A DNA stretch of 64,000 nt from positions 186,001-250,000 of the forward strand of contig JAPLKS010000007.1 in the NCBI GenBank assembly GCA_026387915.1, given 5' to 3'. This document shows positions 1 through 64,000 of this stretch, piece by piece (the stretch's first letter is position 1; each line of letters begins with the position of its first letter). The DNA is from Gemmatimonadota bacterium (GTDB lineage: Bacteria; Gemmatimonadota; Gemmatimonadetes; Gemmatimonadales; Gemmatimonadaceae). Made by a program: the position numbers and the translations under genes. Under the pieces are notes generated by a model, which ran no database searches, was not told the DNA's origin, and worked only from the letters and a program-made list of their open reading frames with translations.

Positions 1-905
1 TCGTCGCGACGCTCGCGCAGTGGCGGTAAATACATCCGCAACACATTCAAGCGATAATACAAATCGCTCCGGAACGTGCCGCGCTCCACCCCTTCACGGA
101 GCGGACGATTCGTCGCCGCCACCACGCGCACATCCACCGGAATCGTGTGCGTGCCACCAACGCGCGTGACCTCTCGCGCCTCCAGCACCCGCAGCAGCTT
201 CACCTGCGTGCTGGGCGAGATGTCGCCAATCTCATCGAGAAAAATCGTCCCGCCGTGCGCGAGCTCGAACCGTCCAATCCGTCGCTCCGCCGCTCCCGTG
301 AACGCGCCCTTCTCGTGCCCAAAGAGCTCACTCTCCAGCAACGTCTCCGGCAGCGCGCCCACATTCACCGCAATGAACGCCTTACCGCGGCGCGGGCTCA
401 ACTGGTGCACGGCACGCGCCACCAACTCCTTGCCGGTGCCGCTCTCGCCCTCAATGAGCACGGTGCTACTCACCGGCGCGATCTGCTCGATCTTCACTAG
501 CAGCTCACGCACGGCTTCACTGTCGCCGTACAGCCCAGTCTCCAGCGCCAACGCCCGTCGATCGACCAAGTTCTTCACGCGCGAGAACAACTCCTCGCTC
601 GACACGGGCTTGGCCAACACCTCATTGAAACCAACGCTCCGCAACCGCGACTCCAGCTGCGGATCCCCAACGTCGGCCAAACCCAGCACCGCCGCACCAC
701 TCCACAACTGCTGGCGCACGAGGTGCAGTGTCTGCTGGTCCAGCAGATTGCCGGTAATCACAATCACGTCGGGCCGCTCGCGGGTGACCGTGCTGCCGAG
801 GTCGTCCATCGGCGAGACCATGGCCGTCTTGATCCCTGCCGCCTCGAGGGCGGCATTGAGACGGACAGCGGGCTCGACGTCAGTGAGCGTGATAAGAACT
901 TTCAT
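1..905 (-). CDS. Sigma-54-dependent transcriptional activator with degenerate receiver (3' end cut by window edge)
   Basis: The minus-strand reading frame from ATG at 905 stays open to the window edge, giving about 301 residues. Residues 1-120 look like a CheY-type receiver. After that comes an AAA+ sigma-54 interaction domain with Walker A GESGTGKE, the sigma-54 contact loop GAFTGA and a Walker B-like FLDEIGD. The frame is cut at the window edge within the AAA+ domain, so any C-terminal DNA-binding domain is off-window. The protein should activate sigma-54 promoters by ATP hydrolysis. Oddly, the usual phosphoacceptor aspartate is missing: the strand reads PDVIVITGN where active receivers have PD-x4-D. 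The N-terminal acidic pair is reduced, although the conserved lysine (AKP) remains. Phosphorylation-independent control is therefore likely. It lies about 80 bp downstream of gcvT on the same strand; targets are unknown. Confidence 0.9.
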
Positions 906-931
906 GAACCACGAAAGCGAGAGAACGAAAG

Positions 932-956
932 ACCGTTAACGGAGAACGGTAAACGA
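932..956. repeat. Heptamer repeat element (xxAACGG units), copy 1
   Basis: Three consecutive 7-bp units of the form xxAACGG (ttaacgg, agaacgg, taaacga) lie in the gap between gcvT and the sigma-54 activator. Read on the minus strand they are CCGTTnn units. The same unit recurs near 8,832 and 61,205. No known function. Confidence 0.5.
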
Positions 957-984
957 CGAACAACACGAGCGATCGCCAACGCCA

Positions 985-2082
985 CTAGCGATGCGATGCG
1001 CTCTTATAAAACGGCAACTCTACAATCGTCGCCTCGAGGCGCTTGCCACGAATCTCCACCTCAAACGTGTTGCCCGTCTGCGCGTGCGCGAACGGCACAT
1101 ACGCTGTCCCAATCGCAATGCCGCAGCTGGGGCTCGCCGTGCCGCTGCACACCGTGCCACTCGCCGCGCCATTCACGAACACGGGATACCCATGACGCGG
1201 GAAGCTCTTCTCGGCGATCGTAAAACCGACCAGTCGCTTCGGCACGCCAGCGGCCTTCTGCGCTTCGAGCGCGGCGCGACCAGTGAAATCGCCCTTCTTC
1301 ATTTTCACGAGCCAGCCGAGGTTGGCTTCCCACGGCGTGACCGTGTCGTCGATGTCATTGCCGTAGAGCGCCATCCCCATCTCCAGGCGCAACGAGTCGC
1401 GGCAGCCGAGTCCGGTGGGCGTCACTTTGCCGGTCGCCATCAGCGCATTCCAGATGTGGACCGCGTCTTTCACGTCGTGATACAGCTCGAAACCGTCTTC
1501 ACCGGTGTAGCCTGTGCGACTCACGACCATTGGCCCCACGCCGGCGACGTTGCCTTCGGTGAAGTGGTAGTACTTGATGTCGTCGAGCTTGATGTCCGTG
1601 AGCGTCTGCAGAATGGCCTGCGCTTCGGGCCCCTGCAGCGCGAGCAAGGCGATGCGATCAGAAATATCCTCGAGCTGCACATCAAACTTCGAAAGCTGCT
1701 GGCTGATGTGCGCGAAGTCTTTGTCCTTATTCGACGCATTCACCACCATCATCAGGTGGTCCTCGCCACGATACACGAGGCAGTCGTCTTCGAAGGTGCC
1801 GCGCTCGTTGAGTAGCCCGGAGTAGTGCACCTGCCCGATCGCGAGCGACGCCACGTTATTGGACGTCACGTAGTTCACGAACTCCACGCGCTGCGGCCCC
1901 GTGACCTTGAACTCACCCATGTGGCTCACGTCGAACAGCCCGCAGTGCTGGCGCACGGCGTTATGCTCGGCGGTGATGCCGGCGGGGTACTGAACGGGCA
2001 TCTCGTAGCCGGCAAAGGGCACCATTTTGGCGCCAAGCGCGACGTGGAGTGCGTGGAACGGGGTTTTGAGCAAGTCAGCCAT
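985..2082 (-). CDS. gcvT: Aminomethyltransferase, glycine cleavage system T protein
   Basis: A 365-residue protein that matches the T protein of the glycine cleavage system. T protein transfers the methylene group from the aminomethylated lipoyl H protein to tetrahydrofolate and releases ammonia in the cytoplasm. The N-terminus has the family signature (VPFAGYEMPVQY, then LFDVSHMGEF), followed by LQGPEAQ and SRTGYTGEDGFELY, the folate-binding core, and the normal C-terminal barrel. The length is typical. ATG at 2082 is the obvious start because the family homology begins at once. gcvH and gcvP are not in the window, and I see no glycine riboswitch-like core in the 174 bp upstream. The gene is divergent from the UbiB-like kinase gene. 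Confidence 0.96.
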   Translation of the reverse strand: MADLLKTPFHALHVALGAKMVPFAGYEMPVQYPAGITAEHNAVRQHCGLFDVSHMGEFKVTGPQRVEFVNYVTSNNVASLAIGQVHYSGLLNERGTFEDDCLVYRGEDHLMMVVNASNKDKDFAHISQQLSKFDVQLEDISDRIALLALQGPEAQAILQTLTDIKLDDIKYYHFTEGNVAGVGPMVVSRTGYTGEDGFELYHDVKDAVHIWNALMATGKVTPTGLGCRDSLRLEMGMALYGNDIDDTVTPWEANLGWLVKMKKGDFTGRAALEAQKAAGVPKRLVGFTIAEKSFPRHGYPVFVNGAASGTVCSGTASPSCGIAIGTAYVPFAHAQTGNTFEVEIRGKRLEATIVELPFYKSASHR

Positions 2083-2256
2083 TTTGAACTACCTATGGGC
2101 GGTCGATGTTGATCGATAGACCGTTCACACAGCAGGGATTGCCGCGTGTGCCGGGATAGTCAATATGCCGAAGTGGCAGGGGTGAGGGTAGGCTCAGAAC
2201 AGCTGACAGCCACTACCGGAACCTTGGCGGGCGAGATTCGTTAGTCTCACTACACC

Positions 2257-4269
2257 GTGCATACCCTCCGAATCCTCCTGGCCCTCGGGCCGCTCGTCGC
2301 CTCGTTCTTCCGAGACCGCAAACGCTGGCTCTGGTGGGGCGAGCGGATGCCGCGCACCCCCGAGTTCCACGCCCGCCGGGCCAAGTTACTGGTCAGTTCG
2401 ATCGCCGGGTTGGGCCCCACCTTTGTAAAGCTTGCGCAGGTCTTTGCCTCGCGCGCCGACCTCATTCCGGAACCGTACATCGGCGAGCTGGGGACGCTCG
2501 TGGATGCGGTGCCCCCCTTCCCTGTTTCCGTCGTCGAACGACTCGTCTGCGCCGCCTATGAGGTGCAGCGAGTAGAAGAGGTGTTTGAGACGTTCAACCG
2601 CACGCCGGTGGCCGCCGCATCGCTTGGGCAGGTGCATCGCGCCACCTACCGCGGACGCGACGTGGCCGTAAAGGTCCTCCGCCCGGGGATTGAACGCATC
2701 ATCGAACGCGACCTCGCCTCGGCGCGGCGCATCCTCGGCTGGGTGAACACGCGCTGGCCGCATCCGCACGTTGCGGGCTTAGTTGCGGTCGTGGACGAGT
2801 TCTCCGCGCGCATTCACGAGGAGCTCGATTTCCGACTCGAAGCCGAGTTCGCAGAGGAGATCGGACGAAACTTTGCCACGAACAAGCGGGTGATCATCCC
2901 CGGCGTCGTGCACGCGCTCACGCGGCAGCGCGTACTCGTGCTCGACTATATGGATGGCACTCGCATCGACAAGCTGAACGCCGGCACCGTGGACGTGAAG
3001 GGACTCGTGGCGACGCTGGTTGAAGTGTATGTGCAGATGATGCTGGTGGACGGTCTCTTTCACGCCGACCCACACCCCGGCAACCTGATGGTGGCGCCTG
3101 ACGGCCGGTTGATCCTGCTCGACTTCGGCATGGTGGTGCGCGTAGATCAACCCACGCGCGCTAAGCTGACGCGCACCGTCCTCGCGGCCATTCGGCGCGA
3201 CCCCAATGGTGTGGCCGATGGCTTCCGCGCGATGGGGCTGGTACTCCCTGGCACCGATGAAGAGACGGTGCACCGCCTCGCCGTGTTGCTCATCGTCAAT
3301 GCGTTCGCCAAGACCACGACGCAACAGCGCATCGACGCGCTGCTCGCCGATCGCGTGATGAAGACGATCTTTGATTTTCCGATCATTCTGCCGCGCGACA
3401 TGGTGTACTTCGCCCGCACCGCCGCGCTCATTGAAGGGGTGGGCACCAAGTACGATCCGTATTTTCAGGCGATCCCCATTGCGAGTCCGGTCGTGCTGCG
3501 GATGCGCACCCGCATCCTGCGCTCGGTGGGCGAGGCGGCCCAGCCAAACGCAGCCGAAATCGCGACCGTCGCCGGCTATGCGCTAGGCACGGCGGCCCGA
3601 TGGGTCGTAGATTCTTTTGCTTCCGTACAAACCACGTTTACCACGAGGTCCGCTTCGATGCGTCGTCGCCCAGGCTCCCCCGCTGCGTTGCTCGCCCTGC
3701 TCGCGCTTCCGCTCGCACTTGCTTCACGTTCCGCGCAGGCACAGGCGCTTCCCACGGTCGATCAACAAGTGGCGGCGGCGTTGCTCCCGCTCCCAAAGGA
3801 TTTGCAGGCGGGCGCCCTCGTGATGGGCTACAAGACCAAAGGGAAACTCGAGACGATTCGCGACGGCAAGAACGGTATGATCTGCCTGGCGCTCTATGTG
3901 GTGCGCGATAATTTTCACGTCGCCTGCTACCACAAGGGACTGGAGCCGTTCATGGCCCGCGGCCGCGACCTGCGCGCGAGTGGCGTGAAGGACCCTGAGG
4001 TGGACTCGGTGCGGTTCCGCGAAGTGCGCGCCGGCACGCTCAAGATGCCGACGGCAGGCTCGCTGTATTCGCTCACGACGACGAAAGAAAACTTCGACCA
4101 GGCCACCAACAAAGTGAAAGATGCGCGCCCGCTTGCCGTGGTGTACGTGCCCGGCGCGACGCCCGAAAGCCTCGGCCTCTCAGCGGCTCCGCTGCCGAAT
4201 CAACCGTGGATCATGTTTCCGGGCACGCCCAAGGCGCACATCATGATCATTGGCTCGATGCAGCCGTAA
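2257..4269 (+). CDS. UbiB/AarF (ABC1) family kinase-like protein fused in frame to a secreted domain
   Basis: The 670-residue frame starts with GTG. Residues 1-460 are a UbiB/ABC1 atypical kinase with an alanine-rich loop (VAAASLGQVH), a catalytic loop HADPHPGN near residue 269 and a DFG near 289. Family members support ubiquinone biosynthesis or lipid homeostasis, usually at membranes. The diagnostic KxGQ motif is KLAQ here (residues 58-61), an uncommon glycine-to-alanine change. From residue 468 the frame looks like the start of another protein: MRRR, a hydrophobic stretch and an AQA cleavage site, then about 180 residues of unrecognised secreted domain. GAGG lies 9 bp before ATG 3658, so a separate in-frame product starting there is plausible. 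The 3' end overlaps the convergent peroxiredoxin gene by 23 bp. Confidence 0.85.
   Translation: MHTLRILLALGPLVASFFRDRKRWLWWGERMPRTPEFHARRAKLLVSSIAGLGPTFVKLAQVFASRADLIPEPYIGELGTLVDAVPPFPVSVVERLVCAAYEVQRVEEVFETFNRTPVAAASLGQVHRATYRGRDVAVKVLRPGIERIIERDLASARRILGWVNTRWPHPHVAGLVAVVDEFSARIHEELDFRLEAEFAEEIGRNFATNKRVIIPGVVHALTRQRVLVLDYMDGTRIDKLNAGTVDVKGLVATLVEVYVQMMLVDGLFHADPHPGNLMVAPDGRLILLDFGMVVRVDQPTRAKLTRTVLAAIRRDPNGVADGFRAMGLVLPGTDEETVHRLAVLLIVNAFAKTTTQQRIDALLADRVMKTIFDFPIILPRDMVYFARTAALIEGVGTKYDPYFQAIPIASPVVLRMRTRILRSVGEAAQPNAAEIATVAGYALGTAARWVVDSFASVQTTFTTRSASMRRRPGSPAALLALLALPLALASRSAQAQALPTVDQQVAAALLPLPKDLQAGALVMGYKTKGKLETIRDGKNGMICLALYVVRDNFHVACYHKGLEPFMARGRDLRASGVKDPEVDSVRFREVRAGTLKMPTAGSLYSLTTTKENFDQATNKVKDARPLAVVYVPGATPESLGLSAAPLPNQPWIMFPGTPKAHIMIIGSMQP
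3658..4269 (+). other. Possible independent secreted protein encoded by the 3' part of the UbiB-like gene
   Basis: This marks an internal in-frame ATG (3658) preceded by a GAGG ribosome-binding sequence. From here the product is 203 residues with a classic signal peptide: positive n-region, Ala/Leu h-region and an AQA cleavage site near residue 29. The mature part has two cysteines about 14 residues apart and ends with HIMIIG. I do not recognise its family. It may be made as a separate exported protein, as a fusion, or both. Confidence 0.5.
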
Positions 4270-4735
4270 GCAGCTTGAGCGCGGCCTGAACCTCGGCAGC
4301 ATGGCCGTCGGGGTTCACCTTCTCAAAGAGTTGCTTCACTTTGCCGTCGGGGCCGATGATAACCGTGGTGCGCTGCACGCCCCAGTACTTGCGGCCGTAA
4401 AACAGCTTCTCGACCCAAATTCCAAACTGCTCGGCGAGCGCGTGGCCCTCATCGACGAGCAGCGTGAACGGAAGCTCGTACTTCTTCCGGAACTTGGCGT
4501 GTGACTTCGCCGAGTCCGGTGAGATGCCGAGGATCACGGCCTTCGCGCGTTTGAACCGAGGAAAGAGATCGCGAAACTCGCACGACTCCATGGTGCAGCC
4601 CGAGGTGTCGTCCTTGGGGTAGAAGTACAGCACGACCCACTGACCTCGCAGGCTTTTGAGCGCGACCCGCTCGCCGGTGTCGGTTTCGAGATCAAACGCG
4701 GGTGCCAACTTCCCAACTTTCACGCTCGTGGTCAC
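4247..4735 (-). CDS. bcp: Thioredoxin-dependent peroxiredoxin, BCP/PrxQ type
   Basis: A 162-residue AhpC/TSA-family thioredoxin-fold protein of the bacterioferritin comigratory protein (PrxQ) type, which reduces hydrogen and organic peroxides using thioredoxin. The signature FYPKDDTSGCTMESC carries the peroxidatic Cys47 and a candidate resolving Cys52, the CxxxxC spacing of the atypical two-cysteine subgroup. No signal peptide, so it should be cytoplasmic. The start is GTG at 4735, with GAGG about 7 bp upstream. Its 3' end overlaps the convergent UbiB-like gene by 23 bp. It is followed at close range by the TIM-barrel gene on the same strand. Confidence 0.95.
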   Translation of the reverse strand: MTTSVKVGKLAPAFDLETDTGERVALKSLRGQWVVLYFYPKDDTSGCTMESCEFRDLFPRFKRAKAVILGISPDSAKSHAKFRKKYELPFTLLVDEGHALAEQFGIWVEKLFYGRKYWGVQRTTVIIGPDGKVKQLFEKVNPDGHAAEVQAALKLLTAASSQ

Positions 4736-4760
4736 ATCATCCTCAGGGGTGTATGGCGAA

Positions 4761-5600
4761 CTAGAACGCGAGCGACTTCACGTGCGCCCAGTTCTGTTTT
4801 GCGGCGGCGAGTTCGTCGGCGGGCCCTTCTTGCTCTACGAAACACGGCTTGTTGGCGATGTCCGTGACCTCGTGCAAAAACTTGCGCAGATCGAACACGC
4901 CGGCGCCGAGTTCGGTGTCGTGCGTCCGATCGGCCACCACATCCTTCAGGTGGAAGGTGGCGTAGCGCGTGCGATATTTGGCGAGATACGCAAAGGGATC
5001 AGCACCACCGACCGTCATATTGCCGGTGTCGAGCTGTAGCCGCACCGCAGCGGGATCGGTGCGCTGCACAAACAGATCGTACGGCACTTGGCCGTCGATC
5101 GGTTTGAAGTGGTCCGGCTCGTTATGAAAGGCGAGCCAGATGCCGGCTTTGCGCGCGGCGGCGCCCGCCGTATTGAAGTGATCGGCCCATTTTCGCCACG
5201 CTTCGAGTGAATGCTGCGTTTCGGCAGGAAGGCTGGGCACAATCAGATATTGCTGGCCGATCAGTTTGGCGTCGTCGAGCGCGCGATTCCAGTCGCCGAG
5301 CAACAGTTCGGGGGCGATGTGTGCGGACGGTGCGCGAAGCCCTTCGGCGCGCAGCGTGTCGCGCACCTGCTTGGGGCTACGGCCGAAGTTGTCGAAACTC
5401 CAGAGGAGTTCGACATCCGTGTAGCCAATGGCGCGTACGGCGGCGAGGGTGCGTTCCGGGTTTTGGCGCATCGCCGCGCGCACGGAATACAGTTCGAGGC
5501 CAATACGATCGAGCTGTGCCGTTGCCCGCGGACGGAGCGGCGCGAGGTGCGCTCCCACGACTGACGTTCCCACGGCATGGAGAAAAGTGCGGCGCTTCAT
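4761..5600 (-). CDS. Tat-exported sugar phosphate isomerase/epimerase-like TIM-barrel protein
   Basis: From ATG 5600 the protein has 279 residues and begins MKRRTFLHAVG, a twin-arginine signal (RRTFL) with a weak hydrophobic core and a cleavage site near the ATAQ segment. The mature part resembles the AP endonuclease 2/xylose isomerase-like TIM barrel: GLELYSVR near the start, FHNEPDHF, LQLDTGNM and FHLKDV, which supply the usual metal-binding His, Glu and Asp residues. Such proteins isomerise or epimerise sugars; the substrate here cannot be read from sequence. The frame could be extended 21 codons upstream but the Tat signal fixes the start. It lies between bcp and argF on the same strand. 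Confidence 0.85.
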   Translation of the reverse strand: MKRRTFLHAVGTSVVGAHLAPLRPRATAQLDRIGLELYSVRAAMRQNPERTLAAVRAIGYTDVELLWSFDNFGRSPKQVRDTLRAEGLRAPSAHIAPELLLGDWNRALDDAKLIGQQYLIVPSLPAETQHSLEAWRKWADHFNTAGAAARKAGIWLAFHNEPDHFKPIDGQVPYDLFVQRTDPAAVRLQLDTGNMTVGGADPFAYLAKYRTRYATFHLKDVVADRTHDTELGAGVFDLRKFLHEVTDIANKPCFVEQEGPADELAAAKQNWAHVKSLAF

Positions 5601-5675
5601 GGCATTCCCAGGGGAAGGATGTCGCTGATGGACGGTCCCACGGACACGGTACGACGAATCCACGCACTCCCGCTA

Positions 5676-6713
5676 TCAGCGACGCCGAGCTTTCTTGGCC
5701 GGCGTCTTGGCCGGCGTCTTGGCGGACTTCGCCGTCGGTTTCTTGGTCTGTTTCTTGGGCAACGCCTTTTTCTTTTTCGCGGGTGTCAGCGATTCCCCAC
5801 CCATCAACACCGCCATCACGGCCTTTTGCGCATGCACACGATTTTCCGCCTCGTCCCACACGCGGCTCTGCGCGCCGTCCAACACGTCGGCAGTCACTTC
5901 CTCGCCCCGATGCGCCGGCAAGCAGTGCAAGAAGATCGCCGACTTGTGCGCACGATTCATCATGGCGGCATCCACGGTGTATCCCGCAAAGGCGCGCAGA
6001 CGCGCCTCTTGCTCCTCCTCATGCCCCATCGAGGCCCAGACGTCGGTGTTCACCACATGCGCCCCGTCGATCGCCTCGGCGGGATCACGTGTGAGCGTCA
6101 CTTTGGTGGCACGCGTGGCGCGCTCAAAGCACGCGGCGTCCGGCTCAAAGCCCTCGGGGCATGCGAGTGCGAGTTCAAAACCCAGCACCGCGGCCGCGTC
6201 AAGCCAGGTGTTGGCCATGTTATTGCCGTCGCCGATCCATGCGATCTTTTTTCCCTTATAACTCCCGAGAAACTGATTGACCGTGAGCAAGTCAGCGAGA
6301 ATCTGACACGGATGCTGGAGATCGGTGAGCCCGTTGATCACGGGCACATCTGCGTGAAGCGCAAGCTCTTCGACTTCCGCGTGCGCATAGGTGCGCACCA
6401 TGATGCCGTCCACCATGCGCGCGAGCACACGCGCGGTGTCGGCAATCGGTTCGCCGCGGCCGAGCTGAATGTCGCGCGGCGAGAGAAAGAGTGGATTGGC
6501 GCCCAACTGCCAGGCGCCCACTTCAAACGACACGCGCGTGCGCGTGGACGATTTGAAAAAGATCATCGCCAGCGACTTGCCCTCAAGCGGGCGGCGGCGG
6601 TACTGGCCCGTCCGCATACGCTCGGCGAGCGCAAAGAGCGCGTCGAGTTCCGGCTTCGAAAAGTCGGGAATCGCGAGGAAGTCGCGATGCGGGCAGTGCG
6701 GGCGGTCGGTCAT
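5676..6713 (-). CDS. argF: Ornithine carbamoyltransferase with lysine-rich C-terminal tail
   Basis: A 345-residue transcarbamylase. STRTR (56-60) binds carbamoyl phosphate, DLQHPCQ (131-137) and HCLP (263-266) are the ornithine-type signatures, and the SMG loop is at 228-230. It makes citrulline from ornithine and carbamoyl phosphate for arginine synthesis in the cytoplasm. The normal enzyme ends near residue 309. Residues 312-345 form an additional Lys/Ala/Pro/Thr tail with AKTP repeats that resembles a histone H1 tail. No other arginine gene is nearby. A TAGATT box lies 29 bp upstream of the start. Confidence 0.94.
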   Translation of the reverse strand: MTDRPHCPHRDFLAIPDFSKPELDALFALAERMRTGQYRRRPLEGKSLAMIFFKSSTRTRVSFEVGAWQLGANPLFLSPRDIQLGRGEPIADTARVLARMVDGIMVRTYAHAEVEELALHADVPVINGLTDLQHPCQILADLLTVNQFLGSYKGKKIAWIGDGNNMANTWLDAAAVLGFELALACPEGFEPDAACFERATRATKVTLTRDPAEAIDGAHVVNTDVWASMGHEEEQEARLRAFAGYTVDAAMMNRAHKSAIFLHCLPAHRGEEVTADVLDGAQSRVWDEAENRVHAQKAVMAVLMGGESLTPAKKKKALPKKQTKKPTAKSAKTPAKTPAKKARRR

Positions 6714-6742
6714 GGCTCACGTGGTCCAGAGGTGAGCGACGA

Positions 6743-6748
6743 AATCTA
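6743..6748 (-). promoter_or_regulatory. Candidate -10 box of argF (TAGATT)
   Basis: On the minus strand the sequence reads GCTAGATTTCG about 30 bp upstream of the argF ATG. The same TAGATTT core precedes hslV, the deoxynucleoside kinase gene and infA. I could not find a convincing -35 hexamer. Confidence 0.4.
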
Positions 6749-6768
6749 GCAGGGTTCGGGCCAAAGTC

Positions 6769-8214
6769 CTACAGAATGTACTTCCGTAGATCCTCATCCT
6801 CGGCGATGGCCTTGAGGCGGTCGCGCACGACCCGCGCGTCGATCTTTACCGGCTCCGTCCCACGGTCTGGGAGGTCGTACAGCACATCCTCGAGGAGCGT
6901 CGTCATCACGGTGTGCAACCGTCGGGCCCCGATGTTCTCCATCCGCGAGTTCACCTGCGCCGCCGTCCGCGCGATTTCCGCGACGGCGTCGGTGGTGATC
7001 TCTAGCACCGTGTTCTCTGCCGCAATGAGCGCCGCATACTGCTTGGTGAGCGCGTTCTCCGGCTCCGTCATGATGCGCACGAAGTCGGCCTCGGTCAGCG
7101 GCAACAACTCAACGCGAATAGGAAAGCGGCCCTGCAACTCGGGAATCAAATCGCTCGGCTTGCTCACGTGAAAGGCGCCCGCGGCAATGAACAAGACGTG
7201 ATCGGTCTTCACCATGCCGTGCTTCGTCTGCACGTTGCTGCCCTCAACAATCGGCAGGAGGTCGCGCTGCACCCCCTCGCGCGACACGTCGGGCCCGCCC
7301 ATCTCACCGCGCTGGCCGGCGATCTTGTCGATTTCGTCGAGGAAGATGATGCCGAGGGTTTCTACGCGCTCCAGTGCGTCCGTGACCACATCGTCAAAGT
7401 TGATGAGCTTGTCGAACTCTTCGTCGAGGAGAAAACGGCGCGCGTCGGCCACCGCGACCAGTCGTTTCTTCTTCTTGTGCGGCAACAACTCCGCGAGCAT
7501 TTCGCCGATGTTCCCGAGCCCTTCACCCATGCCGCCCGGCCCTTCGCCGCGCGCAACCTCGGGCATGGACGGCCCCGACGGCGTCACTTCAATTTCGACT
7601 TCGCGCTGCTCCAATTGCCCGTCGAGCAGCAGTTGCTTGAGCTTGTCGCGCGTGCGCTTGTGCCGCTCGCGCGAGGCTTCGAGTTCTTGGCTCACCGCGC
7701 CTTCCGCACTCGCCACAAACACCCGCTCAGCGTCGGTTCCCTTGGGAGCGGTCGGTTCAATGAATGGGGGCAACAAGAGATCGAGCAACCGGTCGTCTAC
7801 TTTGTCGTTGGCGAGATCTTCCACTTCCGTCTCGCGTTCATTCCGCACCATGTCGACCGCGCTCTCGACGAGATCGCGCACCATCCCCTCAACGTCGCGC
7901 CCCACGTAGCCGACTTCCGTGAACTTTGACGCCTCGACTTTCACAAATGGCGCGCCAGCCAGCTTCGCGAGACGGCGTGCGATTTCCGTTTTCCCCACGC
8001 CCGTGGGGCCAATGAGGATGATGTTGTTGGGCGCGATCTCGTGACGAATCGGTTCCGGCGCGCGCTGCCGGCGCCAGCGATTTCGCAGGGCAATGGCCAC
8101 CGCCTTCTTGGCGTTGTCCTGCCCCACGATGTAACGGTCGAGCTCGGCGACGATCTTGCGCGGCGTGAGATCGGCAAGTCGGGCGAGCGTCTGTTCGGTG
8201 CGCTTCGAAGTCAT
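6769..8214 (-). CDS. hslU: HslU, ATPase subunit of the HslUV protease
   Basis: 481 residues from ATG 8214. AAA+ unfoldase with Walker A GPTGVGKT (69-76), the HslU-specific opening (PRKIVAELDRYIVGQ), a charged I-domain in the middle, Walker B IIFLDEIDKIA and the C-terminal DLRKYIL tail that docks into HslV. It unfolds substrates and feeds them to the HslV peptidase in the cytoplasm. A longer frame from TTG at 8241 exists, but ATG 8214 gives the normal N-terminus. It begins 40 bp after the hslV stop and is surely in the same operon. Confidence 0.97.
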   Translation of the reverse strand: MTSKRTEQTLARLADLTPRKIVAELDRYIVGQDNAKKAVAIALRNRWRRQRAPEPIRHEIAPNNIILIGPTGVGKTEIARRLAKLAGAPFVKVEASKFTEVGYVGRDVEGMVRDLVESAVDMVRNERETEVEDLANDKVDDRLLDLLLPPFIEPTAPKGTDAERVFVASAEGAVSQELEASRERHKRTRDKLKQLLLDGQLEQREVEIEVTPSGPSMPEVARGEGPGGMGEGLGNIGEMLAELLPHKKKKRLVAVADARRFLLDEEFDKLINFDDVVTDALERVETLGIIFLDEIDKIAGQRGEMGGPDVSREGVQRDLLPIVEGSNVQTKHGMVKTDHVLFIAAGAFHVSKPSDLIPELQGRFPIRVELLPLTEADFVRIMTEPENALTKQYAALIAAENTVLEITTDAVAEIARTAAQVNSRMENIGARRLHTVMTTLLEDVLYDLPDRGTEPVKIDARVVRDRLKAIAEDEDLRKYIL

Positions 8215-8253
8215 GGGCCGGTTAGCAGAGAGCGGACACAACCGTATCGAACA

Positions 8254-8799
8254 TCATGATGCCGGTTCAATGACCGTGACGTGTTCGTTTGTATAGATGC
8301 AGATTTGCCCGGCAATAGACAGCGACTTCTGCACGATCTCGCGCGGGGTAAGCGACGTTTCCTGCAACAACGCGCGCGCCGCCGCCTGCGCGTAGGGACC
8401 GCCACTCCCGATAGCAAAGACGCCATCGTCAGGTTCGATAATTTCGCCCGTGCCACTCAGCACAAAACCCGTGTGCCGATCCACCACCACGAGTAACGCT
8501 TCGAGACGGCGCAACACGCGGTCGGAGCGCCACTCTTTGGCGAGCTCAACTGCCGCGCGCTGCAAGTTGTCGGGATGACGATCGAGCTTTTCTTCGAACT
8601 TTTCAAACAAGGTGAAGGCATCGGCGGCAGCACCGGCAAAACCCGCGAGCACCTTGCCGCCCTTGAGGGCGCGGACCTTGATAGCGTTGGCCTTCATGAC
8701 CGTGTCACCGACGGTGACTTGGCCGTCGCCGCCGATAGCGACCTGATCGCCGCGGCGGACGGCGAGGATGGTCGTGGCGTGGATGGTTGGGAGGGGCAT
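8254..8799 (-). CDS. hslV: HslV, peptidase subunit of the HslUV protease
   Basis: 181 residues, a proteasome beta-type threonine peptidase. An 8-residue propeptide (MPLPTIHA) precedes the nucleophile Thr9 in [15 protein letters not shown] and [16 protein letters not shown] follow as in other HslV proteins. Two hexamers stack with HslU to degrade unfolded or regulatory proteins. The ATG follows a TAGATT box at only 6 bp and has no clear Shine-Dalgarno sequence, so the mRNA may be leaderless. Confidence 0.97.
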
Positions 8800-8805
8800 C
8801 TGACA

Positions 8806-8811
8806 AATCTA
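8806..8811 (-). promoter_or_regulatory. Candidate -10 box of hslV, suggesting a leaderless transcript
   Basis: On the minus strand TAGATTTGTCAG directly precedes ATG. Six bases separate the hexamer from the start codon, so transcription should begin at or beside the A of ATG. The deoxynucleoside kinase gene has the same layout. Confidence 0.5.
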
Positions 8812-8831
8812 TCCTAGGCCGTGATCGGTCG

Positions 8832-8864
8832 TTAACGGTTCACGGTTAACGGTTAACCGTTAAC
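8832..8864. repeat. Heptamer repeat element with 20-bp perfect palindrome, copy 2
   Basis: Three xxAACGG units (8832-8852) run into a perfect 20-bp palindrome at 8845-8864 (GTTAACGG/TTAACC/GTTAAC symmetry). It lies between the divergent hslV and ECF sigma genes, near where hslV -35 contacts would fall. It could be a protein-binding site or a dispersed intergenic repeat. Confidence 0.55.
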
Positions 8865-8930
8865 TGTTGTCACCAAACAACTTACGGCTCCGCCGGCATC
8901 CTTGTAAGCCTGCCATGTGACCAAAAGAGC

Positions 8931-9488
8931 ATGACTGGGGTTTTAATCCACGTGACCCTCTCGGACTCCGACGCGATCAAGGCCGTACAGGCCGGCGACA
9001 TTGAGGCATTTGCGGTACTGGTCAACCGGTACCAAGACCGCCTGATGCGCTATGCCGCGCATTTACTCGGCAATCGGCACGACGCCGAGGAGGCCGTGCA
9101 GGAAACGTTCGTGCGTGCGTACCGTGCGTTGCCGCGCTACGAACACCGCGAGCAGTGCAGCGCCTGGTTGCTACGCATTCTCATCAATCGGTGCCGCACC
9201 GCTGCGTCGCGCCGACGCGAGCACGAACCGCTCGAAGCGGCCGATTTCGAATTCACCACCGACGAAGATCCCGTGGAACGCCTCGCGGTGCGCGACGAAC
9301 TGGCCCGCGCGATGGCGCAACTCACCGACGAACAGCGCGAGGCGATTGCATTGCGCTTTGGCGAAGACCTGAGTTTTGACGAGATGGCGGTGGTGACTGG
9401 CGCCGGCGTCTCCGCACTCAAAATGCGCGTTCAGCGGGCCTGTGCCCGTCTACGCGTCCTGATGGAGGGACACCGTGCAGCCGTTTGA
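8931..9488 (+). CDS. ECF-type RNA polymerase sigma factor
   Basis: 185 residues with the two ECF domains. Region 2 spans about residues 25-95 (FAVLVNRYQDRLMRYA, then AEEAVQETFVRAYRAL). Region 4 spans about 125-180 (LTDEQREAIALRFGEDLSFDEMA and LKMRVQRACARLRVLM). It directs RNA polymerase to a dedicated promoter set. ATG 8931 follows an AAAAGAG purine stretch. The downstream anti-sigma gene starts inside it with a 14-bp overlap, so translation of the two is probably coupled. The inducing signal is unknown, but the partner suggests a periplasmic carbohydrate or an envelope state. Confidence 0.93.
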   Translation: MTGVLIHVTLSDSDAIKAVQAGDIEAFAVLVNRYQDRLMRYAAHLLGNRHDAEEAVQETFVRAYRALPRYEHREQCSAWLLRILINRCRTAASRRREHEPLEAADFEFTTDEDPVERLAVRDELARAMAQLTDEQREAIALRFGEDLSFDEMAVVTGAGVSALKMRVQRACARLRVLMEGHRAAV

Positions 9489-10023
9489 CGATTCACTTTC
9501 CGAGTCCCTGGCGCGCGAAATGCGCCGCGTCCCGCAGTTGGGTGATGTGGCTCGCGCCCGCACCATGGCCGCCGTGCGGCGTGAAGCACAGCGCCCACTT
9601 CGTCTGGGATGGCTCTCGCCGGTACTCGGCGCGGCATTGGCCGCCTCGCTCACCGTTGTTGTGGCGGGTGGCGCGTTGCTTGGTAGCAATCCCCTTCGTA
9701 ACGCGTCGGTTCAAGCGGCTGCGCCAACCGTTAGCCTTGGCTCGTCGCTCCGCGATTCGCTCTTGCTCGTGCGCTTTGCCTTCTCGGCGCCCGCGGCCGC
9801 TCGCGTGGCGCTCGTGGGCGACTTCAACGACTGGGGCTCGCGGCGCACGGCGCTCGCTCGCTCCGCCAACGGCGTCTGGGTGGGCGAGGTCGCGATGGCG
9901 CGGGGCCGTCACCGCTACGCCTATGTGGTGGACGACACCGGCTGGGTCACGGACGCCGTGGCACTCGACACGCTCCCCAATGGTCGCCGCGCGGCGCGAC
10001 TCGAGTTGGTGAATCAGGAGTAA
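9475..10023 (+). CDS. Membrane anti-sigma factor-like protein with periplasmic CBM48/AMPK-type domain
   Basis: 182 residues from GTG 9475. The cytoplasmic part (1-45) has no HxxxCxxC zinc motif. One membrane helix lies at about 46-69. The periplasmic part (95-175) resembles the glycogen-binding/isoamylase N-terminal fold: VRFAFSAPAAARVALVGDFNDW, then a GVW and RHRYAYVVD segment, as in CBM48 and AMPK-beta. Its position overlapping the ECF sigma gene makes it the likely anti-sigma. Whether the domain really binds a glycan is inference; the WxxxF-type contacts cannot be judged here. Confidence 0.75.
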   Translation: MQPFDDSLSESLAREMRRVPQLGDVARARTMAAVRREAQRPLRLGWLSPVLGAALAASLTVVVAGGALLGSNPLRNASVQAAAPTVSLGSSLRDSLLLVRFAFSAPAAARVALVGDFNDWGSRRTALARSANGVWVGEVAMARGRHRYAYVVDDTGWVTDAVALDTLPNGRRAARLELVNQE

Positions 10024-10063
10024 CGGTCCTCCCCTTCGTGCGGAGGGAGCGTAACTTTCGGAG

Positions 10064-11032
10064 ATGACCACTCCGATCACGTTCGACGACGTTCTGCAGG
10101 CACAGCAACGCCTCTCCGCGCACCTCACGCCGACGCCGCTACGCCGTTACCCCCTGCTCGATGCCCTGGTAGGCCACGGCATTGAAGTGTGGGTCAAGCA
10201 CGAGAACCACCAGCCCACGCAGAGCTTCAAGATCCGCAACGGGCTCAACAGCATTCTCGCACTCACGCCGGAGCAAACGGCCAAGGGCGTGATTGGCGCC
10301 AGCACCGGCAACCACGGCCAAGGCGTGGCGTATGCCGCGCAATTGCTCGGCGTGCCCGCGGCCATCTGCGTGCCGGTCGGCAACAATCCGGAGAAGAACG
10401 CGGCCATCCGCGCGATGGGCGCCGAATTAATCGAAGTGGGCGACCGCTACGACGAAACCATTCTCGCCTGTCAGCGCATCTGCGCCGAACGCGGCATGAC
10501 CTTGGTGCACTCCACCAACAATCGTGACGTCATGGCCGGCGCTGGGACGATGACACTGGAAATGCTCGAGCAGCAGCCCGCGCTCGACGCCGTGCTCATT
10601 GCGCTTGGCGGTGGGTCACAGGCCGTGGGCGCCCTCACCGTGGCGGCGGAGAAGAAGCCGTCACTGCGTGTGTACGCTATTGGCTCTGAGGGCGCGCCAG
10701 CGCAGTACGAATCGTGGCGCCGCGGCGAACGGCTGACTGGAATGCCCGTGAACACGATGGCCGAGGGGATCGCCACCGGCGCAGCGTACGAAGCCACGTT
10801 CGACACACTCAAGGCTGGACTGGCCGGGTTCTTTCAGGTAAGCGAAGCGTCGCTCTACGAGGGGATTCGCGATCTCATTCGCATTACGCACAATCTCCCC
10901 GAAGGGGCAGGCGCGGCTGGTCTCGCCGCGCTACGCCAGCACGCCGCGGAGTTTGCGGGTCAGCGTGTGGCGATTGTCATGTGCGGTGGCAATCTCAGCG
11001 ACGCCGCGCTGCGAAAAGCGATTGTCGGGTAA
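10064..11032 (+). CDS. PLP-dependent threonine/serine dehydratase family protein
   Basis: 322 residues, fold-type II PLP enzyme. Lys56 in SFKIRN is the Schiff-base lysine, STGNHGQG is the substrate loop and GGGSQA near residue 190 is the phosphate-binding glycine loop. It resembles catabolic threonine dehydratase or serine/threonine racemase (no ACT regulatory domain). The reaction would be Thr to 2-oxobutyrate and ammonia, or Ser to pyruvate. The GNLS near the C-terminus contains the family's usual serine region. A 34-bp tandem duplication spans the stop codon. Not clearly linked to its neighbours. Confidence 0.88.
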   Translation: MTTPITFDDVLQAQQRLSAHLTPTPLRRYPLLDALVGHGIEVWVKHENHQPTQSFKIRNGLNSILALTPEQTAKGVIGASTGNHGQGVAYAAQLLGVPAAICVPVGNNPEKNAAIRAMGAELIEVGDRYDETILACQRICAERGMTLVHSTNNRDVMAGAGTMTLEMLEQQPALDAVLIALGGGSQAVGALTVAAEKKPSLRVYAIGSEGAPAQYESWRRGERLTGMPVNTMAEGIATGAAYEATFDTLKAGLAGFFQVSEASLYEGIRDLIRITHNLPEGAGAAGLAALRQHAAEFAGQRVAIVMCGGNLSDAALRKAIVG

Positions 11033-11073
11033 CGACGCGGCGCTGCGAAAAGCGATTGTCGGGGAACGACGCG
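11006..11073 (+). repeat. 34-bp tandem duplication spanning the dehydratase stop codon
   Basis: The core gcgaaaagcgattgtcggg occurs at 11011 and again at 11045, a period of 34 bp, with almost no mismatches. The first copy supplies the last codons and TAA stop of the dehydratase. The second has G for T at the stop position and is untranslated. Confidence 0.85.
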
Positions 11074-11132
11074 GCACCTCGGCAGGTAATCGCCCAGTCG
11101 CACCAAAGGCTCTATCGCGCACCCGCCCTGCA

Positions 11133-12062
11133 TTACGCGCGAGGGTGCGCGTTCTTGTACACCTGTCGCAGCCGCTCCACACTCGTATGCGTGTAAATCT
11201 GCGTCGTGGAAATGGACGCATGCCCGAGTAGCTCCTGCACCGCGCGCAAATCCGCACCCGCGTCGAGCAAGTGTGTGGCGAACGTGTGCCGCAGCGAGTG
11301 CGTCGAGAGCCCCGCTCCCTCGTCCACCTCGCCCAGCCAGCGCGTGACGGAGTTCTGCACCGTCTTGGCGGACATGCGCGTGCCGCGCTGGCTCAAAAAG
11401 AATGCGGTGCGATCGGCGGCCAGCCCCATCTGCTTGCACAGGAGATCGCGCACCCGCTCATAGTTGCGCAACGCACGCTGCGCGTGATCGCCCACGGGTA
11501 CAATCCGTTCCTTGCGCCCTTTGCCGCGCACCTTCACGAGCCCGGCAAGTAAATCGAGATCGGCGCGATTGATGCCGCGGAGCTCCGACAGACGAAGCCC
11601 CGCCGAATAAAACAGTTCGAGAATCGCGAGATCCCGCACGTCCGTGTACTTGCCTTCGCCCGCGCGCGTGGCGGCAGCGGCAAAAAGCGTCTCCACTTGC
11701 CGACGGTCGAGATGCCCCGGCAGATGCCGATCGAGCTTGGGCGACCCAACGCTCTTCGCGGGGTTCGACGCCACGAGATCGTTGCGGTGCAAAAAGGCGT
11801 AAAAGGTGCGCACGGCCGACAGCGCACGCGCCATAGACCGCTTGGCGAGCCCACGCTTAGTGAGCCGCGCCAAAAAACCGCGCATCGCGAGGCGATCCAC
11901 CTTCTCCCACTCCCACTCGGCGGCGCCATAATACTCGCCGAGAAAGTCGCAGAACTCACCGAGGTCGCGGCGGTACGCCTTGACCGTGTTCGGCGACACA
12001 TCACGCTCCTTTTGCAGGTGCGTGAGAAAGGCGGCAATGAGATCAGCGGGCGGCGGCGTCAC
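11133..12062 (-). CDS. xerC: Tyrosine recombinase XerC/XerD
   Basis: 309 residues from GTG 12062. SAM-like core-binding domain at 1-105, catalytic domain at 115-309. All active-site residues are present: R157 (GLRLSE), K181 (RGKGRK), H255 and R258 (HSLRHTFATHLL), H281 (LLGHAS) and nucleophile Y290 (IYTH). It resolves chromosome dimers at dif. The frame extends upstream but that part overlaps the PepSY gene and has no family similarity. The trmFO-xerC-hslVU neighbourhood favours XerC, the partner encoded in the equivalent Bacillus cluster; C versus D cannot be settled from sequence alone. Confidence 0.93.
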   Translation of the reverse strand: MTPPPADLIAAFLTHLQKERDVSPNTVKAYRRDLGEFCDFLGEYYGAAEWEWEKVDRLAMRGFLARLTKRGLAKRSMARALSAVRTFYAFLHRNDLVASNPAKSVGSPKLDRHLPGHLDRRQVETLFAAAATRAGEGKYTDVRDLAILELFYSAGLRLSELRGINRADLDLLAGLVKVRGKGRKERIVPVGDHAQRALRNYERVRDLLCKQMGLAADRTAFFLSQRGTRMSAKTVQNSVTRWLGEVDEGAGLSTHSLRHTFATHLLDAGADLRAVQELLGHASISTTQIYTHTSVERLRQVYKNAHPRA

Positions 12063-12090
12063 CTGTGGAAGATACCGCGTCCGCGCCCGA

Positions 12091-12651
12091 CTACCAGAAG
12101 ATGCGCTTGATCCCCTGCTGATTGGGCCGGCGCATACGCCAGTACACAATGATGCCGCTGAGCGAGATGAGCGCGAGCGCGAACCCCCAGAACATCGCCA
12201 CCACGAGACCGCCGTCGCCAAAGGCTTCGCCGCTGTGCAGGCGGACGAGGAACGGCTTGTCGGTGTAGTCTTCGTTGCTCAGCAGCGCGCCGGTGGTGGC
12301 GTCGAATACGAGTTTGCGATCTTCCCCGCCCTTTGGGTTGCCGGTAAAGATCGTGACGGTGGGCTGCTTTCCCTTGAACTGCACGTCGATTTTGTCGATC
12401 GGCCGTCCCGGTGCTGCGGTCGCGGCGGCAGCGACGGCGCGCGCCACGGGGTCTGTGGCGGCGGCTGGCGTGCCCGTTGTTTGGACTGGACTCACGAGGT
12501 CGCGCGTGGCTTCCCGAAGGGCCTCGTCCTCCCCCCAGAACTCATTGGCGGCCACCAGGACCCCCGTGGAGCCGCTCCAGAGGAGAAAGAGCGCAGCCCC
12601 CCACCCAATCCACCGGTGCCACTGGCGCCAAAACCGCGTATTGAATTCCAT
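12091..12651 (-). CDS. PepSY-associated membrane protein
   Basis: 186 residues from ATG 12651. The first helix (about 12-36) is preceded by the RFWRQWHRWIGW motif typical of the PepSY-associated TM family. A periplasmic loop of about 110 residues follows (VFDATTGALLSNED and LVRLHSGEAFG, PepSY-like), then a second helix near 155-178 with YWRMRR at the cytoplasmic side. Related proteins work with iron/siderophore or flavin-dependent reductases. This short form has one loop and may be partial relative to the usual three-helix forms. It ends 29 bp before xerC on the same strand. Confidence 0.8.
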   Translation of the reverse strand: MEFNTRFWRQWHRWIGWGAALFLLWSGSTGVLVAANEFWGEDEALREATRDLVSPVQTTGTPAAATDPVARAVAAAATAAPGRPIDKIDVQFKGKQPTVTIFTGNPKGGEDRKLVFDATTGALLSNEDYTDKPFLVRLHSGEAFGDGGLVVAMFWGFALALISLSGIIVYWRMRRPNQQGIKRIFW

Positions 12652-12741
12652 GAAAATCCGCTCGAAGTTGTCAGTCCGCCCAGACGGGGGAAAATGCGTC
12701 GCGGACCCTCCCGCCGCCATTCACCCACCCTCAGTACGCGC

Positions 12742-12747
12742 TAGATT
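12742..12747 (+). promoter_or_regulatory. Candidate -10 box of the deoxynucleoside kinase gene (TAGATT, leaderless layout)
   Basis: TAGATTTGTCAT is followed directly by ATG 12754 with a 6-bp gap, the same arrangement and nearly the same bases as at hslV. A TTCACC lies 16 bp further upstream as a possible -35. Confidence 0.5.
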
Positions 12748-12753
12748 TGTCAT

Positions 12754-13446
12754 ATGTTGCTCGGCGTCGCTGGCATGATCGGATCAGGGAAAACGACCCT
12801 CTCGAAGGCGCTCGCTGAGCGCTTCGGGATGCAGCTCGCGCTCGAGAGTGTGGACGGCGATAACCCGTACCTCGAACAGTTCTACTCCGGCCCCGAAGGG
12901 ATGCGCGCCTACGGCATGCATCTGCAGCTGCACTTTCTGGCCACGCGCTTTGGCTCGATGCGGAAGATGCGCGGCATGGGCGGGAGCTGGGTGCTCGACC
13001 GTACCTGGTACGAAGACGCCGAAATTTTTGCGCGCGGATTATTCGAACAAGGCTACATGAGCGAGGACGACTGGACGCTCTACTCGCGCCTCTACGGCGA
13101 GTTGCTGCACGCGCCGGCCGCTCGCCCACCGCGGTTGCTCGTGTATCTCCACGGCCCGCTCGACACGATTCTCGAGCGCATCGCCACGCGCGGCCGCCCC
13201 AAAGAGCGCGATGCCGATCCCGAATACTTCGGCTCGCTCCACGCGCGCTATGAACGATGGATTGAGTCGTTCAAGAAATGCCCGGTGCTGCGGCTCGACG
13301 TGCGCGAATACGATATTGTGGCGGATCCCGAAGCGGGCGATCGCATTGCCGCGATCGTGCGGCGCGAACTCGAAGGGGAAATCCCGCAGACGGAACTCTG
13401 GCCAGCGGTGACGCGTCGCGCGCCGGGAACCCGCGGCACACGCTAG
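12754..13446 (+). CDS. Deoxynucleoside kinase (dAK/dGK-like)
   Basis: 230 residues. P-loop GMIGSGKTT (7-15) opens the protein, then ESVDGDNPYLEQFY (substrate pocket), the catalytic DRTWYEDAEIFA signature and a lid with RGRPKERD. It phosphorylates deoxynucleosides (deoxyadenosine, deoxyguanosine or deoxycytidine) in salvage. The usual length is about 210-220, with a slightly extended C-terminus here. The gene sits alone on the plus strand within a minus-strand cluster. The stop lies in a short duplication (about 11 bp, cgctaggcac). Confidence 0.9.
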   Translation: MLLGVAGMIGSGKTTLSKALAERFGMQLALESVDGDNPYLEQFYSGPEGMRAYGMHLQLHFLATRFGSMRKMRGMGGSWVLDRTWYEDAEIFARGLFEQGYMSEDDWTLYSRLYGELLHAPAARPPRLLVYLHGPLDTILERIATRGRPKERDADPEYFGSLHARYERWIESFKKCPVLRLDVREYDIVADPEAGDRIAAIVRRELEGEIPQTELWPAVTRRAPGTRGTR

Positions 13447-13485
13447 GCACGCGCTAGGCACACCCTCCGCAGCTGCCAGCAACCG

Positions 13486-14820
13486 CTAGGCGGCCGTGAG
13501 TCCGTTCGCCAGCATCCACGCGTTGAGATCTGCGAGCGCACGCGCTGCATACAGCTCGCGCTTTTTCATTTTGTCGCGCGGCGGATCGGCCAGCTCTTCG
13601 AGCAAACCGAAGTTCGCATTCATGGGCTGGAAGTGCTTGGGGTCGGCCTCGCGCAAATACCGATAGAGCGCGCCGAGCATCGTCGTGGGCGGCGGCACCA
13701 CCGGCTCGAGGCCTCGCAGCAGGCGATCGAGATTCACGGCCGCGAGCAGTCCCGTCGCTGTGGATTCCGTATAGCCTTCCACGCCCGTGAGCTGGCCGGC
13801 GAAGAGCGTGGTTGGCGCATCCTTGAGTGCCAGGTGCGGCAGCAGCGACGCGGGCGCATTCACATACGAGTTGCGGTGAATGCTGCCAAAGCGAAGGAAC
13901 TCCGCCTGCTCGAGCCCCGGAATCATTCGGAACACGCGCTGCTGTTCCGGAATGCGAAGCCGAGTCTGGAAGCCGACGAGATTCCACATCCGTCCCGCAC
14001 GATCTTCGCGGCGAAGTTGCACCACGGCCCACGCACGTCGTCCTGTTTTCGGATCGGTAATTCCCACCGGCTTGAGCGGCCCAAAGCGGAGCGACTCGCG
14101 GCCACGGCGCACCATCTCCTCCACCGGCATACACCCTTCGAAGTACGGCACTTTGTCGAACTCGTGCGACGTATGCACATCTGCCGCGATCAAGGCATCG
14201 ATAAATACTTCGTATTGTTCCTTGTTCATCGCGCAATTCAAGTACGCGCCTTCGTCGCCTTCGCCGGCCATCGTCTCTTTGCCGTAGCGAGACGCCTTGA
14301 ATACCACGTCGTGATCGAGCGATTCCACTGAGAGAATCGGGGCAATGGCATCGTAGAAAGCGAGCGATGCAATGCCCAGCCGCGCGCTGATCTGTTGCGC
14401 CAGCGCATCGCTCGTGAGTGGACCGGTGGCAACAATCCCAGGGGCCGGGAGTGCTGCGACCTCACCGCGTTCCACGCGAATGTTCGAGTGCGCCAGAATG
14501 CGATCGTGGACGCCGGCAGAGAACACGTCGCGGTCCACCGCGAGCGCGCTGCCCGCCGGCACGCGTGCCTCGTCGGCAGCGCGCAAAATCATGGAACCGA
14601 GCACGCGCATCTCGGCCTTCAGCAATCCGTGCGCGTTGGTGACCTCGGTGCTCTTGAACGTGTTCGAACACACCAGTTCAGCGAGCTTGTCGGTTTTGTG
14701 CGCAGGGGTGCCGAGTACCGGCCGCATCTCGTGCAACACCACCTGATGCCCGCGCTCGGCCAGCTGAAACGCGGCTTCGCTGCCGGCGAGCCCGCCGCCT
14801 ACAATGTGTAGTTCAGCCAC
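13486..14820 (-). CDS. trmFO: tRNA (uracil-5-)-methyltransferase TrmFO, folate/FAD-dependent
   Basis: 444 residues from GTG 14820. An N-terminal FAD-binding Rossmann motif ([12 protein letters not shown]) is followed by HEMRP, then [10 protein letters not shown], the catalytic-type cysteine region of TrmFO. The C-terminal part has [15 protein letters not shown] and the usual FGLL segment. It makes 5-methyluridine-54 in the tRNA T-loop with methylenetetrahydrofolate as carbon donor. The start overlaps the porin stop by one base (TAGTG), so the two are probably coupled. A frame 6 codons longer exists but adds no conserved residue. Confidence 0.95.
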
Positions 14821-16094
14821 TAAAAATAGACCTGCCACCGCGCTTGCACGTAGCGCTCAGCTCGGCGGTCACCAGTTTTGGCGCCGCCGGTGAAGGTGGT
14901 CTGCTCGTATGCAAGTTGCACTTTGGTGGAGCGCGTGTTGTACCAATTCGCGCCGACACCGATTTCCGTGGCGCGGCGTGCGGCGGTCGCTGGATCAGCG
15001 AACACTGGAAAAGCCTCGTCGCCGATACTCACGGCAGCGATGCGCATTCCCACCTGCAGCGCACCCCAGTGTTGCAACGAAGGATCGAATGCGGGCGACG
15101 GCGGAATCCCGTCGGCGCCCGAAGGTTCTCCCGTGACCGTGTACTGCGTGGAAATCAGCCAGCTCGTCAGCGGCACGGTCGCGACCGTCGTACCCTTGGC
15201 CACGACTTGTGTGTTGTGATTGAACTCGGCCGTGGTGCCCCATGGGCCTTCGTGCACATAGGCGAACGCGCCTGCACGAGTGCGTCGCCCAGCCGCGCGC
15301 ACGCCCGCAGCGTCCTGATAGGAAAACCAGCCAAGTTGCGCCGGCGTCTTGAATAGCGCGAGTTGCGAACCCGCCGCGGTAGATCCCGTTTCGATACCGG
15401 TGGCGCCATAGGCGGCGATGCCGATGCCTTGGTCCACACCGCCTACCTTTTTGTGCACGGGCCGCCACCAGAGGCGATACGTATAGTCCTTGGCGTCATT
15501 GACGTCAGCGTCCTGTGTCGTACCACCGTCGGGCGCGCCATTGAACACACCAAACGACCACTCAAGCGTCCCCTGCCCGACGCCTCCGGTGAGCAATAAC
15601 CCTTCATCGCGACTGGCGAGCAGATTCGACGACACGCTCCGCTCTGGCAGCAACTGCGCAGAAATGGAGGTATATCGCTCAAGGCCACCCGGCGTCTTCT
15701 GCTTGCCGGCACGTAGCCACCACTCGCCACCAAGCCCCACGTCAATGAACGCATCCTGCAACGGCGATGGCCCCGACGGAATGCCCACGTCGTACATCAA
15801 CCGAAAAGCGAGCCACGGATTCAAGTTTGCATCAAAGAACACGCGCGACCGGCGAATCACAAAGCCGCTCGGCGCCGCGTCGTTCGTATCGCTCAACACA
15901 AAGCGCGTGTCGGCGGTGACGTAGCCGCGAATCTTGAGTTGTCGCTTGTGATCGGCCGAATGTAGACGCAAGCCGTCGTCGTCGTAGGCAACGAGCGAGC
16001 TGTCGGCGGTCATCGGCCCAAGTCGCGCCTGCGCGGAGATCGTGCGCGGTGTAGCGAGCAACAGTGCGAAGAACAAACCCAGGGCGCCAGTCAT
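14820..16094 (-). CDS. OprO/OprP-like outer membrane porin
   Basis: 424 residues from ATG 16094 with a signal peptide ([15 protein letters not shown], cleavage after SAQA near residue 23). The rest is rich in alternating beta strands with aromatic girdles and resembles phosphate-selective porin [38 protein letters not shown], then [10 protein letters not shown] and a terminal [11 protein letters not shown] with C-terminal phenylalanine for Bam-dependent insertion. The ion selectivity is not provable. The upstream part of the open frame is arginine-rich and is not coding. It is separated from topA by a hairpin terminator. Confidence 0.85.
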
Positions 16095-16136
16095 CGCGAC
16101 GGACGTCACGAGGCAGGCGCCACGCGTGCCAACTAC

Positions 16137-16164
16137 GAAAAACGCCCGCCAACCCGCGCGGGCG
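16137..16164 (-). terminator. Rho-independent terminator after topA
   Basis: On the minus strand CGCCCGC and GCGGGCG form a stem, followed at once by a TTTTT run. It lies between the topA stop and the porin start. Confidence 0.8.
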
Positions 16165-16188
16165 CTTCGTGAACACACCAATACCGCG

Positions 16189-18645
16189 TCAGGCACTCGC
16201 GGTCTCCGCCTCCGTCTCCGACACCTCGGCAATGCTCCACTCATTCGCGCACTTGAGGCATTTCCGATACGTGCCACGGGTTTTGCTCGACTTGGCCTCA
16301 GCGCCCACGTTGCCGCATTCGGCACAGGTCTCCGACACCGGTTTATCCCAGCACACAAAGTCGCAGGTCGGATAGTTCTCGCAGCCATAGAACGCCTTGC
16401 CGCGCTTCTTCGAGCGGCGTGCGGCAATATCCCCGCCGTCCTTGGGACACTTCACGCCCGTGGGCATAGAACGTGTTCCACGGCACTTTGGGAAGGTGCT
16501 GCATCCAAGGAACTCACCGCTCCGTCCACGCCGCACGACCATCATCTTGGCGCAGAGCGGGCACGGGTGTTCGGTTAACACGGGAGGCTGCTTTTCACCC
16601 TTGAGCGGCCGCGTGTACTTGCAGGTCTTGGGATGATTTTCGCAGGCCACGAACGGCCCGAAGAAGCCACCCTTGGCCACGAGTTTGCCGCCGCAGGTCG
16701 GGCATTTTTCGTCCGCGAGTCCGGCCAGATCGTGCGCCTCGTGAATCAACCCTTCGTAATCCACCGCCGAGAGCGCCTTTTCAAAGGGCGCGTAGAACTC
16801 CTTGAGCACGCGCTGCCACGGCATCTCCCCTTCTTCCACCTTGTCGAGTTCGCGCTCCATCGAACGCGTGAAGTCGACATTGAACTCGTTGGGGAACTGC
16901 TTCACCATCACCTTCTCCACGCTCTCACCGAGTGGCGTGGGGAAGAAGCGGCGCTGTTCGAGTTCGGCGTAATGCCGCTCGGTGAGCGTCGAGATGATGC
17001 TCGCGTAAGTTGACGGGCGCCCAATGCCGAGGCGTTCGAGTTCTTTGACGAGCGACGCTTCGGAAAAACGCGGCGGCGGCTCGGTAAAGTGCTGTGTCGG
17101 CTTGACCTCGCGCACGGGCACATGCTCGCCCGGCTCGATGGCCGGCAATGCTTGTTCGTCTTCGAGCGCCTTGGACTCCCCTTCTTCGCGCGATTCCTTA
17201 TACAGCGAGAGAAAGCCCTGGAACTTGATCACCGAGCCCGTGGCGCGGAACAGATAGCGGAACACCTTGCCGGCAAAATCAAAATCCACCGTGGTCGTAT
17301 CGAACACGGCCGGCGCCATCTGGCTGGCCATAAAGCGCTGCCAAATGAGTTGATAGAGCTTGAACTGTTCCGGCGACAGATATTTCTGCACCGAGTCCGG
17401 CGTGCGCGCCGGATCGGTCGGACGAATGCCTTCGTGCGCGTCCTGCGCATTGGTATCGCCGGCGGCGCCGTACAGCATGGGCACCTTGGCTAGGAAAGCC
17501 TCGGCGTAGTTGAGTCGCAGGAAATCACGCGCCTGCGCCACTGCGCTCTCCGCGACGCGCGTGGAGTCGGTACGCATGTATGTAATGAGACCGACCGAAC
17601 CCTCAACCTTCCCGAGTTCGATGCCTTCGTACAGGTTCTGCGCCAACCGCATAGTGCGCTTGGAGCCAAAGCCAAGTTTCTTGGCGGCTTCCTGCTGCAG
17701 CGTGCTGGTCTTGAACGGCTCTGCCGGATTCTTGCGACGTTCGCGACGCTTGATATCCGTGACGTCAAAGAAGGTGCGCCCCGCGAGGTCGTCGAGAATC
17801 GCCTGTGCATGCGCACCGTCGGGAATCGTCGCCTTGAGACCGTCGAGATGGTGTAGCTTGGCCGTAAAGGGCTGGCCATCGTGCTCGAGCGCTGCGGCAA
17901 TGGTCCAATACTCCGTCGGACGAAATGCGCGAATGTCGCGCTCACGCTCCACGAGCAAGCGGAGCGCCACGGTCTGCACGCGACCCGCCGAAAGGCCCTT
18001 CTTAACCGTCTTCCAGAGCACCGGACTCGCCTTGTAGCCCACGAGACGGTCGAGCACGCGGCGCGCCTGCTGCGCATCTACTTTGCGCTGGTCAATGTCG
18101 CCCGCGCGTTCGATCGCGCGGTTGACGGCTTCCTTAGTGATTTCGTGAAAGAGCACGCGCTTGATCGGGGGCGCGGAACGTCCCTTAATTTGGCTCTGCA
18201 CATGCCACGCAATCGCCTCACCCTCGCGATCAGGGTCAGTGGCGATGAAGACAGCACGCGCGCTCTTAGCGGCAGACTTGAGTTCCGCGACCGTCTTTTC
18301 TTTTCCGGGGATGGTGACGTAGTCGGGCTCGAACCCCTGCTCCACGTCGATGCCGAGCGTCTTGGTGGGGAGGTCGCGAATGTGGCCGACCGTCGCCTTC
18401 ACCGAGTAGCTGGATCCCAGATACTTCCCGATCGTCTTCGCCTTGGCCGGCGACTCGACGATCACGAGCGCCTTGCCAGAGAGATTGACGTGTTCGGTTT
18501 CGTCCACCTCTTCGGCAGCAATGGCCGCGCTCGTCTTGCGACGGACGGTGGCCTTCTTCTTGGCGACCGTCTTGGCGACGGCCGTTTTTTTGGCGGCCGT
18601 TTTCTTTGTGGCCGTTTTGGCGGCGGCTTTCTTCTTTGTTGCCAT
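16189..18645 (-). CDS. topA: DNA topoisomerase I with basic N-terminal extension
   Basis: 818 residues from ATG 18645. After about 40 basic residues (ATKK, AAKKTA repeats) the Toprim domain begins with ALVIVESPAKAKTIGKYLG. The catalytic tyrosine is Tyr356 (TYMRTDSTR). The C-terminus carries three or four four-cysteine zinc ribbons (CPTCGG, CPLCAK, CPKDGG, CAECGN). It relaxes negative supercoils. The histone-like N-terminal tail is outside the normal enzyme and may add DNA contacts. It sits downstream of aroK on the same strand. Confidence 0.97.
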   Translation of the reverse strand: MATKKKAAAKTATKKTAAKKTAVAKTVAKKKATVRRKTSAAIAAEEVDETEHVNLSGKALVIVESPAKAKTIGKYLGSSYSVKATVGHIRDLPTKTLGIDVEQGFEPDYVTIPGKEKTVAELKSAAKSARAVFIATDPDREGEAIAWHVQSQIKGRSAPPIKRVLFHEITKEAVNRAIERAGDIDQRKVDAQQARRVLDRLVGYKASPVLWKTVKKGLSAGRVQTVALRLLVERERDIRAFRPTEYWTIAAALEHDGQPFTAKLHHLDGLKATIPDGAHAQAILDDLAGRTFFDVTDIKRRERRKNPAEPFKTSTLQQEAAKKLGFGSKRTMRLAQNLYEGIELGKVEGSVGLITYMRTDSTRVAESAVAQARDFLRLNYAEAFLAKVPMLYGAAGDTNAQDAHEGIRPTDPARTPDSVQKYLSPEQFKLYQLIWQRFMASQMAPAVFDTTTVDFDFAGKVFRYLFRATGSVIKFQGFLSLYKESREEGESKALEDEQALPAIEPGEHVPVREVKPTQHFTEPPPRFSEASLVKELERLGIGRPSTYASIISTLTERHYAELEQRRFFPTPLGESVEKVMVKQFPNEFNVDFTRSMERELDKVEEGEMPWQRVLKEFYAPFEKALSAVDYEGLIHEAHDLAGLADEKCPTCGGKLVAKGGFFGPFVACENHPKTCKYTRPLKGEKQPPVLTEHPCPLCAKMMVVRRGRSGEFLGCSTFPKCRGTRSMPTGVKCPKDGGDIAARRSKKRGKAFYGCENYPTCDFVCWDKPVSETCAECGNVGAEAKSSKTRGTYRKCLKCANEWSIAEVSETEAETASA

Positions 18646-18743
18646 TATCCCTCTGACACTCGCGGCCGGAAACGCCTGAATGGTCGCCCCGGCCTGCAAG
18701 ATAGGCTCTCTATAGTTGTGAATCCGTCCAACAACGGGCAATC

Positions 18744-19265
18744 CTAGTCCCTGTTCCCCGCCCCCGCAAGTTCAATTATCCTTACCGCCACGTCAGGTGG
18801 CACAAGCAAATCAGTGCTAAGTGTATGATTTGCTTGCAGATACAGTTGTTCCCGATCGGCCAATAACCACTGTAAGGCGGCCAAAGGTGCGGGGCCTGTC
18901 AATAACGGACGTGCAGCCGCCGCATCACCCATGCGGGACAGCGCCACCTCCGGCGAAACGCGCAGGTAGATGGTCGTGGCTGGCGGCCAAAGCAGCTCCA
19001 GATTGCCCGAGGACGTGATCCAACCACCCCCTGGGGCCAACACCATCGGCGGAGCGGCTTTCAGCTCCAGGGTGAGCACGCGCTCAAGCGCCCGAAAGTG
19101 CGCCTCTCCCTTCGCGGCGAAAATTTCCTGCACCGAGCTCCCTTCGCGGCGCTCGATCTCGGCGTCGAAGTCGAGAAAGGCGCAGCCAAGCGCGGCGGCC
19201 ACCAACGGACCCACGGTGCTTTTGCCCGACCCAGGGAGCCCGACAAGAATCAGGTGCCCCTGCAC
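18744..19265 (-). CDS. aroK: Shikimate kinase
   Basis: 173 residues from GTG 19265. P-loop GLPGSGKST (9-17), then FLDFDAEIE and the GGGW shikimate-binding glycine motif near 78-81, and RPLL in the lid. It phosphorylates shikimate in the chorismate pathway. It starts 3 bp after the aroC stop, so the two are co-transcribed. The association of aroK with pilQ resembles the pilMNOPQ-aroK order of other bacteria. Confidence 0.95.
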   Translation of the reverse strand: MQGHLILVGLPGSGKSTVGPLVAAALGCAFLDFDAEIERREGSSVQEIFAAKGEAHFRALERVLTLELKAAPPMVLAPGGGWITSSGNLELLWPPATTIYLRVSPEVALSRMGDAAAARPLLTGPAPLAALQWLLADREQLYLQANHTLSTDLLVPPDVAVRIIELAGAGNRD

Positions 19266-19268
19266 CGC

Positions 19269-20462
19269 TCAGTTCCCGAGCCGCTTGGCGATGTGCGCGA
19301 GGTATGCGTCGAGATTGCGTCGCAGTTCGGCGAGCGAGTCACCGCCGAACTTCTCGAGCATCGCGTCGGCGAGCACGATGGCCGTCATGGCTTCGGCAAT
19401 CACACCCATCGCGGGCACCGCGGTCACATCGCTGCGCTCCGCGGCGGCTTCCGCGGCGGCGCCAGTTTTTGTGTCGATGGTGCCAAGCGGACGCATCAAT
19501 GTGCTTATGGGCTTCATGGCCACGCGCAGCACGAGCGGCTCCCCGGTTGTCATGCCGCCTTCGAGTCCGCCGGCGCGATTGGTGCGCCGACGCACATTGC
19601 CAGTGCGCGTCTGCCCGGGCGCCATCTCGATTTCGTCATGCACTTCAGCGCCGGTACGACGCGCGGCCTCAAAGCCCATCCCCATCTCCACCCCCTTCAC
19701 GGCGGGGATAGACAGGATGGCAGCCCCTAGGCGCCCATCAAGCTTGCGATCCCAGCTCACGTGGCTCCCCAGCCCCACGGGGAGGCCATCCACAACCACC
19801 TCGCAGATGCCGCCGAGCGTGTTTCCTTCGCTCTTGGCAGCATCAATGCGGGCAATCATCTCGGCTTCGGCTTTTGGGTCGAGCGTCCGCAGCGGCGAGG
19901 CATCGGCCGCGGCGTTGATATCGGCGGGCATTTGAGCAGGGCGCACCGCGTCTACCCCACCGAGGTGTACAAGGTGCGACCCGATGCGCACGCCGAGTTC
20001 GGCGAGCAGGCCGCGCGCCACAGCACCAGCGGCGACGCGCGCCGTGGTCTCACGCGCTGAGGCGCGTTCGAGAATGTCGCGCGCGTCTTCGCGATCGTAC
20101 TTGAGGACACCCGTGAGGTCGGCATGCCCCGGCCGCACACGGGTGACCTGTCGCTTGCGCCCCTCGGCGTGATCTTCTTCGCGCGGCGCGGGATCCATAA
20201 TGGCTTCCCAGTTCTTCCAGTCGCGATTCCGAATGAGCATCGCAATGGGCGCGCCAATGGTTTCGCCGGCGCGCACGCCGGAGAGAAACTCAATCTGATC
20301 TTGTTCGATTTGCATGCGTCGACCGCGGCCATAGCCCTGCTGGCGGCGGGCGAGCTGGTGATTCACCTGCTCAGCGAGTAGCGGCAATCCAGCGGGTGCG
20401 CCCTCGACAATGGCGACGAGAGCGGGGCCGTGCGATTCACCGGCGGTCACAAAGCGGAACAC
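19269..20462 (-). CDS. aroC: Chorismate synthase
   Basis: 397 residues from GTG 20462, where family homology begins (RFVTAGESHGPAL). Further signatures are QGYGRGRRM, RPGHADLTG and RASARETTARVAAGA, and a central GGMTTGEP. It converts 5-enolpyruvylshikimate 3-phosphate to chorismate using reduced FMN. The frame extends upstream across a hairpin, but that part is not coding. Neighbour of aroK and just downstream of pilQ. Confidence 0.96.
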   Translation of the reverse strand: MFRFVTAGESHGPALVAIVEGAPAGLPLLAEQVNHQLARRQQGYGRGRRMQIEQDQIEFLSGVRAGETIGAPIAMLIRNRDWKNWEAIMDPAPREEDHAEGRKRQVTRVRPGHADLTGVLKYDREDARDILERASARETTARVAAGAVARGLLAELGVRIGSHLVHLGGVDAVRPAQMPADINAAADASPLRTLDPKAEAEMIARIDAAKSEGNTLGGICEVVVDGLPVGLGSHVSWDRKLDGRLGAAILSIPAVKGVEMGMGFEAARRTGAEVHDEIEMAPGQTRTGNVRRRTNRAGGLEGGMTTGEPLVLRVAMKPISTLMRPLGTIDTKTGAAAEAAAERSDVTAVPAMGVIAEAMTAIVLADAMLEKFGGDSLAELRRNLDAYLAHIAKRLGN

Positions 20463-20492
20463 GGCAGTTCGAGCGAGAGGGTGGGACAAACG

Positions 20493-20523
20493 CCAAGGGC
20501 TCGGCGGTTCGCCGAGCCCTTGG
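20493..20523 (-). terminator. Strong hairpin after pilQ
   Basis: A perfect 14-bp stem (ccaagggctcggcg paired with its complement, 3-base loop) between the pilQ stop and the aroC start. The tail on the minus strand is GCGTTTG, only weakly T-rich, so it may attenuate rather than end transcription into aroC. Confidence 0.7.
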
Positions 20524-20546
20524 AAGCTAATCAATCATGCGCCGAC

Positions 20547-22694
20547 TTAGTTCTGCGGCTTGCCCGGGCGCACCACTTCGCCGTCGTCGACGATGTGGGG
20601 CGTGATCAGAATGAGCAGATCCTGTTTGCGCTCCAGCTTATCGGTGGACGAGAACAGACGGCCGATGAGCGGCAGATCCATGAGAATCGGAATGCCGGTC
20701 TTGTTGAGCGTGACCTGCGTCTGCGTGAGTCCGCCGATGACGGCCGTTTCGCCGTCGCCGACCAACACCTGGTTGGTGCTGTTGCGCTTATTGGTGGACG
20801 GACCCGCCGATGTAATGGCGGAGATCGTTTCGTGGTTGGCGTACACGTCCAGTAGCACCTGCCGATTGGCGGTGACGTGCGGCGTGACCTTGAGTTCGAT
20901 ACCGATTTCGCGCGTCTGAATCTGCGGTGCCACCGAGGTGATCTGCCCAGCAGGCACGGGCGGCGTGAGGAGGAACGACAGGGTAGAACCCGCGAACAAC
21001 CGCGCTTCCTTGTTGTCGACCGTCGTGGTGCTCGGCTCGGCCTGCACATCGCTCAGCTGCACAGAGCTCAGTGCGTCGAGGAACGAGGTGAGGTTGAATC
21101 CGCCGAGCGCCATGTTGTAAATGAGCGATGTCGAGGCCGTTCCCTTGTAGGGACGGCTCGCGTTCGCGACCGCCGCAAAAGCATCGCCGGCGAGGTTCAC
21201 GCGATAGTCGCCGGCAACCGGCGCACCACTCGCGTCAAAGTGCTGCACCACGGAGTTGCTGAAGCCGTTGGCGCTGCCGAGGTCGTACGAGATGCCGAGC
21301 TGTTCGGTGCCCGTGCGATCGACGGCGATGATTTTTGCTTTGATAGAAACCTGTGGCGTGCGAACGTCGAGATCCTTGATGTAGCTCTCGATGTCCGCAA
21401 GGCGCTGCGCGGTTTCGGTGATGATAATGGTGTTGGTTTTTTCTTCGGAGGTCACGGCGCCACGCGTGGAGCAAGACGCCGAGGACCCACCGCCCGCGGC
21501 TGCACCCGCAGCAGCCTGCGCCGCCGCTGCCGCACCACCGGATCCGCCACCGCCGCATCCTGCGGTGAGCAGGCTACGAACTGTGGTGGCCATCGCGTCG
21601 GCCTTGGCGTAGTTCACCTGGATCACCTTGGTGAGCAACGGCTCCACTTTCTCGCGGTCAGCGAGATTGGTGTAGCTGTCCACGGTGATAATGCCCGTGG
21701 CGTCTTCGAGCGCGGCGAGCCCCTGCGACTGCAGGATCTGTCGCAGCGCGACATCCCACGGCTTGTCGATGATGTCGCCCGTAAAGATGCCGTCGACCTG
21801 CTTGCCGATGATGATCGTGCGATTACTGAACTTCGCGAACGCGGTGATCACGTCGCGAATGTTGGTTTCCTGATAGGAGACGGTGATGTGGGCTTCATCG
21901 CCCACTGCCGGCTCGGCTTTGTTTTGCGAGCGCGCTCCGACCTTCGTGGGGGCGGGACGCGGCTCTGCTTTGACGCGGACCGGTTCTGGATCCGGGTCCT
22001 GCACGACCGGCGCGGGAGCGAGTTCGACCCGCTTCGCCACGGGCGCAGGAGCGTCTGTTTTCTTGGCGACGGGCGCAGGAGCGTCTGCTTTCCTGGTGAC
22101 CGGCGCGGGAGCAACCTTTGTTGCGGCCGGAGCGGCCACGACCGGCGCCGGCTCGGTCACAACGGCTGGTGCCGCTACCACCGGAGCTACGACCGCGGGT
22201 GCCGCGGCAATCCCCGTAACGGAGGCCAGCGGCGCCTTGGGCTGCACTTTCCCACCGACGTGCCAGGCCGCGAAGCTCGCCGGTCCTACCACATTGACGG
22301 TCACATCCTTTTCGCCGCGCACCACGGTGTACTCACGCGTGGCGTCGAGATCGAGCACCACGCGCACCACGTCGGGCGAGCGCTGTGCATACCGAATGTT
22401 CATGATGCCACCGCGCGCGACCTTGTCGTAGGTGCGCGCCGAAATACCGAGCGTCGCCCCCTTGAGGTCCAGCACAATCCGGCGCGGATTCTCGAGCGTG
22501 AAGTCATTGACCTCCACGCTGCCGGCTACCGAGATCACCACCTGCGCCGCACCCGTGCCGGGCACGATACTGAGCGAGGTGACTTGGTTTGGTGCCGGTC
22601 GAACGCGCGCCGCGGCGTACGCAGGGCGCGCACCGGGCACGAGCGAAAGCAAAGTAGCCGCGGCGACGGCGGCCCGACTCCAGCGTCGCATCAT
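20547..22694 (-). CDS. pilQ: Type IV pilus secretin
   Basis: 715 residues with a signal peptide (cleavage after AYA near residue 28). Domains in order: AMIN at about 40-130, a proline/alanine/valine linker at about 140-260 with DAPAPVAKK-type repeats, the short STN/N0 and N1 domains (ITVSYQETNIRDVITAFAKFSNR), a Gly/Ala-rich insertion with two flanking cysteines (about 380-410), and the secretin barrel (VGDGETAVIGGLTQ, then PLIGRLF). It forms the outer-membrane channel for the pilus. Start overlaps the pilP stop (ATGA). Confidence 0.94.
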   Translation of the reverse strand: MMRRWSRAAVAAATLLSLVPGARPAYAAARVRPAPNQVTSLSIVPGTGAAQVVISVAGSVEVNDFTLENPRRIVLDLKGATLGISARTYDKVARGGIMNIRYAQRSPDVVRVVLDLDATREYTVVRGEKDVTVNVVGPASFAAWHVGGKVQPKAPLASVTGIAAAPAVVAPVVAAPAVVTEPAPVVAAPAATKVAPAPVTRKADAPAPVAKKTDAPAPVAKRVELAPAPVVQDPDPEPVRVKAEPRPAPTKVGARSQNKAEPAVGDEAHITVSYQETNIRDVITAFAKFSNRTIIIGKQVDGIFTGDIIDKPWDVALRQILQSQGLAALEDATGIITVDSYTNLADREKVEPLLTKVIQVNYAKADAMATTVRSLLTAGCGGGGSGGAAAAAQAAAGAAAGGGSSASCSTRGAVTSEEKTNTIIITETAQRLADIESYIKDLDVRTPQVSIKAKIIAVDRTGTEQLGISYDLGSANGFSNSVVQHFDASGAPVAGDYRVNLAGDAFAAVANASRPYKGTASTSLIYNMALGGFNLTSFLDALSSVQLSDVQAEPSTTTVDNKEARLFAGSTLSFLLTPPVPAGQITSVAPQIQTREIGIELKVTPHVTANRQVLLDVYANHETISAITSAGPSTNKRNSTNQVLVGDGETAVIGGLTQTQVTLNKTGIPILMDLPLIGRLFSSTDKLERKQDLLILITPHIVDDGEVVRPGKPQN

Positions 22695-23374
22695 GGAATT
22701 CTCCTTCCCGGCGCTCCGCCGGCTTTCCGCGACGTTCGGTTGAGCAGGAGGGTCTCCTGCCGACTAAAACCGAACTCGTCGATGTTCAACGTGATGCTTT
22801 CCTGACCGATCTTCGCCACTTTCATTCGGCCCAGGATATTTCCGGCTTTTACGCGATACGTCTCTCCGGACGTCGCGTCGAGCAACGACGCCACCGAGTT
22901 GCGCCCGGCGAGATCGTAAATGACTCCAATCAGTACCAGATCCGCCAGCAGTGGCCGGATTTCACTCGTCGCCAACAATGACATGAACGGATCACGCCGT
23001 CCGTCGTCGCTGTACGCGTACTCTTCGCGATAAAACGTCATCGGTGCTTTGCCAGTCTTGGGAGCCTCAGCACCTTTTGCTGCTGCGGCTTGCCCTGACC
23101 CAGGCGCGACATCAACACGCGGCTTGGCCGCACTCGGCGCACCAGCGGCGGCAGGAGCGGCCTTTGATTGTGGCGCAGACTGCGCGGCCGCGGCCGGCTG
23201 TTGCCTCTGCTCCGCCTTATCCGCGTTTTCAACGGCGCGCGACTGCGCGTTGGTTGCCGCTGCCGCTTTTTTTGCGGCGTCAATCGGTTTCTTAATAATC
23301 GGCGGCAGCTGAGCGGCCGCGTTCGCGCCGTACGCCACCACGAGCAAAAGGAGCAGAAGCAGGCGACGCATCAC
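22691..23374 (-). CDS. pilP: PilP-like pilus assembly protein
   Basis: 227 residues. Lys/Leu-rich signal sequence, then a low-complexity Ala/Lys linker (30-110) and a C-terminal beta domain of the PilP/GspC HR type: RRDPFMSLLA, then DLVLIGVIYD, YRVKAGNILGRMKVAKIG and a tail. It is a periplasmic connector between inner-membrane PilNO and the PilQ secretin. No lipobox cysteine, unlike proteobacterial PilP. Overlaps pilO and pilQ by 4 bp. Confidence 0.85.
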   Translation of the reverse strand: MMRRLLLLLLLVVAYGANAAAQLPPIIKKPIDAAKKAAAATNAQSRAVENADKAEQRQQPAAAAQSAPQSKAAPAAAGAPSAAKPRVDVAPGSGQAAAAKGAEAPKTGKAPMTFYREEYAYSDDGRRDPFMSLLATSEIRPLLADLVLIGVIYDLAGRNSVASLLDATSGETYRVKAGNILGRMKVAKIGQESITLNIDEFGFSRQETLLLNRTSRKAGGAPGRRIP

Positions 23375-24015
23375 TTGCCCTCCTCCTTCGCCACCGGACC
23401 CGCGGCATCGGGCTTGGGAGCTGGCTTCTTCTTCGGCGGCGCTGTGCGGACCACGTACGTTTGAATTTCAAATGCGGCGGTCAGCGGCTGTGTGCCAGCT
23501 GCGGCGCGCGGATTCGCCGCCGCCGAGAGATTGAGCGACAGGTTGATCGGCGCCACAATACGACTGAGCGATCCGACGTTGGTCAACACGTTGCCAATGT
23601 CGTGGAAGGTGCCGGTGATTCTCAGTTTGTAGCGGTACGTGTCGAACATCTCGCCTTCGATCAGCGGTTCCGGTTCGACCGCGGCAATATCGAGTTTCGC
23701 GCGACGCGCCGCCGTCGATACCTGCTCGAGAAGCGACGGCACTTCGTTCTGCACCGGCACGAGCGTGCGGATGAGATCGAGATTCTCTCGGTAGGCGGCC
23801 GCTTCGGCCTTGATCTGCGCGAGCGTACCCTTGGCGAGCTGGCTCTTGGCTTTCTGATTATTGAGGTCGAGCGTATCCACATGCGCGGCGAGCGTGTCGA
23901 GCTCGACCGATTTGGGATCGTACACGTAGTACCAGAACGCACCCGCTCCGGCAAACGCGATAATCGCCACGAGGACCATCAACTGGTCACGCTGGTTGGT
24001 CGGGAGCAAGGCCAT
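23371..24015 (-). CDS. pilO: PilO, inner-membrane pilus assembly protein
   Basis: 214 residues. One N-terminal membrane helix (about 13-30), a coiled-coil (35-75), then a ferredoxin-like periplasmic core (LVPVQNEVPSLLEQVSTAAR, YRYKLRITGTFHDIGNVLTNVG). The C-terminus ends with a Lys/Pro tail. It pairs with PilN and links PilM with PilP/Q. Confidence 0.9.
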   Translation of the reverse strand: MALLPTNQRDQLMVLVAIIAFAGAGAFWYYVYDPKSVELDTLAAHVDTLDLNNQKAKSQLAKGTLAQIKAEAAAYRENLDLIRTLVPVQNEVPSLLEQVSTAARRAKLDIAAVEPEPLIEGEMFDTYRYKLRITGTFHDIGNVLTNVGSLSRIVAPINLSLNLSAAANPRAAAGTQPLTAAFEIQTYVVRTAPPKKKPAPKPDAAGPVAKEEGK

Positions 24016-24017
24016 GG

Positions 24018-24773
24018 TTACCTCACCGCCACAGACAACGGCACGCGACGAATGGCCGCGGAGTCCGGTCGCTGCAACTGCATATCGAGCGTGAACTCCG
24101 TCGCTTCTTTATTGAACGGCTGCGCCATCACGGCCTCCGTCTTGGCCAGCGTGACACGCTCAATCCACGGCGACGCTTCGAGCTGCTTCATGAAGCGGGT
24201 GAGGGCCTGAATATCTACCGTCTGCCCCACAATACGGAACGACAGACGCGAGTTGGCCACGGCAGCGGAATCCGCTTCCTTGGCCATCTTGGATTTCTTT
24301 GCACCACCCGACAGCTGCGCCTCGGCTTCGACTTCGGCGCTGACGTTCGACACGGCGCTGGTTTGCGAGAGCGACTTGAGCCACGTGTAGGGCGGCAATG
24401 CGCGGCTCACTTCGTCCATGATGTGCGGCCACACATAGCGGGCGCCGTCAATCGCCTTGATGACCGCAATCTGCCGGACGATGGAATCGCGTGAGGCCTC
24501 GGCGGATGCCCGCTGAGAAATGACCGCAGAATAGCGCGCCGAGTCCTGGGTCGCCACGGCTTCGCGTTCCGTCAGCAAACCGGAGCGTCGCCCTTGGTAC
24601 GTCCACATCCCACCGACCGCGAGCACCGCGAGGACGACGCTGGCCACCGCCGAAATCAGGAATGGATCCCTGATGCGCGACGCGAGATCGCCAACAATCG
24701 CACGCATGTCCACGGAGGACGTGCGACTGCGCTTCGTCTTCCGCGCGCCGGGGAGAAGGTTGATTTCAATCAT
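24018..24773 (-). CDS. pilN: PilN, inner-membrane pilus assembly protein
   Basis: 251 residues. Begins MIEINLLPG, the PilN motif that docks in PilM. One membrane helix near 40-60, a coiled coil at 65-100, then the periplasmic ferredoxin-like domain. It contains a Lys-rich SGGAKKSKMAKE insertion that is unusual. Stop is 2 bp before pilO. Confidence 0.92.
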   Translation of the reverse strand: MIEINLLPGARKTKRSRTSSVDMRAIVGDLASRIRDPFLISAVASVVLAVLAVGGMWTYQGRRSGLLTEREAVATQDSARYSAVISQRASAEASRDSIVRQIAVIKAIDGARYVWPHIMDEVSRALPPYTWLKSLSQTSAVSNVSAEVEAEAQLSGGAKKSKMAKEADSAAVANSRLSFRIVGQTVDIQALTRFMKQLEASPWIERVTLAKTEAVMAQPFNKEATEFTLDMQLQRPDSAAIRRVPLSVAVR

Positions 24774-24813
24774 AGGCCGCGAGGGACCGGAGTTCCCACG
24801 AGTATATGCACGT

Positions 24814-25857
24814 TCATTGGGGCTGGCGCAGTGCCAGTCCGATCGAGAGCATCAGCAGGGGCGCCACTTCGTCGGTGACGAGCGACTCGAGCGCCCCTTC
24901 GCGCACGGCGAGATTCGCCAACGGATTGGCGTGCTCCACCGGTAGCCGGAGACGCACGCCCAACGCCTCGCCAAGCCCCGGAATGCGGGAACCGCCACCA
25001 CAGATGTACACGCTGCGCAGGTTCCCGGCGGAACGCGAACTCGATGCCAAGAACGCCGCGGCGCGCTCGACGCCCACCGCGATTTCCTCGCCACGTCCGT
25101 CCAGCACCGCATCCAAATGCGGGGACCTGTCATAGCCTTGAATCAGCTGGGACGCTTCGTCGGGTGAGAGTCCGCGGTCGCGCTGCAGATCTTCGCGAAA
25201 GCGCCGCGTCCCCACCGTGATGTCTCGGGTGAGAATCGGAATGCCATCGTCGAGGATGTTGATGTTCGTGACTTCGTGTCCAATGTTCACGAGCGCGACC
25301 ACACCCTGCATCGCTTCGGGGTAGTTCAGCTCAAAGGCGTTGTGCAGCGCAAAGGCGTCCACATCCACCGCGACGGGGGTGAGACCCGCCTCGCCGAGGA
25401 CGCGGAGCTTGGACTCGATCAGTTCACGCTTGGCCGCCACGAGCAGGACGTTCATTTCCATGCCGCCGGCATCGGGGTCGAGAATCTGGAAATCCAGTTC
25501 CACCGACTCCATATCGAACGGCACGTGCTGCTCGGCTTCCCAACGCATAAGTTCGCGCGCCTGCTGTTCCTTGACGCGCTCAATTTGGATTTTTTTGATA
25601 ATCACGTCGCGACCGCCCACGGCTGTCACAACGTCGCGCGTGGTGACGCCCGCCGACTGCAGCGCCGCCATGATGGCCTCCGACACGATGGCCGGATCCA
25701 TGATTTCCCCTTCGACAATCGCGTCGGCGAGGAGCGGCGCGATGGCCACTCGCACAAGCTCGGGCGCTGGCCCCGAATGATCGATCACAGCCACTTTGAT
25801 GAGGCCGGAACCGATATCGAGACCTACTGTGTTCTTCTTCCGACCGAAAAGCGCCAT
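24814..25857 (-). CDS. pilM: PilM, actin-like pilus assembly ATPase
   Basis: 347 residues from ATG 25857. Actin/FtsA fold: VGLDIGSGLIKVAVID (phosphate 1), VALVNIGHEVTNINIL (phosphate 2) and YICGGGSRIPGL (adenosine). It sits on the cytoplasmic face and recruits PilN. The frame's upstream extension is low-complexity and not coding. It follows the minor pilin genes after about 190 bp without genes. Confidence 0.94.
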   Translation of the reverse strand: MALFGRKKNTVGLDIGSGLIKVAVIDHSGPAPELVRVAIAPLLADAIVEGEIMDPAIVSEAIMAALQSAGVTTRDVVTAVGGRDVIIKKIQIERVKEQQARELMRWEAEQHVPFDMESVELDFQILDPDAGGMEMNVLLVAAKRELIESKLRVLGEAGLTPVAVDVDAFALHNAFELNYPEAMQGVVALVNIGHEVTNINILDDGIPILTRDITVGTRRFREDLQRDRGLSPDEASQLIQGYDRSPHLDAVLDGRGEEIAVGVERAAAFLASSSRSAGNLRSVYICGGGSRIPGLGEALGVRLRLPVEHANPLANLAVREGALESLVTDEVAPLLMLSIGLALRQPQ

Positions 25858-26048
25858 TAAAGAAGCCACCGCCGAGGGGGGCCAGCCCTGGTCGCGCGAG
25901 CGCGCCACCAGCACTAACCGACTGAAACAGACTGCGCCTACCGAGCCGACACGCCCCCCAAGGCCTAGAGCTAGGCGGTGGGAGAATCGGGCCGTCACAC
26001 AAACACGAGCGGAGTCACTCGGAAGTAACAGTGGGCACCGGTAGTGAT

Positions 26049-26468
26049 TTATGGTAGCGGGGACCACCACCAACCTGAAATGGGCCTGAGACGTCCCTGG
26101 CCAGAAGCCGCGGCGACGGTATCCGCCTCTAGGCGAAAGAAGGTCACAGCTCCCCCCCGGGCCCGAGCCTGCCCCTCGCGTGATCGGGCCTGTGCGCTCA
26201 CGCGAAAGAGCGAGGTGACCTCCGACCCGCCAAGCGGGACGGGATGCTGAACCCAGCCGCTGTCCACCGTCGCGCCCAGCATTGCGGCCAAAACCGTCTC
26301 GACTGCCGCCTGAGCACGCATCGCGGCGGTGCGGCCGGCCGCCGTGCGTACTTCCTGGAGCGTGGCATCGAGCAGCAAAGCGGCGAACATCGAGACCGTT
26401 ACGAGGACGATGAGCACGAGGGGGAGCGCGATCCCGCCACGGGGCGTACGCCGAATGTTAGGGCGCAC
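26049..26468 (-). CDS. PilX-like minor pilin
   Basis: 139 residues from GTG 26468. Short basic leader, then GGIALPLVLIVLVTVSMFAALLLD, the class III-like N-terminus of PilX (no Glu5). The rest is a short globular part with no family I recognise. It overlaps the preceding minor pilin gene by 11 bp. Likely part of the minor pilin tip complex. Confidence 0.75.
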   Translation of the reverse strand: MRPNIRRTPRGGIALPLVLIVLVTVSMFAALLLDATLQEVRTAAGRTAAMRAQAAVETVLAAMLGATVDSGWVQHPVPLGGSEVTSLFRVSAQARSREGQARARGGAVTFFRLEADTVAAASGQGRLRPISGWWWSPLP

Positions 26469-27294
26469 GGTCGCCAGTTCTCAGCGCAACTACCGCCTCA
26501 CGTGATGCTCCGGCGCCGTCGCGCCTGGGTGTCGCGATCCAGGCGCGCACCGTGCGCTTTGCAGCATCAATCGTAAAAACCAACCCGCGCTCGCCAGGCG
26601 AAGCCAGCGGCCCCGCGACGGGCTGGGCGCTGCCGCAGACCACCAATGCAGAACAGGCGCGCCAACTCAACCCCCATGACCCATCCGTACTTCGCGTCAG
26701 CGCGTACCGACCGCGCCGGAACAACCGGATCGGCGCCCCGGTGCGCGCGGAGAGTGTGTCGCGCAGTCGAAGTACGAGGACACGCCGACGCGCGAGACTG
26801 TCGGCCAGCGACCGAAACCCGCCCGATGTGGAGCAACCGGCTCCGTCCGTGCGCCACTGTGTGCTGTCTACCAGGGTGGTGTGCCACCCCGCGGCGCGAT
26901 CAAAGATCGCCGCGACATCGCCTGCAGAGGGCGTACTCCGGAGAACCGTGAGCGGCGTGGTGGCGCTGGGGTCATCGGTGGGCAGTACCCACACGCCTGG
27001 CGCTCCCACGCAGAGCACCGACACGCCAACGCCAGCGAGCAGGTCCGCTGCGGTGTCGCCGCGCACGACGATGGAGTCTGGCATGGCCGCCCGCAGTTCT
27101 CCTTCGAGAACGGCGGCCGCTTCGCGCAGCACTCGTTGGTCGGTATCGCTCGCGTTGGTGCTCCGGACATAGCGTTCTATCGCCACAAGCGCCGCACCGC
27201 CGAGCGCTGCGAGCAGCGCCGAGAGCGCGAGCGCCACCACGAGTTCTGCTACGGTGGCGCCGCGCCGGTGCACCGCAGCGGCTATTCGCGGCAT
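26458..27294 (-). CDS. PilW/GspJ-like minor pilin
   Basis: 278 residues from ATG 27294. Prepilin leader HRRGATVAELVVALALSAL: cleavage after glycine, Glu at position 5 of the mature part. A large globular domain with several cysteines (SVLCVGAPGVW, GAGCSTSG) follows. It belongs with PilV and PilX in the tip complex. The upstream extension adds basic residues and a second cysteine-rich leader and is not likely coding. Confidence 0.8.
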   Translation of the reverse strand: MPRIAAAVHRRGATVAELVVALALSALLAALGGAALVAIERYVRSTNASDTDQRVLREAAAVLEGELRAAMPDSIVVRGDTAADLLAGVGVSVLCVGAPGVWVLPTDDPSATTPLTVLRSTPSAGDVAAIFDRAAGWHTTLVDSTQWRTDGAGCSTSGGFRSLADSLARRRVLVLRLRDTLSARTGAPIRLFRRGRYALTRSTDGSWGLSWRACSALVVCGSAQPVAGPLASPGERGLVFTIDAAKRTVRAWIATPRRDGAGASREAVVALRTGDRAP

Positions 27295-27629
27295 GCGATG
27301 TCCGCGGTAGCTCCCGTCACGCTCCGGCCGGAAGCATTGCGCACGGTGTCGGATAGGCTCCATCGCGATACACCGCGTACAGCGCGCCACTCCTCGCTCC
27401 CCCAGGCGCCTCGCTCAATCGCCGAGCTGTCGGCAGTCCCACACTGTGAGGACAGCTGCTCAAGACGATGCCATACACGGTCAGCGGCGGCATCGCGTTG
27501 TGCAGCAACCACCCGCAGCCGACGATCGGCTGCGATCCCGGCAGCGAGTGCGCCAACGGAAACCGCCAGCAGCAGAAACGCGACCAGAACCTCGACCAAC
27601 GTAAAACCGGCACGGCGCATGGAGTTCAT
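27282..27629 (-). CDS. PilV-like minor pilin
   Basis: 115 residues. Leader MRRAG, then FTLVEVLVAFLLLAVSVGALAAG, with the mature N-terminal phenylalanine and Glu5 for prepilin peptidase and assembly. Short C-domain with two cysteines. It overlaps the next minor pilin by 13 bp. Probably tip or initiating minor pilin. Confidence 0.85.
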   Translation of the reverse strand: MNSMRRAGFTLVEVLVAFLLLAVSVGALAAGIAADRRLRVVAAQRDAAADRVWHRLEQLSSQCGTADSSAIERGAWGSEEWRAVRGVSRWSLSDTVRNASGRSVTGATADIACRE

Positions 27630-27677
27630 GCGCGCAGCTTAGGCGCTGCCGCCGACCCGTCCATCACCCATTAAATG

Positions 27678-27713
27678 CACAGCGGGCCGAGCGATTGCGC
27701 TCGGCCCGCTGTG
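27678..27713 (-). terminator. Hairpin terminator after pilin copy 1
   Basis: A 16-bp perfect stem (cacagcgggccgagcg with its complement) and 4-base loop, followed on the minus strand by CATTTAATG. It lies between the pilin and the minor pilin genes and probably limits read-through so that major pilin is made in excess. Confidence 0.75.
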
Positions 27714-27739
27714 AAGTTGTGCGACCGTCTTGAAACAGC

Positions 27740-28117
27740 CTACTGGCAGACCGGCTCGCCTTCGTTCGTGGCGCCACTGCCGAGCGTGATGGTGCAGACC
27801 TTGGCGGTCGAACCGTGCGTCGCCTGGGCAGCCCAGCCAGTCGCCGTCGGGGTGCCGGTGATCGCGACCGTCACGCCGGAGCTAGCGCGGTACGCGGTGC
27901 CGAGCGCCGTCGTGCTGGCGCCATAGGAGCTGTTGTTATCGGAGAAGTAGGCTTCCTGCGCGGTGACGAGATTGCGAAGGTCGGACTTCATCGAGGCGAT
28001 GTAGGCCTTTTCCTTGGTGTTCGCGAACTTCGGAATCGCAATCGCGGCCAAAATGCCGATGATGACGACGACGATGAGCAGTTCGATCAGCGTGAAGCCC
28101 TTGCGGTTGGACGACAT
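27740..28117 (-). CDS. pilA: Major type IVa pilin, copy 1
   Basis: 125 residues from ATG 28117. Leader MSSNRKG, cleavage before FTLIELLIVVVIIGILAAIAIPKF with Glu5. The globular part is short, with two cysteines (KVC and PVC, 17 residues apart) forming a likely D-region disulfide. Rich in Ser/Thr, so O-glycosylation is plausible. Differs from copy 2 at three residues (S2L, R5K, Gln to Lys in the WAAxATHG loop). Together they look like the fibre subunits. Confidence 0.95.
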   Translation of the reverse strand: MSSNRKGFTLIELLIVVVIIGILAAIAIPKFANTKEKAYIASMKSDLRNLVTAQEAYFSDNNSSYGASTTALGTAYRASSGVTVAITGTPTATGWAAQATHGSTAKVCTITLGSGATNEGEPVCQ

Positions 28118-28148
28118 GTGGTTCTGCTCCTGATGAAATGAAATGGGG

Positions 28149-28164
28149 GGCAACTTTTCTACCG
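28149..28164 (-). promoter_or_regulatory. Weak candidate sigma-54 promoter for pilin copy 1
   Basis: On the minus strand CGGTAGAAAAGTTGCC has GG and GC elements with the correct 12-bp periodicity and TTGC, but the -24 region matches the consensus TGGCAC poorly. It would start transcription about 20 bp before the ATG. Confidence 0.35.
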
Positions 28165-28269
28165 AAGTTCCAACGAATGCTCGATCCTGAGAGACGGCCC
28201 CCAGCCCGCAAACGTTAGGTATCGGCCGTCAAACGATCGTTATAAAGCTCAAGCAGTGGTCCCCAATGT

Positions 28270-28298
28270 CCGGCCACATCGGAGAACGATGTGACCGG
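28270..28298 (-). terminator. Hairpin after pilin copy 2
   Basis: A 12-bp stem (ccggccacatcg with one G-T wobble) and 5-base loop between the two pilin genes. No T-run follows. It could be a terminator or a processing barrier. Confidence 0.55.
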
Positions 28299-28312
28299 AT
28301 CTCGAGGTCAGC

Positions 28313-28690
28313 TTACTGACAGACCGGCTCGCCTTCGTTCGTGGCGCCGCTGCCGAGCGTGATGGTGCAGACCTTGGCGGTCGAACCGTGCGTCGCCTTG
28401 GCAGCCCAGCCAGTCGCCGTCGGGGTGCCGGTGATCGCGACCGTCACGCCGGAACTAGCGCGGTACGCGGTGCCGAGCGCCGTCGTGCTGGCGCCATAGG
28501 AGCTGTTGTTATCGGAGAAGTAGGCTTCCTGCGCGGTGACGAGATTGCGAAGGTCGGACTTCATCGAGGCGATGTAGGCCTTTTCTTTAGTATTCGCGAA
28601 CTTCGGAATCGCAATCGCGGCCAAGATGCCGATGATGACGACAACGATCAGCAGTTCGATGAGGGTAAAGCCCTTCTTGTTGCTCAGCAT
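28313..28690 (-). CDS. pilA: Major type IVa pilin, copy 2
   Basis: 125 residues from ATG 28690. Leader MLSNKKG then the same FTLIELL core, same Cys pair and length as copy 1. By hand alignment the genes differ at 21 of 378 positions; 16 of these are in the 5' 106 bp and only 5 in the remaining 272 bp. Its longer upstream frame adds 50 residues without pilin features. A good sigma-54 promoter lies 78 bp upstream. Confidence 0.95.
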   Translation of the reverse strand: MLSNKKGFTLIELLIVVVIIGILAAIAIPKFANTKEKAYIASMKSDLRNLVTAQEAYFSDNNSSYGASTTALGTAYRASSGVTVAITGTPTATGWAAKATHGSTAKVCTITLGSGATNEGEPVCQ

Positions 28691-28767
28691 GGAAAGACTC
28701 CGTCGCGGTGAGGGTATAGCAGGGTCGGGAATACCGGCGCCTACGCGCCCATTCCGAGCACTATTGT

Positions 28768-28783
28768 TGCAAGGCGCTTGCCA
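28768..28783 (-). promoter_or_regulatory. Sigma-54 promoter of pilin copy 2
   Basis: On the minus strand TGGCAAGCGCCTTGCA matches the sigma-54 consensus TGGCACG-N4-TTGCW at all but one position, with GG and GC 12 bp apart. It would place the transcription start near 28757, giving a leader of about 67 bases. The adjacent pilSR pair supplies the activator. Confidence 0.75.
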
Positions 28784-28977
28784 CGAGGAATGTGACGACG
28801 GAAGACATTGAGCAGTAACAACTTGCGTCAATTCGGACATTTCGCCCGACCATCATTCCCCACGGTGCTTCGCTTGAGGCATTGCAGATTGCGCGGACTG
28901 GTGTCGGTTATCTGACCGGTACTAGACAGAAGGACCGAGCCCCGGTAACTGCACCGCAAGTCCTTACACAGCAACGA

Positions 28978-30738
28978 TTAACGATTCTTGGCGCGCGCGC
29001 CGCCCTTCCATTTGTTGGTGGCGTCCATTGAATCACTCGCCGCCAACGCACTGTCTGCACGGACAATCATGAACTCGAACGCTTTGCGATAGTAGCCGTT
29101 GGCAATCCCCGTTCTGGCCGCTGCGCGGGCGTTGCGCCACTGCGCGAGTTCCAGATAGCAGGCCGCCAACCCCACACTCGCGAGCGGGATGTCGGGATCG
29201 TGCCCGAGCGCGACCTTGTACGCGGGGATGGCCGCCTGGCAGACGTGCGCCTCGCGGTACTTGTGCGCGAGGTCCACCCACACGCCGTCGTACGACGGAT
29301 TCAGTGCGAGCGCCATTCGCCACTCACGCTCCGCTTCAAGTGGACGCTTCTCGTCGAACAGCTGCCCGCCCTGGGCGTAATGTGCCTTAAAGTTGAGGGG
29401 CGCTTCGCGGAGGAGCGTGATGAACACCGTCTCGCTGTCCTTCCAGGTGTACTGCCGTTCGGCACTGCGCGAGAACCCGAGCGTCAGCAGCACGGCAAAC
29501 CCCGCCGTGATGGCGAGTCGCACGTCACGACGCCGCCAGAACGACTGCGCCTCAATCCACGGCACCATCGTCGCAATGGCAATCACCACCCCAACGCTCG
29601 GCAACAAGAACGTGCGTTCGGCAATCAGAATGCCGGTGGCAATGAGAATGTTCGCCACCGGCGCCATGCCGAGGGTGACCCACCAGAGTCCGAAGGCCGC
29701 GATGCGGGCGCGCTGGTGCGCCACGAAAAAGAGAATCGCTACGCATCCGATGAACAACAGCCCCGGCAGATGCTCGATGTGCCACGTGTCGTGGATATGC
29801 ACCGCTTGCGGCGAGTAATCGGCGTAGAGATTGGCGGGCCAGAGAAAGAGCCGTCCGAACTCCGGCGCGAGGCCGATCATCACCTTGGTGCGACCCGCCA
29901 TGTCGAGCGCGGCAATCGACGGATGCGGTGTGTCGCCACCAAAGGCGCCAAGGAGGGACACGCGCACGGCAAGAAAAATGGCCGCGAAGAGCCCCATCCA
30001 CACGAGGAGCGTGAAGAGTCGATCGGCGCGTTCGCGCCACGGGGCATTGTCTCGTACCACCAAGCCTTCTGCGGCTATGAGCAACGCGGGCAGAATGATC
30101 GCGTTTTCCTTGACCATCATGCCCACGAAGTACAGGCCGACAATAACGAACGCCGACTCTCGATTGAGCGGCACGCCGTCGCGTCGTCCTCGGAGGTAGA
30201 CGATGACCGCGCTGAGCACGATGAGCGAGGTCCAGAGCTCCGCCTGCCCGACCACATTGCCCACTGCCTCGACATGCACCGGGTGCACCGCAAAGAGCGC
30301 GGCCGCTACCCATGCGGCGCGGCGCGGCAGCATTTCGAGGGCGAGCAGCAGCACGAGCACCGACACCGCGGCATAGAGCACAATGCTCACCGCGTGATAG
30401 ATCAGCGGTGAGCCGTGGCCCACCACCCATTGCGTGGCGTAGACGAGGAGGGTGAGCGGGCGATACAGCGCCGCACCGCGCACGTTGGGCCAGTACGTCT
30501 CGCCAAAGAATCGCCACGCCTCAACGAGGGTGTGGACGCGCTTGTTCTCAACGAGAATCCAGCGATCGTCGTACGCGAATCCGTTGCGGAGCGAGGTGAC
30601 GGACGCGAGCAGGGCGAGCGCGACGATGGACCACGCGAGCCACGGCACGTCATGTGGGGCCTCGCTCGGAATGGCCGCGACGGTCGGTGCAGGTGCGCGA
30701 ACGGGCTCGGCCGCCGCTGGCGGCACAACTTCGCTCAC
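28978..30738 (-). CDS. TMTC-type membrane glycosyltransferase with C-terminal TPR region
   Basis: 586 residues from GTG 30738. About 9-11 membrane helices with a DD pair in the first loop (NGFAYDDRWILVENK) and the TMTC/DUF1736 signature (LFAVHPVHVEAVGNVVGQAELW). TPR-like helices follow near 440-560 (HYAQGGQLF, EREWRMALALNPSY). TMTC proteins transfer mannose from a polyprenyl phosphate to protein Ser/Thr in the lumen or periplasm. Its start overlaps the GT2 stop (GTGA), so it is in one operon with the predicted donor enzyme. The substrate is inferred to be pilin. Confidence 0.8.
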   Translation of the reverse strand: MSEVVPPAAAEPVRAPAPTVAAIPSEAPHDVPWLAWSIVALALLASVTSLRNGFAYDDRWILVENKRVHTLVEAWRFFGETYWPNVRGAALYRPLTLLVYATQWVVGHGSPLIYHAVSIVLYAAVSVLVLLLALEMLPRRAAWVAAALFAVHPVHVEAVGNVVGQAELWTSLIVLSAVIVYLRGRRDGVPLNRESAFVIVGLYFVGMMVKENAIILPALLIAAEGLVVRDNAPWRERADRLFTLLVWMGLFAAIFLAVRVSLLGAFGGDTPHPSIAALDMAGRTKVMIGLAPEFGRLFLWPANLYADYSPQAVHIHDTWHIEHLPGLLFIGCVAILFFVAHQRARIAAFGLWWVTLGMAPVANILIATGILIAERTFLLPSVGVVIAIATMVPWIEAQSFWRRRDVRLAITAGFAVLLTLGFSRSAERQYTWKDSETVFITLLREAPLNFKAHYAQGGQLFDEKRPLEAEREWRMALALNPSYDGVWVDLAHKYREAHVCQAAIPAYKVALGHDPDIPLASVGLAACYLELAQWRNARAAARTGIANGYYRKAFEFMIVRADSALAASDSMDATNKWKGGARAKNR

Positions 30739-31508
30739 GAGAACAAGTTGAAGCGCGTAATGTGCCAGACGGCGGCGACGCCGTCCTTCCACCCGATTTT
30801 TTTGCCCTCGGCGTAGGTGCGGCCGGAGTACGAGATGGGCACTTCAAAAATCCGGACGCGCGCTTTGGCGAGGCGCGCCGTGATTTCGGGTTCAAAGCCA
30901 AAACGGTCGGTGGTGAGGTGCAGCGAGCGGGCGAGGTCGCCGCGCACGGCTTTGTAGCACGTCTCCATGTCCGTGAGATTGAGGTCGCTCAGCATGTTAC
31001 TGAACAGCGTGAGCAACGCGTTGCCCACCGAATGCCAAAAGTAGAGCACGCGGTGCGGACCACCAAGAAAGCGCGAGCCAAAGACCGCGTCGGCACGCCC
31101 TTCGATAATCGGCTCCAGCAGCCCCGGCCAGTCGGCGGGATCGTATTCGAGGTCCGCGTCTTGCACGATGACCACGTTGCCGGTGCTCGCGGCGAGCGCC
31201 GTACGAATGGCCGCGCCTTTTCCGCGATTGATCTCGTGGAAAATCAGTTGCTGAATGAGCCCTTCAGCCTTGAGGCGCGTGAGAATATCACGCGTGCCGT
31301 CGGTGGAGCAATCGTCCACACAGATGATCTCCATGCGCACGGGCACGTGCCGCACCTGTTCCAGGATGACCTCAATGGTGTTGCGCTCGTTGTAGACCGG
31401 AATGAGCACGGAGAGCACCAGCGACTCCGGCGCCATGGGCGTGCGGCCGCGCATGCGCGGCAGGGCATCGATGGCGTTTGCGGAAAGCGATCGCGATGGC
31501 TGAGTCAT
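30735..31508 (-). CDS. GT2 glycosyltransferase, polyprenyl-phosphate mannose synthase type
   Basis: 257 residues. GT2 fold: VLSVLIPVYNERNTI, VDDCSTDGT, the divalent-metal motif QDADLEYDP, then GSRFLGG and a family-typical YFWHSVGNALLT. No membrane helix anchors it, so it is the soluble dolichol-phosphate mannose synthase subtype. It should make polyprenyl-phosphate-hexose on the cytoplasmic face for the adjacent membrane transferase. Start may be at a later ATG. It lies downstream of pilR. Confidence 0.88.
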   Translation of the reverse strand: MTQPSRSLSANAIDALPRMRGRTPMAPESLVLSVLIPVYNERNTIEVILEQVRHVPVRMEIICVDDCSTDGTRDILTRLKAEGLIQQLIFHEINRGKGAAIRTALAASTGNVVIVQDADLEYDPADWPGLLEPIIEGRADAVFGSRFLGGPHRVLYFWHSVGNALLTLFSNMLSDLNLTDMETCYKAVRGDLARSLHLTTDRFGFEPEITARLAKARVRIFEVPISYSGRTYAEGKKIGWKDGVAAVWHITRFNLFS

Positions 31509-31656
31509 GGACGGTGGGGCTAGAGCGAAAGGGCGCCGTGCGGCGCTCCGTGGAATAATCGCGCAATCATCAAGGAATCACCACGGGAACTGACACGGCA
31601 ATGCGAGAGACAGGCCGAAAAGCGAAATCGGCGGCCGACGGCGCTCCGGCAACGGC

Positions 31657-33030
31657 TCACGCGTCGACGCCGAACCGCGACAGCTTTCGGTGCAGCGTAG
31701 ACGGGTCGATCCCGAGCACTTCGGCGGCCCGCGTTTTGTTGCCGGCCTCGCTTTGGAGCACCCACATAATGTAGGCCCGCTCAATGGTATCGAGCGTGGG
31801 GTTGGGCGCCGCGCGGTCGGATACCAGCGGCTCGCTCTTGCGTTCCGTAATGCCCTCGGGCAACGCCGCTTGATCAATGCGATCACCGCTCGTCAGGATC
31901 ACGGCACGTTCGAGCGCATTTTCGAGCTCGCGCACATTGCCCGGCCATGCGTATGCCTGCATGGCGTCCATTGCGGCGTCGGAGCAGCGCTTGGGTGTTT
32001 CGCCGCGCTGCAGCGCTGAGCGGTCGAGAAACGCTTCGGCCAGTAGCGGAATGTCGTCGGGGCGCTGACGCAGCGGCGGAAGATGCAGCGCGATGACGTT
32101 CAAACGATAGAAGAGATCGCGACGGAAGTTGCCGCGGCGGATTTCTTCTTCGAGGTCGCGATTGGTGGCGGCCAAGATGCGCGTATCGATCGGTTGCGCA
32201 TCGGTGGCACCCACGGGGATCACTTCGCGATGCTGCAGCACGCGGAGCAACTTGACCTGCGTGGCCGCCGTGGTCTCGCCGATTTCGTCGAGAAAAAAGG
32301 TACCGCCGGCTGCGGCAGTGAAGAGGCCAGACTTATCGCGATGCGCTCCCGTGAACGAACCCTTCACGTGACCGAACAATTCGCTTTCGAGCAACCCTTC
32401 GGGGAGCGCGCCGCAGTTGATCGACAGAAACGGACCCTGGGTGCGCTGCGACAGTTCGTGGATGTATCGTGCCACCACTTCTTTGCCGGTGCCGCTCTCG
32501 CCGAGAATGAGCACCGTGCTCTCGGTGGGTGCCACCGCTTCGGCGAGGCGGAGCACTTCGAGCCACTTGCGATTGTTGCCGATGGGCGCGCCGCTCGCGG
32601 CTTTGTCGCGGCGACGGATTTCACGCTTGAGCGTCGTATTCTCAATACGCAGCGTGCGATGCTCGGCGGCGCGACGGAGGATGGCGACCAGTTCGTCGTT
32701 ACGAAACGGTTTTTGGATGTAGTAGAACGCGCCCTCGTTCACCGCTTGCATGGCCGACTGGAGCGTGGCTTGCGCGGTCATGAGGATGACTGGCGTATCG
32801 GGATCGTGTGCGCGCGCGGCCGCGAGGATGTCCACGCCGCTGACCTGCGGCATGCGGATATCGGTGAGCACGATGTCCGGCGCGAGCGCGGCAATCTGCT
32901 CGAGCCCCGCGCGCCCGCCGTGGGCGAGATGCGGCACGAACCCTTCGTTCCGTAGCAAAATGCCGAGCGTTTCGAGAATGCCCGATTCATCGTCAACGAC
33001 GAGAACGCTCGGGCCTGGTCCGGTAGTCAC
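31657..33030 (-). CDS. pilR: PilR, sigma-54-dependent response regulator
   Basis: 457 residues. Receiver with phosphoacceptor Asp57 (DIVLTDIRMP), AAA+ domain with Walker A GESGTGKE (177-184) and sigma-54 loop GSFTGA (224-229, a common variant), Fis-type HTH at the C-terminus. It turns on pilin promoters when phosphorylated by PilS. Start overlaps the pilS stop. It is the likely activator for the sigma-54 promoter before pilin copy 2. Confidence 0.95.
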   Translation of the reverse strand: MTTGPGPSVLVVDDESGILETLGILLRNEGFVPHLAHGGRAGLEQIAALAPDIVLTDIRMPQVSGVDILAAARAHDPDTPVILMTAQATLQSAMQAVNEGAFYYIQKPFRNDELVAILRRAAEHRTLRIENTTLKREIRRRDKAASGAPIGNNRKWLEVLRLAEAVAPTESTVLILGESGTGKEVVARYIHELSQRTQGPFLSINCGALPEGLLESELFGHVKGSFTGAHRDKSGLFTAAAGGTFFLDEIGETTAATQVKLLRVLQHREVIPVGATDAQPIDTRILAATNRDLEEEIRRGNFRRDLFYRLNVIALHLPPLRQRPDDIPLLAEAFLDRSALQRGETPKRCSDAAMDAMQAYAWPGNVRELENALERAVILTSGDRIDQAALPEGITERKSEPLVSDRAAPNPTLDTIERAYIMWVLQSEAGNKTRAAEVLGIDPSTLHRKLSRFGVDA

Positions 33031-34718
33031 TGCGAAACTCCAGGGTCGGTGGCGACCGGCAAGTAGACGGTAAAGCGGGTGCCCTGCGGCGTGCTGTCCA
33101 CCAACACGAGCCCGGCGTGCGCCTCGACCGAGCGGTGCGTAATGGCGAGCCCGAGCCCGGTGCCACCGGGCTTGGTCGTCGTGAACGGTTCAAACAGGCG
33201 CGCCTGCACCTCGGCGGGAATCCCACTGCCCTGATCCTGAATGACAACGCCGAGCGCACCCGCGGGGAAGGCGACGCCGCTGGGCAGCTGCGAGGCGGAG
33301 GCGACCATCCCTTTCACCTGGACGACAGTGCCAGGAGCGGTCGCTTGTAGCGCGTTGAGGATGAGGTTGAAGAACGCCTGATGGAGTAGGTCTTCATCGC
33401 CCTGCATCGGAGGCAGGTGCGAGGGAATATCGAGCTCAACGGACGCACCTTCTGCGCAGTCTGGATGCTGACTGGCAACCGCCGCCGCCATGCGCACGAC
33501 CGCATTGAGGTCCACCGCGTCGCGACGCGTCACGCGCACCCGCGCAAAGTCGAGAAACTCCGAGAGCAGCCGCGAGAGTCGGTCGCTCTCGCGGACGATT
33601 AATCCACCAAGGGTTCGTTCGTCGTCATTGGCCGCCGGCCGACGCGACATCTGTTCGACCGCGCTACGAATGGAGGCGAGTGGATTCTTGATTTCGTGCG
33701 CGAGCGACGCCGAAAGCTCGGCCACCGCTTCGAGGCGCTGCGCGCGCAAATGCAGTAACTCGAGGCGCTTCTGGTCGGAGATATCGTTGAAAATGGCGGT
33801 GGTGGTGCGCCACGCATTGTCGCCATCGCCTTCGGACGACGTGGTGGTGATCCCCACCGGGAAGGTTTCCTCGGCACGCACGACGAGGCCTTCGGTGCGC
33901 GAGGTGACGGTGCGCGAGACGATGGCCGCGCTGAGGGCGTCGGCCAGCACCGGCATGGCCGTGCGGAGCACGTCGAGAATCGGTTCCCCGATGCGCGTGC
34001 TGAGCGGAACGCCGATCAGTTCCTCGGCGAACGGATTCGCGAACAAGAGCCCGCCGGCATCGTCTACGGTGAGAATGCCGCTCCGGATATTGTCGAGAAT
34101 GTCCTTTTCACGCAGCCGCACGCTCTTGAGTTCGGCGGCGAGTCGCTGGGTACCCTGCCCCGCCTCGCGCAGTCGCGCGCTGATGTACGCGGTAATGATG
34201 GCGACGGCGGAGAAGACGACGAGCTGCAACCAGAAGTCGAAGGCCAGCTGGCCGTCGGTAAACGAAATGGCATCGGCGAGGTAGATGACGATGCCCAACA
34301 GTGCGATGAGCAGAGCGCCGCCAATCGGAAAGAGCAGCGCGGCGCCAGCATTGACGAGGATGTAGAGCGCGGCAAAGCCCGAGCGCTCGCCGCCCGTGAG
34401 GTGCACCACGGCGGTCACGACGAGCAAGTCGACGATGCACTGCGAGTAGAGGAACGCCTCGCTGATCGGACGGCGCTGAATGTCGCTCCAGAAGAACGAC
34501 GCGCTCGTGAAGCCGAAGGCGCCGACGAAACTCAAGGTGGCGACGAGCGTCTTCTGCGCGAGCGTGGTTTCGAAGCCGGCCAACGGCCACCACCAGATGG
34601 CGGCGATGAAAATGGCGGCGGCCACCGATAGGCGAGCGACATAAATCCAGCGCAGGAAGCGTCTGGGCTCCAGCACCGCCTGCCATCTGGTGTCAGAGAG
34701 CGAAAAGAATGTCGTCAT
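33027..34718 (-). CDS. pilS: PilS-like membrane sensor histidine kinase
   Basis: 563 residues. Six membrane helices in the first 180 residues as in PilS, then PAS (205-320), HisKA with His341 (SLAHEIKNPLASI), and HATPase with N box FFNLILNAL, DQGSGIP and GGTGLGLAI. In other bacteria PilS senses pilin in the membrane. Genes pilS and pilR are joined by a 4-bp overlap and are upstream of the pilus genes. Confidence 0.93.
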   Translation of the reverse strand: MTTFFSLSDTRWQAVLEPRRFLRWIYVARLSVAAAIFIAAIWWWPLAGFETTLAQKTLVATLSFVGAFGFTSASFFWSDIQRRPISEAFLYSQCIVDLLVVTAVVHLTGGERSGFAALYILVNAGAALLFPIGGALLIALLGIVIYLADAISFTDGQLAFDFWLQLVVFSAVAIITAYISARLREAGQGTQRLAAELKSVRLREKDILDNIRSGILTVDDAGGLLFANPFAEELIGVPLSTRIGEPILDVLRTAMPVLADALSAAIVSRTVTSRTEGLVVRAEETFPVGITTTSSEGDGDNAWRTTTAIFNDISDQKRLELLHLRAQRLEAVAELSASLAHEIKNPLASIRSAVEQMSRRPAANDDERTLGGLIVRESDRLSRLLSEFLDFARVRVTRRDAVDLNAVVRMAAAVASQHPDCAEGASVELDIPSHLPPMQGDEDLLHQAFFNLILNALQATAPGTVVQVKGMVASASQLPSGVAFPAGALGVVIQDQGSGIPAEVQARLFEPFTTTKPGGTGLGLAITHRSVEAHAGLVLVDSTPQGTRFTVYLPVATDPGVSQ

Positions 34719-34810
34719 GAACGCCCGGGGTGTATTGCAGAATGCCTCGGTAGCATTGTGGCCTCCGGTGTTGCATTTTGCAAGAGCAGCGACCTAATCA
34801 ATACTATTTT

Positions 34811-35278
34811 ATGAGCACACGCGACGAGACCTCCCCACACGCCGAAACCCCTGACCGGGGACTGGAAGTGCGCCCCGGCCTTTGGATTCCGTGGCGGGAG
34901 TTGGAGGTTCGCGCGACGAAGAGTGGTGGGCCGGGCGGCCAGCATGTGAACACGTCGTCCACCCGAATCGAGCTGGTGTGGAACGTGCGCACTACCAGCG
35001 TACTCGATGAGGCGGCACGCGGGCTCCTGCTGACCGCGATTGCGTCCCGGTTGGACAGTGCCGGATGCTTACGCATTGTGGCGAGCGACACGCGGAGCCA
35101 GAAGCAAAATCGCGAGCTCGCCGAAGCGCGATTGGCGGCGCTCGTGGCACGCGGCCTCGTGGTGCCGCGGCGGCGCAAGAAGACAAAGCCCACGCGTGGA
35201 TCCGTCGAACGGCGTCTCTCGACGAAGCGCCGCCATGCCGACAAGAAGAGCAACCGACGCCGGGAGAATGACGACTGA
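34811..35278 (+). CDS. arfB: ArfB, alternative ribosome-rescue peptidyl-tRNA hydrolase
   Basis: 155 residues from ATG 34811. RF-1-like domain with the GGQ motif (42-44, KSGGPGGQHVNTSSTRIEL), then a long basic C-terminal tail (RRRKKTKPTRGS...KSNRRRE) that enters the empty mRNA channel. It releases nascent chains from stalled ribosomes. Its stop codon overlaps the sulP ATG (TGATG). Reading frames over the opposite strand here are shadows. Confidence 0.94.
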   Translation: MSTRDETSPHAETPDRGLEVRPGLWIPWRELEVRATKSGGPGGQHVNTSSTRIELVWNVRTTSVLDEAARGLLLTAIASRLDSAGCLRIVASDTRSQKQNRELAEARLAALVARGLVVPRRRKKTKPTRGSVERRLSTKRRHADKKSNRRRENDD

Positions 35279-36945
35279 TGTTGGTCCCTAAACTTTGGTC
35301 CACCCTGCGTGGCTACAATCGCCAGCTGTTCGCGGCCGACGCCACGGCGGGGGTGATCGTAGGAATTGTCGCGCTGCCGCTGTCGATTGCCTTTGCGATT
35401 GCGAGCGGACTGGGGCCGCAGGCCGGGCTCTACACCGCCATCATCGCCGGCTTCCTGATTTCGGCGCTCGGCGGCTCGCGCGTGCAGATCGGCGGGCCGA
35501 CGGGCGCGTTCGTCGTCATCGTGTATGGCATCGTCCAGAAATACGGCGTGGACGGCTTGACGGTTGCCACCATCATGGCTGGCGTCATTCTCATTATTCT
35601 TGGCCTCGCCAAACTCGGTGGGGCGATCAAGTTCATTCCGCATCCGGTGGTCACCGGTTTCACGAGCGGCATTGCGGTGATCATTTTCAGCGGGCAGATG
35701 CGCGATTTCTTTGGCCTCGCCATGAAGTCGGTTCCGGCCGAGTTCATTGGCAAGGTGGAGGCGCTCGCCGAGCATGCGAACACCGGCAGCCCGTGGGCGA
35801 TCGCTATTGCACTCGCGACCGTACTGATCGTGACATTTGGACCGCGCGTCACCACGAAAGTCCCATCGCCCTTTGTGGCGTTGATTGCGACAACGGCACT
35901 CGTGCAACTGGCCGGATTGCCACTGGAAACAATTGGCAGTCGCTTTGGCGGTATTGATGCGTCGTTTCCGCATCCGCACTGGCCGTCGATTTCGCTGCAC
36001 GATCTCACGCAGTTGGTGGCGCCCGCGTTCACGATCGCGATGCTCGGCGGCATAGAATCGTTGTTGTCGGCGGTGGTGGCCGACGGCATGATTGGCACGC
36101 GCCACCGCTCGAATATGGAACTCGTGGCGCAAGGCGTGGCGAATGTGGTCACGCCGCTCTTCGGTGGAATTCCGGCGACCGGTGCGATTGCGCGCACCGC
36201 GACCAACATCAAAGCCGGCGGCCGCACGCCGATTGCCGGCATTGTGCATGCGCTGACGCTGCTCGTGATCACCCTGTTCTTTGGCCGGTGGGCCGCGCTC
36301 ATTCCGATGGCGACGCTCGCCGGGATTCTCGTGGTGGTCGCCTACCACATGAGCGAGTGGAGGACCTTTCGCGCCACGCTGCGCGCGCCGCGCAGTGACG
36401 TCGCCGTCCTACTCACCACCTTCGGCCTGACGGTACTGGTGGATCTCACCGTGGCACTGGGCGTGGGGATGGTGCTGGCGTCGTTCCTCTTTATGCGGAA
36501 GATGGCCGAGGTGACGCAGGTCGCCGCAGTGACCGACATGTTCACCGATCGCGAGGGCGAAGACGCGCAGGGCGTGGCGCTGCGCTCGGTGCCGAAGGGT
36601 GTGGAGATTTATGAAATCGACGGACCGTTCTTCTTTGGCGCCGCCGAAAAATTCAAGGAAACGATCGCCTCGATGGCGCGCCCACCGCGCGTCCTGATTT
36701 TGCGTATGCGCAAAGTGGGGCTGCTCGACGCCACGGGGATCGCGCTGATTCGCGATCTCTCGCAGAAGGGGCGCCACGACGGCACCACCCTCGTGCTCTC
36801 GGGCCTGCATTCACAGCCGATGGTCGCGCTCACGAACTCCGACCTGCTCGACGTGATTGGCGAAGACAACTGCGTCGGCGACATCGACGACGCCATTGCT
36901 CGCGCGGCCGTACTGATGGCCGCGCCCGTGCCCCCGCGCCGCTAG
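35278..36945 (+). CDS. SulP/SLC26 anion transporter with STAS domain
   Basis: 555 residues. 12-14 membrane helices with the SulP signatures (ADATAGVIVGIVALPLSIAFAIASG and GGSRVQIGGPTGAFV), and a C-terminal STAS domain (about 430-545: VEIYEIDGPFFFGAAEKF, RMRKVGLLDATG). Such carriers move sulfate, bicarbonate or dicarboxylates with protons or sodium. The substrate cannot be told from sequence. Overlaps arfB by one base, so they are co-transcribed. Confidence 0.93.
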   Translation: MLVPKLWSTLRGYNRQLFAADATAGVIVGIVALPLSIAFAIASGLGPQAGLYTAIIAGFLISALGGSRVQIGGPTGAFVVIVYGIVQKYGVDGLTVATIMAGVILIILGLAKLGGAIKFIPHPVVTGFTSGIAVIIFSGQMRDFFGLAMKSVPAEFIGKVEALAEHANTGSPWAIAIALATVLIVTFGPRVTTKVPSPFVALIATTALVQLAGLPLETIGSRFGGIDASFPHPHWPSISLHDLTQLVAPAFTIAMLGGIESLLSAVVADGMIGTRHRSNMELVAQGVANVVTPLFGGIPATGAIARTATNIKAGGRTPIAGIVHALTLLVITLFFGRWAALIPMATLAGILVVVAYHMSEWRTFRATLRAPRSDVAVLLTTFGLTVLVDLTVALGVGMVLASFLFMRKMAEVTQVAAVTDMFTDREGEDAQGVALRSVPKGVEIYEIDGPFFFGAAEKFKETIASMARPPRVLILRMRKVGLLDATGIALIRDLSQKGRHDGTTLVLSGLHSQPMVALTNSDLLDVIGEDNCVGDIDDAIARAAVLMAAPVPPRR

Positions 36946-36960
36946 TGCTTCGCGGCGCGG
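36934..36960. terminator. Hairpin between convergent sulP and zinc protease genes
   Basis: A 9-bp GC stem (ccgcgccgc with its complement) with the sulP stop codon in the loop region. No T-tail; possible bidirectional terminator. Confidence 0.4.
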
Positions 36961-36970
36961 GGCCACACGG

Positions 36971-39436
36971 CTACGGTGTGGGTTCGCCGAACGGATCGCC
37001 CGGCGGCGGACGCAGCGCCGGCGTGAGTACGGGGAGTTCTCCCTTCTCGGCGTAGCGTGCGATCGCGGTGGCAATCGCACGCCAGTGCGCACGGCCGTCG
37101 TCGGTGGTGGCCGAGGCACTTTTGGCCGTCGCCGCCGCCCGCAACTGCACGAGTTCAAACTCCGCGATGGCGCGTACTTCGGGCGACGCTTCTTTGTCGG
37201 CCGCGAGCAGAATCATCCGATCGGCTACGGCGCGCTGCGTTACGCGCTGAATGGCGGCGAGCTTACCGCTCGCATTGACCGGCGCATCCCAGGTGCCTTT
37301 GACGAGCGTGCGCATGGCTTCTTGCAGACTAAAGCCATTGGGCGTGCGAGCGGCGTATTGCACCATGCGGGCGGCGCGCTCGCGCTGCAGAATACCATCC
37401 ACAATCATTTGGGCGAGCGAACGCGCGGCACCCAGTTCGTCGAAGGCTGGCTCGGTGCGTTCGCCAATGAGTTCCACATTGCCGCCCGCATCGAGGCGCG
37501 GCGCAAAGAGGGTGAGGAGCGTGTCGGGAATGGCGAGTTCGCGCGGGTCGAGTGCCGAGAGCAACTGCTTGATGGCGTCGCGCTGACGTGCCGGACTGAT
37601 GATGCGCGTGGCCTGTTGGCCGTCGCCCTTGAGGGCGTTGGCGTACTCGAGGCCGCCGAGCGTTTTGGTGACCGCGTTAATGGCAAAGCGGTGAAAGAAG
37701 TAGACGAGCGGAAAGCGGTCCTGCAGAATGGCGAGCGGCTCTCCCGCGCGAATATTGAGCAGGCCAAACCGACTGATGGCCACGCGGCGTGTGTCGCTTT
37801 GATTGCGCAGGAAATCGCTGGCGGTCGCGGCATCGTCCCACAGGTTGGTGCGCGGATCCGCGGCGCTCTCGGGGCGCGCGTCGCCGTCGCTCAAGTACAG
37901 ATAATTCTTTTTGAGGCCGTCCGCGACAATGGCGGCGAGGGTGTCGCGCTCCGAGGCCGGAGGAAAGACACCGTAGCCCCAGTGGATGGCCCACACATCG
38001 TACGCGCCAGGGCCGGAGGCGTAGGCGGTGCTGATGTCGATCTCCCCGTTCTTCAGCAGCACACGCGGTGCGGGATAATCCATAACCGAGCCGCGTTCGT
38101 AGGTGCTCGCGATGTAGTTGTGCTGTAAGCCGAGGGTGTGCCCCACTTCGTGCGCACTCACCTGGCGAATGCGTGAGAGCACAAAGGCGGTGTCGGCTGC
38201 GGCTGCATCGGCGCCCATGAAGGCGGCGTAGATGCTGTAGTCGGTGCGATTGCGATGTGAGTCCATACGCGCCATCCCCTTGATCATCTCGCCCGTGCGC
38301 GGGTCGGTGAGCGCGCCACCGACGCTCCAGCCGCGTTCGTTGCGATTGATCCACTGCACCACGTTGTACCGCGCGTCCATGGGATCCACGCCCTCGGGGA
38401 GCAGCTCGACCTTGAAGCCGCCCTTCAATCCGGCGCGGTCAAACGCTTCGCTCCAGAACGCGACGCCCTGCAGCGTGGCGGTGCGGAGGGGTTCGGGAAT
38501 GCCGCGGTCCACGTAGTAGACAATGGGATTCTTGATGGGACTCGAGGCGTCGTTGGGATTGACGCGCTCCAGCCGATGGCGTGCGGCCCACGTTTGTTCG
38601 AGCTGTGCCTGAATGGGCTGCGCATAATCTTTGAAGGTGACGCCAAAGAATCCGACACGCGGGTCGGCCACGCGGGGACGAAATGCGGTATCGGGCAGAC
38701 GCAGGAGTGTGATGTGCTGGCGGAAGTTGAGCGCACGCGCGTCTGGGGCGAGTCGGCCGAGCCCGCCACCGGCGTCGCCCGTGGCAGCGAGGGTCAGCGC
38801 CACGTCGATCTCGGTGTTGTCGGGAAATGCTTTGGTATAGGGCTTGTAGAAGCGCGAGCGGTCACGCGCAACGACATATGTGCCTTGGCGATTCCGCGCG
38901 AAGGTGCCGGCAATCTCATTCCAGTCGCGCAGCACGAGATCGGTGGCGTCCACCAGCAGTCGTCCGCCTTCCTCGGCGATAATCGGTAGCGCCGCGACCG
39001 TGCTGTTCGAAAACGCTTCGGCGACGGCGCGTTGTTGATCGGCGTTGCCGCTCGAGCGGAACTGAGTGTTCTCGAACACGACAAAGACGCGCTCCCCCGT
39101 TTTTTCAAATCGCGCGACGCGCACGCCGCCGCCCGAACCACGGTCGAGGCCGAGCGCGTTTGAGCCAAAGCCTGTGGCGAGCGTGGTCATGAAGAGCACG
39201 CGCGTGGAGTCGCGCGGAATCTCGAGGTAGAGCGCGCCGGTGCGATCGTTGAGATAGAGCGGCACGAAGCCGTCGCGCTTTTCGAACCCGGCGGTGCGCG
39301 CCGCGATCGTCGTGGCGACCGGTGCGGCCGGGACGGCTGCCGCTGGTGCCGGCGGTGCGGACGACTGTTGCGCGACGAGTGAGGAGGTCAACGCGAAAGC
39401 CGCGAGGGCCAACACGGTGGAGACACGACGGAACAT
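36971..39436 (-). CDS. Secreted DUF5117/DUF4953-type zinc metalloprotease
   Basis: 821 residues from ATG 39436. Signal peptide with AQQ cleavage (near 25), a low-complexity Pro/Ala stretch, then an N-terminal beta domain (DUF5117-like) and a gluzincin-like catalytic part with HEVGHTLGLQHN (about residue 430) and YDVWAIHWGYG. C-terminal helical part. Exported, probably periplasmic or outer-membrane associated peptidase. Families with this fold are abundant in Gemmatimonadota and Bacteroidota; function is not established. Convergent with sulP. Confidence 0.87.
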   Translation of the reverse strand: MFRRVSTVLALAAFALTSSLVAQQSSAPPAPAAAVPAAPVATTIAARTAGFEKRDGFVPLYLNDRTGALYLEIPRDSTRVLFMTTLATGFGSNALGLDRGSGGGVRVARFEKTGERVFVVFENTQFRSSGNADQQRAVAEAFSNSTVAALPIIAEEGGRLLVDATDLVLRDWNEIAGTFARNRQGTYVVARDRSRFYKPYTKAFPDNTEIDVALTLAATGDAGGGLGRLAPDARALNFRQHITLLRLPDTAFRPRVADPRVGFFGVTFKDYAQPIQAQLEQTWAARHRLERVNPNDASSPIKNPIVYYVDRGIPEPLRTATLQGVAFWSEAFDRAGLKGGFKVELLPEGVDPMDARYNVVQWINRNERGWSVGGALTDPRTGEMIKGMARMDSHRNRTDYSIYAAFMGADAAAADTAFVLSRIRQVSAHEVGHTLGLQHNYIASTYERGSVMDYPAPRVLLKNGEIDISTAYASGPGAYDVWAIHWGYGVFPPASERDTLAAIVADGLKKNYLYLSDGDARPESAADPRTNLWDDAATASDFLRNQSDTRRVAISRFGLLNIRAGEPLAILQDRFPLVYFFHRFAINAVTKTLGGLEYANALKGDGQQATRIISPARQRDAIKQLLSALDPRELAIPDTLLTLFAPRLDAGGNVELIGERTEPAFDELGAARSLAQMIVDGILQRERAARMVQYAARTPNGFSLQEAMRTLVKGTWDAPVNASGKLAAIQRVTQRAVADRMILLAADKEASPEVRAIAEFELVQLRAAATAKSASATTDDGRAHWRAIATAIARYAEKGELPVLTPALRPPPGDPFGEPTP

Positions 39437-39473
39437 GAGCAACTCCCTGAAGTCCAAAGTGAAGGCCAACGCG

Positions 39474-39511
39474 CGCGGGCCCGCGAAGACATCAGTCGGC
39501 GCGGGCCCGCG
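39474..39511 (-). terminator. Hairpin with duplicated palindrome after the LolA-like gene
   Basis: The 12-bp palindrome cgcgggcccgcg occurs twice (39474 and 39500) and can form a 12-bp stem with a 14-base loop. It lies just after the stop of the LolA-like gene. No clear T-tail. Confidence 0.5.
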
Positions 39512-39534
39512 TGGTTCCTGCATACGAGTGCGGC

Positions 39535-40305
39535 TTACGGCTTGACGAGCGCCTTGATGGCGTCGGGGAGCGCGAAGTTCGCGACATCCACCTTGTCGAA
39601 CTCAACCGCGGTGAAGCTGAGCGTCATGTCGAACTGACCGCCCTTGGTGGCGATCTTTGTTGGCATTTTGACGCCGCCGAAATCTTTGTAGTCGCTGATC
39701 ACCTGCGTGGTGGTCATCTTGCCGCCGTTCATAGGATCCGGCGTTTCGCGTACGACGCCGGCGGTGAGGCCGGTTTCCACGTCGAAGTACTCAAAGCCTT
39801 CGCCTCCCGCTTTGCGGACGAGCTTCACTTTGTAGCACTTCCGCCCCTCGAAGTCGGCGATCTCCACCGTTTCGGCGCTCGTAAACTTGCTCGCGTCGTG
39901 AAAGCCGCCGTAAAAGTCGCCTTGCGCGATCAGTTCTTTGGCCTGATCGCCGTCGAGCAACACGGGGCCCATGCCAGGCTGCACGGCCCACGCGGTCTTG
40001 CCGTCATAGCCCTGCTGTACTTCACCCATCGGACCGAGGACGATCTTCTGGAGGAACTTGCCGCTCTTTTCCTGCAGCATTTCGAGCGAGGCTTCAAGGC
40101 CCATCGCCGGAATGGCCATGGCGCCCACACGGCGCATGGTGGAGTACTTGTCGAGCGCGGCGCGGCCACCGATGGCCGCGTCGTGCTTGGCCATCAGATC
40201 TTTAGCTGCAGGAATCGCCTGCGCGCGCAGGGGAGCCACCGCAGCGCTCAGCGCGAAGAGGGTGACCGCCGTGGTGGCGGCTAGGGAAAGTCCTGCACGA
40301 CGCAT
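39535..40305 (-). CDS. Secreted LolA-like/outer membrane lipoprotein-sorting fold protein
   Basis: 256 residues from ATG 40305, with GAGG 9 bp upstream. Signal peptide (cleavage after AQA), then an early helical segment AKDLMAKHDAAIGG and an incomplete beta barrel of the LolA/LolB type (GYDGKTAWAVQPG, KVKLVRK, SDYKDFGGVKMPTKI). This family is often seen beside secreted peptidases; it may carry lipids or bind hydrophobic ligand. Its own function is not known. About 100 bp separates it from the zinc protease gene, with a hairpin between. Confidence 0.72.
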   Translation of the reverse strand: MRRAGLSLAATTAVTLFALSAAVAPLRAQAIPAAKDLMAKHDAAIGGRAALDKYSTMRRVGAMAIPAMGLEASLEMLQEKSGKFLQKIVLGPMGEVQQGYDGKTAWAVQPGMGPVLLDGDQAKELIAQGDFYGGFHDASKFTSAETVEIADFEGRKCYKVKLVRKAGGEGFEYFDVETGLTAGVVRETPDPMNGGKMTTTQVISDYKDFGGVKMPTKIATKGGQFDMTLSFTAVEFDKVDVANFALPDAIKALVKP

Positions 40306-40419
40306 CGGATCCTCGGGAGGCGAAAGGAAGAGAGCCGCGGGTCGCGGCCGATGGTGCAATATCGCGGGGTCGGAGGCGCAACGCCACGCGTCCGCCCCCT
40401 ATTCAACACCGGCACCGCC

Positions 40420-40950
40420 TCAGCGGTCCGGCGTCGCAACCGGTAGGCCGGCGCCGATGGCCAGCGAGACGCGCTCCTGCTGCCGGTCGCTGCCGCCAAC
40501 GAGCACCGCGGCCAAGTTGTTCTGCACAATGAGCATCCGCGGAATCCCAAATGGGCTCGCGTTGCCTTTGGGGGCGAGGGTGGTGGTGTCGAGCGTGGCC
40601 GTGGCCTTTTGGCGCGCCAGCGAATCCGGATAGATGAACGCAAACAGGGTGGCCTGCCCCACCTGATAGCGCACCGCGATCGGGGCGGCCCAGTACCGCT
40701 CCGGCTTGTATTCCGGCAACGCCTGCGGAGCCAGCCCGCTACGCACCAGTCGGTCGACGAGGCGCGCGTCGTCCCACCGCCCAGTGCTTGGGGAACGCGC
40801 CGCGACGGACGCTTTGGTGGATTCGGCAGAGACGGCGGCGCGCGCCACGGCTTGTTGCTTGGCTTGCCGCTTGGCGTGCTGCGTGGCGGGGGAGTCGCAC
40901 GCGGCGAGGAGCGCGGTCGCGCAGGTGCAGAGAGCCAAAACCGTCCGCAT
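40420..40950 (-). CDS. Predicted lipoprotein of unknown function
   Basis: 176 residues from ATG 40950. Signal with lipobox LLAAC at residues 14-18, a charged Gln/Lys/Arg/Ala stretch and a globular part (PERYWAAPIAVRYQV, YPDSLARQKATATLD). No family I recognise. It is divergent from the S4-domain gene with only 10 bp between the start codons. Confidence 0.75.
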   Translation of the reverse strand: MRTVLALCTCATALLAACDSPATQHAKRQAKQQAVARAAVSAESTKASVAARSPSTGRWDDARLVDRLVRSGLAPQALPEYKPERYWAAPIAVRYQVGQATLFAFIYPDSLARQKATATLDTTTLAPKGNASPFGIPRMLIVQNNLAAVLVGGSDRQQERVSLAIGAGLPVATPDR

Positions 40951-40960
40951 ATTAGAGCAC

Positions 40961-41371
40961 ATGAGCCGCGAGCAACGAGGAGACGGAGCGCAGCCGGCGG
41001 AGCCGGTGCGGATAGACAAATGGCTGTTTGCCGCGCGGTTTTTCAAGAGCCGATCGCTGGCAGCCGAGGCGATTGGCGGCGGCAAGTTGCAGGTGAACGG
41101 GGACCGCGCCAAGCCGTCGCGCGAGGTAAAGCCGGGCGACACGGTGTGGCTGCGGCTGGGACCCTATGAACATACGGTGGTCGTGCTAATTGCGACGGAG
41201 CACCGAGGGCCCGCGAAAGTCGCTGCCACCTTGTACGAAGAAACCGCGGACTCCAAGACCGCCCGCGCCAAGCATGCGTGGACGCTCAAGCATGCCGGGC
41301 CGGTTATCGAAAGCGGTGCCGGTCGCCCGACCAAGAAAGACCGTCGCATTATCGACAAGCTCCGCGGCTGA
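40961..41371 (+). CDS. hslR: S4-domain RNA-binding heat shock protein Hsp15-like
   Basis: 136 residues from ATG 40961. S4 motif in the first half: VRIDKWLFAARFFKSRSLAAEAI, then GGKLQVNGDRAKPSREVKPGD. C-terminal basic tail (AGRPTKKDRRIIDKL) as in Hsp15, which recycles 50S ribosomal subunits with nascent chains. Divergent from the lipoprotein gene. Confidence 0.9.
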   Translation: MSREQRGDGAQPAEPVRIDKWLFAARFFKSRSLAAEAIGGGKLQVNGDRAKPSREVKPGDTVWLRLGPYEHTVVVLIATEHRGPAKVAATLYEETADSKTARAKHAWTLKHAGPVIESGAGRPTKKDRRIIDKLRG

Positions 41372-41413
41372 GCAGGCGCCGCGCGCGCTTTTGCGCGCGT
41401 GTTCGCGCGCGGC

Positions 41414-41458
41414 GGCCGTGCCGGCCGTGCCGGCCGCTCCGGCCGCTCCGGCCGCTCC
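41414..41458. repeat. Five-copy 9-bp GC-rich tandem repeat
   Basis: Units ggccgtgcc (two copies) then ggccgctcc (three copies) just after the hslR stop, preceded by a GCGCGC-rich inverted stretch. Non-coding between hslR and the esterase stop. Confidence 0.85.
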
Positions 41459-41469
41459 GGCGTGCAGAG

Positions 41470-42153
41470 TTAAGCCGGTGTGGACACGATGGTGCGCAGC
41501 GTGTCGTCGTCGAGCCTGTGTCCACCTTCGAAATTCACCAAACGATAGCGCAGTTCGGCCGCGTCGAGTCGAGCGCGTTCGCCCGCGACGATCTTGGGGG
41601 TCGCGTACTGGTCGCGCGTGCCAATCACGAGCCAGGTGTCCGGGCTGTGGAGCGGCGCGGGCGCCGTGAGGGTGACCTCTGGCGGAAAGGTGGAGCCCCA
41701 GACGATGTGTCGGTGTACCCGAGCGGTACCTGCGGCCACCCACCGTGCGGCGGTGGCCGATCCCTGCGAGAAACCCAGGACAGTGAGGCGCGCGTCGTCG
41801 GCGAGGCGCGGGGCGCACGAGGCGTAGACGGCATCCAAATACGCGAGGTTGTCGGCGATGTCATCAAGCCGCGCTTCCATGGTCATCCAACTCCCGCCGA
41901 CGACCGCCGCGCTCCGATTGCGGGCGCGCTCCTCAACGCTCCCTTCGTAGTAGCGATTGAGCGCCTCTGGGGCCACGATCAGCCGCGTACCGTCGTCAAT
42001 GGCCGCAAAGGACTCGAGGAACGGGGCGGCTAACTGGCTATACCCGTGCAAGACGATCCAGAGGTCGGATATGAGGCCGGTTTCGGGACCGCGGATCGCA
42101 AGACGGGCGGTTCGTCGAACGGTCAGGGAAGCCAGGCGAGCGGAAGAGGTCAT
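41470..42153 (-). CDS. Alpha/beta-hydrolase, phospholipase/carboxylesterase type
   Basis: 227 residues from ATG 42153. Classic esterase order: IVLHGYSQ oxyanion region (33-40), nucleophile Ser129 in GFSQG, catalytic Asp181 (GTRDQ) and His212 (EGGH). Cytoplasmic, no signal. Substrate likely a short acyl ester; the true one is unknown. Upstream N-terminal extension of the frame is rejected. Confidence 0.88.
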   Translation of the reverse strand: MTSSARLASLTVRRTARLAIRGPETGLISDLWIVLHGYSQLAAPFLESFAAIDDGTRLIVAPEALNRYYEGSVEERARNRSAAVVGGSWMTMEARLDDIADNLAYLDAVYASCAPRLADDARLTVLGFSQGSATAARWVAAGTARVHRHIVWGSTFPPEVTLTAPAPLHSPDTWLVIGTRDQYATPKIVAGERARLDAAELRYRLVNFEGGHRLDDDTLRTIVSTPA

Positions 42154-42269
42154 GGGGAGTCGGATTCGGGTGATTACAAGTAACAAATGCTCCAGCCGCT
42201 CAGCCAGTAGGCGATTGCCACGATGGCTCCGTCCCGTTACAATCCCACTCATATTCACGGAGTGTTTCT

Positions 42270-42425
42270 ATGAGCAATGACAGCGTCAATCCGTCGTCGA
42301 AAGGCTGGGGCGTCGCCGCCTTTATTATTGTGCTCGCCATCGTCGCAAACGTGACGGCGTACACGATTCACAAGGCGACGTACCTCAAGCCCGACAAAGC
42401 CCCCGCCGCCGAAGCGACGCGATAG
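42270..42425 (+). CDS. 51-residue single-helix membrane miniprotein
   Basis: ATG 42270, stop TAG at 42423, with CGGAG upstream. 51 residues with one membrane helix (GVAAFIIVLAIVANVTAYTI) and a Lys/Pro/Ala tail. Clear coding frame despite the small size: a normal start and a hydrophobic core. No known family. Next gene starts 31 bp downstream on the same strand, so it is probably co-transcribed. Confidence 0.6.
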   Translation: MSNDSVNPSSKGWGVAAFIIVLAIVANVTAYTIHKATYLKPDKAPAAEATR

Positions 42426-42456
42426 GCGCCGTCGCAGTCGCCGTTGGTGTTGGGCA

Positions 42457-43104
42457 GTGACCACCGCGCGCGCAACCGGAACCATACCGGACGCCGCGCA
42501 CTACAAGGCATGGCATACGGTGCAGACGATTCCCCCCAGCCCACAGGTAGGGACGATGACCTCTTGGATCTTGCGGATCTCGGAATCGAAATCGAACTAC
42601 TGGGCCACGTACGTCACGGATCTTGTGCTGATGACGTTTTTCCTCGCCTGGGACGCCTCGCGTCTTAACGTGGGCGGCGTCACGATGTTCGCGCTGTTCG
42701 TGGTTGGCGCCATCGCGTGGACGCCGACGGAGTACGCCTTCCATCGCTGGTTTTACCACGATGGGATGGAACTCACGCGCAACGGGCACGAGAAGCACCA
42801 TCAGGATCCAACGTCGACCGTGGCGATGCCCTTCTTCGTAACGCCCCTCCTCTTTCTGCCGCCGCAGCAACTCGTGGCCAACTACTATGGCGCGGGCGGG
42901 TTCTCGTCGTTTCTTGCCGGCTGGTTCTTTGGCTTCATTGCCTACAGCTTCATGCATCATAGCCTGCACCACTACAAGCTCCCGTTCGCGTGGTACCGCC
43001 ATCTGCAGTCGCAGCACCGGATTCACCACGCGGTGCCGGACAAGAACTTTGGCGTGACGATGCGCTACTGGGACCGGGTGTTCGGCACCGAGTTCAAGAA
43101 GTAA
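42457..43104 (+). CDS. Sterol desaturase/fatty acid hydroxylase superfamily protein
   Basis: 215 residues from GTG 42457. Membrane di-iron enzyme with the histidine clusters HRWFYH, HEKHH, HHSLHH and HRIHH, spaced as in the fatty acid hydroxylase superfamily (C-5 sterol desaturase, CarR/Scs7-type). Four membrane segments. It likely hydroxylates a fatty acyl or isoprenoid lipid. Alkylglycerol-type and carotenoid hydroxylases are alternatives. Confidence 0.87.
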   Translation: MTTARATGTIPDAAHYKAWHTVQTIPPSPQVGTMTSWILRISESKSNYWATYVTDLVLMTFFLAWDASRLNVGGVTMFALFVVGAIAWTPTEYAFHRWFYHDGMELTRNGHEKHHQDPTSTVAMPFFVTPLLFLPPQQLVANYYGAGGFSSFLAGWFFGFIAYSFMHHSLHHYKLPFAWYRHLQSQHRIHHAVPDKNFGVTMRYWDRVFGTEFKK

Positions 43105-43126
43105 GCGCGTTTCCAGCCACACAGCG

Positions 43127-43161
43127 AAAAAAAGCGGGGAGCGCCAGTTGGCGCTCCCCGC
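43127..43161 (-). terminator. Rho-independent terminator after infA
   Basis: A 13-bp perfect stem with 2-base loop, followed on the minus strand by seven T residues. It lies between the infA stop and the end of the hydroxylase gene on the other strand, and serves both. Confidence 0.9.
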
Positions 43162-43179
43162 AGTGCGTTGGGCCGCGAA

Positions 43180-43401
43180 TCAGTTCTTGTGGCGGAACGT
43201 GATGCGACCGCGCGAGAGATCATATGGCGAAACTTCGACCGTAACTCGATCCCCCTGCAGCACGCGGATGCGAAACCGCCGCATCTTGCCAGCCATCGTC
43301 GCGAGGACGTCGTGTCCGTTCGTGAGGTGGACGCGGAACGTGGCGCTGGGGAGCACTTCGGTAACCGTGCCTTCGAGTTCAATCGCTTCTTCTTTCGCCA
43401 T
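43180..43401 (-). CDS. infA: Translation initiation factor IF-1
   Basis: 73 residues from ATG 43401. OB-fold with [29 protein letters not shown] and [12 protein letters not shown], almost identical to the family. IF-1 binds the ribosomal A site with IF-2 and IF-3. The gene is separate from the ribosomal protein operon. A TAGATT box lies 47 bp upstream. Confidence 0.96.
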
Positions 43402-43448
43402 AGCAACCTGGTAAGGGGAGTGGGCCAGAAAGCGGCCACAACCCCATA

Positions 43449-43454
43449 AATCTA
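43449..43454 (-). promoter_or_regulatory. Candidate -10 box of infA (TAGATT)
   Basis: On the minus strand GACTAGATTTATGG precedes infA by 47 bp. Matches the TAGATTT core at argF, hslV and the deoxynucleoside kinase gene. Confidence 0.4.
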
Positions 43455-43466
43455 GTCGACCCAGGG

Positions 43467-43892
43467 TCAGACAACCAGCGTTAGCGCCATGGTAATGTTG
43501 GTGTTGAACAGCTTGGATACGGGGCATCCGGCCTTGGCGGTAGCGGCCAGTTCCTCGACTTGGGCTCGGTCGGCACCAGGCACCGACGCGTCGACGGCGA
43601 GGTGGACGCGGGTGATGGCAAAGCCGCCTTCCAGCCGTTCCACCGTGACGGTCGCGGTGGTCTCGATCTTGTCGGGGACGAGCTTGGCGGCCGTCAGCTG
43701 CCCGGAGAACGCCATGGAGAAGCATCCCGCGTGGGCGGCACCGAGGAGTTCCTCGGGATTAGTGCCGGCCCCGTGCTCGAAGCGGCTGGTGAAGTTGTAC
43801 TGGGCATTGGCCAGCGTCCCCGTTTCGGTGGAGATGGTGCCCTGCCCTTCACGAATGGTCCCGCGCCATACGGCGCTCCCTTTGCGATCCAT
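43467..43892 (-). CDS. osmC: OsmC-type peroxiredoxin
   Basis: 141 residues. OsmC/Ohr fold with both redox cysteines: Cys57 (AHAGCFSMA) and Cys123 ([11 protein letters not shown]). Opens with [18 protein letters not shown] as in OsmC subfamily. Reduces organic hydroperoxides in the cytoplasm with lipoylated or thiol donors. Confidence 0.95.
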
Positions 43893-43981
43893 GTGCTGCC
43901 TCGAGTTCTGGGGTTCCGGCCTCGCGCCCTGACGCGGCGGCCGTTAGCGTCAACGCACACCTCTTTGAGGATATAACGCCG

Positions 43982-45298
43982 ATGTCCCGAAAATATATCC
44001 AAGTCGCCGCCTGTGCCCTGCTCCTCCTGCCGCCGTACGCCCTGCTGTCGCAGCAGACCGGGGCTGACGATCTCGACCGTCGCGTCGGCTTGGTAATGCC
44101 CAAGGTGATTGAATGGCGGCGCGACCTCCACGCCCATCCCGAGCTGTCGACCGAGGAAGTGCGCACCGCCAAAATGGTGGCCGCACAGCTGCGTTCGCTT
44201 GGCATGGAGGTGAAGGAAGGGGTCGCCAGGACCGGCGTGGTTGGCGTGTTGCGCGGCGGTAAGCCGGGACCGGTGGTCGCGCTCCGCGCCGATATGGACG
44301 CGCTCCCCGTGACCGAAGAAGTGGACCTCCCTTTCAAGTCCACCGTGCGCACCATGTATAACGGACAAGAAGTGGGGGTGATGCACGCCTGCGGTCACGA
44401 CGCCCACACCTCCATGCTCCTTGGCGCGGCGACGGTGCTCGCTGGCATGAAGGCGCAGATTGCAGGGACGGTTGTGTTCTTGTTCCAGCCGGCCGAAGAA
44501 GGGGGCGGCGTCCTCGGAGTCGGCGGTACACGCAACGGTGCCGGCGGCATGATTGACGCCGGCGCGATGGATAATCCGAAGGTGGATGCCGTGTTCGGCA
44601 TTCACGTGTGGCCGGACGAAGCGGGCTCGCTCTCCTACAAGCCGGGCGGCGCGATGGCGGCGTCGGACGCCCTGACGATCACGGTGCACGGCAAGCAGAC
44701 GCACGGTGCGCAACCGTGGCGCGGCGTGGATCCGGTGGTCGTGTCGGCGCAGATCGTGACGGCGTTGCAGACCATCACGGCGCGTCAAACGGACGTGACG
44801 GCAGCGCCTGCCGTCGTCACGGTGGCCACGATTCATGGCGGCGTGCGCGGCAACATCATCCCCGACAGCGTCGTGATGACGGGCACGATTCGCACCTTTG
44901 ATGCGCCGATGCGCAAAGACATTCACATGCGCATCACGCGCATTGCCGAGATGGTGGCGCAGGGCTCAGGGGCCACGGCCACGGTGAAGATCGACATGGG
45001 CACCGACGTGGTGTTCAACGATCCCGCGCTCACCCAGCGTATGGCCCCCACGATTCGGCGCGCCACCAGCGGTACGGTGCGTGATGGATCCGTGTGGATG
45101 CCCTCGGAAGATTTTGCGCTCTTCCAAAAGAAAGTGCCGGGGGTGTTCTACTTCCTTGGGGTGAACAAAGCGGGCGTCAAAATCGAAGATGCGGCCGCGA
45201 ATCACTCGACGCGATTCTTTGTCAACGAGGACGCGCTCCCGACGGGCGTCAAAGCGTATGCCTCGCTCGCGCTGGATTACTTGAAGGGCGGCAAATGA
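43982..45298 (+). CDS. Secreted M20D amidohydrolase
   Basis: 438 residues. Signal peptide (ACALLLLPPYALLSQQ). Peptidase M20D/N-acyl-amino acid hydrolase: WRRDLHAHPELS, metal motif HACGHDAHTSML, EEGGGV, then a dimerisation domain starting VHGKQTHGAQPWRGVDP. Hydrolyses N-acyl or conjugated amino acids, probably in the periplasm. ATGA overlap with pnuC starts a five-gene operon. Confidence 0.92.
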   Translation: MSRKYIQVAACALLLLPPYALLSQQTGADDLDRRVGLVMPKVIEWRRDLHAHPELSTEEVRTAKMVAAQLRSLGMEVKEGVARTGVVGVLRGGKPGPVVALRADMDALPVTEEVDLPFKSTVRTMYNGQEVGVMHACGHDAHTSMLLGAATVLAGMKAQIAGTVVFLFQPAEEGGGVLGVGGTRNGAGGMIDAGAMDNPKVDAVFGIHVWPDEAGSLSYKPGGAMAASDALTITVHGKQTHGAQPWRGVDPVVVSAQIVTALQTITARQTDVTAAPAVVTVATIHGGVRGNIIPDSVVMTGTIRTFDAPMRKDIHMRITRIAEMVAQGSGATATVKIDMGTDVVFNDPALTQRMAPTIRRATSGTVRDGSVWMPSEDFALFQKKVPGVFYFLGVNKAGVKIEDAAANHSTRFFVNEDALPTGVKAYASLALDYLKGGK

Positions 45299-45879
45299 AC
45301 TGGATGGAAGCGACGGCCGTCGCTTTCGGCATTGTGAGCGTGTACCTGAGCGTGCGCCAGAACATTTGGAGCTGGCCGACGGCCATCGTGAATGTGTTGT
45401 TGTATGTGCTCGTCTTTCGCGATGCCAAACTCTACGCCGACATGGGGCTGCAGGTGGTGTACTTCCTGCTCTCCGTGTACGGCTGGTACGAGTGGCTGCA
45501 CGGCGGCGAGAACCGCACGCAGCTCAAAGTGTCACGCGCCACCTCGCGGATGGCAGTGACGCTTACCGCCGTTGGCCTCGTGAGTCTCGCCGTGCTCGGC
45601 ACCTTCCTCGCGCGCTCCACCGATGCGGCCCTGCCCTATGTGGATTCGGCCACGACGAGCACCAGCCTCGTGGCCCAATGGATGATGACGCGCAAGGTGA
45701 TGGAAAACTGGGCGGTGTGGATGGCGGTGGATGTGGTGTACGTGGCGATGTTCATCTACAAGTCGCTGTATCTCACCGCAGGGCTCTACGCGGTGTTCTT
45801 TGTGCTCGCGGCGATGGGGCACCGCGAGTGGAAGGCGTCGTGGTCGGCCGACCGCGCGGCGGAGACGGCGGCGGCGTGA
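45295..45879 (+). CDS. pnuC: PnuC nicotinamide riboside transporter
   Basis: 194 residues from ATG 45295. Seven or so membrane segments with the PnuC signatures (SVRQNIWSWPTAIVNVLLY, then YGWYEW and ENWAVWMAVDVVYVAMFIYKSLYLTAGLY). It facilitates NR uptake, driven by phosphorylation inside. The next gene encodes the required kinase. Start and stop overlap both neighbours. Confidence 0.93.
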   Translation: MNWMEATAVAFGIVSVYLSVRQNIWSWPTAIVNVLLYVLVFRDAKLYADMGLQVVYFLLSVYGWYEWLHGGENRTQLKVSRATSRMAVTLTAVGLVSLAVLGTFLARSTDAALPYVDSATTSTSLVAQWMMTRKVMENWAVWMAVDVVYVAMFIYKSLYLTAGLYAVFFVLAAMGHREWKASWSADRAAETAAA

Positions 45880-46421
45880 CGCGACGCCTCGTGGTGACGG
45901 GCCCTGAGAGCACCGGCAAGACGACGCTCGCCGCGCAGTTGGCGCACCGACTCGGCGCGCCCTGGCTGCCGGAGACCTCGCGGGCGTATGCCGAAGCGCG
46001 CGCGCGCGAAGGCCGTGCGCTCCGGGCTGCGGACGCCGAGCCAATTGCGCGGGCCACGATGGCCGCGGAGGATGCGCTGTTCGCGTCTGCGCCTCCGGTC
46101 GCGGTGCTCGACACCGACTTGATCAGCACGGTGCTGTACGCGAGGCACTACTATGGCAGCGCGCCAGACTGGATGGAGCGAGAGGCACTCGCGCGGCGCG
46201 GCGACCTGTATTTGCTCTGCGACGTGGACCTGCCCTGGACGTCCGACGGCATTCGCGACCGGCCTACTGGGCGCGACGCGATGCACGCGCAGTTTGTGCA
46301 GACGCTTGCGGCGTTTGGGTGCACCGTGGAGTTGGTGGCCGGCATGGGAGACGCACGATTGGCCGCCGCCCTCGCTGCGGCGGCGGCACGGGCGTCGGTG
46401 TTCGCGGGGAAAGCGTCGTGA
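45876..46421 (+). CDS. NadR-type ribosylnicotinamide kinase
   Basis: 181 residues from GTG 45876. AAA_28/NadR C-terminal kinase fold: P-loop GPESTGKTT (9-17), AELPETSRAYAE-type segment (PWLPETSRAYAEAR), LDTDLIST, and the lid DGIRDRPTGRD. Phosphorylates nicotinamide riboside to NMN. Unlike enterobacterial NadR it has no HTH or NMN adenylyltransferase domain. The pair pnuC-kinase makes an NAD salvage unit. Confidence 0.88.
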   Translation: MTRRLVVTGPESTGKTTLAAQLAHRLGAPWLPETSRAYAEARAREGRALRAADAEPIARATMAAEDALFASAPPVAVLDTDLISTVLYARHYYGSAPDWMEREALARRGDLYLLCDVDLPWTSDGIRDRPTGRDAMHAQFVQTLAAFGCTVELVAGMGDARLAAALAAAAARASVFAGKAS

Positions 46422-47737
46422 TACAAACCGCACCCGCGTCGCTGGCGAGCGAATTTTCCGCTGCGCTCCTGCAGGCTACCATCACGGCGGCGCTGTCGCT
46501 GCAGTGCTTTGTGCTCTGGCGCCGCTACCAGCAGAAGTATTTTGCGTGGTGGGCGCTGGCCTTCGCGTTGTTCCTGGCGCGCATCTTGGTGATCGTGGTG
46601 TTTCTCGAGACCAACAATCGCGCGTGGCTCTTTTGGCACCAAGTGATCACCGGCGAAACGGCACTCGCACTGTTGTGGGCCGCGGTGGTGTTCGCGCATG
46701 CCACCACGTGGAAGCGACGGTACTACGCGGTGGTCGCCTTTCCGCTCGCGTGGAGCTACGTGGCCGTCATTCGGCTGGAGAGCTTCAACCTCGCTGCGAT
46801 TCCGGCTGTGCTCTTTCTCTCGGCGGCAACGCTCTGGACCGGCGCGGTGCTGCTGCGCCACCGGCGCGCGGAAACGCGGGGCGCCAGCACACTGCTCGGC
46901 TGGACGTTTTTGCTGTGGGGGCTCCATCACCTGGATTATCCGGTGCTGCGCGCGCGCGGTGCGTGGAATCCGTGGGGCTATTACATCGACATTCTGTTTT
47001 TGCTCGGCGTCGGCGCGGGGATTCTCTTGCTCGTGAACGCAGATCTCGCCACGCGCCTGCACGGACGCACGGTGGAGTTAGCGCGGCTCTCGCGCCGCAT
47101 GGTGCAGCAACACGAGGAGGAACGTCGCCGCCTGTCGCTGGAGTTGCACGACGAAACGGCGCAGATCTTTACCGCCGTGAAGATGCAGCTTGGTGTGGTG
47201 CGCGAACGCGTAGAGCCGGCGCTTGCCGCGCAGGTGGCGCGTGCCCTGGAGTTGGTGGATGAGGGAATGCGCGGCATTCGCGCGGTGACGAACGATCTGC
47301 GGCCATCGTTGCTCGACGACCTTGGGCTTGTGCCGGCGCTACGTTCGATGGTGGCAGACTTCAGCGAACGCCGCGGCGTCCGTGCCACGCTCGACACGCC
47401 CGAGCACATGCCACCGCTGAGCGAAGAAGCCGAGCTGGCGCTGTACCGCGCGCTGCAGGAAGCGCTGTCCAATGTGGCGCGCCACGCACCGGACGCCCCC
47501 GTCCATGCGGCACTCACCGTGCGCGACGGCCGTGTACAGTTGCAGATTGCAGATAGTGGCCCCGGCTTTGCAGGCGAGCGTGCGCTCGCCAAGGCCGAAG
47601 CAGACGGCCATCTCGGTTTGGCTGGAATGCGCGAACGCATCACCGCTTTGGGCGGCGATGTGCTGGTGGATTCCGCACCGGGCCGTGGCGTGACAATCAC
47701 TATTCGTATTCCCGTGACCGAAGGAGTGGACGCGTGA
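46418..47737 (+). CDS. NarX-family sensor histidine kinase with seven membrane helices
   Basis: 439 residues from GTG 46418. Seven membrane helices (about 15-215) with no extracellular domain, then a coiled linker and HisKA_3 with His244 (EEERRRLSLELHDETAQ), and HATPase (ALYRALQEALSNVARHA, ADSGPGF). The signal is unknown; it should be sensed in the membrane. Coupled by overlaps to the kinase upstream and to the regulator downstream. Confidence 0.9.
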   Translation: MIQTAPASLASEFSAALLQATITAALSLQCFVLWRRYQQKYFAWWALAFALFLARILVIVVFLETNNRAWLFWHQVITGETALALLWAAVVFAHATTWKRRYYAVVAFPLAWSYVAVIRLESFNLAAIPAVLFLSAATLWTGAVLLRHRRAETRGASTLLGWTFLLWGLHHLDYPVLRARGAWNPWGYYIDILFLLGVGAGILLLVNADLATRLHGRTVELARLSRRMVQQHEEERRRLSLELHDETAQIFTAVKMQLGVVRERVEPALAAQVARALELVDEGMRGIRAVTNDLRPSLLDDLGLVPALRSMVADFSERRGVRATLDTPEHMPPLSEEAELALYRALQEALSNVARHAPDAPVHAALTVRDGRVQLQIADSGPGFAGERALAKAEADGHLGLAGMRERITALGGDVLVDSAPGRGVTITIRIPVTEGVDA

Positions 47738-48396
47738 CCGCACAGGCTCCGATTCGCGTGTTGGTGGTGGATGACCACGCGATGTTGCGCGAGGGGATTC
47801 GCCATGTGCTGGCCGGCGCCGCCTTTGATGTGATCGGCGAGGCCGCGAGCGGCGTTGAGGCCGTGCAGCAGGCCGCACTGTTGAAGCCCGATGTAGTAGT
47901 GCTCGACATTTCGATGCCCGGCGGCTCCGGCCTGCATGCGGTGCCGGAGATTCTGGAACGGACGCCTGGCGTCCACATTCTGATGCTGTCGGTGCATGAA
48001 GACTTGGAATACGTCTTGGAGAGCGTCCGCGCTGGTGCGCACGGCTATTTGCGCAAAGACAGCAGCCCCGAGGAACTGCGCACGGCGGTGACGACGGTGC
48101 ACGGCGGCGAGGCGTATTTCTCGCCGCAGGTGGCGACCCAGCTGGCTGACGCGGTTCGGACGGGCGCGTCCACGGAGACGGTGGCACGCGCACCGCGGGC
48201 GACCGATGTGCTGACGGGGCGCGAGCATGAGATTCTCGTGCACATCGCGCAGGGAAAGACCAATCGCGAGATTGGCGGCGAACTGGGCATCAGCACCCGC
48301 ACCGTGGAGGCGCACCGCGACTCGCTCATGCGGAAGCTCGGCATTCGAACGGTGGCCGGGCTGACGCGACTCGCGCTCGAGCAGGGGCTGCTCTAG
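47734..48396 (+). CDS. NarL/FixJ-type response regulator
   Basis: 220 residues from GTG 47734. Receiver with VVDDHAMLRE and Asp58 (DVVVLDISMPGGSG), LuxR-type HTH (LTGREHEILVHIAQGKTNREIGGELGISTRTVEAHRDSLMRKLG). Partner of the overlapping kinase. A TonB receptor gene begins about 200 bp downstream on the same strand and could be a target. Confidence 0.94.
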   Translation: MTAQAPIRVLVVDDHAMLREGIRHVLAGAAFDVIGEAASGVEAVQQAALLKPDVVVLDISMPGGSGLHAVPEILERTPGVHILMLSVHEDLEYVLESVRAGAHGYLRKDSSPEELRTAVTTVHGGEAYFSPQVATQLADAVRTGASTETVARAPRATDVLTGREHEILVHIAQGKTNREIGGELGISTRTVEAHRDSLMRKLGIRTVAGLTRLALEQGLL

Positions 48397-48598
48397 GGCG
48401 ATTACCAGCGAGCGGCGGCTCGGCCGACGCTCGTCCGCCGAGTGGCGGGGTCAGGCAGCCGCGCAGGGCGACGACGGCGAGACCCCGACGAGCGGACACG
48501 TAGAAGTTCGTAGGGGTTTTGCTTGCGTAACTCTCCGAATTGTTAGGGTGGGAACCGAGCCGTAACCTGCTCGCACCACCTTTAGCCCCTAAACGGCA

Positions 48599-50773
48599 AT
48601 GATTCGGAACTCCTTCACACGCGCCGCGACTGCGGCCGTGACGCTCGCCCTCCCGCTCGCACTGTTCGCGCAGCAGGGACCGGCGAATAAAGCCAACACC
48701 GATTCGACCACGTCGCGGGCGCGTGCCCTGCAGGCCGTGACCGTGACCGCCACGCGACAGAAAACAAATGTCCACGACGTGCCCACGCCGGTCAGCGTGA
48801 TTGACAGCGCGAGCCTCCGTGAAAAACAGCCCAATACCGCGGCCGACTTGCTGCGCGAAATGCCGGGCACCGACGTGATCGGTGTCGGCACGAATCAGCA
48901 GCGACCGAGCATTCGCGGCCAGCGCGGTCAGCGCATTCTGCTTCTCGAAGATGGCCTTCGCCTGAACAACGCGCGTCGCCAGCAGGATTTCGGCGAACTG
49001 CCGGCGTTGGTCGACGTATCGACGGTGGATCGTGTGGAAGTCGTCCGCGGCCCGGCCTCGGTGTTGTACGGTTCCGACGCCATCGGCGGCGTGATCAACC
49101 TCATTACCCGCACCCCGTCGTTTGCCGGAGCCTCTGGGCTCTCGGGGCGCGCGGGCTACCGTTTCGGCAGCGCGGGCGATCAGAGCCGCACCGAAGCGAT
49201 GTTGCTCGGCCACAACGATCACTGGGCCTTTGAACTCAACGGCGCGGCGCGCGTCGCCGGAAACTACGACGCGCCGGCCGGTTCCTTTGGCAAAGTGACG
49301 CTCAAGTCCAACACGACGATGCTCGACGGTGGCGTGCGCGACCACAACGTGCGTGGGCAACTGGGCTGGCGCGGCGAGAAGGGCGCTGGTGCGTTTCTGC
49401 GTGCTGAGCAGTACGCCGCTGATGACGCCGGTTTTGGCTACGTGCCGCCGAGCATTCTTGGCGGCGATCCAACGCAGATTCGCATTCGCTACCCCCATCA
49501 GAACTTCCAAAAGCTCACCACCGGTTGGCAGTCGGGCTCGGTGCAGAGCGCGCTGTTTGACCGCGTCGATGTGCTCGCGTACGGATCGCGCAACAAGCGT
49601 GACCTCGCTCAAGACATTCTGGTCCCGGCCGGTCCGAATGCCACCATCGGCATCTCAACCGCCAACTTCACCGACCTCGCCACAGTGGGCGGTCGCGTGG
49701 AGGCCACAAAAGTGCTGTCGCGTGCGGTGCTCACGTACGGCGTGGATTTCTTCAACGATCGGAGCGAAGGCACCGATTCGAGCCTGACGACCATCATTGG
49801 GTTCGGCCCGACGATGAAAATTGCGAGCAACAAGCCGCAGGTGCCGAACGCCTCGCTGACGAGCTACGGCGTGTTCGTTCAGGCGAATACGCAGCTGACC
49901 GACCGCCTCGCGATCATCGCTGGCGGGCGCTTTCAGGACGTGACGAGCAACCCGCGTGAAACGCCGGGGCGCACCGTGAGCGTCACCAATCACAACAACA
50001 GCACGACCGTGTACGCCGTGAATAGCATCTATCGCGCCACCGACGATGTGTCGCTGGTGGCGAGCGTGGGACGCGGCTTCCGTTGGCCGAACCTCGTGGA
50101 ACGTTACTTCGATGGTCCGACGCCGGAAGGGTCGGCGTACCAGGTCGCCGCGCCGGATCTGCAGCCGGAAACGAGCGTCAACTTTGACCTCGGTGCCAAA
50201 GTGCGCATGGCGGGCATGAACCTCGAAGCGTTCATTTTCCAGAGCAAGATCACCGACGGCATTCAGACCGTACCAACCGGCGCCAAGCAGAGTGGGCTGC
50301 CCGTCTACCAGAACACGAACGTAGCCGCGCTCCGGACCGACGGCGCCGAGATCGCCGCGGACGTACCGTTGGGCAATGGTATGACGGCGGGCGTGAACTG
50401 GTCGACCGTCAAGACCAAGAACGTGCTCAACCCGACCGTGCCGGTGGGCGACACCTATTCGCAGAAGCTGAATCTGTCACTGGGCTGGCGCAGTGTGAGC
50501 GGCCGCTTCTGGGGAGAGTACGCCGTGCGTCACAACGGCGAACAGAAAGACATTCAGGTTGGTGCCAGTGCGATCGGGCCGGTGTTGCCGGCCTTCACGA
50601 CGCAGCTCCTGCGCGCGGGCGTTCGCGGCTGGGCGGTGGGCAATGTCCGTCAGGACCTGTCGCTCACCGTGAACAACGTGACCAACGTGCTATACGCCGA
50701 GGCGGCGAACTCGACGTTCTTCCGTCCGGAGCCGGGTCGATCGGTGATGTTGTCGGTCGTCACGTCGTTCTAA
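48599..50773 (+). CDS. TonB-dependent outer membrane receptor
   Basis: 724 residues. Signal with FAQQ cleavage near 25, TonB-box-like region, plug (45-170: VTPVSVIDSASLREKQPNTAADLLREMPG and RGPASVLYGSDAIGGVINLITR), then the 22-strand barrel ending in SVVTSF. The RGQRGQRILLLEDGLRLNN stretch recalls heme and cobalamin receptors; the substrate remains open. A 200-bp leader lies between it and the regulator gene. Confidence 0.9.
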   Translation: MIRNSFTRAATAAVTLALPLALFAQQGPANKANTDSTTSRARALQAVTVTATRQKTNVHDVPTPVSVIDSASLREKQPNTAADLLREMPGTDVIGVGTNQQRPSIRGQRGQRILLLEDGLRLNNARRQQDFGELPALVDVSTVDRVEVVRGPASVLYGSDAIGGVINLITRTPSFAGASGLSGRAGYRFGSAGDQSRTEAMLLGHNDHWAFELNGAARVAGNYDAPAGSFGKVTLKSNTTMLDGGVRDHNVRGQLGWRGEKGAGAFLRAEQYAADDAGFGYVPPSILGGDPTQIRIRYPHQNFQKLTTGWQSGSVQSALFDRVDVLAYGSRNKRDLAQDILVPAGPNATIGISTANFTDLATVGGRVEATKVLSRAVLTYGVDFFNDRSEGTDSSLTTIIGFGPTMKIASNKPQVPNASLTSYGVFVQANTQLTDRLAIIAGGRFQDVTSNPRETPGRTVSVTNHNNSTTVYAVNSIYRATDDVSLVASVGRGFRWPNLVERYFDGPTPEGSAYQVAAPDLQPETSVNFDLGAKVRMAGMNLEAFIFQSKITDGIQTVPTGAKQSGLPVYQNTNVAALRTDGAEIAADVPLGNGMTAGVNWSTVKTKNVLNPTVPVGDTYSQKLNLSLGWRSVSGRFWGEYAVRHNGEQKDIQVGASAIGPVLPAFTTQLLRAGVRGWAVGNVRQDLSLTVNNVTNVLYAEAANSTFFRPEPGRSVMLSVVTSF

Positions 50774-50817
50774 TCGAGCGGCAACGTGGCAGGGCGCTCA
50801 CGCGCCAGTCAAACGAC

Positions 50818-50856
50818 AAGCGCCGGGGGTCGTCGTTCACGACGCTCCCGGCGCTT
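50818..50856. terminator. Bidirectional hairpin between convergent TonB receptor and M28 peptidase genes
   Basis: Near-perfect long stem (aagcgccgggggtcgtcg/cgacgctcccggcgctt, one bulge or mismatch), loop ttca, in a convergent gap. Ends in weak T sequence on each strand. Confidence 0.7.
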
Positions 50857-50914
50857 GAGCATTTCAATACCGCTGAGACGAGTGGGGCTCGGTGTCTAGA
50901 CCGCTGAGGATCGC

Positions 50915-51931
50915 TTAGGGCGCCTTTGCCGCGGCGCGCGCGGTGGCTACGCCATCAAGCCCCGCGTCGAGCCGCCGCACAAAGTCCGCCACGGTGCGCG
51001 CCGCCCGCACAAAAAATGCCGGCTCGATTCGGGAGAACTCATCACTCGGCTTGTGATAGTCCGGGTGATCCTCGACGCCAAAGTAAACCCACGGGATTTT
51101 CTTGTCGTTGAACGCGCCCTGGTCCGACTGATTCGTCCAGTTGTTCTGCCCAACACCGGAGTCGTGTCCGAGCAGGAGCTTCACCTCAGCGACCTTCGCC
51201 GTGGCCTCGACGAGCGGTCGCATCACAGGAAAGGGCGTCGCGCCAGCCGCATAGAGTTCGCCCTTCACGTTGCGCCCGACCATGTCGAGATTCACGTTGG
51301 CCATGATCTTCTCGAGCGGAACGGGGGGATGTTCCACAAACGCCCGCGCACCGCGTTCGCCGGATTCCTCGCCGTCAAACCAGGCGAAGATGATGCTGTT
51401 CTCGGGCGGGTGCGCCTTGACCCACGCTGCAATGGCGAGGAGCGCGGTGGTGCCGGAGGCGTTGTCGTCCGCGCCGTTGTAGATGGTATCGCCGTTCACG
51501 CCGGGCGAGCGCATGCCGACGTGATCATAGTGCGCCGACGCCACGATGTAGCGATCCGGATGAGCGGTGCCGCGCACGATCGCCACCATATTCACGCCGT
51601 TGGTCGCGGTGCCACCGCGGCCGGAGAAGGAAAACGGCTGGGCAAAGCTGTCCGCCGCGGGCACCAATCCGATGCGTATGATGGCACGCTGGAGCCAGGC
51701 GCGGGCGCGAGCCCCGCCGGGAGTGCCCACGCGACGCCCTTCCATGGAATCGGCAGAGAGCGCGGAGAGGTCGGCCACGAGGCGCGCAGAATCGAGCGCA
51801 GGAAGTGCTGGCGCGCGCTGCGCGTGGGCGGCGGCTGGGGAGCCGAGGAGGGCGAGGCTCAGGGCGACAGCACGCATGGCGCCCGGCGTGCGCACGGCTG
51901 AGCGCGGAACGATTCGAAGGGAGAGGGTCAT
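50915..51931 (-). CDS. Secreted M28 aminopeptidase
   Basis: 338 residues from ATG 51931 (an ATG at 51877 would also leave a full signal). Signal ends with AHAQ. M28 metal ligands in order: AHYDH, GADDNASG (Asp bridge), DGEESGERG (Glu pair), NLDMVGR and DHPDYHKPSDE. Zinc aminopeptidase, periplasmic or secreted. Divergent from the BNR gene with about 130 bp between. Confidence 0.92.
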   Translation of the reverse strand: MTLSLRIVPRSAVRTPGAMRAVALSLALLGSPAAAHAQRAPALPALDSARLVADLSALSADSMEGRRVGTPGGARARAWLQRAIIRIGLVPAADSFAQPFSFSGRGGTATNGVNMVAIVRGTAHPDRYIVASAHYDHVGMRSPGVNGDTIYNGADDNASGTTALLAIAAWVKAHPPENSIIFAWFDGEESGERGARAFVEHPPVPLEKIMANVNLDMVGRNVKGELYAAGATPFPVMRPLVEATAKVAEVKLLLGHDSGVGQNNWTNQSDQGAFNDKKIPWVYFGVEDHPDYHKPSDEFSRIEPAFFVRAARTVADFVRRLDAGLDGVATARAAAKAP

Positions 51932-52058
51932 GTGAGGGAAGCTATCACGGACCGGTGCGGAGTGCGATGTCGCCGAATCTGCGCTATGCTTCTGTCGCGG
52001 TGGACACGCCATGTGATGCCGCGCACCGCCGAGTTCCCACTCACACTGGAGTCTTCCT

Positions 52059-55000
52059 GTGTCCGTGTTCCGCGTCGCCCGACTCACTGTCATTCTCGCC
52101 ACTATTGGCGCCGCTGGCGCCCCGGTGCGGCCGCTTGCTGCACAGCAACGCACGCCGGTAGCCGTGGGCTATGACTCGTCGCTCTTTCGCGCGCTCCAGT
52201 GGCGCAACGTCGGTCCGTTCCGCGGCGGTCGCGCGAATGCTGTTGCTGGCGTAGCCGCGCAGCCCTACGTGTACTACGCGGGTTACACGGGAGGTGGCGT
52301 TTGGAAGACCGATGACGCCGGCCACACGTGGCGCAACATTTCCGACGGATTCTTCCGCACGAGCTCGATTGGCGCGATTGCCGTGGCGGAGTCGGATGTG
52401 AACGTGCTGTATGTCGGCACGGGAGAGCACGCGATTCGCGGACAGTCGTCGAGCTTCGGCGACGGGGTATACAAGAGCACCGATGCGGGCAAAACGTGGA
52501 AGCACGTGGGCCTCGCGGCAACCAAGCAGATCTCGCAGGTACGCATTCATCCGCAAAACCCAGATGTGGTGTACGTGGCCGCGCAGGGGGACCGCTGGAA
52601 GGGGACGGCGGACCGCGGCATTTATCGCTCCACCGATGGCGGCAAGTCGTGGACGCTCGTGCTCAAGGGCGATAACGCCACGAGTGGCGCGAGTGATCTG
52701 TCGATGGACGCCACCAACCCGCGCATTCTCTACGCCGCCTTTTGGGATCACCAGCGTCTGCCGTGGCAGGTGCGCTCGGGCGGCCCAGGAAGCGGGCTCT
52801 GGAAGAGCACCGACGGCGGCGACACTTGGAAGCGGCTCACCGGCGGCGGGTTGCCCGCATTGATGGGCAAGATTGGCGTGGCGGTCTCGCCGGCGAATCC
52901 GGAACGTGTGTACGCGATTATCGAAGCCGAGAAGAGCGGCATGTACCGGTCCGACGATGCGGGCGCCACGTGGAAGTTGCTCTCGGAACAGCGCGATCTC
53001 GTCACGCGCAGCTGGTACTACATGAACGTGACGGCCGATCCGCAGAACGAAAACGTGGTCTACGCCATCAACGCGCCGATCATGAAGTCGATTGACGGCG
53101 GCGCAACCTTCACAACGCTCAACTCACTCCACGGCGACAACCACCAGTTGTGGGTGAACCCGCGCGACTCGCGCTACATGGTGAACGCCAACGACGGCGG
53201 CGCTGCCATCACGCTTGACGGCGCGAAAAGCTGGAGCACACAGGACAACCAACCGACGGCGCAGTTTTATCATGTGATCGTCGACGACGTCTACCCGTAC
53301 CGGCTTTATAGCGGCCAGCAGGACAATACGTCCGTCATCATCAAGAGCCGCACCGACGGATTTGGCATCACGCCGGCCGATTGGACCGAAGGCCCCGGCT
53401 GCGAAAGCGCGAACATTGGCGTCGATCGCAAGACGCCGCGGTATGTATACGGCGGATGCTATCAGGGCATTCTCGACGAGTTGGATTCACAGACGGGGCT
53501 CCGCCGGCAGATCATGCCGTGGCCCGAGCTCAACCTCACTGAGCCGAGCGACCAGACGCGGTATCGGTTCAACTGGACGTCGCCGGCGGTGGTGTCGCGA
53601 CACAGTGCGAACGTGGTGTATCACGGCGGCAACGTGCTGTTCCGTTCGCCGGACCGCGGTCGTACCTGGACACCCATCTCCCCCGACCTCACGCGCAACG
53701 ACAAGAGCACCCAGGGTGTGGGCGGTGTGCCGTTCACCAACGAAGGCGCGGGCGGCGAAGTGTACGGCGCCATTGTGACCATCGCCGAATCGCCGCACGA
53801 GGCGAACACGATCTACGTGGGCACCGACGATGGACTCGTGCAGCTCACGCGCGACGGCGGCAAGACGTGGACCAATGTCACGCCCGCTGGGCTGGCTGTT
53901 GGTCTCTCGAACGAACTCGAGGTCTCGCCGCATGACCCAGCGACCGTCTACCTCGCGTACCGCTTAGATCGTCGCGGCGATTACGCGCCCTACGCCATGA
54001 AATCCACCGACTACGGCAAGACGTGGACGCGCATCAACACCGGACTGCGTGACGGCGAGCCCGTTCGTGTGATTCGCGAAGACCCCGAACGACGCGGCTT
54101 GCTCTACGCAGGCACGGAAACCGGCGCGTACCTCTCGTTTGATGCAGGGGCGCATTGGCAGTCGTTCTCGCAGAACCTGCCGGTGACGCCGGTGACGGGG
54201 CTGGAAGTGCGCCACGGCAACTTGTACGCCTCCACCGAAGGGCGCGCCTTCTGGGCGCTCGACGACCTGAGTCCCGTGCGTCAGCTCAGCGAAGAGATTG
54301 CCAAGCGCGACGTGCATCTCTTTACGCCGCGCCAGGCGTTGCTGGTGCCGGGCGGCGTGATGCCGATGCCTGGCATCGGCAAGAATCCCGCACCAGGGGC
54401 GACCGTCTATTTCTCGCTCGCCAAGGCGCCGGACTCATCCGCGACCACAACGCTTGAGTTCCTCGATGCGCGCGGCGTGGTACTGCGCAAATACGCCAAG
54501 GCCGCCGCCGCGCCGCCGGTGAAGGGACGCGGCCGCAGCGACAGCCCTGCGTTCAGTCCCAAGGCGGGACTCAACGCCTTCCAGTGGGATATTCGCAGCG
54601 AAGCACCCACGGCACTGCCCGGCAACATCACCGTGTGGGGCGGCGGCACGTCGGGCTATCAGTTGCCGCCGGGCCGTTATCAGGTTCGCCTGACCATCGG
54701 CACCTCGGTGCAGACGCAATCGTTCGACGTGCGCGCAGACCCGCGCTCGACCGCGACCGCCGCCGAGGTCGCGGCTCGTGACTCACTCTCCCGCGCCGTG
54801 CATGCGCGGTTGACCGACATTCACGACGCCCTTCTCCGAGTGCGGGACATCAAGGAGCAGGTCAATGCCTTCGTGGATCGCGCGAAGGACGCACCGACCG
54901 CCAAGGTCATCGCCGAAAAGGGCAATGCAATCGCTGGCACCTCTGACGCTCTCGACCCGCGCCTCTCCACCAAAGCGGCCAACGGGCAAGACGTGATCAA

Positions 55001-55232
55001 CTACCGTAACGGCATGAACGCACAATACGCCTTCCTCCTCGGCAACATCGAAGGCAACGACGCGCTCACCCAGCCGATGCGCGAGCGCTTTGTGGAACTC
55101 GAAAAGAAGTGGGCGGCGTTACGGGCGGAAATTGATCGACTGGAAAACACCGACGTGGCCGCGTTCAACAAGCTGCTACAAGAGGCGCAGATCCAAGGCG
55201 TGATTGTGCCGAAGCCCAAGGTCGCGATGTAG
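52059..55232 (+). CDS. Secreted sortilin/BNR-repeat propeller protein
   Basis: 1057 residues from GTG 52059 with GGAG upstream. Signal peptide (LAAQQ). Multiple Asp-box repeats of the form S-x-D-x-G-x-T-W (KTDDAGHTW, KSTDAGKTW, RSTDGGKSW, KSTDGGDTW, RSDDAGATW, RSPDRGRTW, KSTDYGKTW), two propellers as in VPS10/sortilin-like and xyloglucanase-like families, then a C-terminal helical domain. Often called glycosyl hydrolase, but the catalytic residues are not evident. Likely envelope/extracellular. Divergent from M28 peptidase. Confidence 0.87.
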   Translation: MSVFRVARLTVILATIGAAGAPVRPLAAQQRTPVAVGYDSSLFRALQWRNVGPFRGGRANAVAGVAAQPYVYYAGYTGGGVWKTDDAGHTWRNISDGFFRTSSIGAIAVAESDVNVLYVGTGEHAIRGQSSSFGDGVYKSTDAGKTWKHVGLAATKQISQVRIHPQNPDVVYVAAQGDRWKGTADRGIYRSTDGGKSWTLVLKGDNATSGASDLSMDATNPRILYAAFWDHQRLPWQVRSGGPGSGLWKSTDGGDTWKRLTGGGLPALMGKIGVAVSPANPERVYAIIEAEKSGMYRSDDAGATWKLLSEQRDLVTRSWYYMNVTADPQNENVVYAINAPIMKSIDGGATFTTLNSLHGDNHQLWVNPRDSRYMVNANDGGAAITLDGAKSWSTQDNQPTAQFYHVIVDDVYPYRLYSGQQDNTSVIIKSRTDGFGITPADWTEGPGCESANIGVDRKTPRYVYGGCYQGILDELDSQTGLRRQIMPWPELNLTEPSDQTRYRFNWTSPAVVSRHSANVVYHGGNVLFRSPDRGRTWTPISPDLTRNDKSTQGVGGVPFTNEGAGGEVYGAIVTIAESPHEANTIYVGTDDGLVQLTRDGGKTWTNVTPAGLAVGLSNELEVSPHDPATVYLAYRLDRRGDYAPYAMKSTDYGKTWTRINTGLRDGEPVRVIREDPERRGLLYAGTETGAYLSFDAGAHWQSFSQNLPVTPVTGLEVRHGNLYASTEGRAFWALDDLSPVRQLSEEIAKRDVHLFTPRQALLVPGGVMPMPGIGKNPAPGATVYFSLAKAPDSSATTTLEFLDARGVVLRKYAKAAAAPPVKGRGRSDSPAFSPKAGLNAFQWDIRSEAPTALPGNITVWGGGTSGYQLPPGRYQVRLTIGTSVQTQSFDVRADPRSTATAAEVAARDSLSRAVHARLTDIHDALLRVRDIKEQVNAFVDRAKDAPTAKVIAEKGNAIAGTSDALDPRLSTKAANGQDVINYRNGMNAQYAFLLGNIEGNDALTQPMRERFVELEKKWAALRAEIDRLENTDVAAFNKLLQEAQIQGVIVPKPKVAM

Positions 55233-55251
55233 TCGCCTGTGGTACGCACAC

Positions 55252-55292
55252 AAAACGGGGAGCCCGCGTATCCGACGCGGGCTCCCCGTTTT
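55252..55292. terminator. Bidirectional rho-independent terminator
   Basis: An 18-bp perfect stem (aaaacggggagcccgcgt with its complement) and 5-base loop between the BNR gene and the convergent ATP-grasp gene. The A-run/T-run flanks allow termination in both directions. Confidence 0.85.
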
Positions 55293-55361
55293 GCTTGCCA
55301 TACGATTCGCGCGACTTGAGCGCCGACGCTTTCACGGCGTCCAACAAGCGCCGTATTCCGG

Positions 55362-56507
55362 CTATGCCGTAAAGAAGTGCGGCACGAACCGCGAGGTGTT
55401 GCCCGTCACCCAGCCGTCCGATTCACGAATCCCCATTCCAGCGGCTTCTTGTCCAATTATCCAACTCCCTATCACCGGGCGCACGCCGTCGAACACTTGA
55501 ATCGGAGCGAGCTGCTGGAACACAAAGCCCTCGGAGCCGTAGTTGCCGTGTCCTTCGAGGTGGTCCTGCATCGTATGCACGGTCACGTTCGCGCCTTCGC
55601 GCGAGAACAGTGGCTTCTTCACCCATTCGAACATGTCTCGTGGTTCGTCGAAGTACGCGGGGACGAGATACGGTGAGTCGGGAAAGAGTTCCCAGAGAAT
55701 GGGAAGAATTCCCTTGTTGGAGAGAATCATTTTCCAGGGCGGCTCAATAAACATCGTGTCGCTCTGCGTCACAAATTCGCCGAACTGTTCCGAGAGCATC
55801 CACTCCCACGGGTAGAGTTTGAAGAGCGTCGCGATTTTTTCGTCGTTCCCACCGCGGAACTCGCGGTCCGTGGCGTTCCAACCAATGTCGGCGATGCTGA
55901 CGAGCCGCGTGCCGAACCCCGCGTGCGAGGCCGTGTCGGCGAGATAGCCAACGGTCATGCCATCTTCGCGATCGTCCATGGCGGCAAAGTGTACGATGTG
56001 CCCCTCAGGTCCCGGCGTCGGCAGATAGGGGCCGAACGATCGCCACAGCTCCACGAGTCGTTCGTGAATCGAGTTGAACTGATCTTTGCCGGCGAACACG
56101 TCGTGCAGCCAGTCCCATTGAATAACGGCCGCCTCGAGCAGCGACGTCGGCGTATCGGCATTATACTCGAGCATCTTCGGCGGACTCACGCCATCGTAGG
56201 CCAGATCAAAGCGGCCGAAGACCGAGGGCGGCTCTTCTTTCCAACTCCGCTCAATCAGCGGCACCGCCGCCTCAGGAATGCGCAGCTCGGCGTAGCGTTT
56301 TTCGTCGATCACATGCTGCACCGCTTCGAGGCAGCGGGCGTGCAGGTCGTTGGTCGCGCGCTCGATGCGTTCGATTTCATCGGCATCGAACGTGTAGTAC
56401 GTGCCCTCAGCCCAATAGGGAATCTCGTCCGGCGTGTGCCACGAGAGTCCGCGGGCCTCAACTTTTTTCTGCCAGTCGAGGCGCGGCGAGCAAGACAGTC
56501 GTTTCAT
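55362..56507 (-). CDS. YgiC/glutathionylspermidine synthase-like ATP-grasp ligase
   Basis: 381 residues. Pre-ATP-grasp and ATP-grasp folds of the glutathionylspermidine synthase C-terminal family: GRFDLAYDGVSPPKMLEYNADTPTSLLEA, YPWEWM, KKPLFSREGANV, EGFVFQQLAP, then GQEAAGMGIRE. It forms amide bonds with ATP. The substrate is unknown; it lacks the amidase domain. Start overlaps the lipoprotein stop (TAATG). E. coli ygiB-ygiC is the parallel arrangement. Confidence 0.88.
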   Translation of the reverse strand: MKRLSCSPRLDWQKKVEARGLSWHTPDEIPYWAEGTYYTFDADEIERIERATNDLHARCLEAVQHVIDEKRYAELRIPEAAVPLIERSWKEEPPSVFGRFDLAYDGVSPPKMLEYNADTPTSLLEAAVIQWDWLHDVFAGKDQFNSIHERLVELWRSFGPYLPTPGPEGHIVHFAAMDDREDGMTVGYLADTASHAGFGTRLVSIADIGWNATDREFRGGNDEKIATLFKLYPWEWMLSEQFGEFVTQSDTMFIEPPWKMILSNKGILPILWELFPDSPYLVPAYFDEPRDMFEWVKKPLFSREGANVTVHTMQDHLEGHGNYGSEGFVFQQLAPIQVFDGVRPVIGSWIIGQEAAGMGIRESDGWVTGNTSRFVPHFFTA

Positions 56508-56875
56508 TAGGAGCCCGCGCCGCTGGCGTGCGCGGCGCCTGAGCCGCCGAAGCCACCACGCACCGTACCGGCGCTGCCGCCAATCGCCCCGCCACCTCGA
56601 TACGTGGGGCTATAGTGCTCGGCGCCAATCGCGGTCGGTCGCCCGCCACGCGAGAGATAGGTGCTGTATCCGCTGTTGTAGTAGAGCATCGGATACGGAT
56701 AGACGTGCGGAAAGAACACGCCATCGTGATAGTAGCCGCGATGTTCGATGGCGTACTGACAGGCCTCCGCCGAATAGAACGACGGTTCGCAGGGATCCGG
56801 CGGCGGCGCGTGGCCGCAGGCCACAGCGACGAGTGACGGCACCAGCCCAAGCACCACATTGCGGGAACGCTTCAA
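56507..56875 (-). CDS. Small tyrosine/glycine-rich lipoprotein next to YgiC-like ligase
   Basis: 122 residues. Lipobox AVAC at residues 17-20, then EPSFYSAEACQYAIEHRG, a Tyr-rich segment (YYHDGVFFPHVYPYPMLYY) and a Gly/Ser tail. Position fits the YgiB/YjfM-like (DUF1190) partner of YgiC enzymes, although similarity is faint. Overlaps both neighbours by 1-4 bp: one operon with the glycosidase and the ligase. Confidence 0.7.
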   Translation of the reverse strand: MKRSRNVVLGLVPSLVAVACGHAPPPDPCEPSFYSAEACQYAIEHRGYYHDGVFFPHVYPYPMLYYNSGYSTYLSRGGRPTAIGAEHYSPTYRGGGAIGGSAGTVRGGFGGSGAAHASGAGS

Positions 56876-58104
56876 CGCTTGACCCTCGGGGGACGGGGAC
56901 GAGTTTGCACGAGCAGGAGCGCATTACCGACTTCGCGCTCGCCGGTCGGATCGGTCGGCGAGTTCACCACGGTGCCCTGCACCCACATGGCGGTTGAGCC
57001 GCCGCCGTCAAAATTCAGCGCTTGCCACGCGCCAATATCCAGCAGGAGATCGGCGAGTTCGACGGTCGTCATGCCCACGCTCTTGGTGGAGCGCCCATCC
57101 ACCGTCACAAGGTACAAGGTTGAGCTATCTCGGGAAAACCCAACCACCGTACGTGGATGACGGGCCATCGCGTTTCGCGCGATGGTGCCCTCTTCGGTGG
57201 CGGAGTTGGCGGCAATATTGACGCCGTCACGGAGGATGCGCGGCCAGCCGCCCGCGAGCTGCGCTAGCGGGGTTTGCGGGGGCAGTGGGGCCGCATGAAG
57301 CGACACGTAGACCGTCTCCCCTTCACCGACGCCGGCGATGTCCTTGGCGGTGGCACCGTAGCCCACCAATACCGCCCCCTGCACCGGAATCTCCCCGCCG
57401 GACACCGCGCGAACTGGGCCCTGACGCACGTAGACCGTGGTATCGCCACGGCGCGCCGCGAAGCGCAACGGCGCCTCGGTCACCGGTCGGATGGTGTCAC
57501 GCGGCACGTTCGCGCCGGCACGGTAGGTGAAAAGTGCCGTCCCCTCGGGACCGGTCACCACGCCGTTGAGCGAAATGAGCGTGAACTTCGCGCGTGCGGT
57601 TCGGGCTGATCCTTCAAAAACAAATCGGTCGATCAAGGGGCGATTCGCGGAGTCGAGGCCGAACTGTGCGTGCACGTTATGAAAAGTGCCGAACGGAGAC
57701 TCGGTGACCTTCACGCCTTTCCACCACTCACCGTCAATCACTTGATTGTTTTCGTTCTCGCCCGTTTTGAGGTCAAAGAAATCGGCGTTGACGGCAGCGA
57801 GCACCACATCACCGGGGTTTTGCGGGCGACGCGCCATGTCGGAGGTGCGCTCACGGGTGCGCAGTTGATCGTGCGCGCGCGCATGCCGCAGGGTGAGATC
57901 GGGGCGGCGCAGATCCACCGTCAGCACGTTGACAATCCACGGCCCGCCGAGGCGCACGAACCGGCTGTAGGTCACGCCGGGAGCCACCGTACGCCGAGAA
58001 ATTGTGTCCGCCTGCTGCGCCTGTACGGGCCGAGCAACTCCCCAAAGGATTACGGAGGTAAGGGCTGCGGAAATTACTCTGCGCTGATAGCTCACGGCGG
58101 GCAC
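56872..58104 (-). CDS. Phosphodiester glycosidase (NAGPA-like) family protein
   Basis: 410 residues from GTG 58104. Signal ends AQAQQ. N-terminal AAVNADFFDLKTG and C-terminal NFDGGGSTAMWVQG are the NAGPA family signatures. The human enzyme removes GlcNAc from phosphodiester; bacterial relatives act on sugar-phosphodiester cell-surface polymers or exopolysaccharides. First gene of a three-gene operon. Start may be the GTG three codons downstream. Confidence 0.9.
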   Translation of the reverse strand: MPAVSYQRRVISAALTSVILWGVARPVQAQQADTISRRTVAPGVTYSRFVRLGGPWIVNVLTVDLRRPDLTLRHARAHDQLRTRERTSDMARRPQNPGDVVLAAVNADFFDLKTGENENNQVIDGEWWKGVKVTESPFGTFHNVHAQFGLDSANRPLIDRFVFEGSARTARAKFTLISLNGVVTGPEGTALFTYRAGANVPRDTIRPVTEAPLRFAARRGDTTVYVRQGPVRAVSGGEIPVQGAVLVGYGATAKDIAGVGEGETVYVSLHAAPLPPQTPLAQLAGGWPRILRDGVNIAANSATEEGTIARNAMARHPRTVVGFSRDSSTLYLVTVDGRSTKSVGMTTVELADLLLDIGAWQALNFDGGGSTAMWVQGTVVNSPTDPTGEREVGNALLLVQTRPRPPRVKR

Positions 58105-58244
58105 GGTTAGGGTGGCATCACGGGCTCCTTTATTCTATTATGTATCTAATCCGTTACAAAGCGTCGAGCTTTTGGCGACGCGTGGCGGCCACCCACCCCG
58201 CAGTTGCAGCCCCCCACCTCCCTACCCCTATTCGGAGGCACCCG

Positions 58245-61076
58245 ATGAAGTCCAGCTACAAAGCGTTGTTACTCGCGCTGTTGGCGATTGCCGGCAGTTC
58301 GAGGGCGCTCCTCGCTCAAAACACCATCACCCTCGAGGGTGTGGTAAAGTCTGAGGCCGGCCCACTCCAGGGCGCCCAGGTGACCGTGGTGAATGTCGCC
58401 ACGCAGGAAACGGCCCGCGCCCTGTCGCGTGCCAGCGGTGAGTTCCGCGTGCTCGGCCTCTTTGCCGGTAACTACACCGTGACGGTGCGGATGATCGGCT
58501 ACAAGCCGCTCTCCGAAACCGTCCAGCTCGTGATCGGCCAGCGCGCCCGTTTGGAGTTCCTGATGGAGAAGGGTGTTGCGGAGCTGTCCGCCACCACCGT
58601 CATGGGCGAGCGGGTGAAGCAGGTGGAAGTGCAGCGCCTGTCCGTATCAGCGCCGGTTCTCAAGGAAGAAATCGAGAACCTCCCGCTGAACTCGCGCGGC
58701 ATCATGAACCTCGCCGGCATCGCCCCCGGCATCAAGACGTACGCGCCGCAGTCGGGCCGCACGTTGCCGACGTCGGGCGGCGCGCCGGATCTTCGCTTCT
58801 TCAACGTCTACATGGACGGCGTCGAAATGAAGAGCCTGTACAACGGCAACATCGTCGGCCTCGGCCAGACGGGTTCGCCGCTCCCGCAGGAAGCGCTGGA
58901 ACAGTTCCGCGTGTTTGTGAACCCGTATGACGCCGAGTATTCGCGCGCGGGCTCGTATGTGATTAGCGCCGAAAGCCGCCGCGGCACCAACAAGTGGGAA
59001 GGCTCGGCGTTTGGCTTTTTCCAGAACAAGTCGCTCATCACCAAGAATGCGTTCCAGGCGGCACTGCCGAACTTCGGCCGTGAGCAGCTCGGCCTGAACA
59101 TCCGTGGTCCGCTCATCAAGAACAAGCTCTTCCTTGCGGCCAGCTACGAGCTGGCGTCGACCGATTTCTACCTCGACGTGATTCCGACCAGCGGCGCCTG
59201 GACGACCTCGAAGTACAAGGGTTCGTTCCTCGCCCCCAACAAGAACCACACGCTGTTCACGCGCCTGACCTATGTGCAGGACGCGCAGACGACGTATGAC
59301 GCGATGATCTCCGCCCGTTTCCTCAAGGGTGAAGGCAACTTCGGCGCCCGCGTATCGCAGGACGGCGGCATCTCGCAGGACTACAAGATCTACACGGCGC
59401 AGCTGCGCCAGCGGTATCTGGACAAGGGTGGCAACTTCGTGAATGAGGCCAGTCTTCAGCTCGTGAGCTGGGATCACAACGAAGCGCCGCTCAAGCCCGG
59501 CCCGCAGTTGACCTACCCGGGCATCGTCTTTGGGACGTCGGGCTTCCCGCTCATCCTGAACGAACTCCATTTGCGTGCGGTAGATCGCGCCACGTGGAAC
59601 ATCGACAATGCCTCCGGTTCGCACGTCATCAAGGCGGGCGTCGAAATCAGTCAGATCTCGGCCAGCCAGACGTTCCCGAACAACAAGGACGGTTCGTTCA
59701 ACTTTCTGACGGACACGTCGACGCTCCCGAATACGGCGTCAATCGCGGTCGGCTTTACCGACCCGAACGGCATCAGCGATGCCAAGGCGAGCGCTACGGG
59801 CATCGTCACGGGGTTGTACATCAACGACGAATGGCGCCTGCAGGACAACCTGACGTTCAGCATTGGCATTCGCCACGATGCTGAGTTCAACACGATGAAC
59901 AACAAGTACACGGTGCCGTGGGCCACCGATCCTGTGTTGCAGGCTATTCCGCAGTTCGCGGACTACCTGAACCTCGGCAACCGCAAGAACCAGCTCGGCA
60001 ACTTCTCGCCGCGCTTTGCCTTCTCGTGGGATCCGCTGCGGAACAACAAGACGTTCGTTCGCGGTGGCTTCGGCATCATCTACGATCGCGTCACGAGCTT
60101 CATTGGGTTCCAGGAGCGCAAGAACTCGACGTGGCGGACGTACAACTTCACGTTCAACAACACGACCAATCTGCCGACGCTCGATCCGGCGGTGCTCAAG
60201 GCTCGCGTGTTGGCTGGCCAGTCGGGCTCGCCGGCGCCGATTTTGATCAAGCATGACATGAAGACGCCGCAGAACCAGCAGATGTCGCTGGGCGTCGGCC
60301 ATCAGTTCACGAGCGAGTTCGGTGTGAACGTCGACTACGTGCGTCAGCATCTCACGAACCTCTACGTGCAGCGCAACCCGAACTACGTGAACAAGAACGC
60401 GTCCGGGCCGGTGCCGGTTGGAACGCGCATGCTGACGGCGAAGTACGGCGACATTATTCTGTGGGACGACATCGGCGTCGCCGACTACTCGGCGTTCCTC
60501 GTGTCGGCTACTTGGCAGCGCGGCAAGACCCGCGTGAACCTTGCCTACACCCTCGGCTGGTACGAAGGCAACTTCGACACGGCTGCTCTGCCGAACTTCG
60601 CCCTGCCGTTCCTGTTCAACTCGCAGCGCACGACCGGTGACGAGCGGCACCGCCTGGTGCTCTCGGAAGTCAGCCCGATTCCGTTCGGCTTTATGCTCTC
60701 CACGATCGCAACGATCGCGAGCCCGCGCCCGTACACGAGCATCGACGGCCGCGACATCAACGGCGACAACATCACCGGCGACGACTACACCGGTGGCACC
60801 ACGTCGTCGACGGGTATCCGTACGGTTCGCCCGTCGGAGAAGTGGGACAACTGGTATCGCACGGTTGACGTCCGCCTCTCGCGTCCGCTCTGGACGATCG
60901 ACGGAAAAAAGATCAGCTTCTCGGCTGAAATCTTCAATCTGTTCAACTGGAGCAGCAACCTCTCGTACGGCTCCACGCAGTTCACGGCTACGGGAACTGG
61001 CGTGGCATCGTACGGCGTGCCGACCGGTGCGTATGCGGCGCGGCAGGCGCAGGTGGGGATGCGGATCGATTGGTAA
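58245..61076 (+). CDS. TonB-dependent receptor with carboxypeptidase-like regulatory domain (Oar/SusC-like)
   Basis: 943 residues from ATG 58245 with CGGAGG at 7 bp. Signal (RALLAQN), CarboxypepD_reg-like domain at about 25-105 (ITLEGVVKSEAGPLQGAQVTVVNV), plug (130-250: NLAGIAPGIKTY, NVYMDGVEMKS, PYDAEYSRAGSYVISAESRRGTN), large barrel. Lacks a standard TonB box. It is like the Oar adhesins/receptors. Divergent from the phosphodiester glycosidase gene. The longer frame from 58140 lacks an RBS. Confidence 0.92.
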   Translation: MKSSYKALLLALLAIAGSSRALLAQNTITLEGVVKSEAGPLQGAQVTVVNVATQETARALSRASGEFRVLGLFAGNYTVTVRMIGYKPLSETVQLVIGQRARLEFLMEKGVAELSATTVMGERVKQVEVQRLSVSAPVLKEEIENLPLNSRGIMNLAGIAPGIKTYAPQSGRTLPTSGGAPDLRFFNVYMDGVEMKSLYNGNIVGLGQTGSPLPQEALEQFRVFVNPYDAEYSRAGSYVISAESRRGTNKWEGSAFGFFQNKSLITKNAFQAALPNFGREQLGLNIRGPLIKNKLFLAASYELASTDFYLDVIPTSGAWTTSKYKGSFLAPNKNHTLFTRLTYVQDAQTTYDAMISARFLKGEGNFGARVSQDGGISQDYKIYTAQLRQRYLDKGGNFVNEASLQLVSWDHNEAPLKPGPQLTYPGIVFGTSGFPLILNELHLRAVDRATWNIDNASGSHVIKAGVEISQISASQTFPNNKDGSFNFLTDTSTLPNTASIAVGFTDPNGISDAKASATGIVTGLYINDEWRLQDNLTFSIGIRHDAEFNTMNNKYTVPWATDPVLQAIPQFADYLNLGNRKNQLGNFSPRFAFSWDPLRNNKTFVRGGFGIIYDRVTSFIGFQERKNSTWRTYNFTFNNTTNLPTLDPAVLKARVLAGQSGSPAPILIKHDMKTPQNQQMSLGVGHQFTSEFGVNVDYVRQHLTNLYVQRNPNYVNKNASGPVPVGTRMLTAKYGDIILWDDIGVADYSAFLVSATWQRGKTRVNLAYTLGWYEGNFDTAALPNFALPFLFNSQRTTGDERHRLVLSEVSPIPFGFMLSTIATIASPRPYTSIDGRDINGDNITGDDYTGGTTSSTGIRTVRPSEKWDNWYRTVDVRLSRPLWTIDGKKISFSAEIFNLFNWSSNLSYGSTQFTATGTGVASYGVPTGAYAARQAQVGMRIDW

Positions 61077-61108
61077 GGACTACCGCAGTGGGTTGACCGT
61101 TTGAGTAG

Positions 61109-61159
61109 AACAACAAGAACGGCGGGGCAGCGTTGAGCTGCTCCGCCGTTCTTGTTGTT
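61109..61159 (+). terminator. Long hairpin terminator after the Oar-like receptor gene
   Basis: About 23-bp stem (aacaacaagaacggcgg...gcagc paired with its complement, one wobble) and 5-base loop, ends in TTGTTGTTTGGG. Between convergent genes, so it may serve both strands. Confidence 0.8.
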
Positions 61160-61204
61160 TGGGTCTTATCGATCGCGACTGCGTTATCAGTCGTAGACGG
61201 TTGA

Positions 61205-61225
61205 CCGTTTACCGTTGTCCGTTCA
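61205..61225. repeat. Heptamer repeat element (CCGTTnn units), copy 3
   Basis: Three units ccgttta, ccgttgt, ccgttca; the last includes the DUF6259-like gene's stop codon. A single further unit (ccgtttg) lies at 61,098. Same family as the elements at 932 and 8,832. Confidence 0.5.
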
Positions 61226-63490
61226 TCGCGCGGCGGGCTTCAATTCCAGTACCACGCCTTCCAGCCCTGCCATCGGCACCTCAAGGCTCGTGATCCCAGC
61301 ACCGAGCGTTCCGATGGTTCGTACACCGCTTGCATCGTGCCGCACGATCTTGGTGCCCACCCCCACGCCATACCGTGCACCATCGATGCGCACGCGCACT
61401 GCACCGGAATCATCGGTGATGCGCACCAGCGCTAGCGCGACGCGGCCGTCACGGGCCTTCCAAGCGGAAGAGAGCACCGCCGGAGAGGTCAGGTGCGCCT
61501 CCACCGGCCCGCCCCGCCGCGCGGCGTAAATCGAGATGCGCGAGAGGCGCACATCCACAGTCGGCACGTCGATGTCCGGCGCACGCAGAAAGGTCCCGTC
61601 GAGAAAGAAATCGCGCAGGCCATACCGGAGACGCGCGAGCTTCTCGAGATAATCCATCTCGGCGCGACGCTCCGTCAACTGTTCGGGCAAAAAGTTCGCG
61701 ATAGTCGGCTGCATCCCCCACACGAACATCCGCGCCTGCTCCAAAAAGAACTGACCACGATAGGCACGGTCGAGCAGCGTGAGCGCATTCGCTGGACGAA
61801 GCTCCGCCGGCCACAGTTCGTCGTACGGAGGATAGGTCAGCGATCCGTATGTTCCGTACGTCACGGCGTACTGGTGATACACCGCCTGAAAGAGCGGCAC
61901 CACTTCCCAACCGCTCGCGGGGTCGGCGTACCGCTCCTGACTCACTTGCAGCGTCAGAAAGGCATCGAGGTCAGGCAACCAACTTTCGCCACCGCCTTCG
62001 CCGGCAAAACCAAAGGGCAGCGTACCGCCGCGACGGCGCAGGTCCTTGGCGAGCAAACGGAAACCGTCCATCCAGTAGTGACCGCCACCCACGGGGTGCC
62101 CGTGGTCCGGATTCCAGCAGACCAAGCTGAGGACGGCTTGGTCCATATAGATGCCGTCGAGTCCGTACTGATGCATCACCGTGTCGGCGATGCCGGCGTA
62201 CTTGTCGCGCCAGAACGAGGTGGAAATGTCCATAGTCGCGCACGGCTGCGGATCAAACACATTGTAGACCTCGGTGCGCACTTTCCCGTCGCGCTCACGC
62301 ACCGCCCAGCGTTCGGCGTTCTCGCTTTTCCAACTCGGCGTGGGGAGACACCAGAGCCGCTGATTCATATAAACAATCGAATGCAAACCCTTCTGCTTAG
62401 CCGCGCGCACGGCCTTCGTGAATGGCTCCGCGCCTTCGCGCGGCGGCAGGTAGTCGGGGAAGCTCGTGTCGTAGGGGCCGTTGTGCCACCAATGCCAGAA
62501 CACACTCACCGGCAGCTTGGCGTCGTTCTGTAGAAGGGCCGCGGGGGCGAGCACGGCGTCCGAGCGGCCGCGATTCCATTCCCAGATTCCGGTTTCACGC
62601 ACCCACGCGGGGGTACGGCGTGTGGCGAGACGGCTCTCACGTGCCCAGTACTGTTTGGTGCCCCACGCGCGATATCGTTCTGCGGCGTTGAGCCAGTCGC
62701 CGTCGATGGCACCTACCAGCGCGTCATAGCTGGTGGCGTAGCTATCGTCGTGCCCAGGGTTCGACGGTAGATGTGTCATCTCAAAGCCCGCCGAACCACC
62801 GGGCTCTCCCCAGAGCGCGAACGACTTGCGGTACGCGAGCGTGTCGTTCGCCGCAAAGTACAGCCCACCGGTTGGCGGCGCGGTGAGCGAAATCTCCTGC
62901 AGTGAAAGCGCGCCTGGGTAGACCCACTCGATGCGACGTCCCGCAGGCCCAGAACCGGCCAACAACTTTCGCGGATCGCGCGCCATCTGCCCCATCCACT
63001 GCGGCACCACGAGTTGCTCGTGTTCGCCGAGTTTCGCGATGCCCGAGATCCGCGGAAAATGCACGACTTCCACGGGCAGTGCGCGCGTCCCCTCTACGCG
63101 AATGCGCCACGCGGATGTGCTGTCGGCGCGGAGTTGCACCGTGGCAATCACACGCAACGTTGCCGAGCGCGCGAACTGGTCCCAGGTCAGCTCAAGTCCG
63201 CGACTCCCGCTGAGGCGGCGCCACGAAAACCGTCCTGCCTGCGCGGCAGTGACCGGCGCGGCATCTGCAATGTCGAGCGACCAGAGCCCCGTCACGTCGC
63301 GGTCGCCACCGGCGAGCTGCCGCTGGTGCGAATCGGTAAGCGACTGCACATGCCCGTCGGTCGCCGAGAGCGCGAGTCGCAATCCTGGCGAGTCGAGCGC
63401 GGGGGCGCCCTGCTGCGCCGCCGCAGTGGACAGCGCGCCGACCATCAGCGCAACGATGGCGCGCGTGAGTACCCCCGCGCGCGCCCTCAC
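61223..63490 (-). CDS. Secreted DUF6259-like glycoside hydrolase
   Basis: 755 residues from GTG 63490. Signal ends AAAQQ. An N-terminal beta domain (to about 260) and a TIM barrel with HWWHNGPYD, IVYMNQRLWC, GLDGIYMDQ (candidate catalytic Asp), GFAGEGGGESW, then a C-terminal beta domain. Resembles DUF6259 and alpha-galactosidase-type clan D barrels. It overlaps the muramidase gene by 4 bp (GTGA), so glycan breakdown is likely. Confidence 0.78.
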   Translation of the reverse strand: MRARAGVLTRAIVALMVGALSTAAAQQGAPALDSPGLRLALSATDGHVQSLTDSHQRQLAGGDRDVTGLWSLDIADAAPVTAAQAGRFSWRRLSGSRGLELTWDQFARSATLRVIATVQLRADSTSAWRIRVEGTRALPVEVVHFPRISGIAKLGEHEQLVVPQWMGQMARDPRKLLAGSGPAGRRIEWVYPGALSLQEISLTAPPTGGLYFAANDTLAYRKSFALWGEPGGSAGFEMTHLPSNPGHDDSYATSYDALVGAIDGDWLNAAERYRAWGTKQYWARESRLATRRTPAWVRETGIWEWNRGRSDAVLAPAALLQNDAKLPVSVFWHWWHNGPYDTSFPDYLPPREGAEPFTKAVRAAKQKGLHSIVYMNQRLWCLPTPSWKSENAERWAVRERDGKVRTEVYNVFDPQPCATMDISTSFWRDKYAGIADTVMHQYGLDGIYMDQAVLSLVCWNPDHGHPVGGGHYWMDGFRLLAKDLRRRGGTLPFGFAGEGGGESWLPDLDAFLTLQVSQERYADPASGWEVVPLFQAVYHQYAVTYGTYGSLTYPPYDELWPAELRPANALTLLDRAYRGQFFLEQARMFVWGMQPTIANFLPEQLTERRAEMDYLEKLARLRYGLRDFFLDGTFLRAPDIDVPTVDVRLSRISIYAARRGGPVEAHLTSPAVLSSAWKARDGRVALALVRITDDSGAVRVRIDGARYGVGVGTKIVRHDASGVRTIGTLGAGITSLEVPMAGLEGVVLELKPAAR

Positions 63491-64000
63491 TTGTAGATCA
63501 GGTATGGTTTGATTTTCTGTGCGAACAGTTTTTCATCAGCCGCCCAGCGTACGAGCAATGCGTCCACCGTGCCTTGATCGACGGCCATGCGGAGCTGGTC
63601 GGTGCCGCCGAGGCGATCAATGGACTTCTCGCGCCAGGTAAAATCCGCCTTGTGTCGTGCCTGAATCGCCGCGAGCATGCGGATGCCGAGTTCCACGGGG
63701 CGCACGACGTTACGGTCGGTGACGCGCACCTTGATCATCGGAATGGTTTGCCCGCCAAACTTGTAGCCCGCTTCGATGGCACGTGACGTGGAATCGAAGT
63801 GGACGCCTGGCAGTTTGCGCGCATTGAGTTCCGCGGCAATCGCACCGGCATCCGTGAGCCAACTCGCGCCGATCAGCGTAAACGGGTCGTCGGTGCCACG
63901 CCCTTCAGTGGCACTCGTGCCCTCAAAGAGCACCGTGCCTGGGTAGAGCAACGAGGCGTCGAGCGTGCGCAAGTTCGGCGACGGGTTCACCCACGGGATT
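63487..64000 (-). CDS. NamZ-type (DUF1343) exo-N-acetylmuramidase, C-terminal part (cut by window edge)
   Basis: At least 170 residues. The frame stays open to the window edge, with IPWVNPSPNLRTLDASLLYPGTVLFEGT, RGTDDPF and LIGASWL, the DUF1343/NamZ signatures, and an end HKADFTWRE...IDRLGGTD. NamZ releases N-acetylmuramic acid from peptidoglycan fragments. The N-terminus is beyond 64000. It overlaps the DUF6259-like gene, which follows it in the transcript. Confidence 0.88.
   Translation of the reverse strand, partial: IPWVNPSPNLRTLDASLLYPGTVLFEGTSATEGRGTDDPFTLIGASWLTDAGAIAAELNARKLPGVHFDSTSRAIEAGYKFGGQTIPMIKVRVTDRNVVRPVELGIRMLAAIQARHKADFTWREKSIDRLGGTDQLRMAVDQGTVDALLVRWAADEKLFAQKIKPYLIYK

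Follow-up and report, generated by a model that had tools for sequence, protein, structure and literature searches.

In Bradyrhizobium japonicum, cytochrome b and cytochrome c1 are made from fbcH as one chain that is cut by signal peptidase; this cleavage has been established by experiment, and both parts are members of one complex. Internal in-frame initiation is a known general class of arrangement, giving a long and a short product. A third point of reference is the ABC1/UbiB/COQ8 family of atypical kinases (PF03109), in which, according to PMC4718504, the KxGQ motif is located in an N-terminal extension and an Ala-rich loop replaces the Gly-rich loop.

The window (the whole 64,000-nucleotide stretch of Gemmatimonadota DNA analysed here, from a group of bacteria living in soil and fresh water) contains an open frame of 670 codons at positions 2257–4269 of the plus strand, with a GTG start, in which an ABC1/UbiB kinase runs without a stop into a secreted-type protein, referred to here as X. 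The first-pass annotation had described this frame as a kinase followed by a secreted protein with its own signal peptide and ribosome-binding site from residue 468, and that description was confirmed. The parts of the frame are as follows.

2257–3612, plus strand: ABC1/UbiB kinase part, residues 1–452, with the GTG start and the ABC1 domain at residues 81–320
3608–3613, plus strand: TAGATT inside the last kinase codons, a candidate −10 element for X and a lead only
3613–3657, plus strand: linker of 15 codons, residues 453–467, without a stop; lower pN than pS in the five genome pairs for which both were calculated
3645–3648, plus strand: GAGG, a Shine-Dalgarno (SD)-like site for the internal start, with an anti-SD pairing energy of −7.1
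3658–3741, plus strand: internal ATG and signal-peptide-like segment MRRR...SAQA, residues 468–495, a probable signal-anchor in the fused chain
3742–4269, plus strand: predicted exported domain X, residues 496–670, followed by the stop; without a Pfam family, and with a confident fold model that has no clear PDB match

The kinase part matches the Pfam ABC1 domain (PF03109) at residues 81–320 with 1e-65 and a score of 221.8 bits, against a gathering score of 22.9. An Ala-rich loop (AAAS) is found at residues 119–122, VAVK is present, HADPHPGN and DFG are intact, and the solved relatives include COQ8A (4ped/5i35, 4.5e-13) and 5yjz (2.2e-35). The score for TIGR01982, the NCBIfam UbiB equivalog, is 302.8 of 487.55 bits and thus below the curated cut-off. 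In place of KxGQ the kinase carries KLAQ at residues 58–61, where Lys and Gln are kept and Gly is replaced by Ala; because of this, the predicted protein is filed as an ABC1-domain protein and not as a canonical UbiB. The first-pass annotation had read this motif correctly but gave it too much weight. Among 125 UbiBs of the order examined, 119 had a readable motif, which was KxAQ in 110, KxGQ in eight, and KxTQ in one, so that KxAQ is a lineage trait and the usual state of the order's UbiBs, although the motif is usually called family-defining. A degenerate or unusual kinase on account of KLAQ was ruled out by the same counts. The kinase has no two-helix C-terminal membrane tail, and its sole hydrophobic segment after the kinase fold is the signal-peptide-like one. 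At the 5′ end (window 2240–2259), the GTG start is without an SD-like site (anti-SD pairing energy 0.7) and has TTAGTC about 10 bases ahead of it; together these features suggest a leaderless kinase mRNA. At the 3′ end, the frame shares its last 23 bases (4247–4269) with the end of a convergent minus-strand ORF (4247–4735), named by eye as peroxiredoxin-like (Bcp-like).

Kinase and X lie in one open frame in 7 of the 18 genus genomes searched, comprising the window genome (G000) and G017, G014, G003, G007, G001, and G016. One of the six others is 97% identical to the window and the rest are 63–78% identical; their records include CANIWQ010000091.1, JACQBG010000020.1, and CAIRBD010000652.1 (Gemmatimonadetes bacteria). 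Adjacent kinase and X genes with a stop between them, for which the first-pass annotation had proposed a homolog search, occur in 11 genomes, of which three belong to the same genus and eight to another genus of the family. The separated pairs of G011, G129, and G121 are in the same frame and the other eight are out of frame; two neighbouring genes with a stop are the arrangement in the sister genus. The loss of a stop from the window genome by a local read or assembly error, which the annotation had allowed for, has next to no likelihood: although this genome is in 23 contigs and most of the relatives' records are titled MAG, the open frame recurs in six independent genomes, with linkers that differ in sequence and, by whole codons, in length, and consistently fused homologs at 63–97% identity therefore rule out such an error. 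As no stop lies between kinase and X, the fused chain is translated unless recoded. A conserved fusion in one genus would, taken alone, be a modest variant.

The signal peptide was assessed by hydropathy and pattern. From Met468 (nucleotide 3658) the chain reads MRRR, then a hydrophobic core, then SAQA↓Q, and GAGG ends 9 bases ahead of the ATG at 3658. The internal ATG is kept in all seven fused genomes, with pairing energies of −5.9 to −7.1; of the 132 other in-frame ATGs in the seven frames, 12 show pairing of this strength, and the energies at 11 unfused X starts range from 0.4 to −6.6. A cleavage-like site of the AxA↓Q type is likewise kept in all seven (as ANG↓Q in G007). The linker is 14, 15, or 16 codons long across these genomes, with few indels and with differences of whole codons. 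Its pN/pS values in the five pairs were 0.06/0.41, 0.37/0.65, 0.23/0.63, 0.27/0.65, and 0.36/0.53; pN was below pS in every pair, which fits a translated linker, and the ratio (∼0.15 in one pair and 0.37–0.68 in the rest) indicates weak constraint. The linker is short and constrained by the SD-like site, which may account for part of this signal. The first-pass annotation had posed an exclusive choice between an exported fusion and two genes sharing one frame. Both alternatives are supported at once, because the sister-genus pairs keep the stop, seven genomes lack it, and the X start and its SD-like and cleavage-like sites are retained in all seven.

The explanation preferred here, and considered fairly probable, is that kinase and X form a polyprotein cut by signal peptidase, with independent initiation of X at 3658 in addition. 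Two neighbours, an ABC1/UbiB kinase and a Sec-exported X, would have merged into one frame on loss of the stop between them. Ribosomes starting at 2257 would then make a single chain of kinase, linker, signal-anchor, and X, of which the kinase part would remain cytosolic; the former signal peptide would become a membrane-inserted helix, N side inward, and X would be exported. Signal peptidase would probably cut at AxA↓Q, so that X is set free and the kinase keeps the helix as its C-terminal membrane anchor, and X alone would probably also be made from the retained start at 3658 (Met468). From the anatomy of the frame and the retention of its parts we infer this membrane topology, the cleavage, and the use of both starts, as well as a benefit to the cell and selection. 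The whole-chain structure model is poor (mean pLDDT 53.4) and therefore gives no contact between the kinase and X halves.

A retained internal start is also expected if only free X matters. In this main rival explanation, loss of the stop was neutral, useful X comes only from its own start (perhaps from its own promoter inside the kinase gene), and the kinase tolerates a C-terminal extension. The contig has a G+C content of 0.64, at which stops are rare and frames between close genes open by chance, and the retention of the X start and SD-like site in all seven genomes fits neutral loss as well. So does the retention of GTA GAT, giving TAGATT, as the Val-Asp codons before the linker in five fused genomes (G000, G017, G014, G003, and G007), given that GTA is rare in the fused frames (2 to 9 of about 70 Val codons). 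TAGATT at 3608–3613 was not reported by a sigma-70 consensus scan, and a promoter and terminator scan returned one site of each kind, about chance level; as an internal promoter for X, TAGATT is a lead only. Persistence of the fused state across species 63–78% identical speaks against neutral loss, which on this and the evidence below appears rather unlikely.

The history of the fusion is also in part consistent with neutral loss. On the UbiB tree with outgroup rows, three changes are required to account for the fused state, and the UbiB data reject a grouping of all fused rows as a single clade (AU p = 0.00012); according to these data the fused state is not one clade and therefore changed more than once. 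One clade of the seven fused is not rejected by the X data (p = 0.476). The two data sets together do not establish a single clean origin of the fusion. When the UbiB and X trees were compared over 18 adjacent pairs, the neighbouring genes gave different trees for G011 and for G015/G010. The X tree groups G011, G015, and G010 (95/92), a clade that the UbiB data reject (p = 0.00066), and the UbiB placement of G015/G010 is not firmly rejected by the X data (p = 0.0687). Replacement of X alone in the G011 and G015/G010 lineages is possible from these comparisons. Either there were several stop losses, or there was one loss, after which X was replaced or separated in these two lineages.

Tails were examined in 125 UbiBs, 105 from the family and 20 others from the order; two had no domain that could be read, and contig ends truncated several. 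Tails longer than 130 residues numbered 11, all among the 105 family UbiBs, and comprised the seven X fusions and the UbiBs of G139, G149, G004, and G012. Every one of the 11 has a hydrophobic export-like segment, about 35–60 residues past an RSLGE-like point. In G139, a single draft genome, the UbiB frame continues as a SnoaL_3-like domain (E = 0.018, short of the Pfam cut-off). The junction, from GRAWRA to the site after AAQ, contains no ATG, GTG, or TTG, so that the exported part is made only through the kinase unless a rarer start is used; in G142 and G148, a relative of this SnoaL-like protein lies near the UbiB with its own start. The UbiB of G149, a single-contig genome, runs in frame into a beta-lactamase-fold hydrolase domain (Pfam, 2.3e-49), and has GTG codons that might serve as starts. 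Lipoprotein-like sequences without a Pfam match follow the UbiBs of G004 and G012, the latter being short, with LSAC, and perhaps not a full protein. A two-helix membrane tail was found in nine of the 105 family UbiBs and in ten of the 20 further UbiBs of the order (19 in all), and the fused UbiBs belong to the type without it.

For comparison, ORFs in two stretches (368.8 and 400 kb) were signal-peptide-like at the N terminus in 67 of 290 and 66 of 311 cases, and had an internal signal-peptide-like start in 35 of 290 and 31 of 311; judged by eye, the internal starts seem to belong for the most part to multi-pass membrane proteins or to sheet cores, leaving only a handful as candidates for true fusions. 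Set against the N-terminal frequencies, the export-like character of all 11 long tails among the 105 UbiBs argues against neutral stop loss, as does the G139 junction without ATG, GTG, or TTG. That UbiBs of related genomes are fused to other exported proteins, which the first-pass annotation could not have seen in the window, suggests a bacterial polyprotein that is split at the membrane. This repeated joining at the same place, in few genomes and against a base rate judged by eye, lifts the finding above a single fusion. A broader form of the polyprotein reading is put forward tentatively, as possible but doubtful: Gemmatimonadaceae UbiBs without the two-helix anchor would repeatedly capture a downstream signal sequence as an anchor, at the same point past the last kinase helix, and cleavage of the polyprotein by signal peptidase would yield a membrane-anchored kinase and the exported protein in free form. 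If this is true, at least four unrelated partners (X, SnoaL-like, beta-lactamase-fold hydrolase, and lipoprotein-like) would mean that the selected thing is the signal sequence and not the partner.

Two further observations come from G149. At about 2316959–2317963 of its contig C1 (L246), a membrane protein is in frame with a lipoprotein signal and a sequence named by eye as NosL-like, and is possibly another fusion of the same kind as those of the UbiBs. On the same contig, three ORFs at about 2343088, 2406432, and 2410772 have a common internal stretch, the gene being repeated within 70 kb. In a plasmid search, no record covered 80% of the query at any one place.

X of the window has no Pfam match and no NCBIfam match. 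Searched against Pfam, 52 X members gave scattered matches only, in one or two members each (best 0.0033), and the X profile gave a best E of 0.21 against PDB sequences. The AlphaFold2 model of X from the 52 sequences is confident (mean pLDDT 94.4), and a Foldseek search with it returned no solved structure at E below 0.2 (best E 0.2). VIA structure comparison gave a best Z of 3.4, with beta-sheet cytochrome c prime and Anbu tied. A relationship to P460/cytochrome c prime is not claimed, the Z values being 2.3–3.4 and the alignment rows shown containing no CxxCH. In the alignment, the invariant residues of X include CYH, G-R, and A-H near the C terminus. As to its role, we commit ourselves to export only, as predicted from the signal-like segment. 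No second copy of X was found in the window genome at E up to 0.001. Elsewhere, 80 X loci (L124–L203) were collected from records whose titles include Gemmatimonadota, Bacteroidota, Acidobacteriota, and Verrucomicrobia. A UbiB lies in the flank of 16 (six fused and ten separated by a stop) and is absent from that of the other 64, for some of which the contig ends at this point. The 64 loci and the several phyla point to X as a widespread, separate, predicted exported protein family without a name. Gene callers label such fused frames as one odd kinase, by which the exported family is hidden.

The order of domains in the frame, with the kinase in the cytosol, a single hydrophobic segment after it, and X outside, and the confident modelling of X as a domain would also suit a permanently fused receptor-like kinase, in which X would be a tethered periplasmic sensor regulating the kinase across the membrane. 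This is improbable: the cleavage-like site is kept in all seven fused genomes, X is a separate gene in most relatives, as in the 64 loci without UbiB in the flank, and the partner varies, with unrelated exported proteins in the same place in G139, G149, and G004.

The way in which ABC1/UbiB kinases arrive at the membrane and stay there is relevant to their action on lipid pathways, and the role of the anchor becomes testable in a natural set of closely related kinases, some without an anchor, some with two helices as anchor, and some with a borrowed signal sequence. The polyprotein reading, if correct, would clearly exemplify the recurrent formation of polyproteins in bacteria, with a signal peptide serving also as the anchor of the upstream protein. 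Nothing on internal signal peptides was on topic among the literature matches listed. Compared with the ABC1/UbiB/COQ8 family, the window kinase is alike in its Pfam match (1e-65), AAAS loop, VAVK, HADPHPGN, and DFG, but differs in its TIGR01982 score below the cut-off, in KxAQ instead of KxGQ, and in being followed by a predicted exported domain and not by the two-helix tail of the 19 other UbiBs of the order. Internal in-frame initiation is resembled in the internal ATG with an SD-like site, retained in seven of seven genomes, whereas the short product of the window differs in having its own predicted export signal and in being a separate gene in relatives. The closest likeness in layout is to the fbcH polyprotein, as in both a single open frame encodes two proteins, the second of them exported, and an internal signal sequence, in the window one recognized by pattern, separates the two. 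The two differ in that the parts of fbcH belong to one complex and are separated by a cleavage established by experiment, whereas in the window frame cleavage is inferred and kinase and X are partners without a known link.
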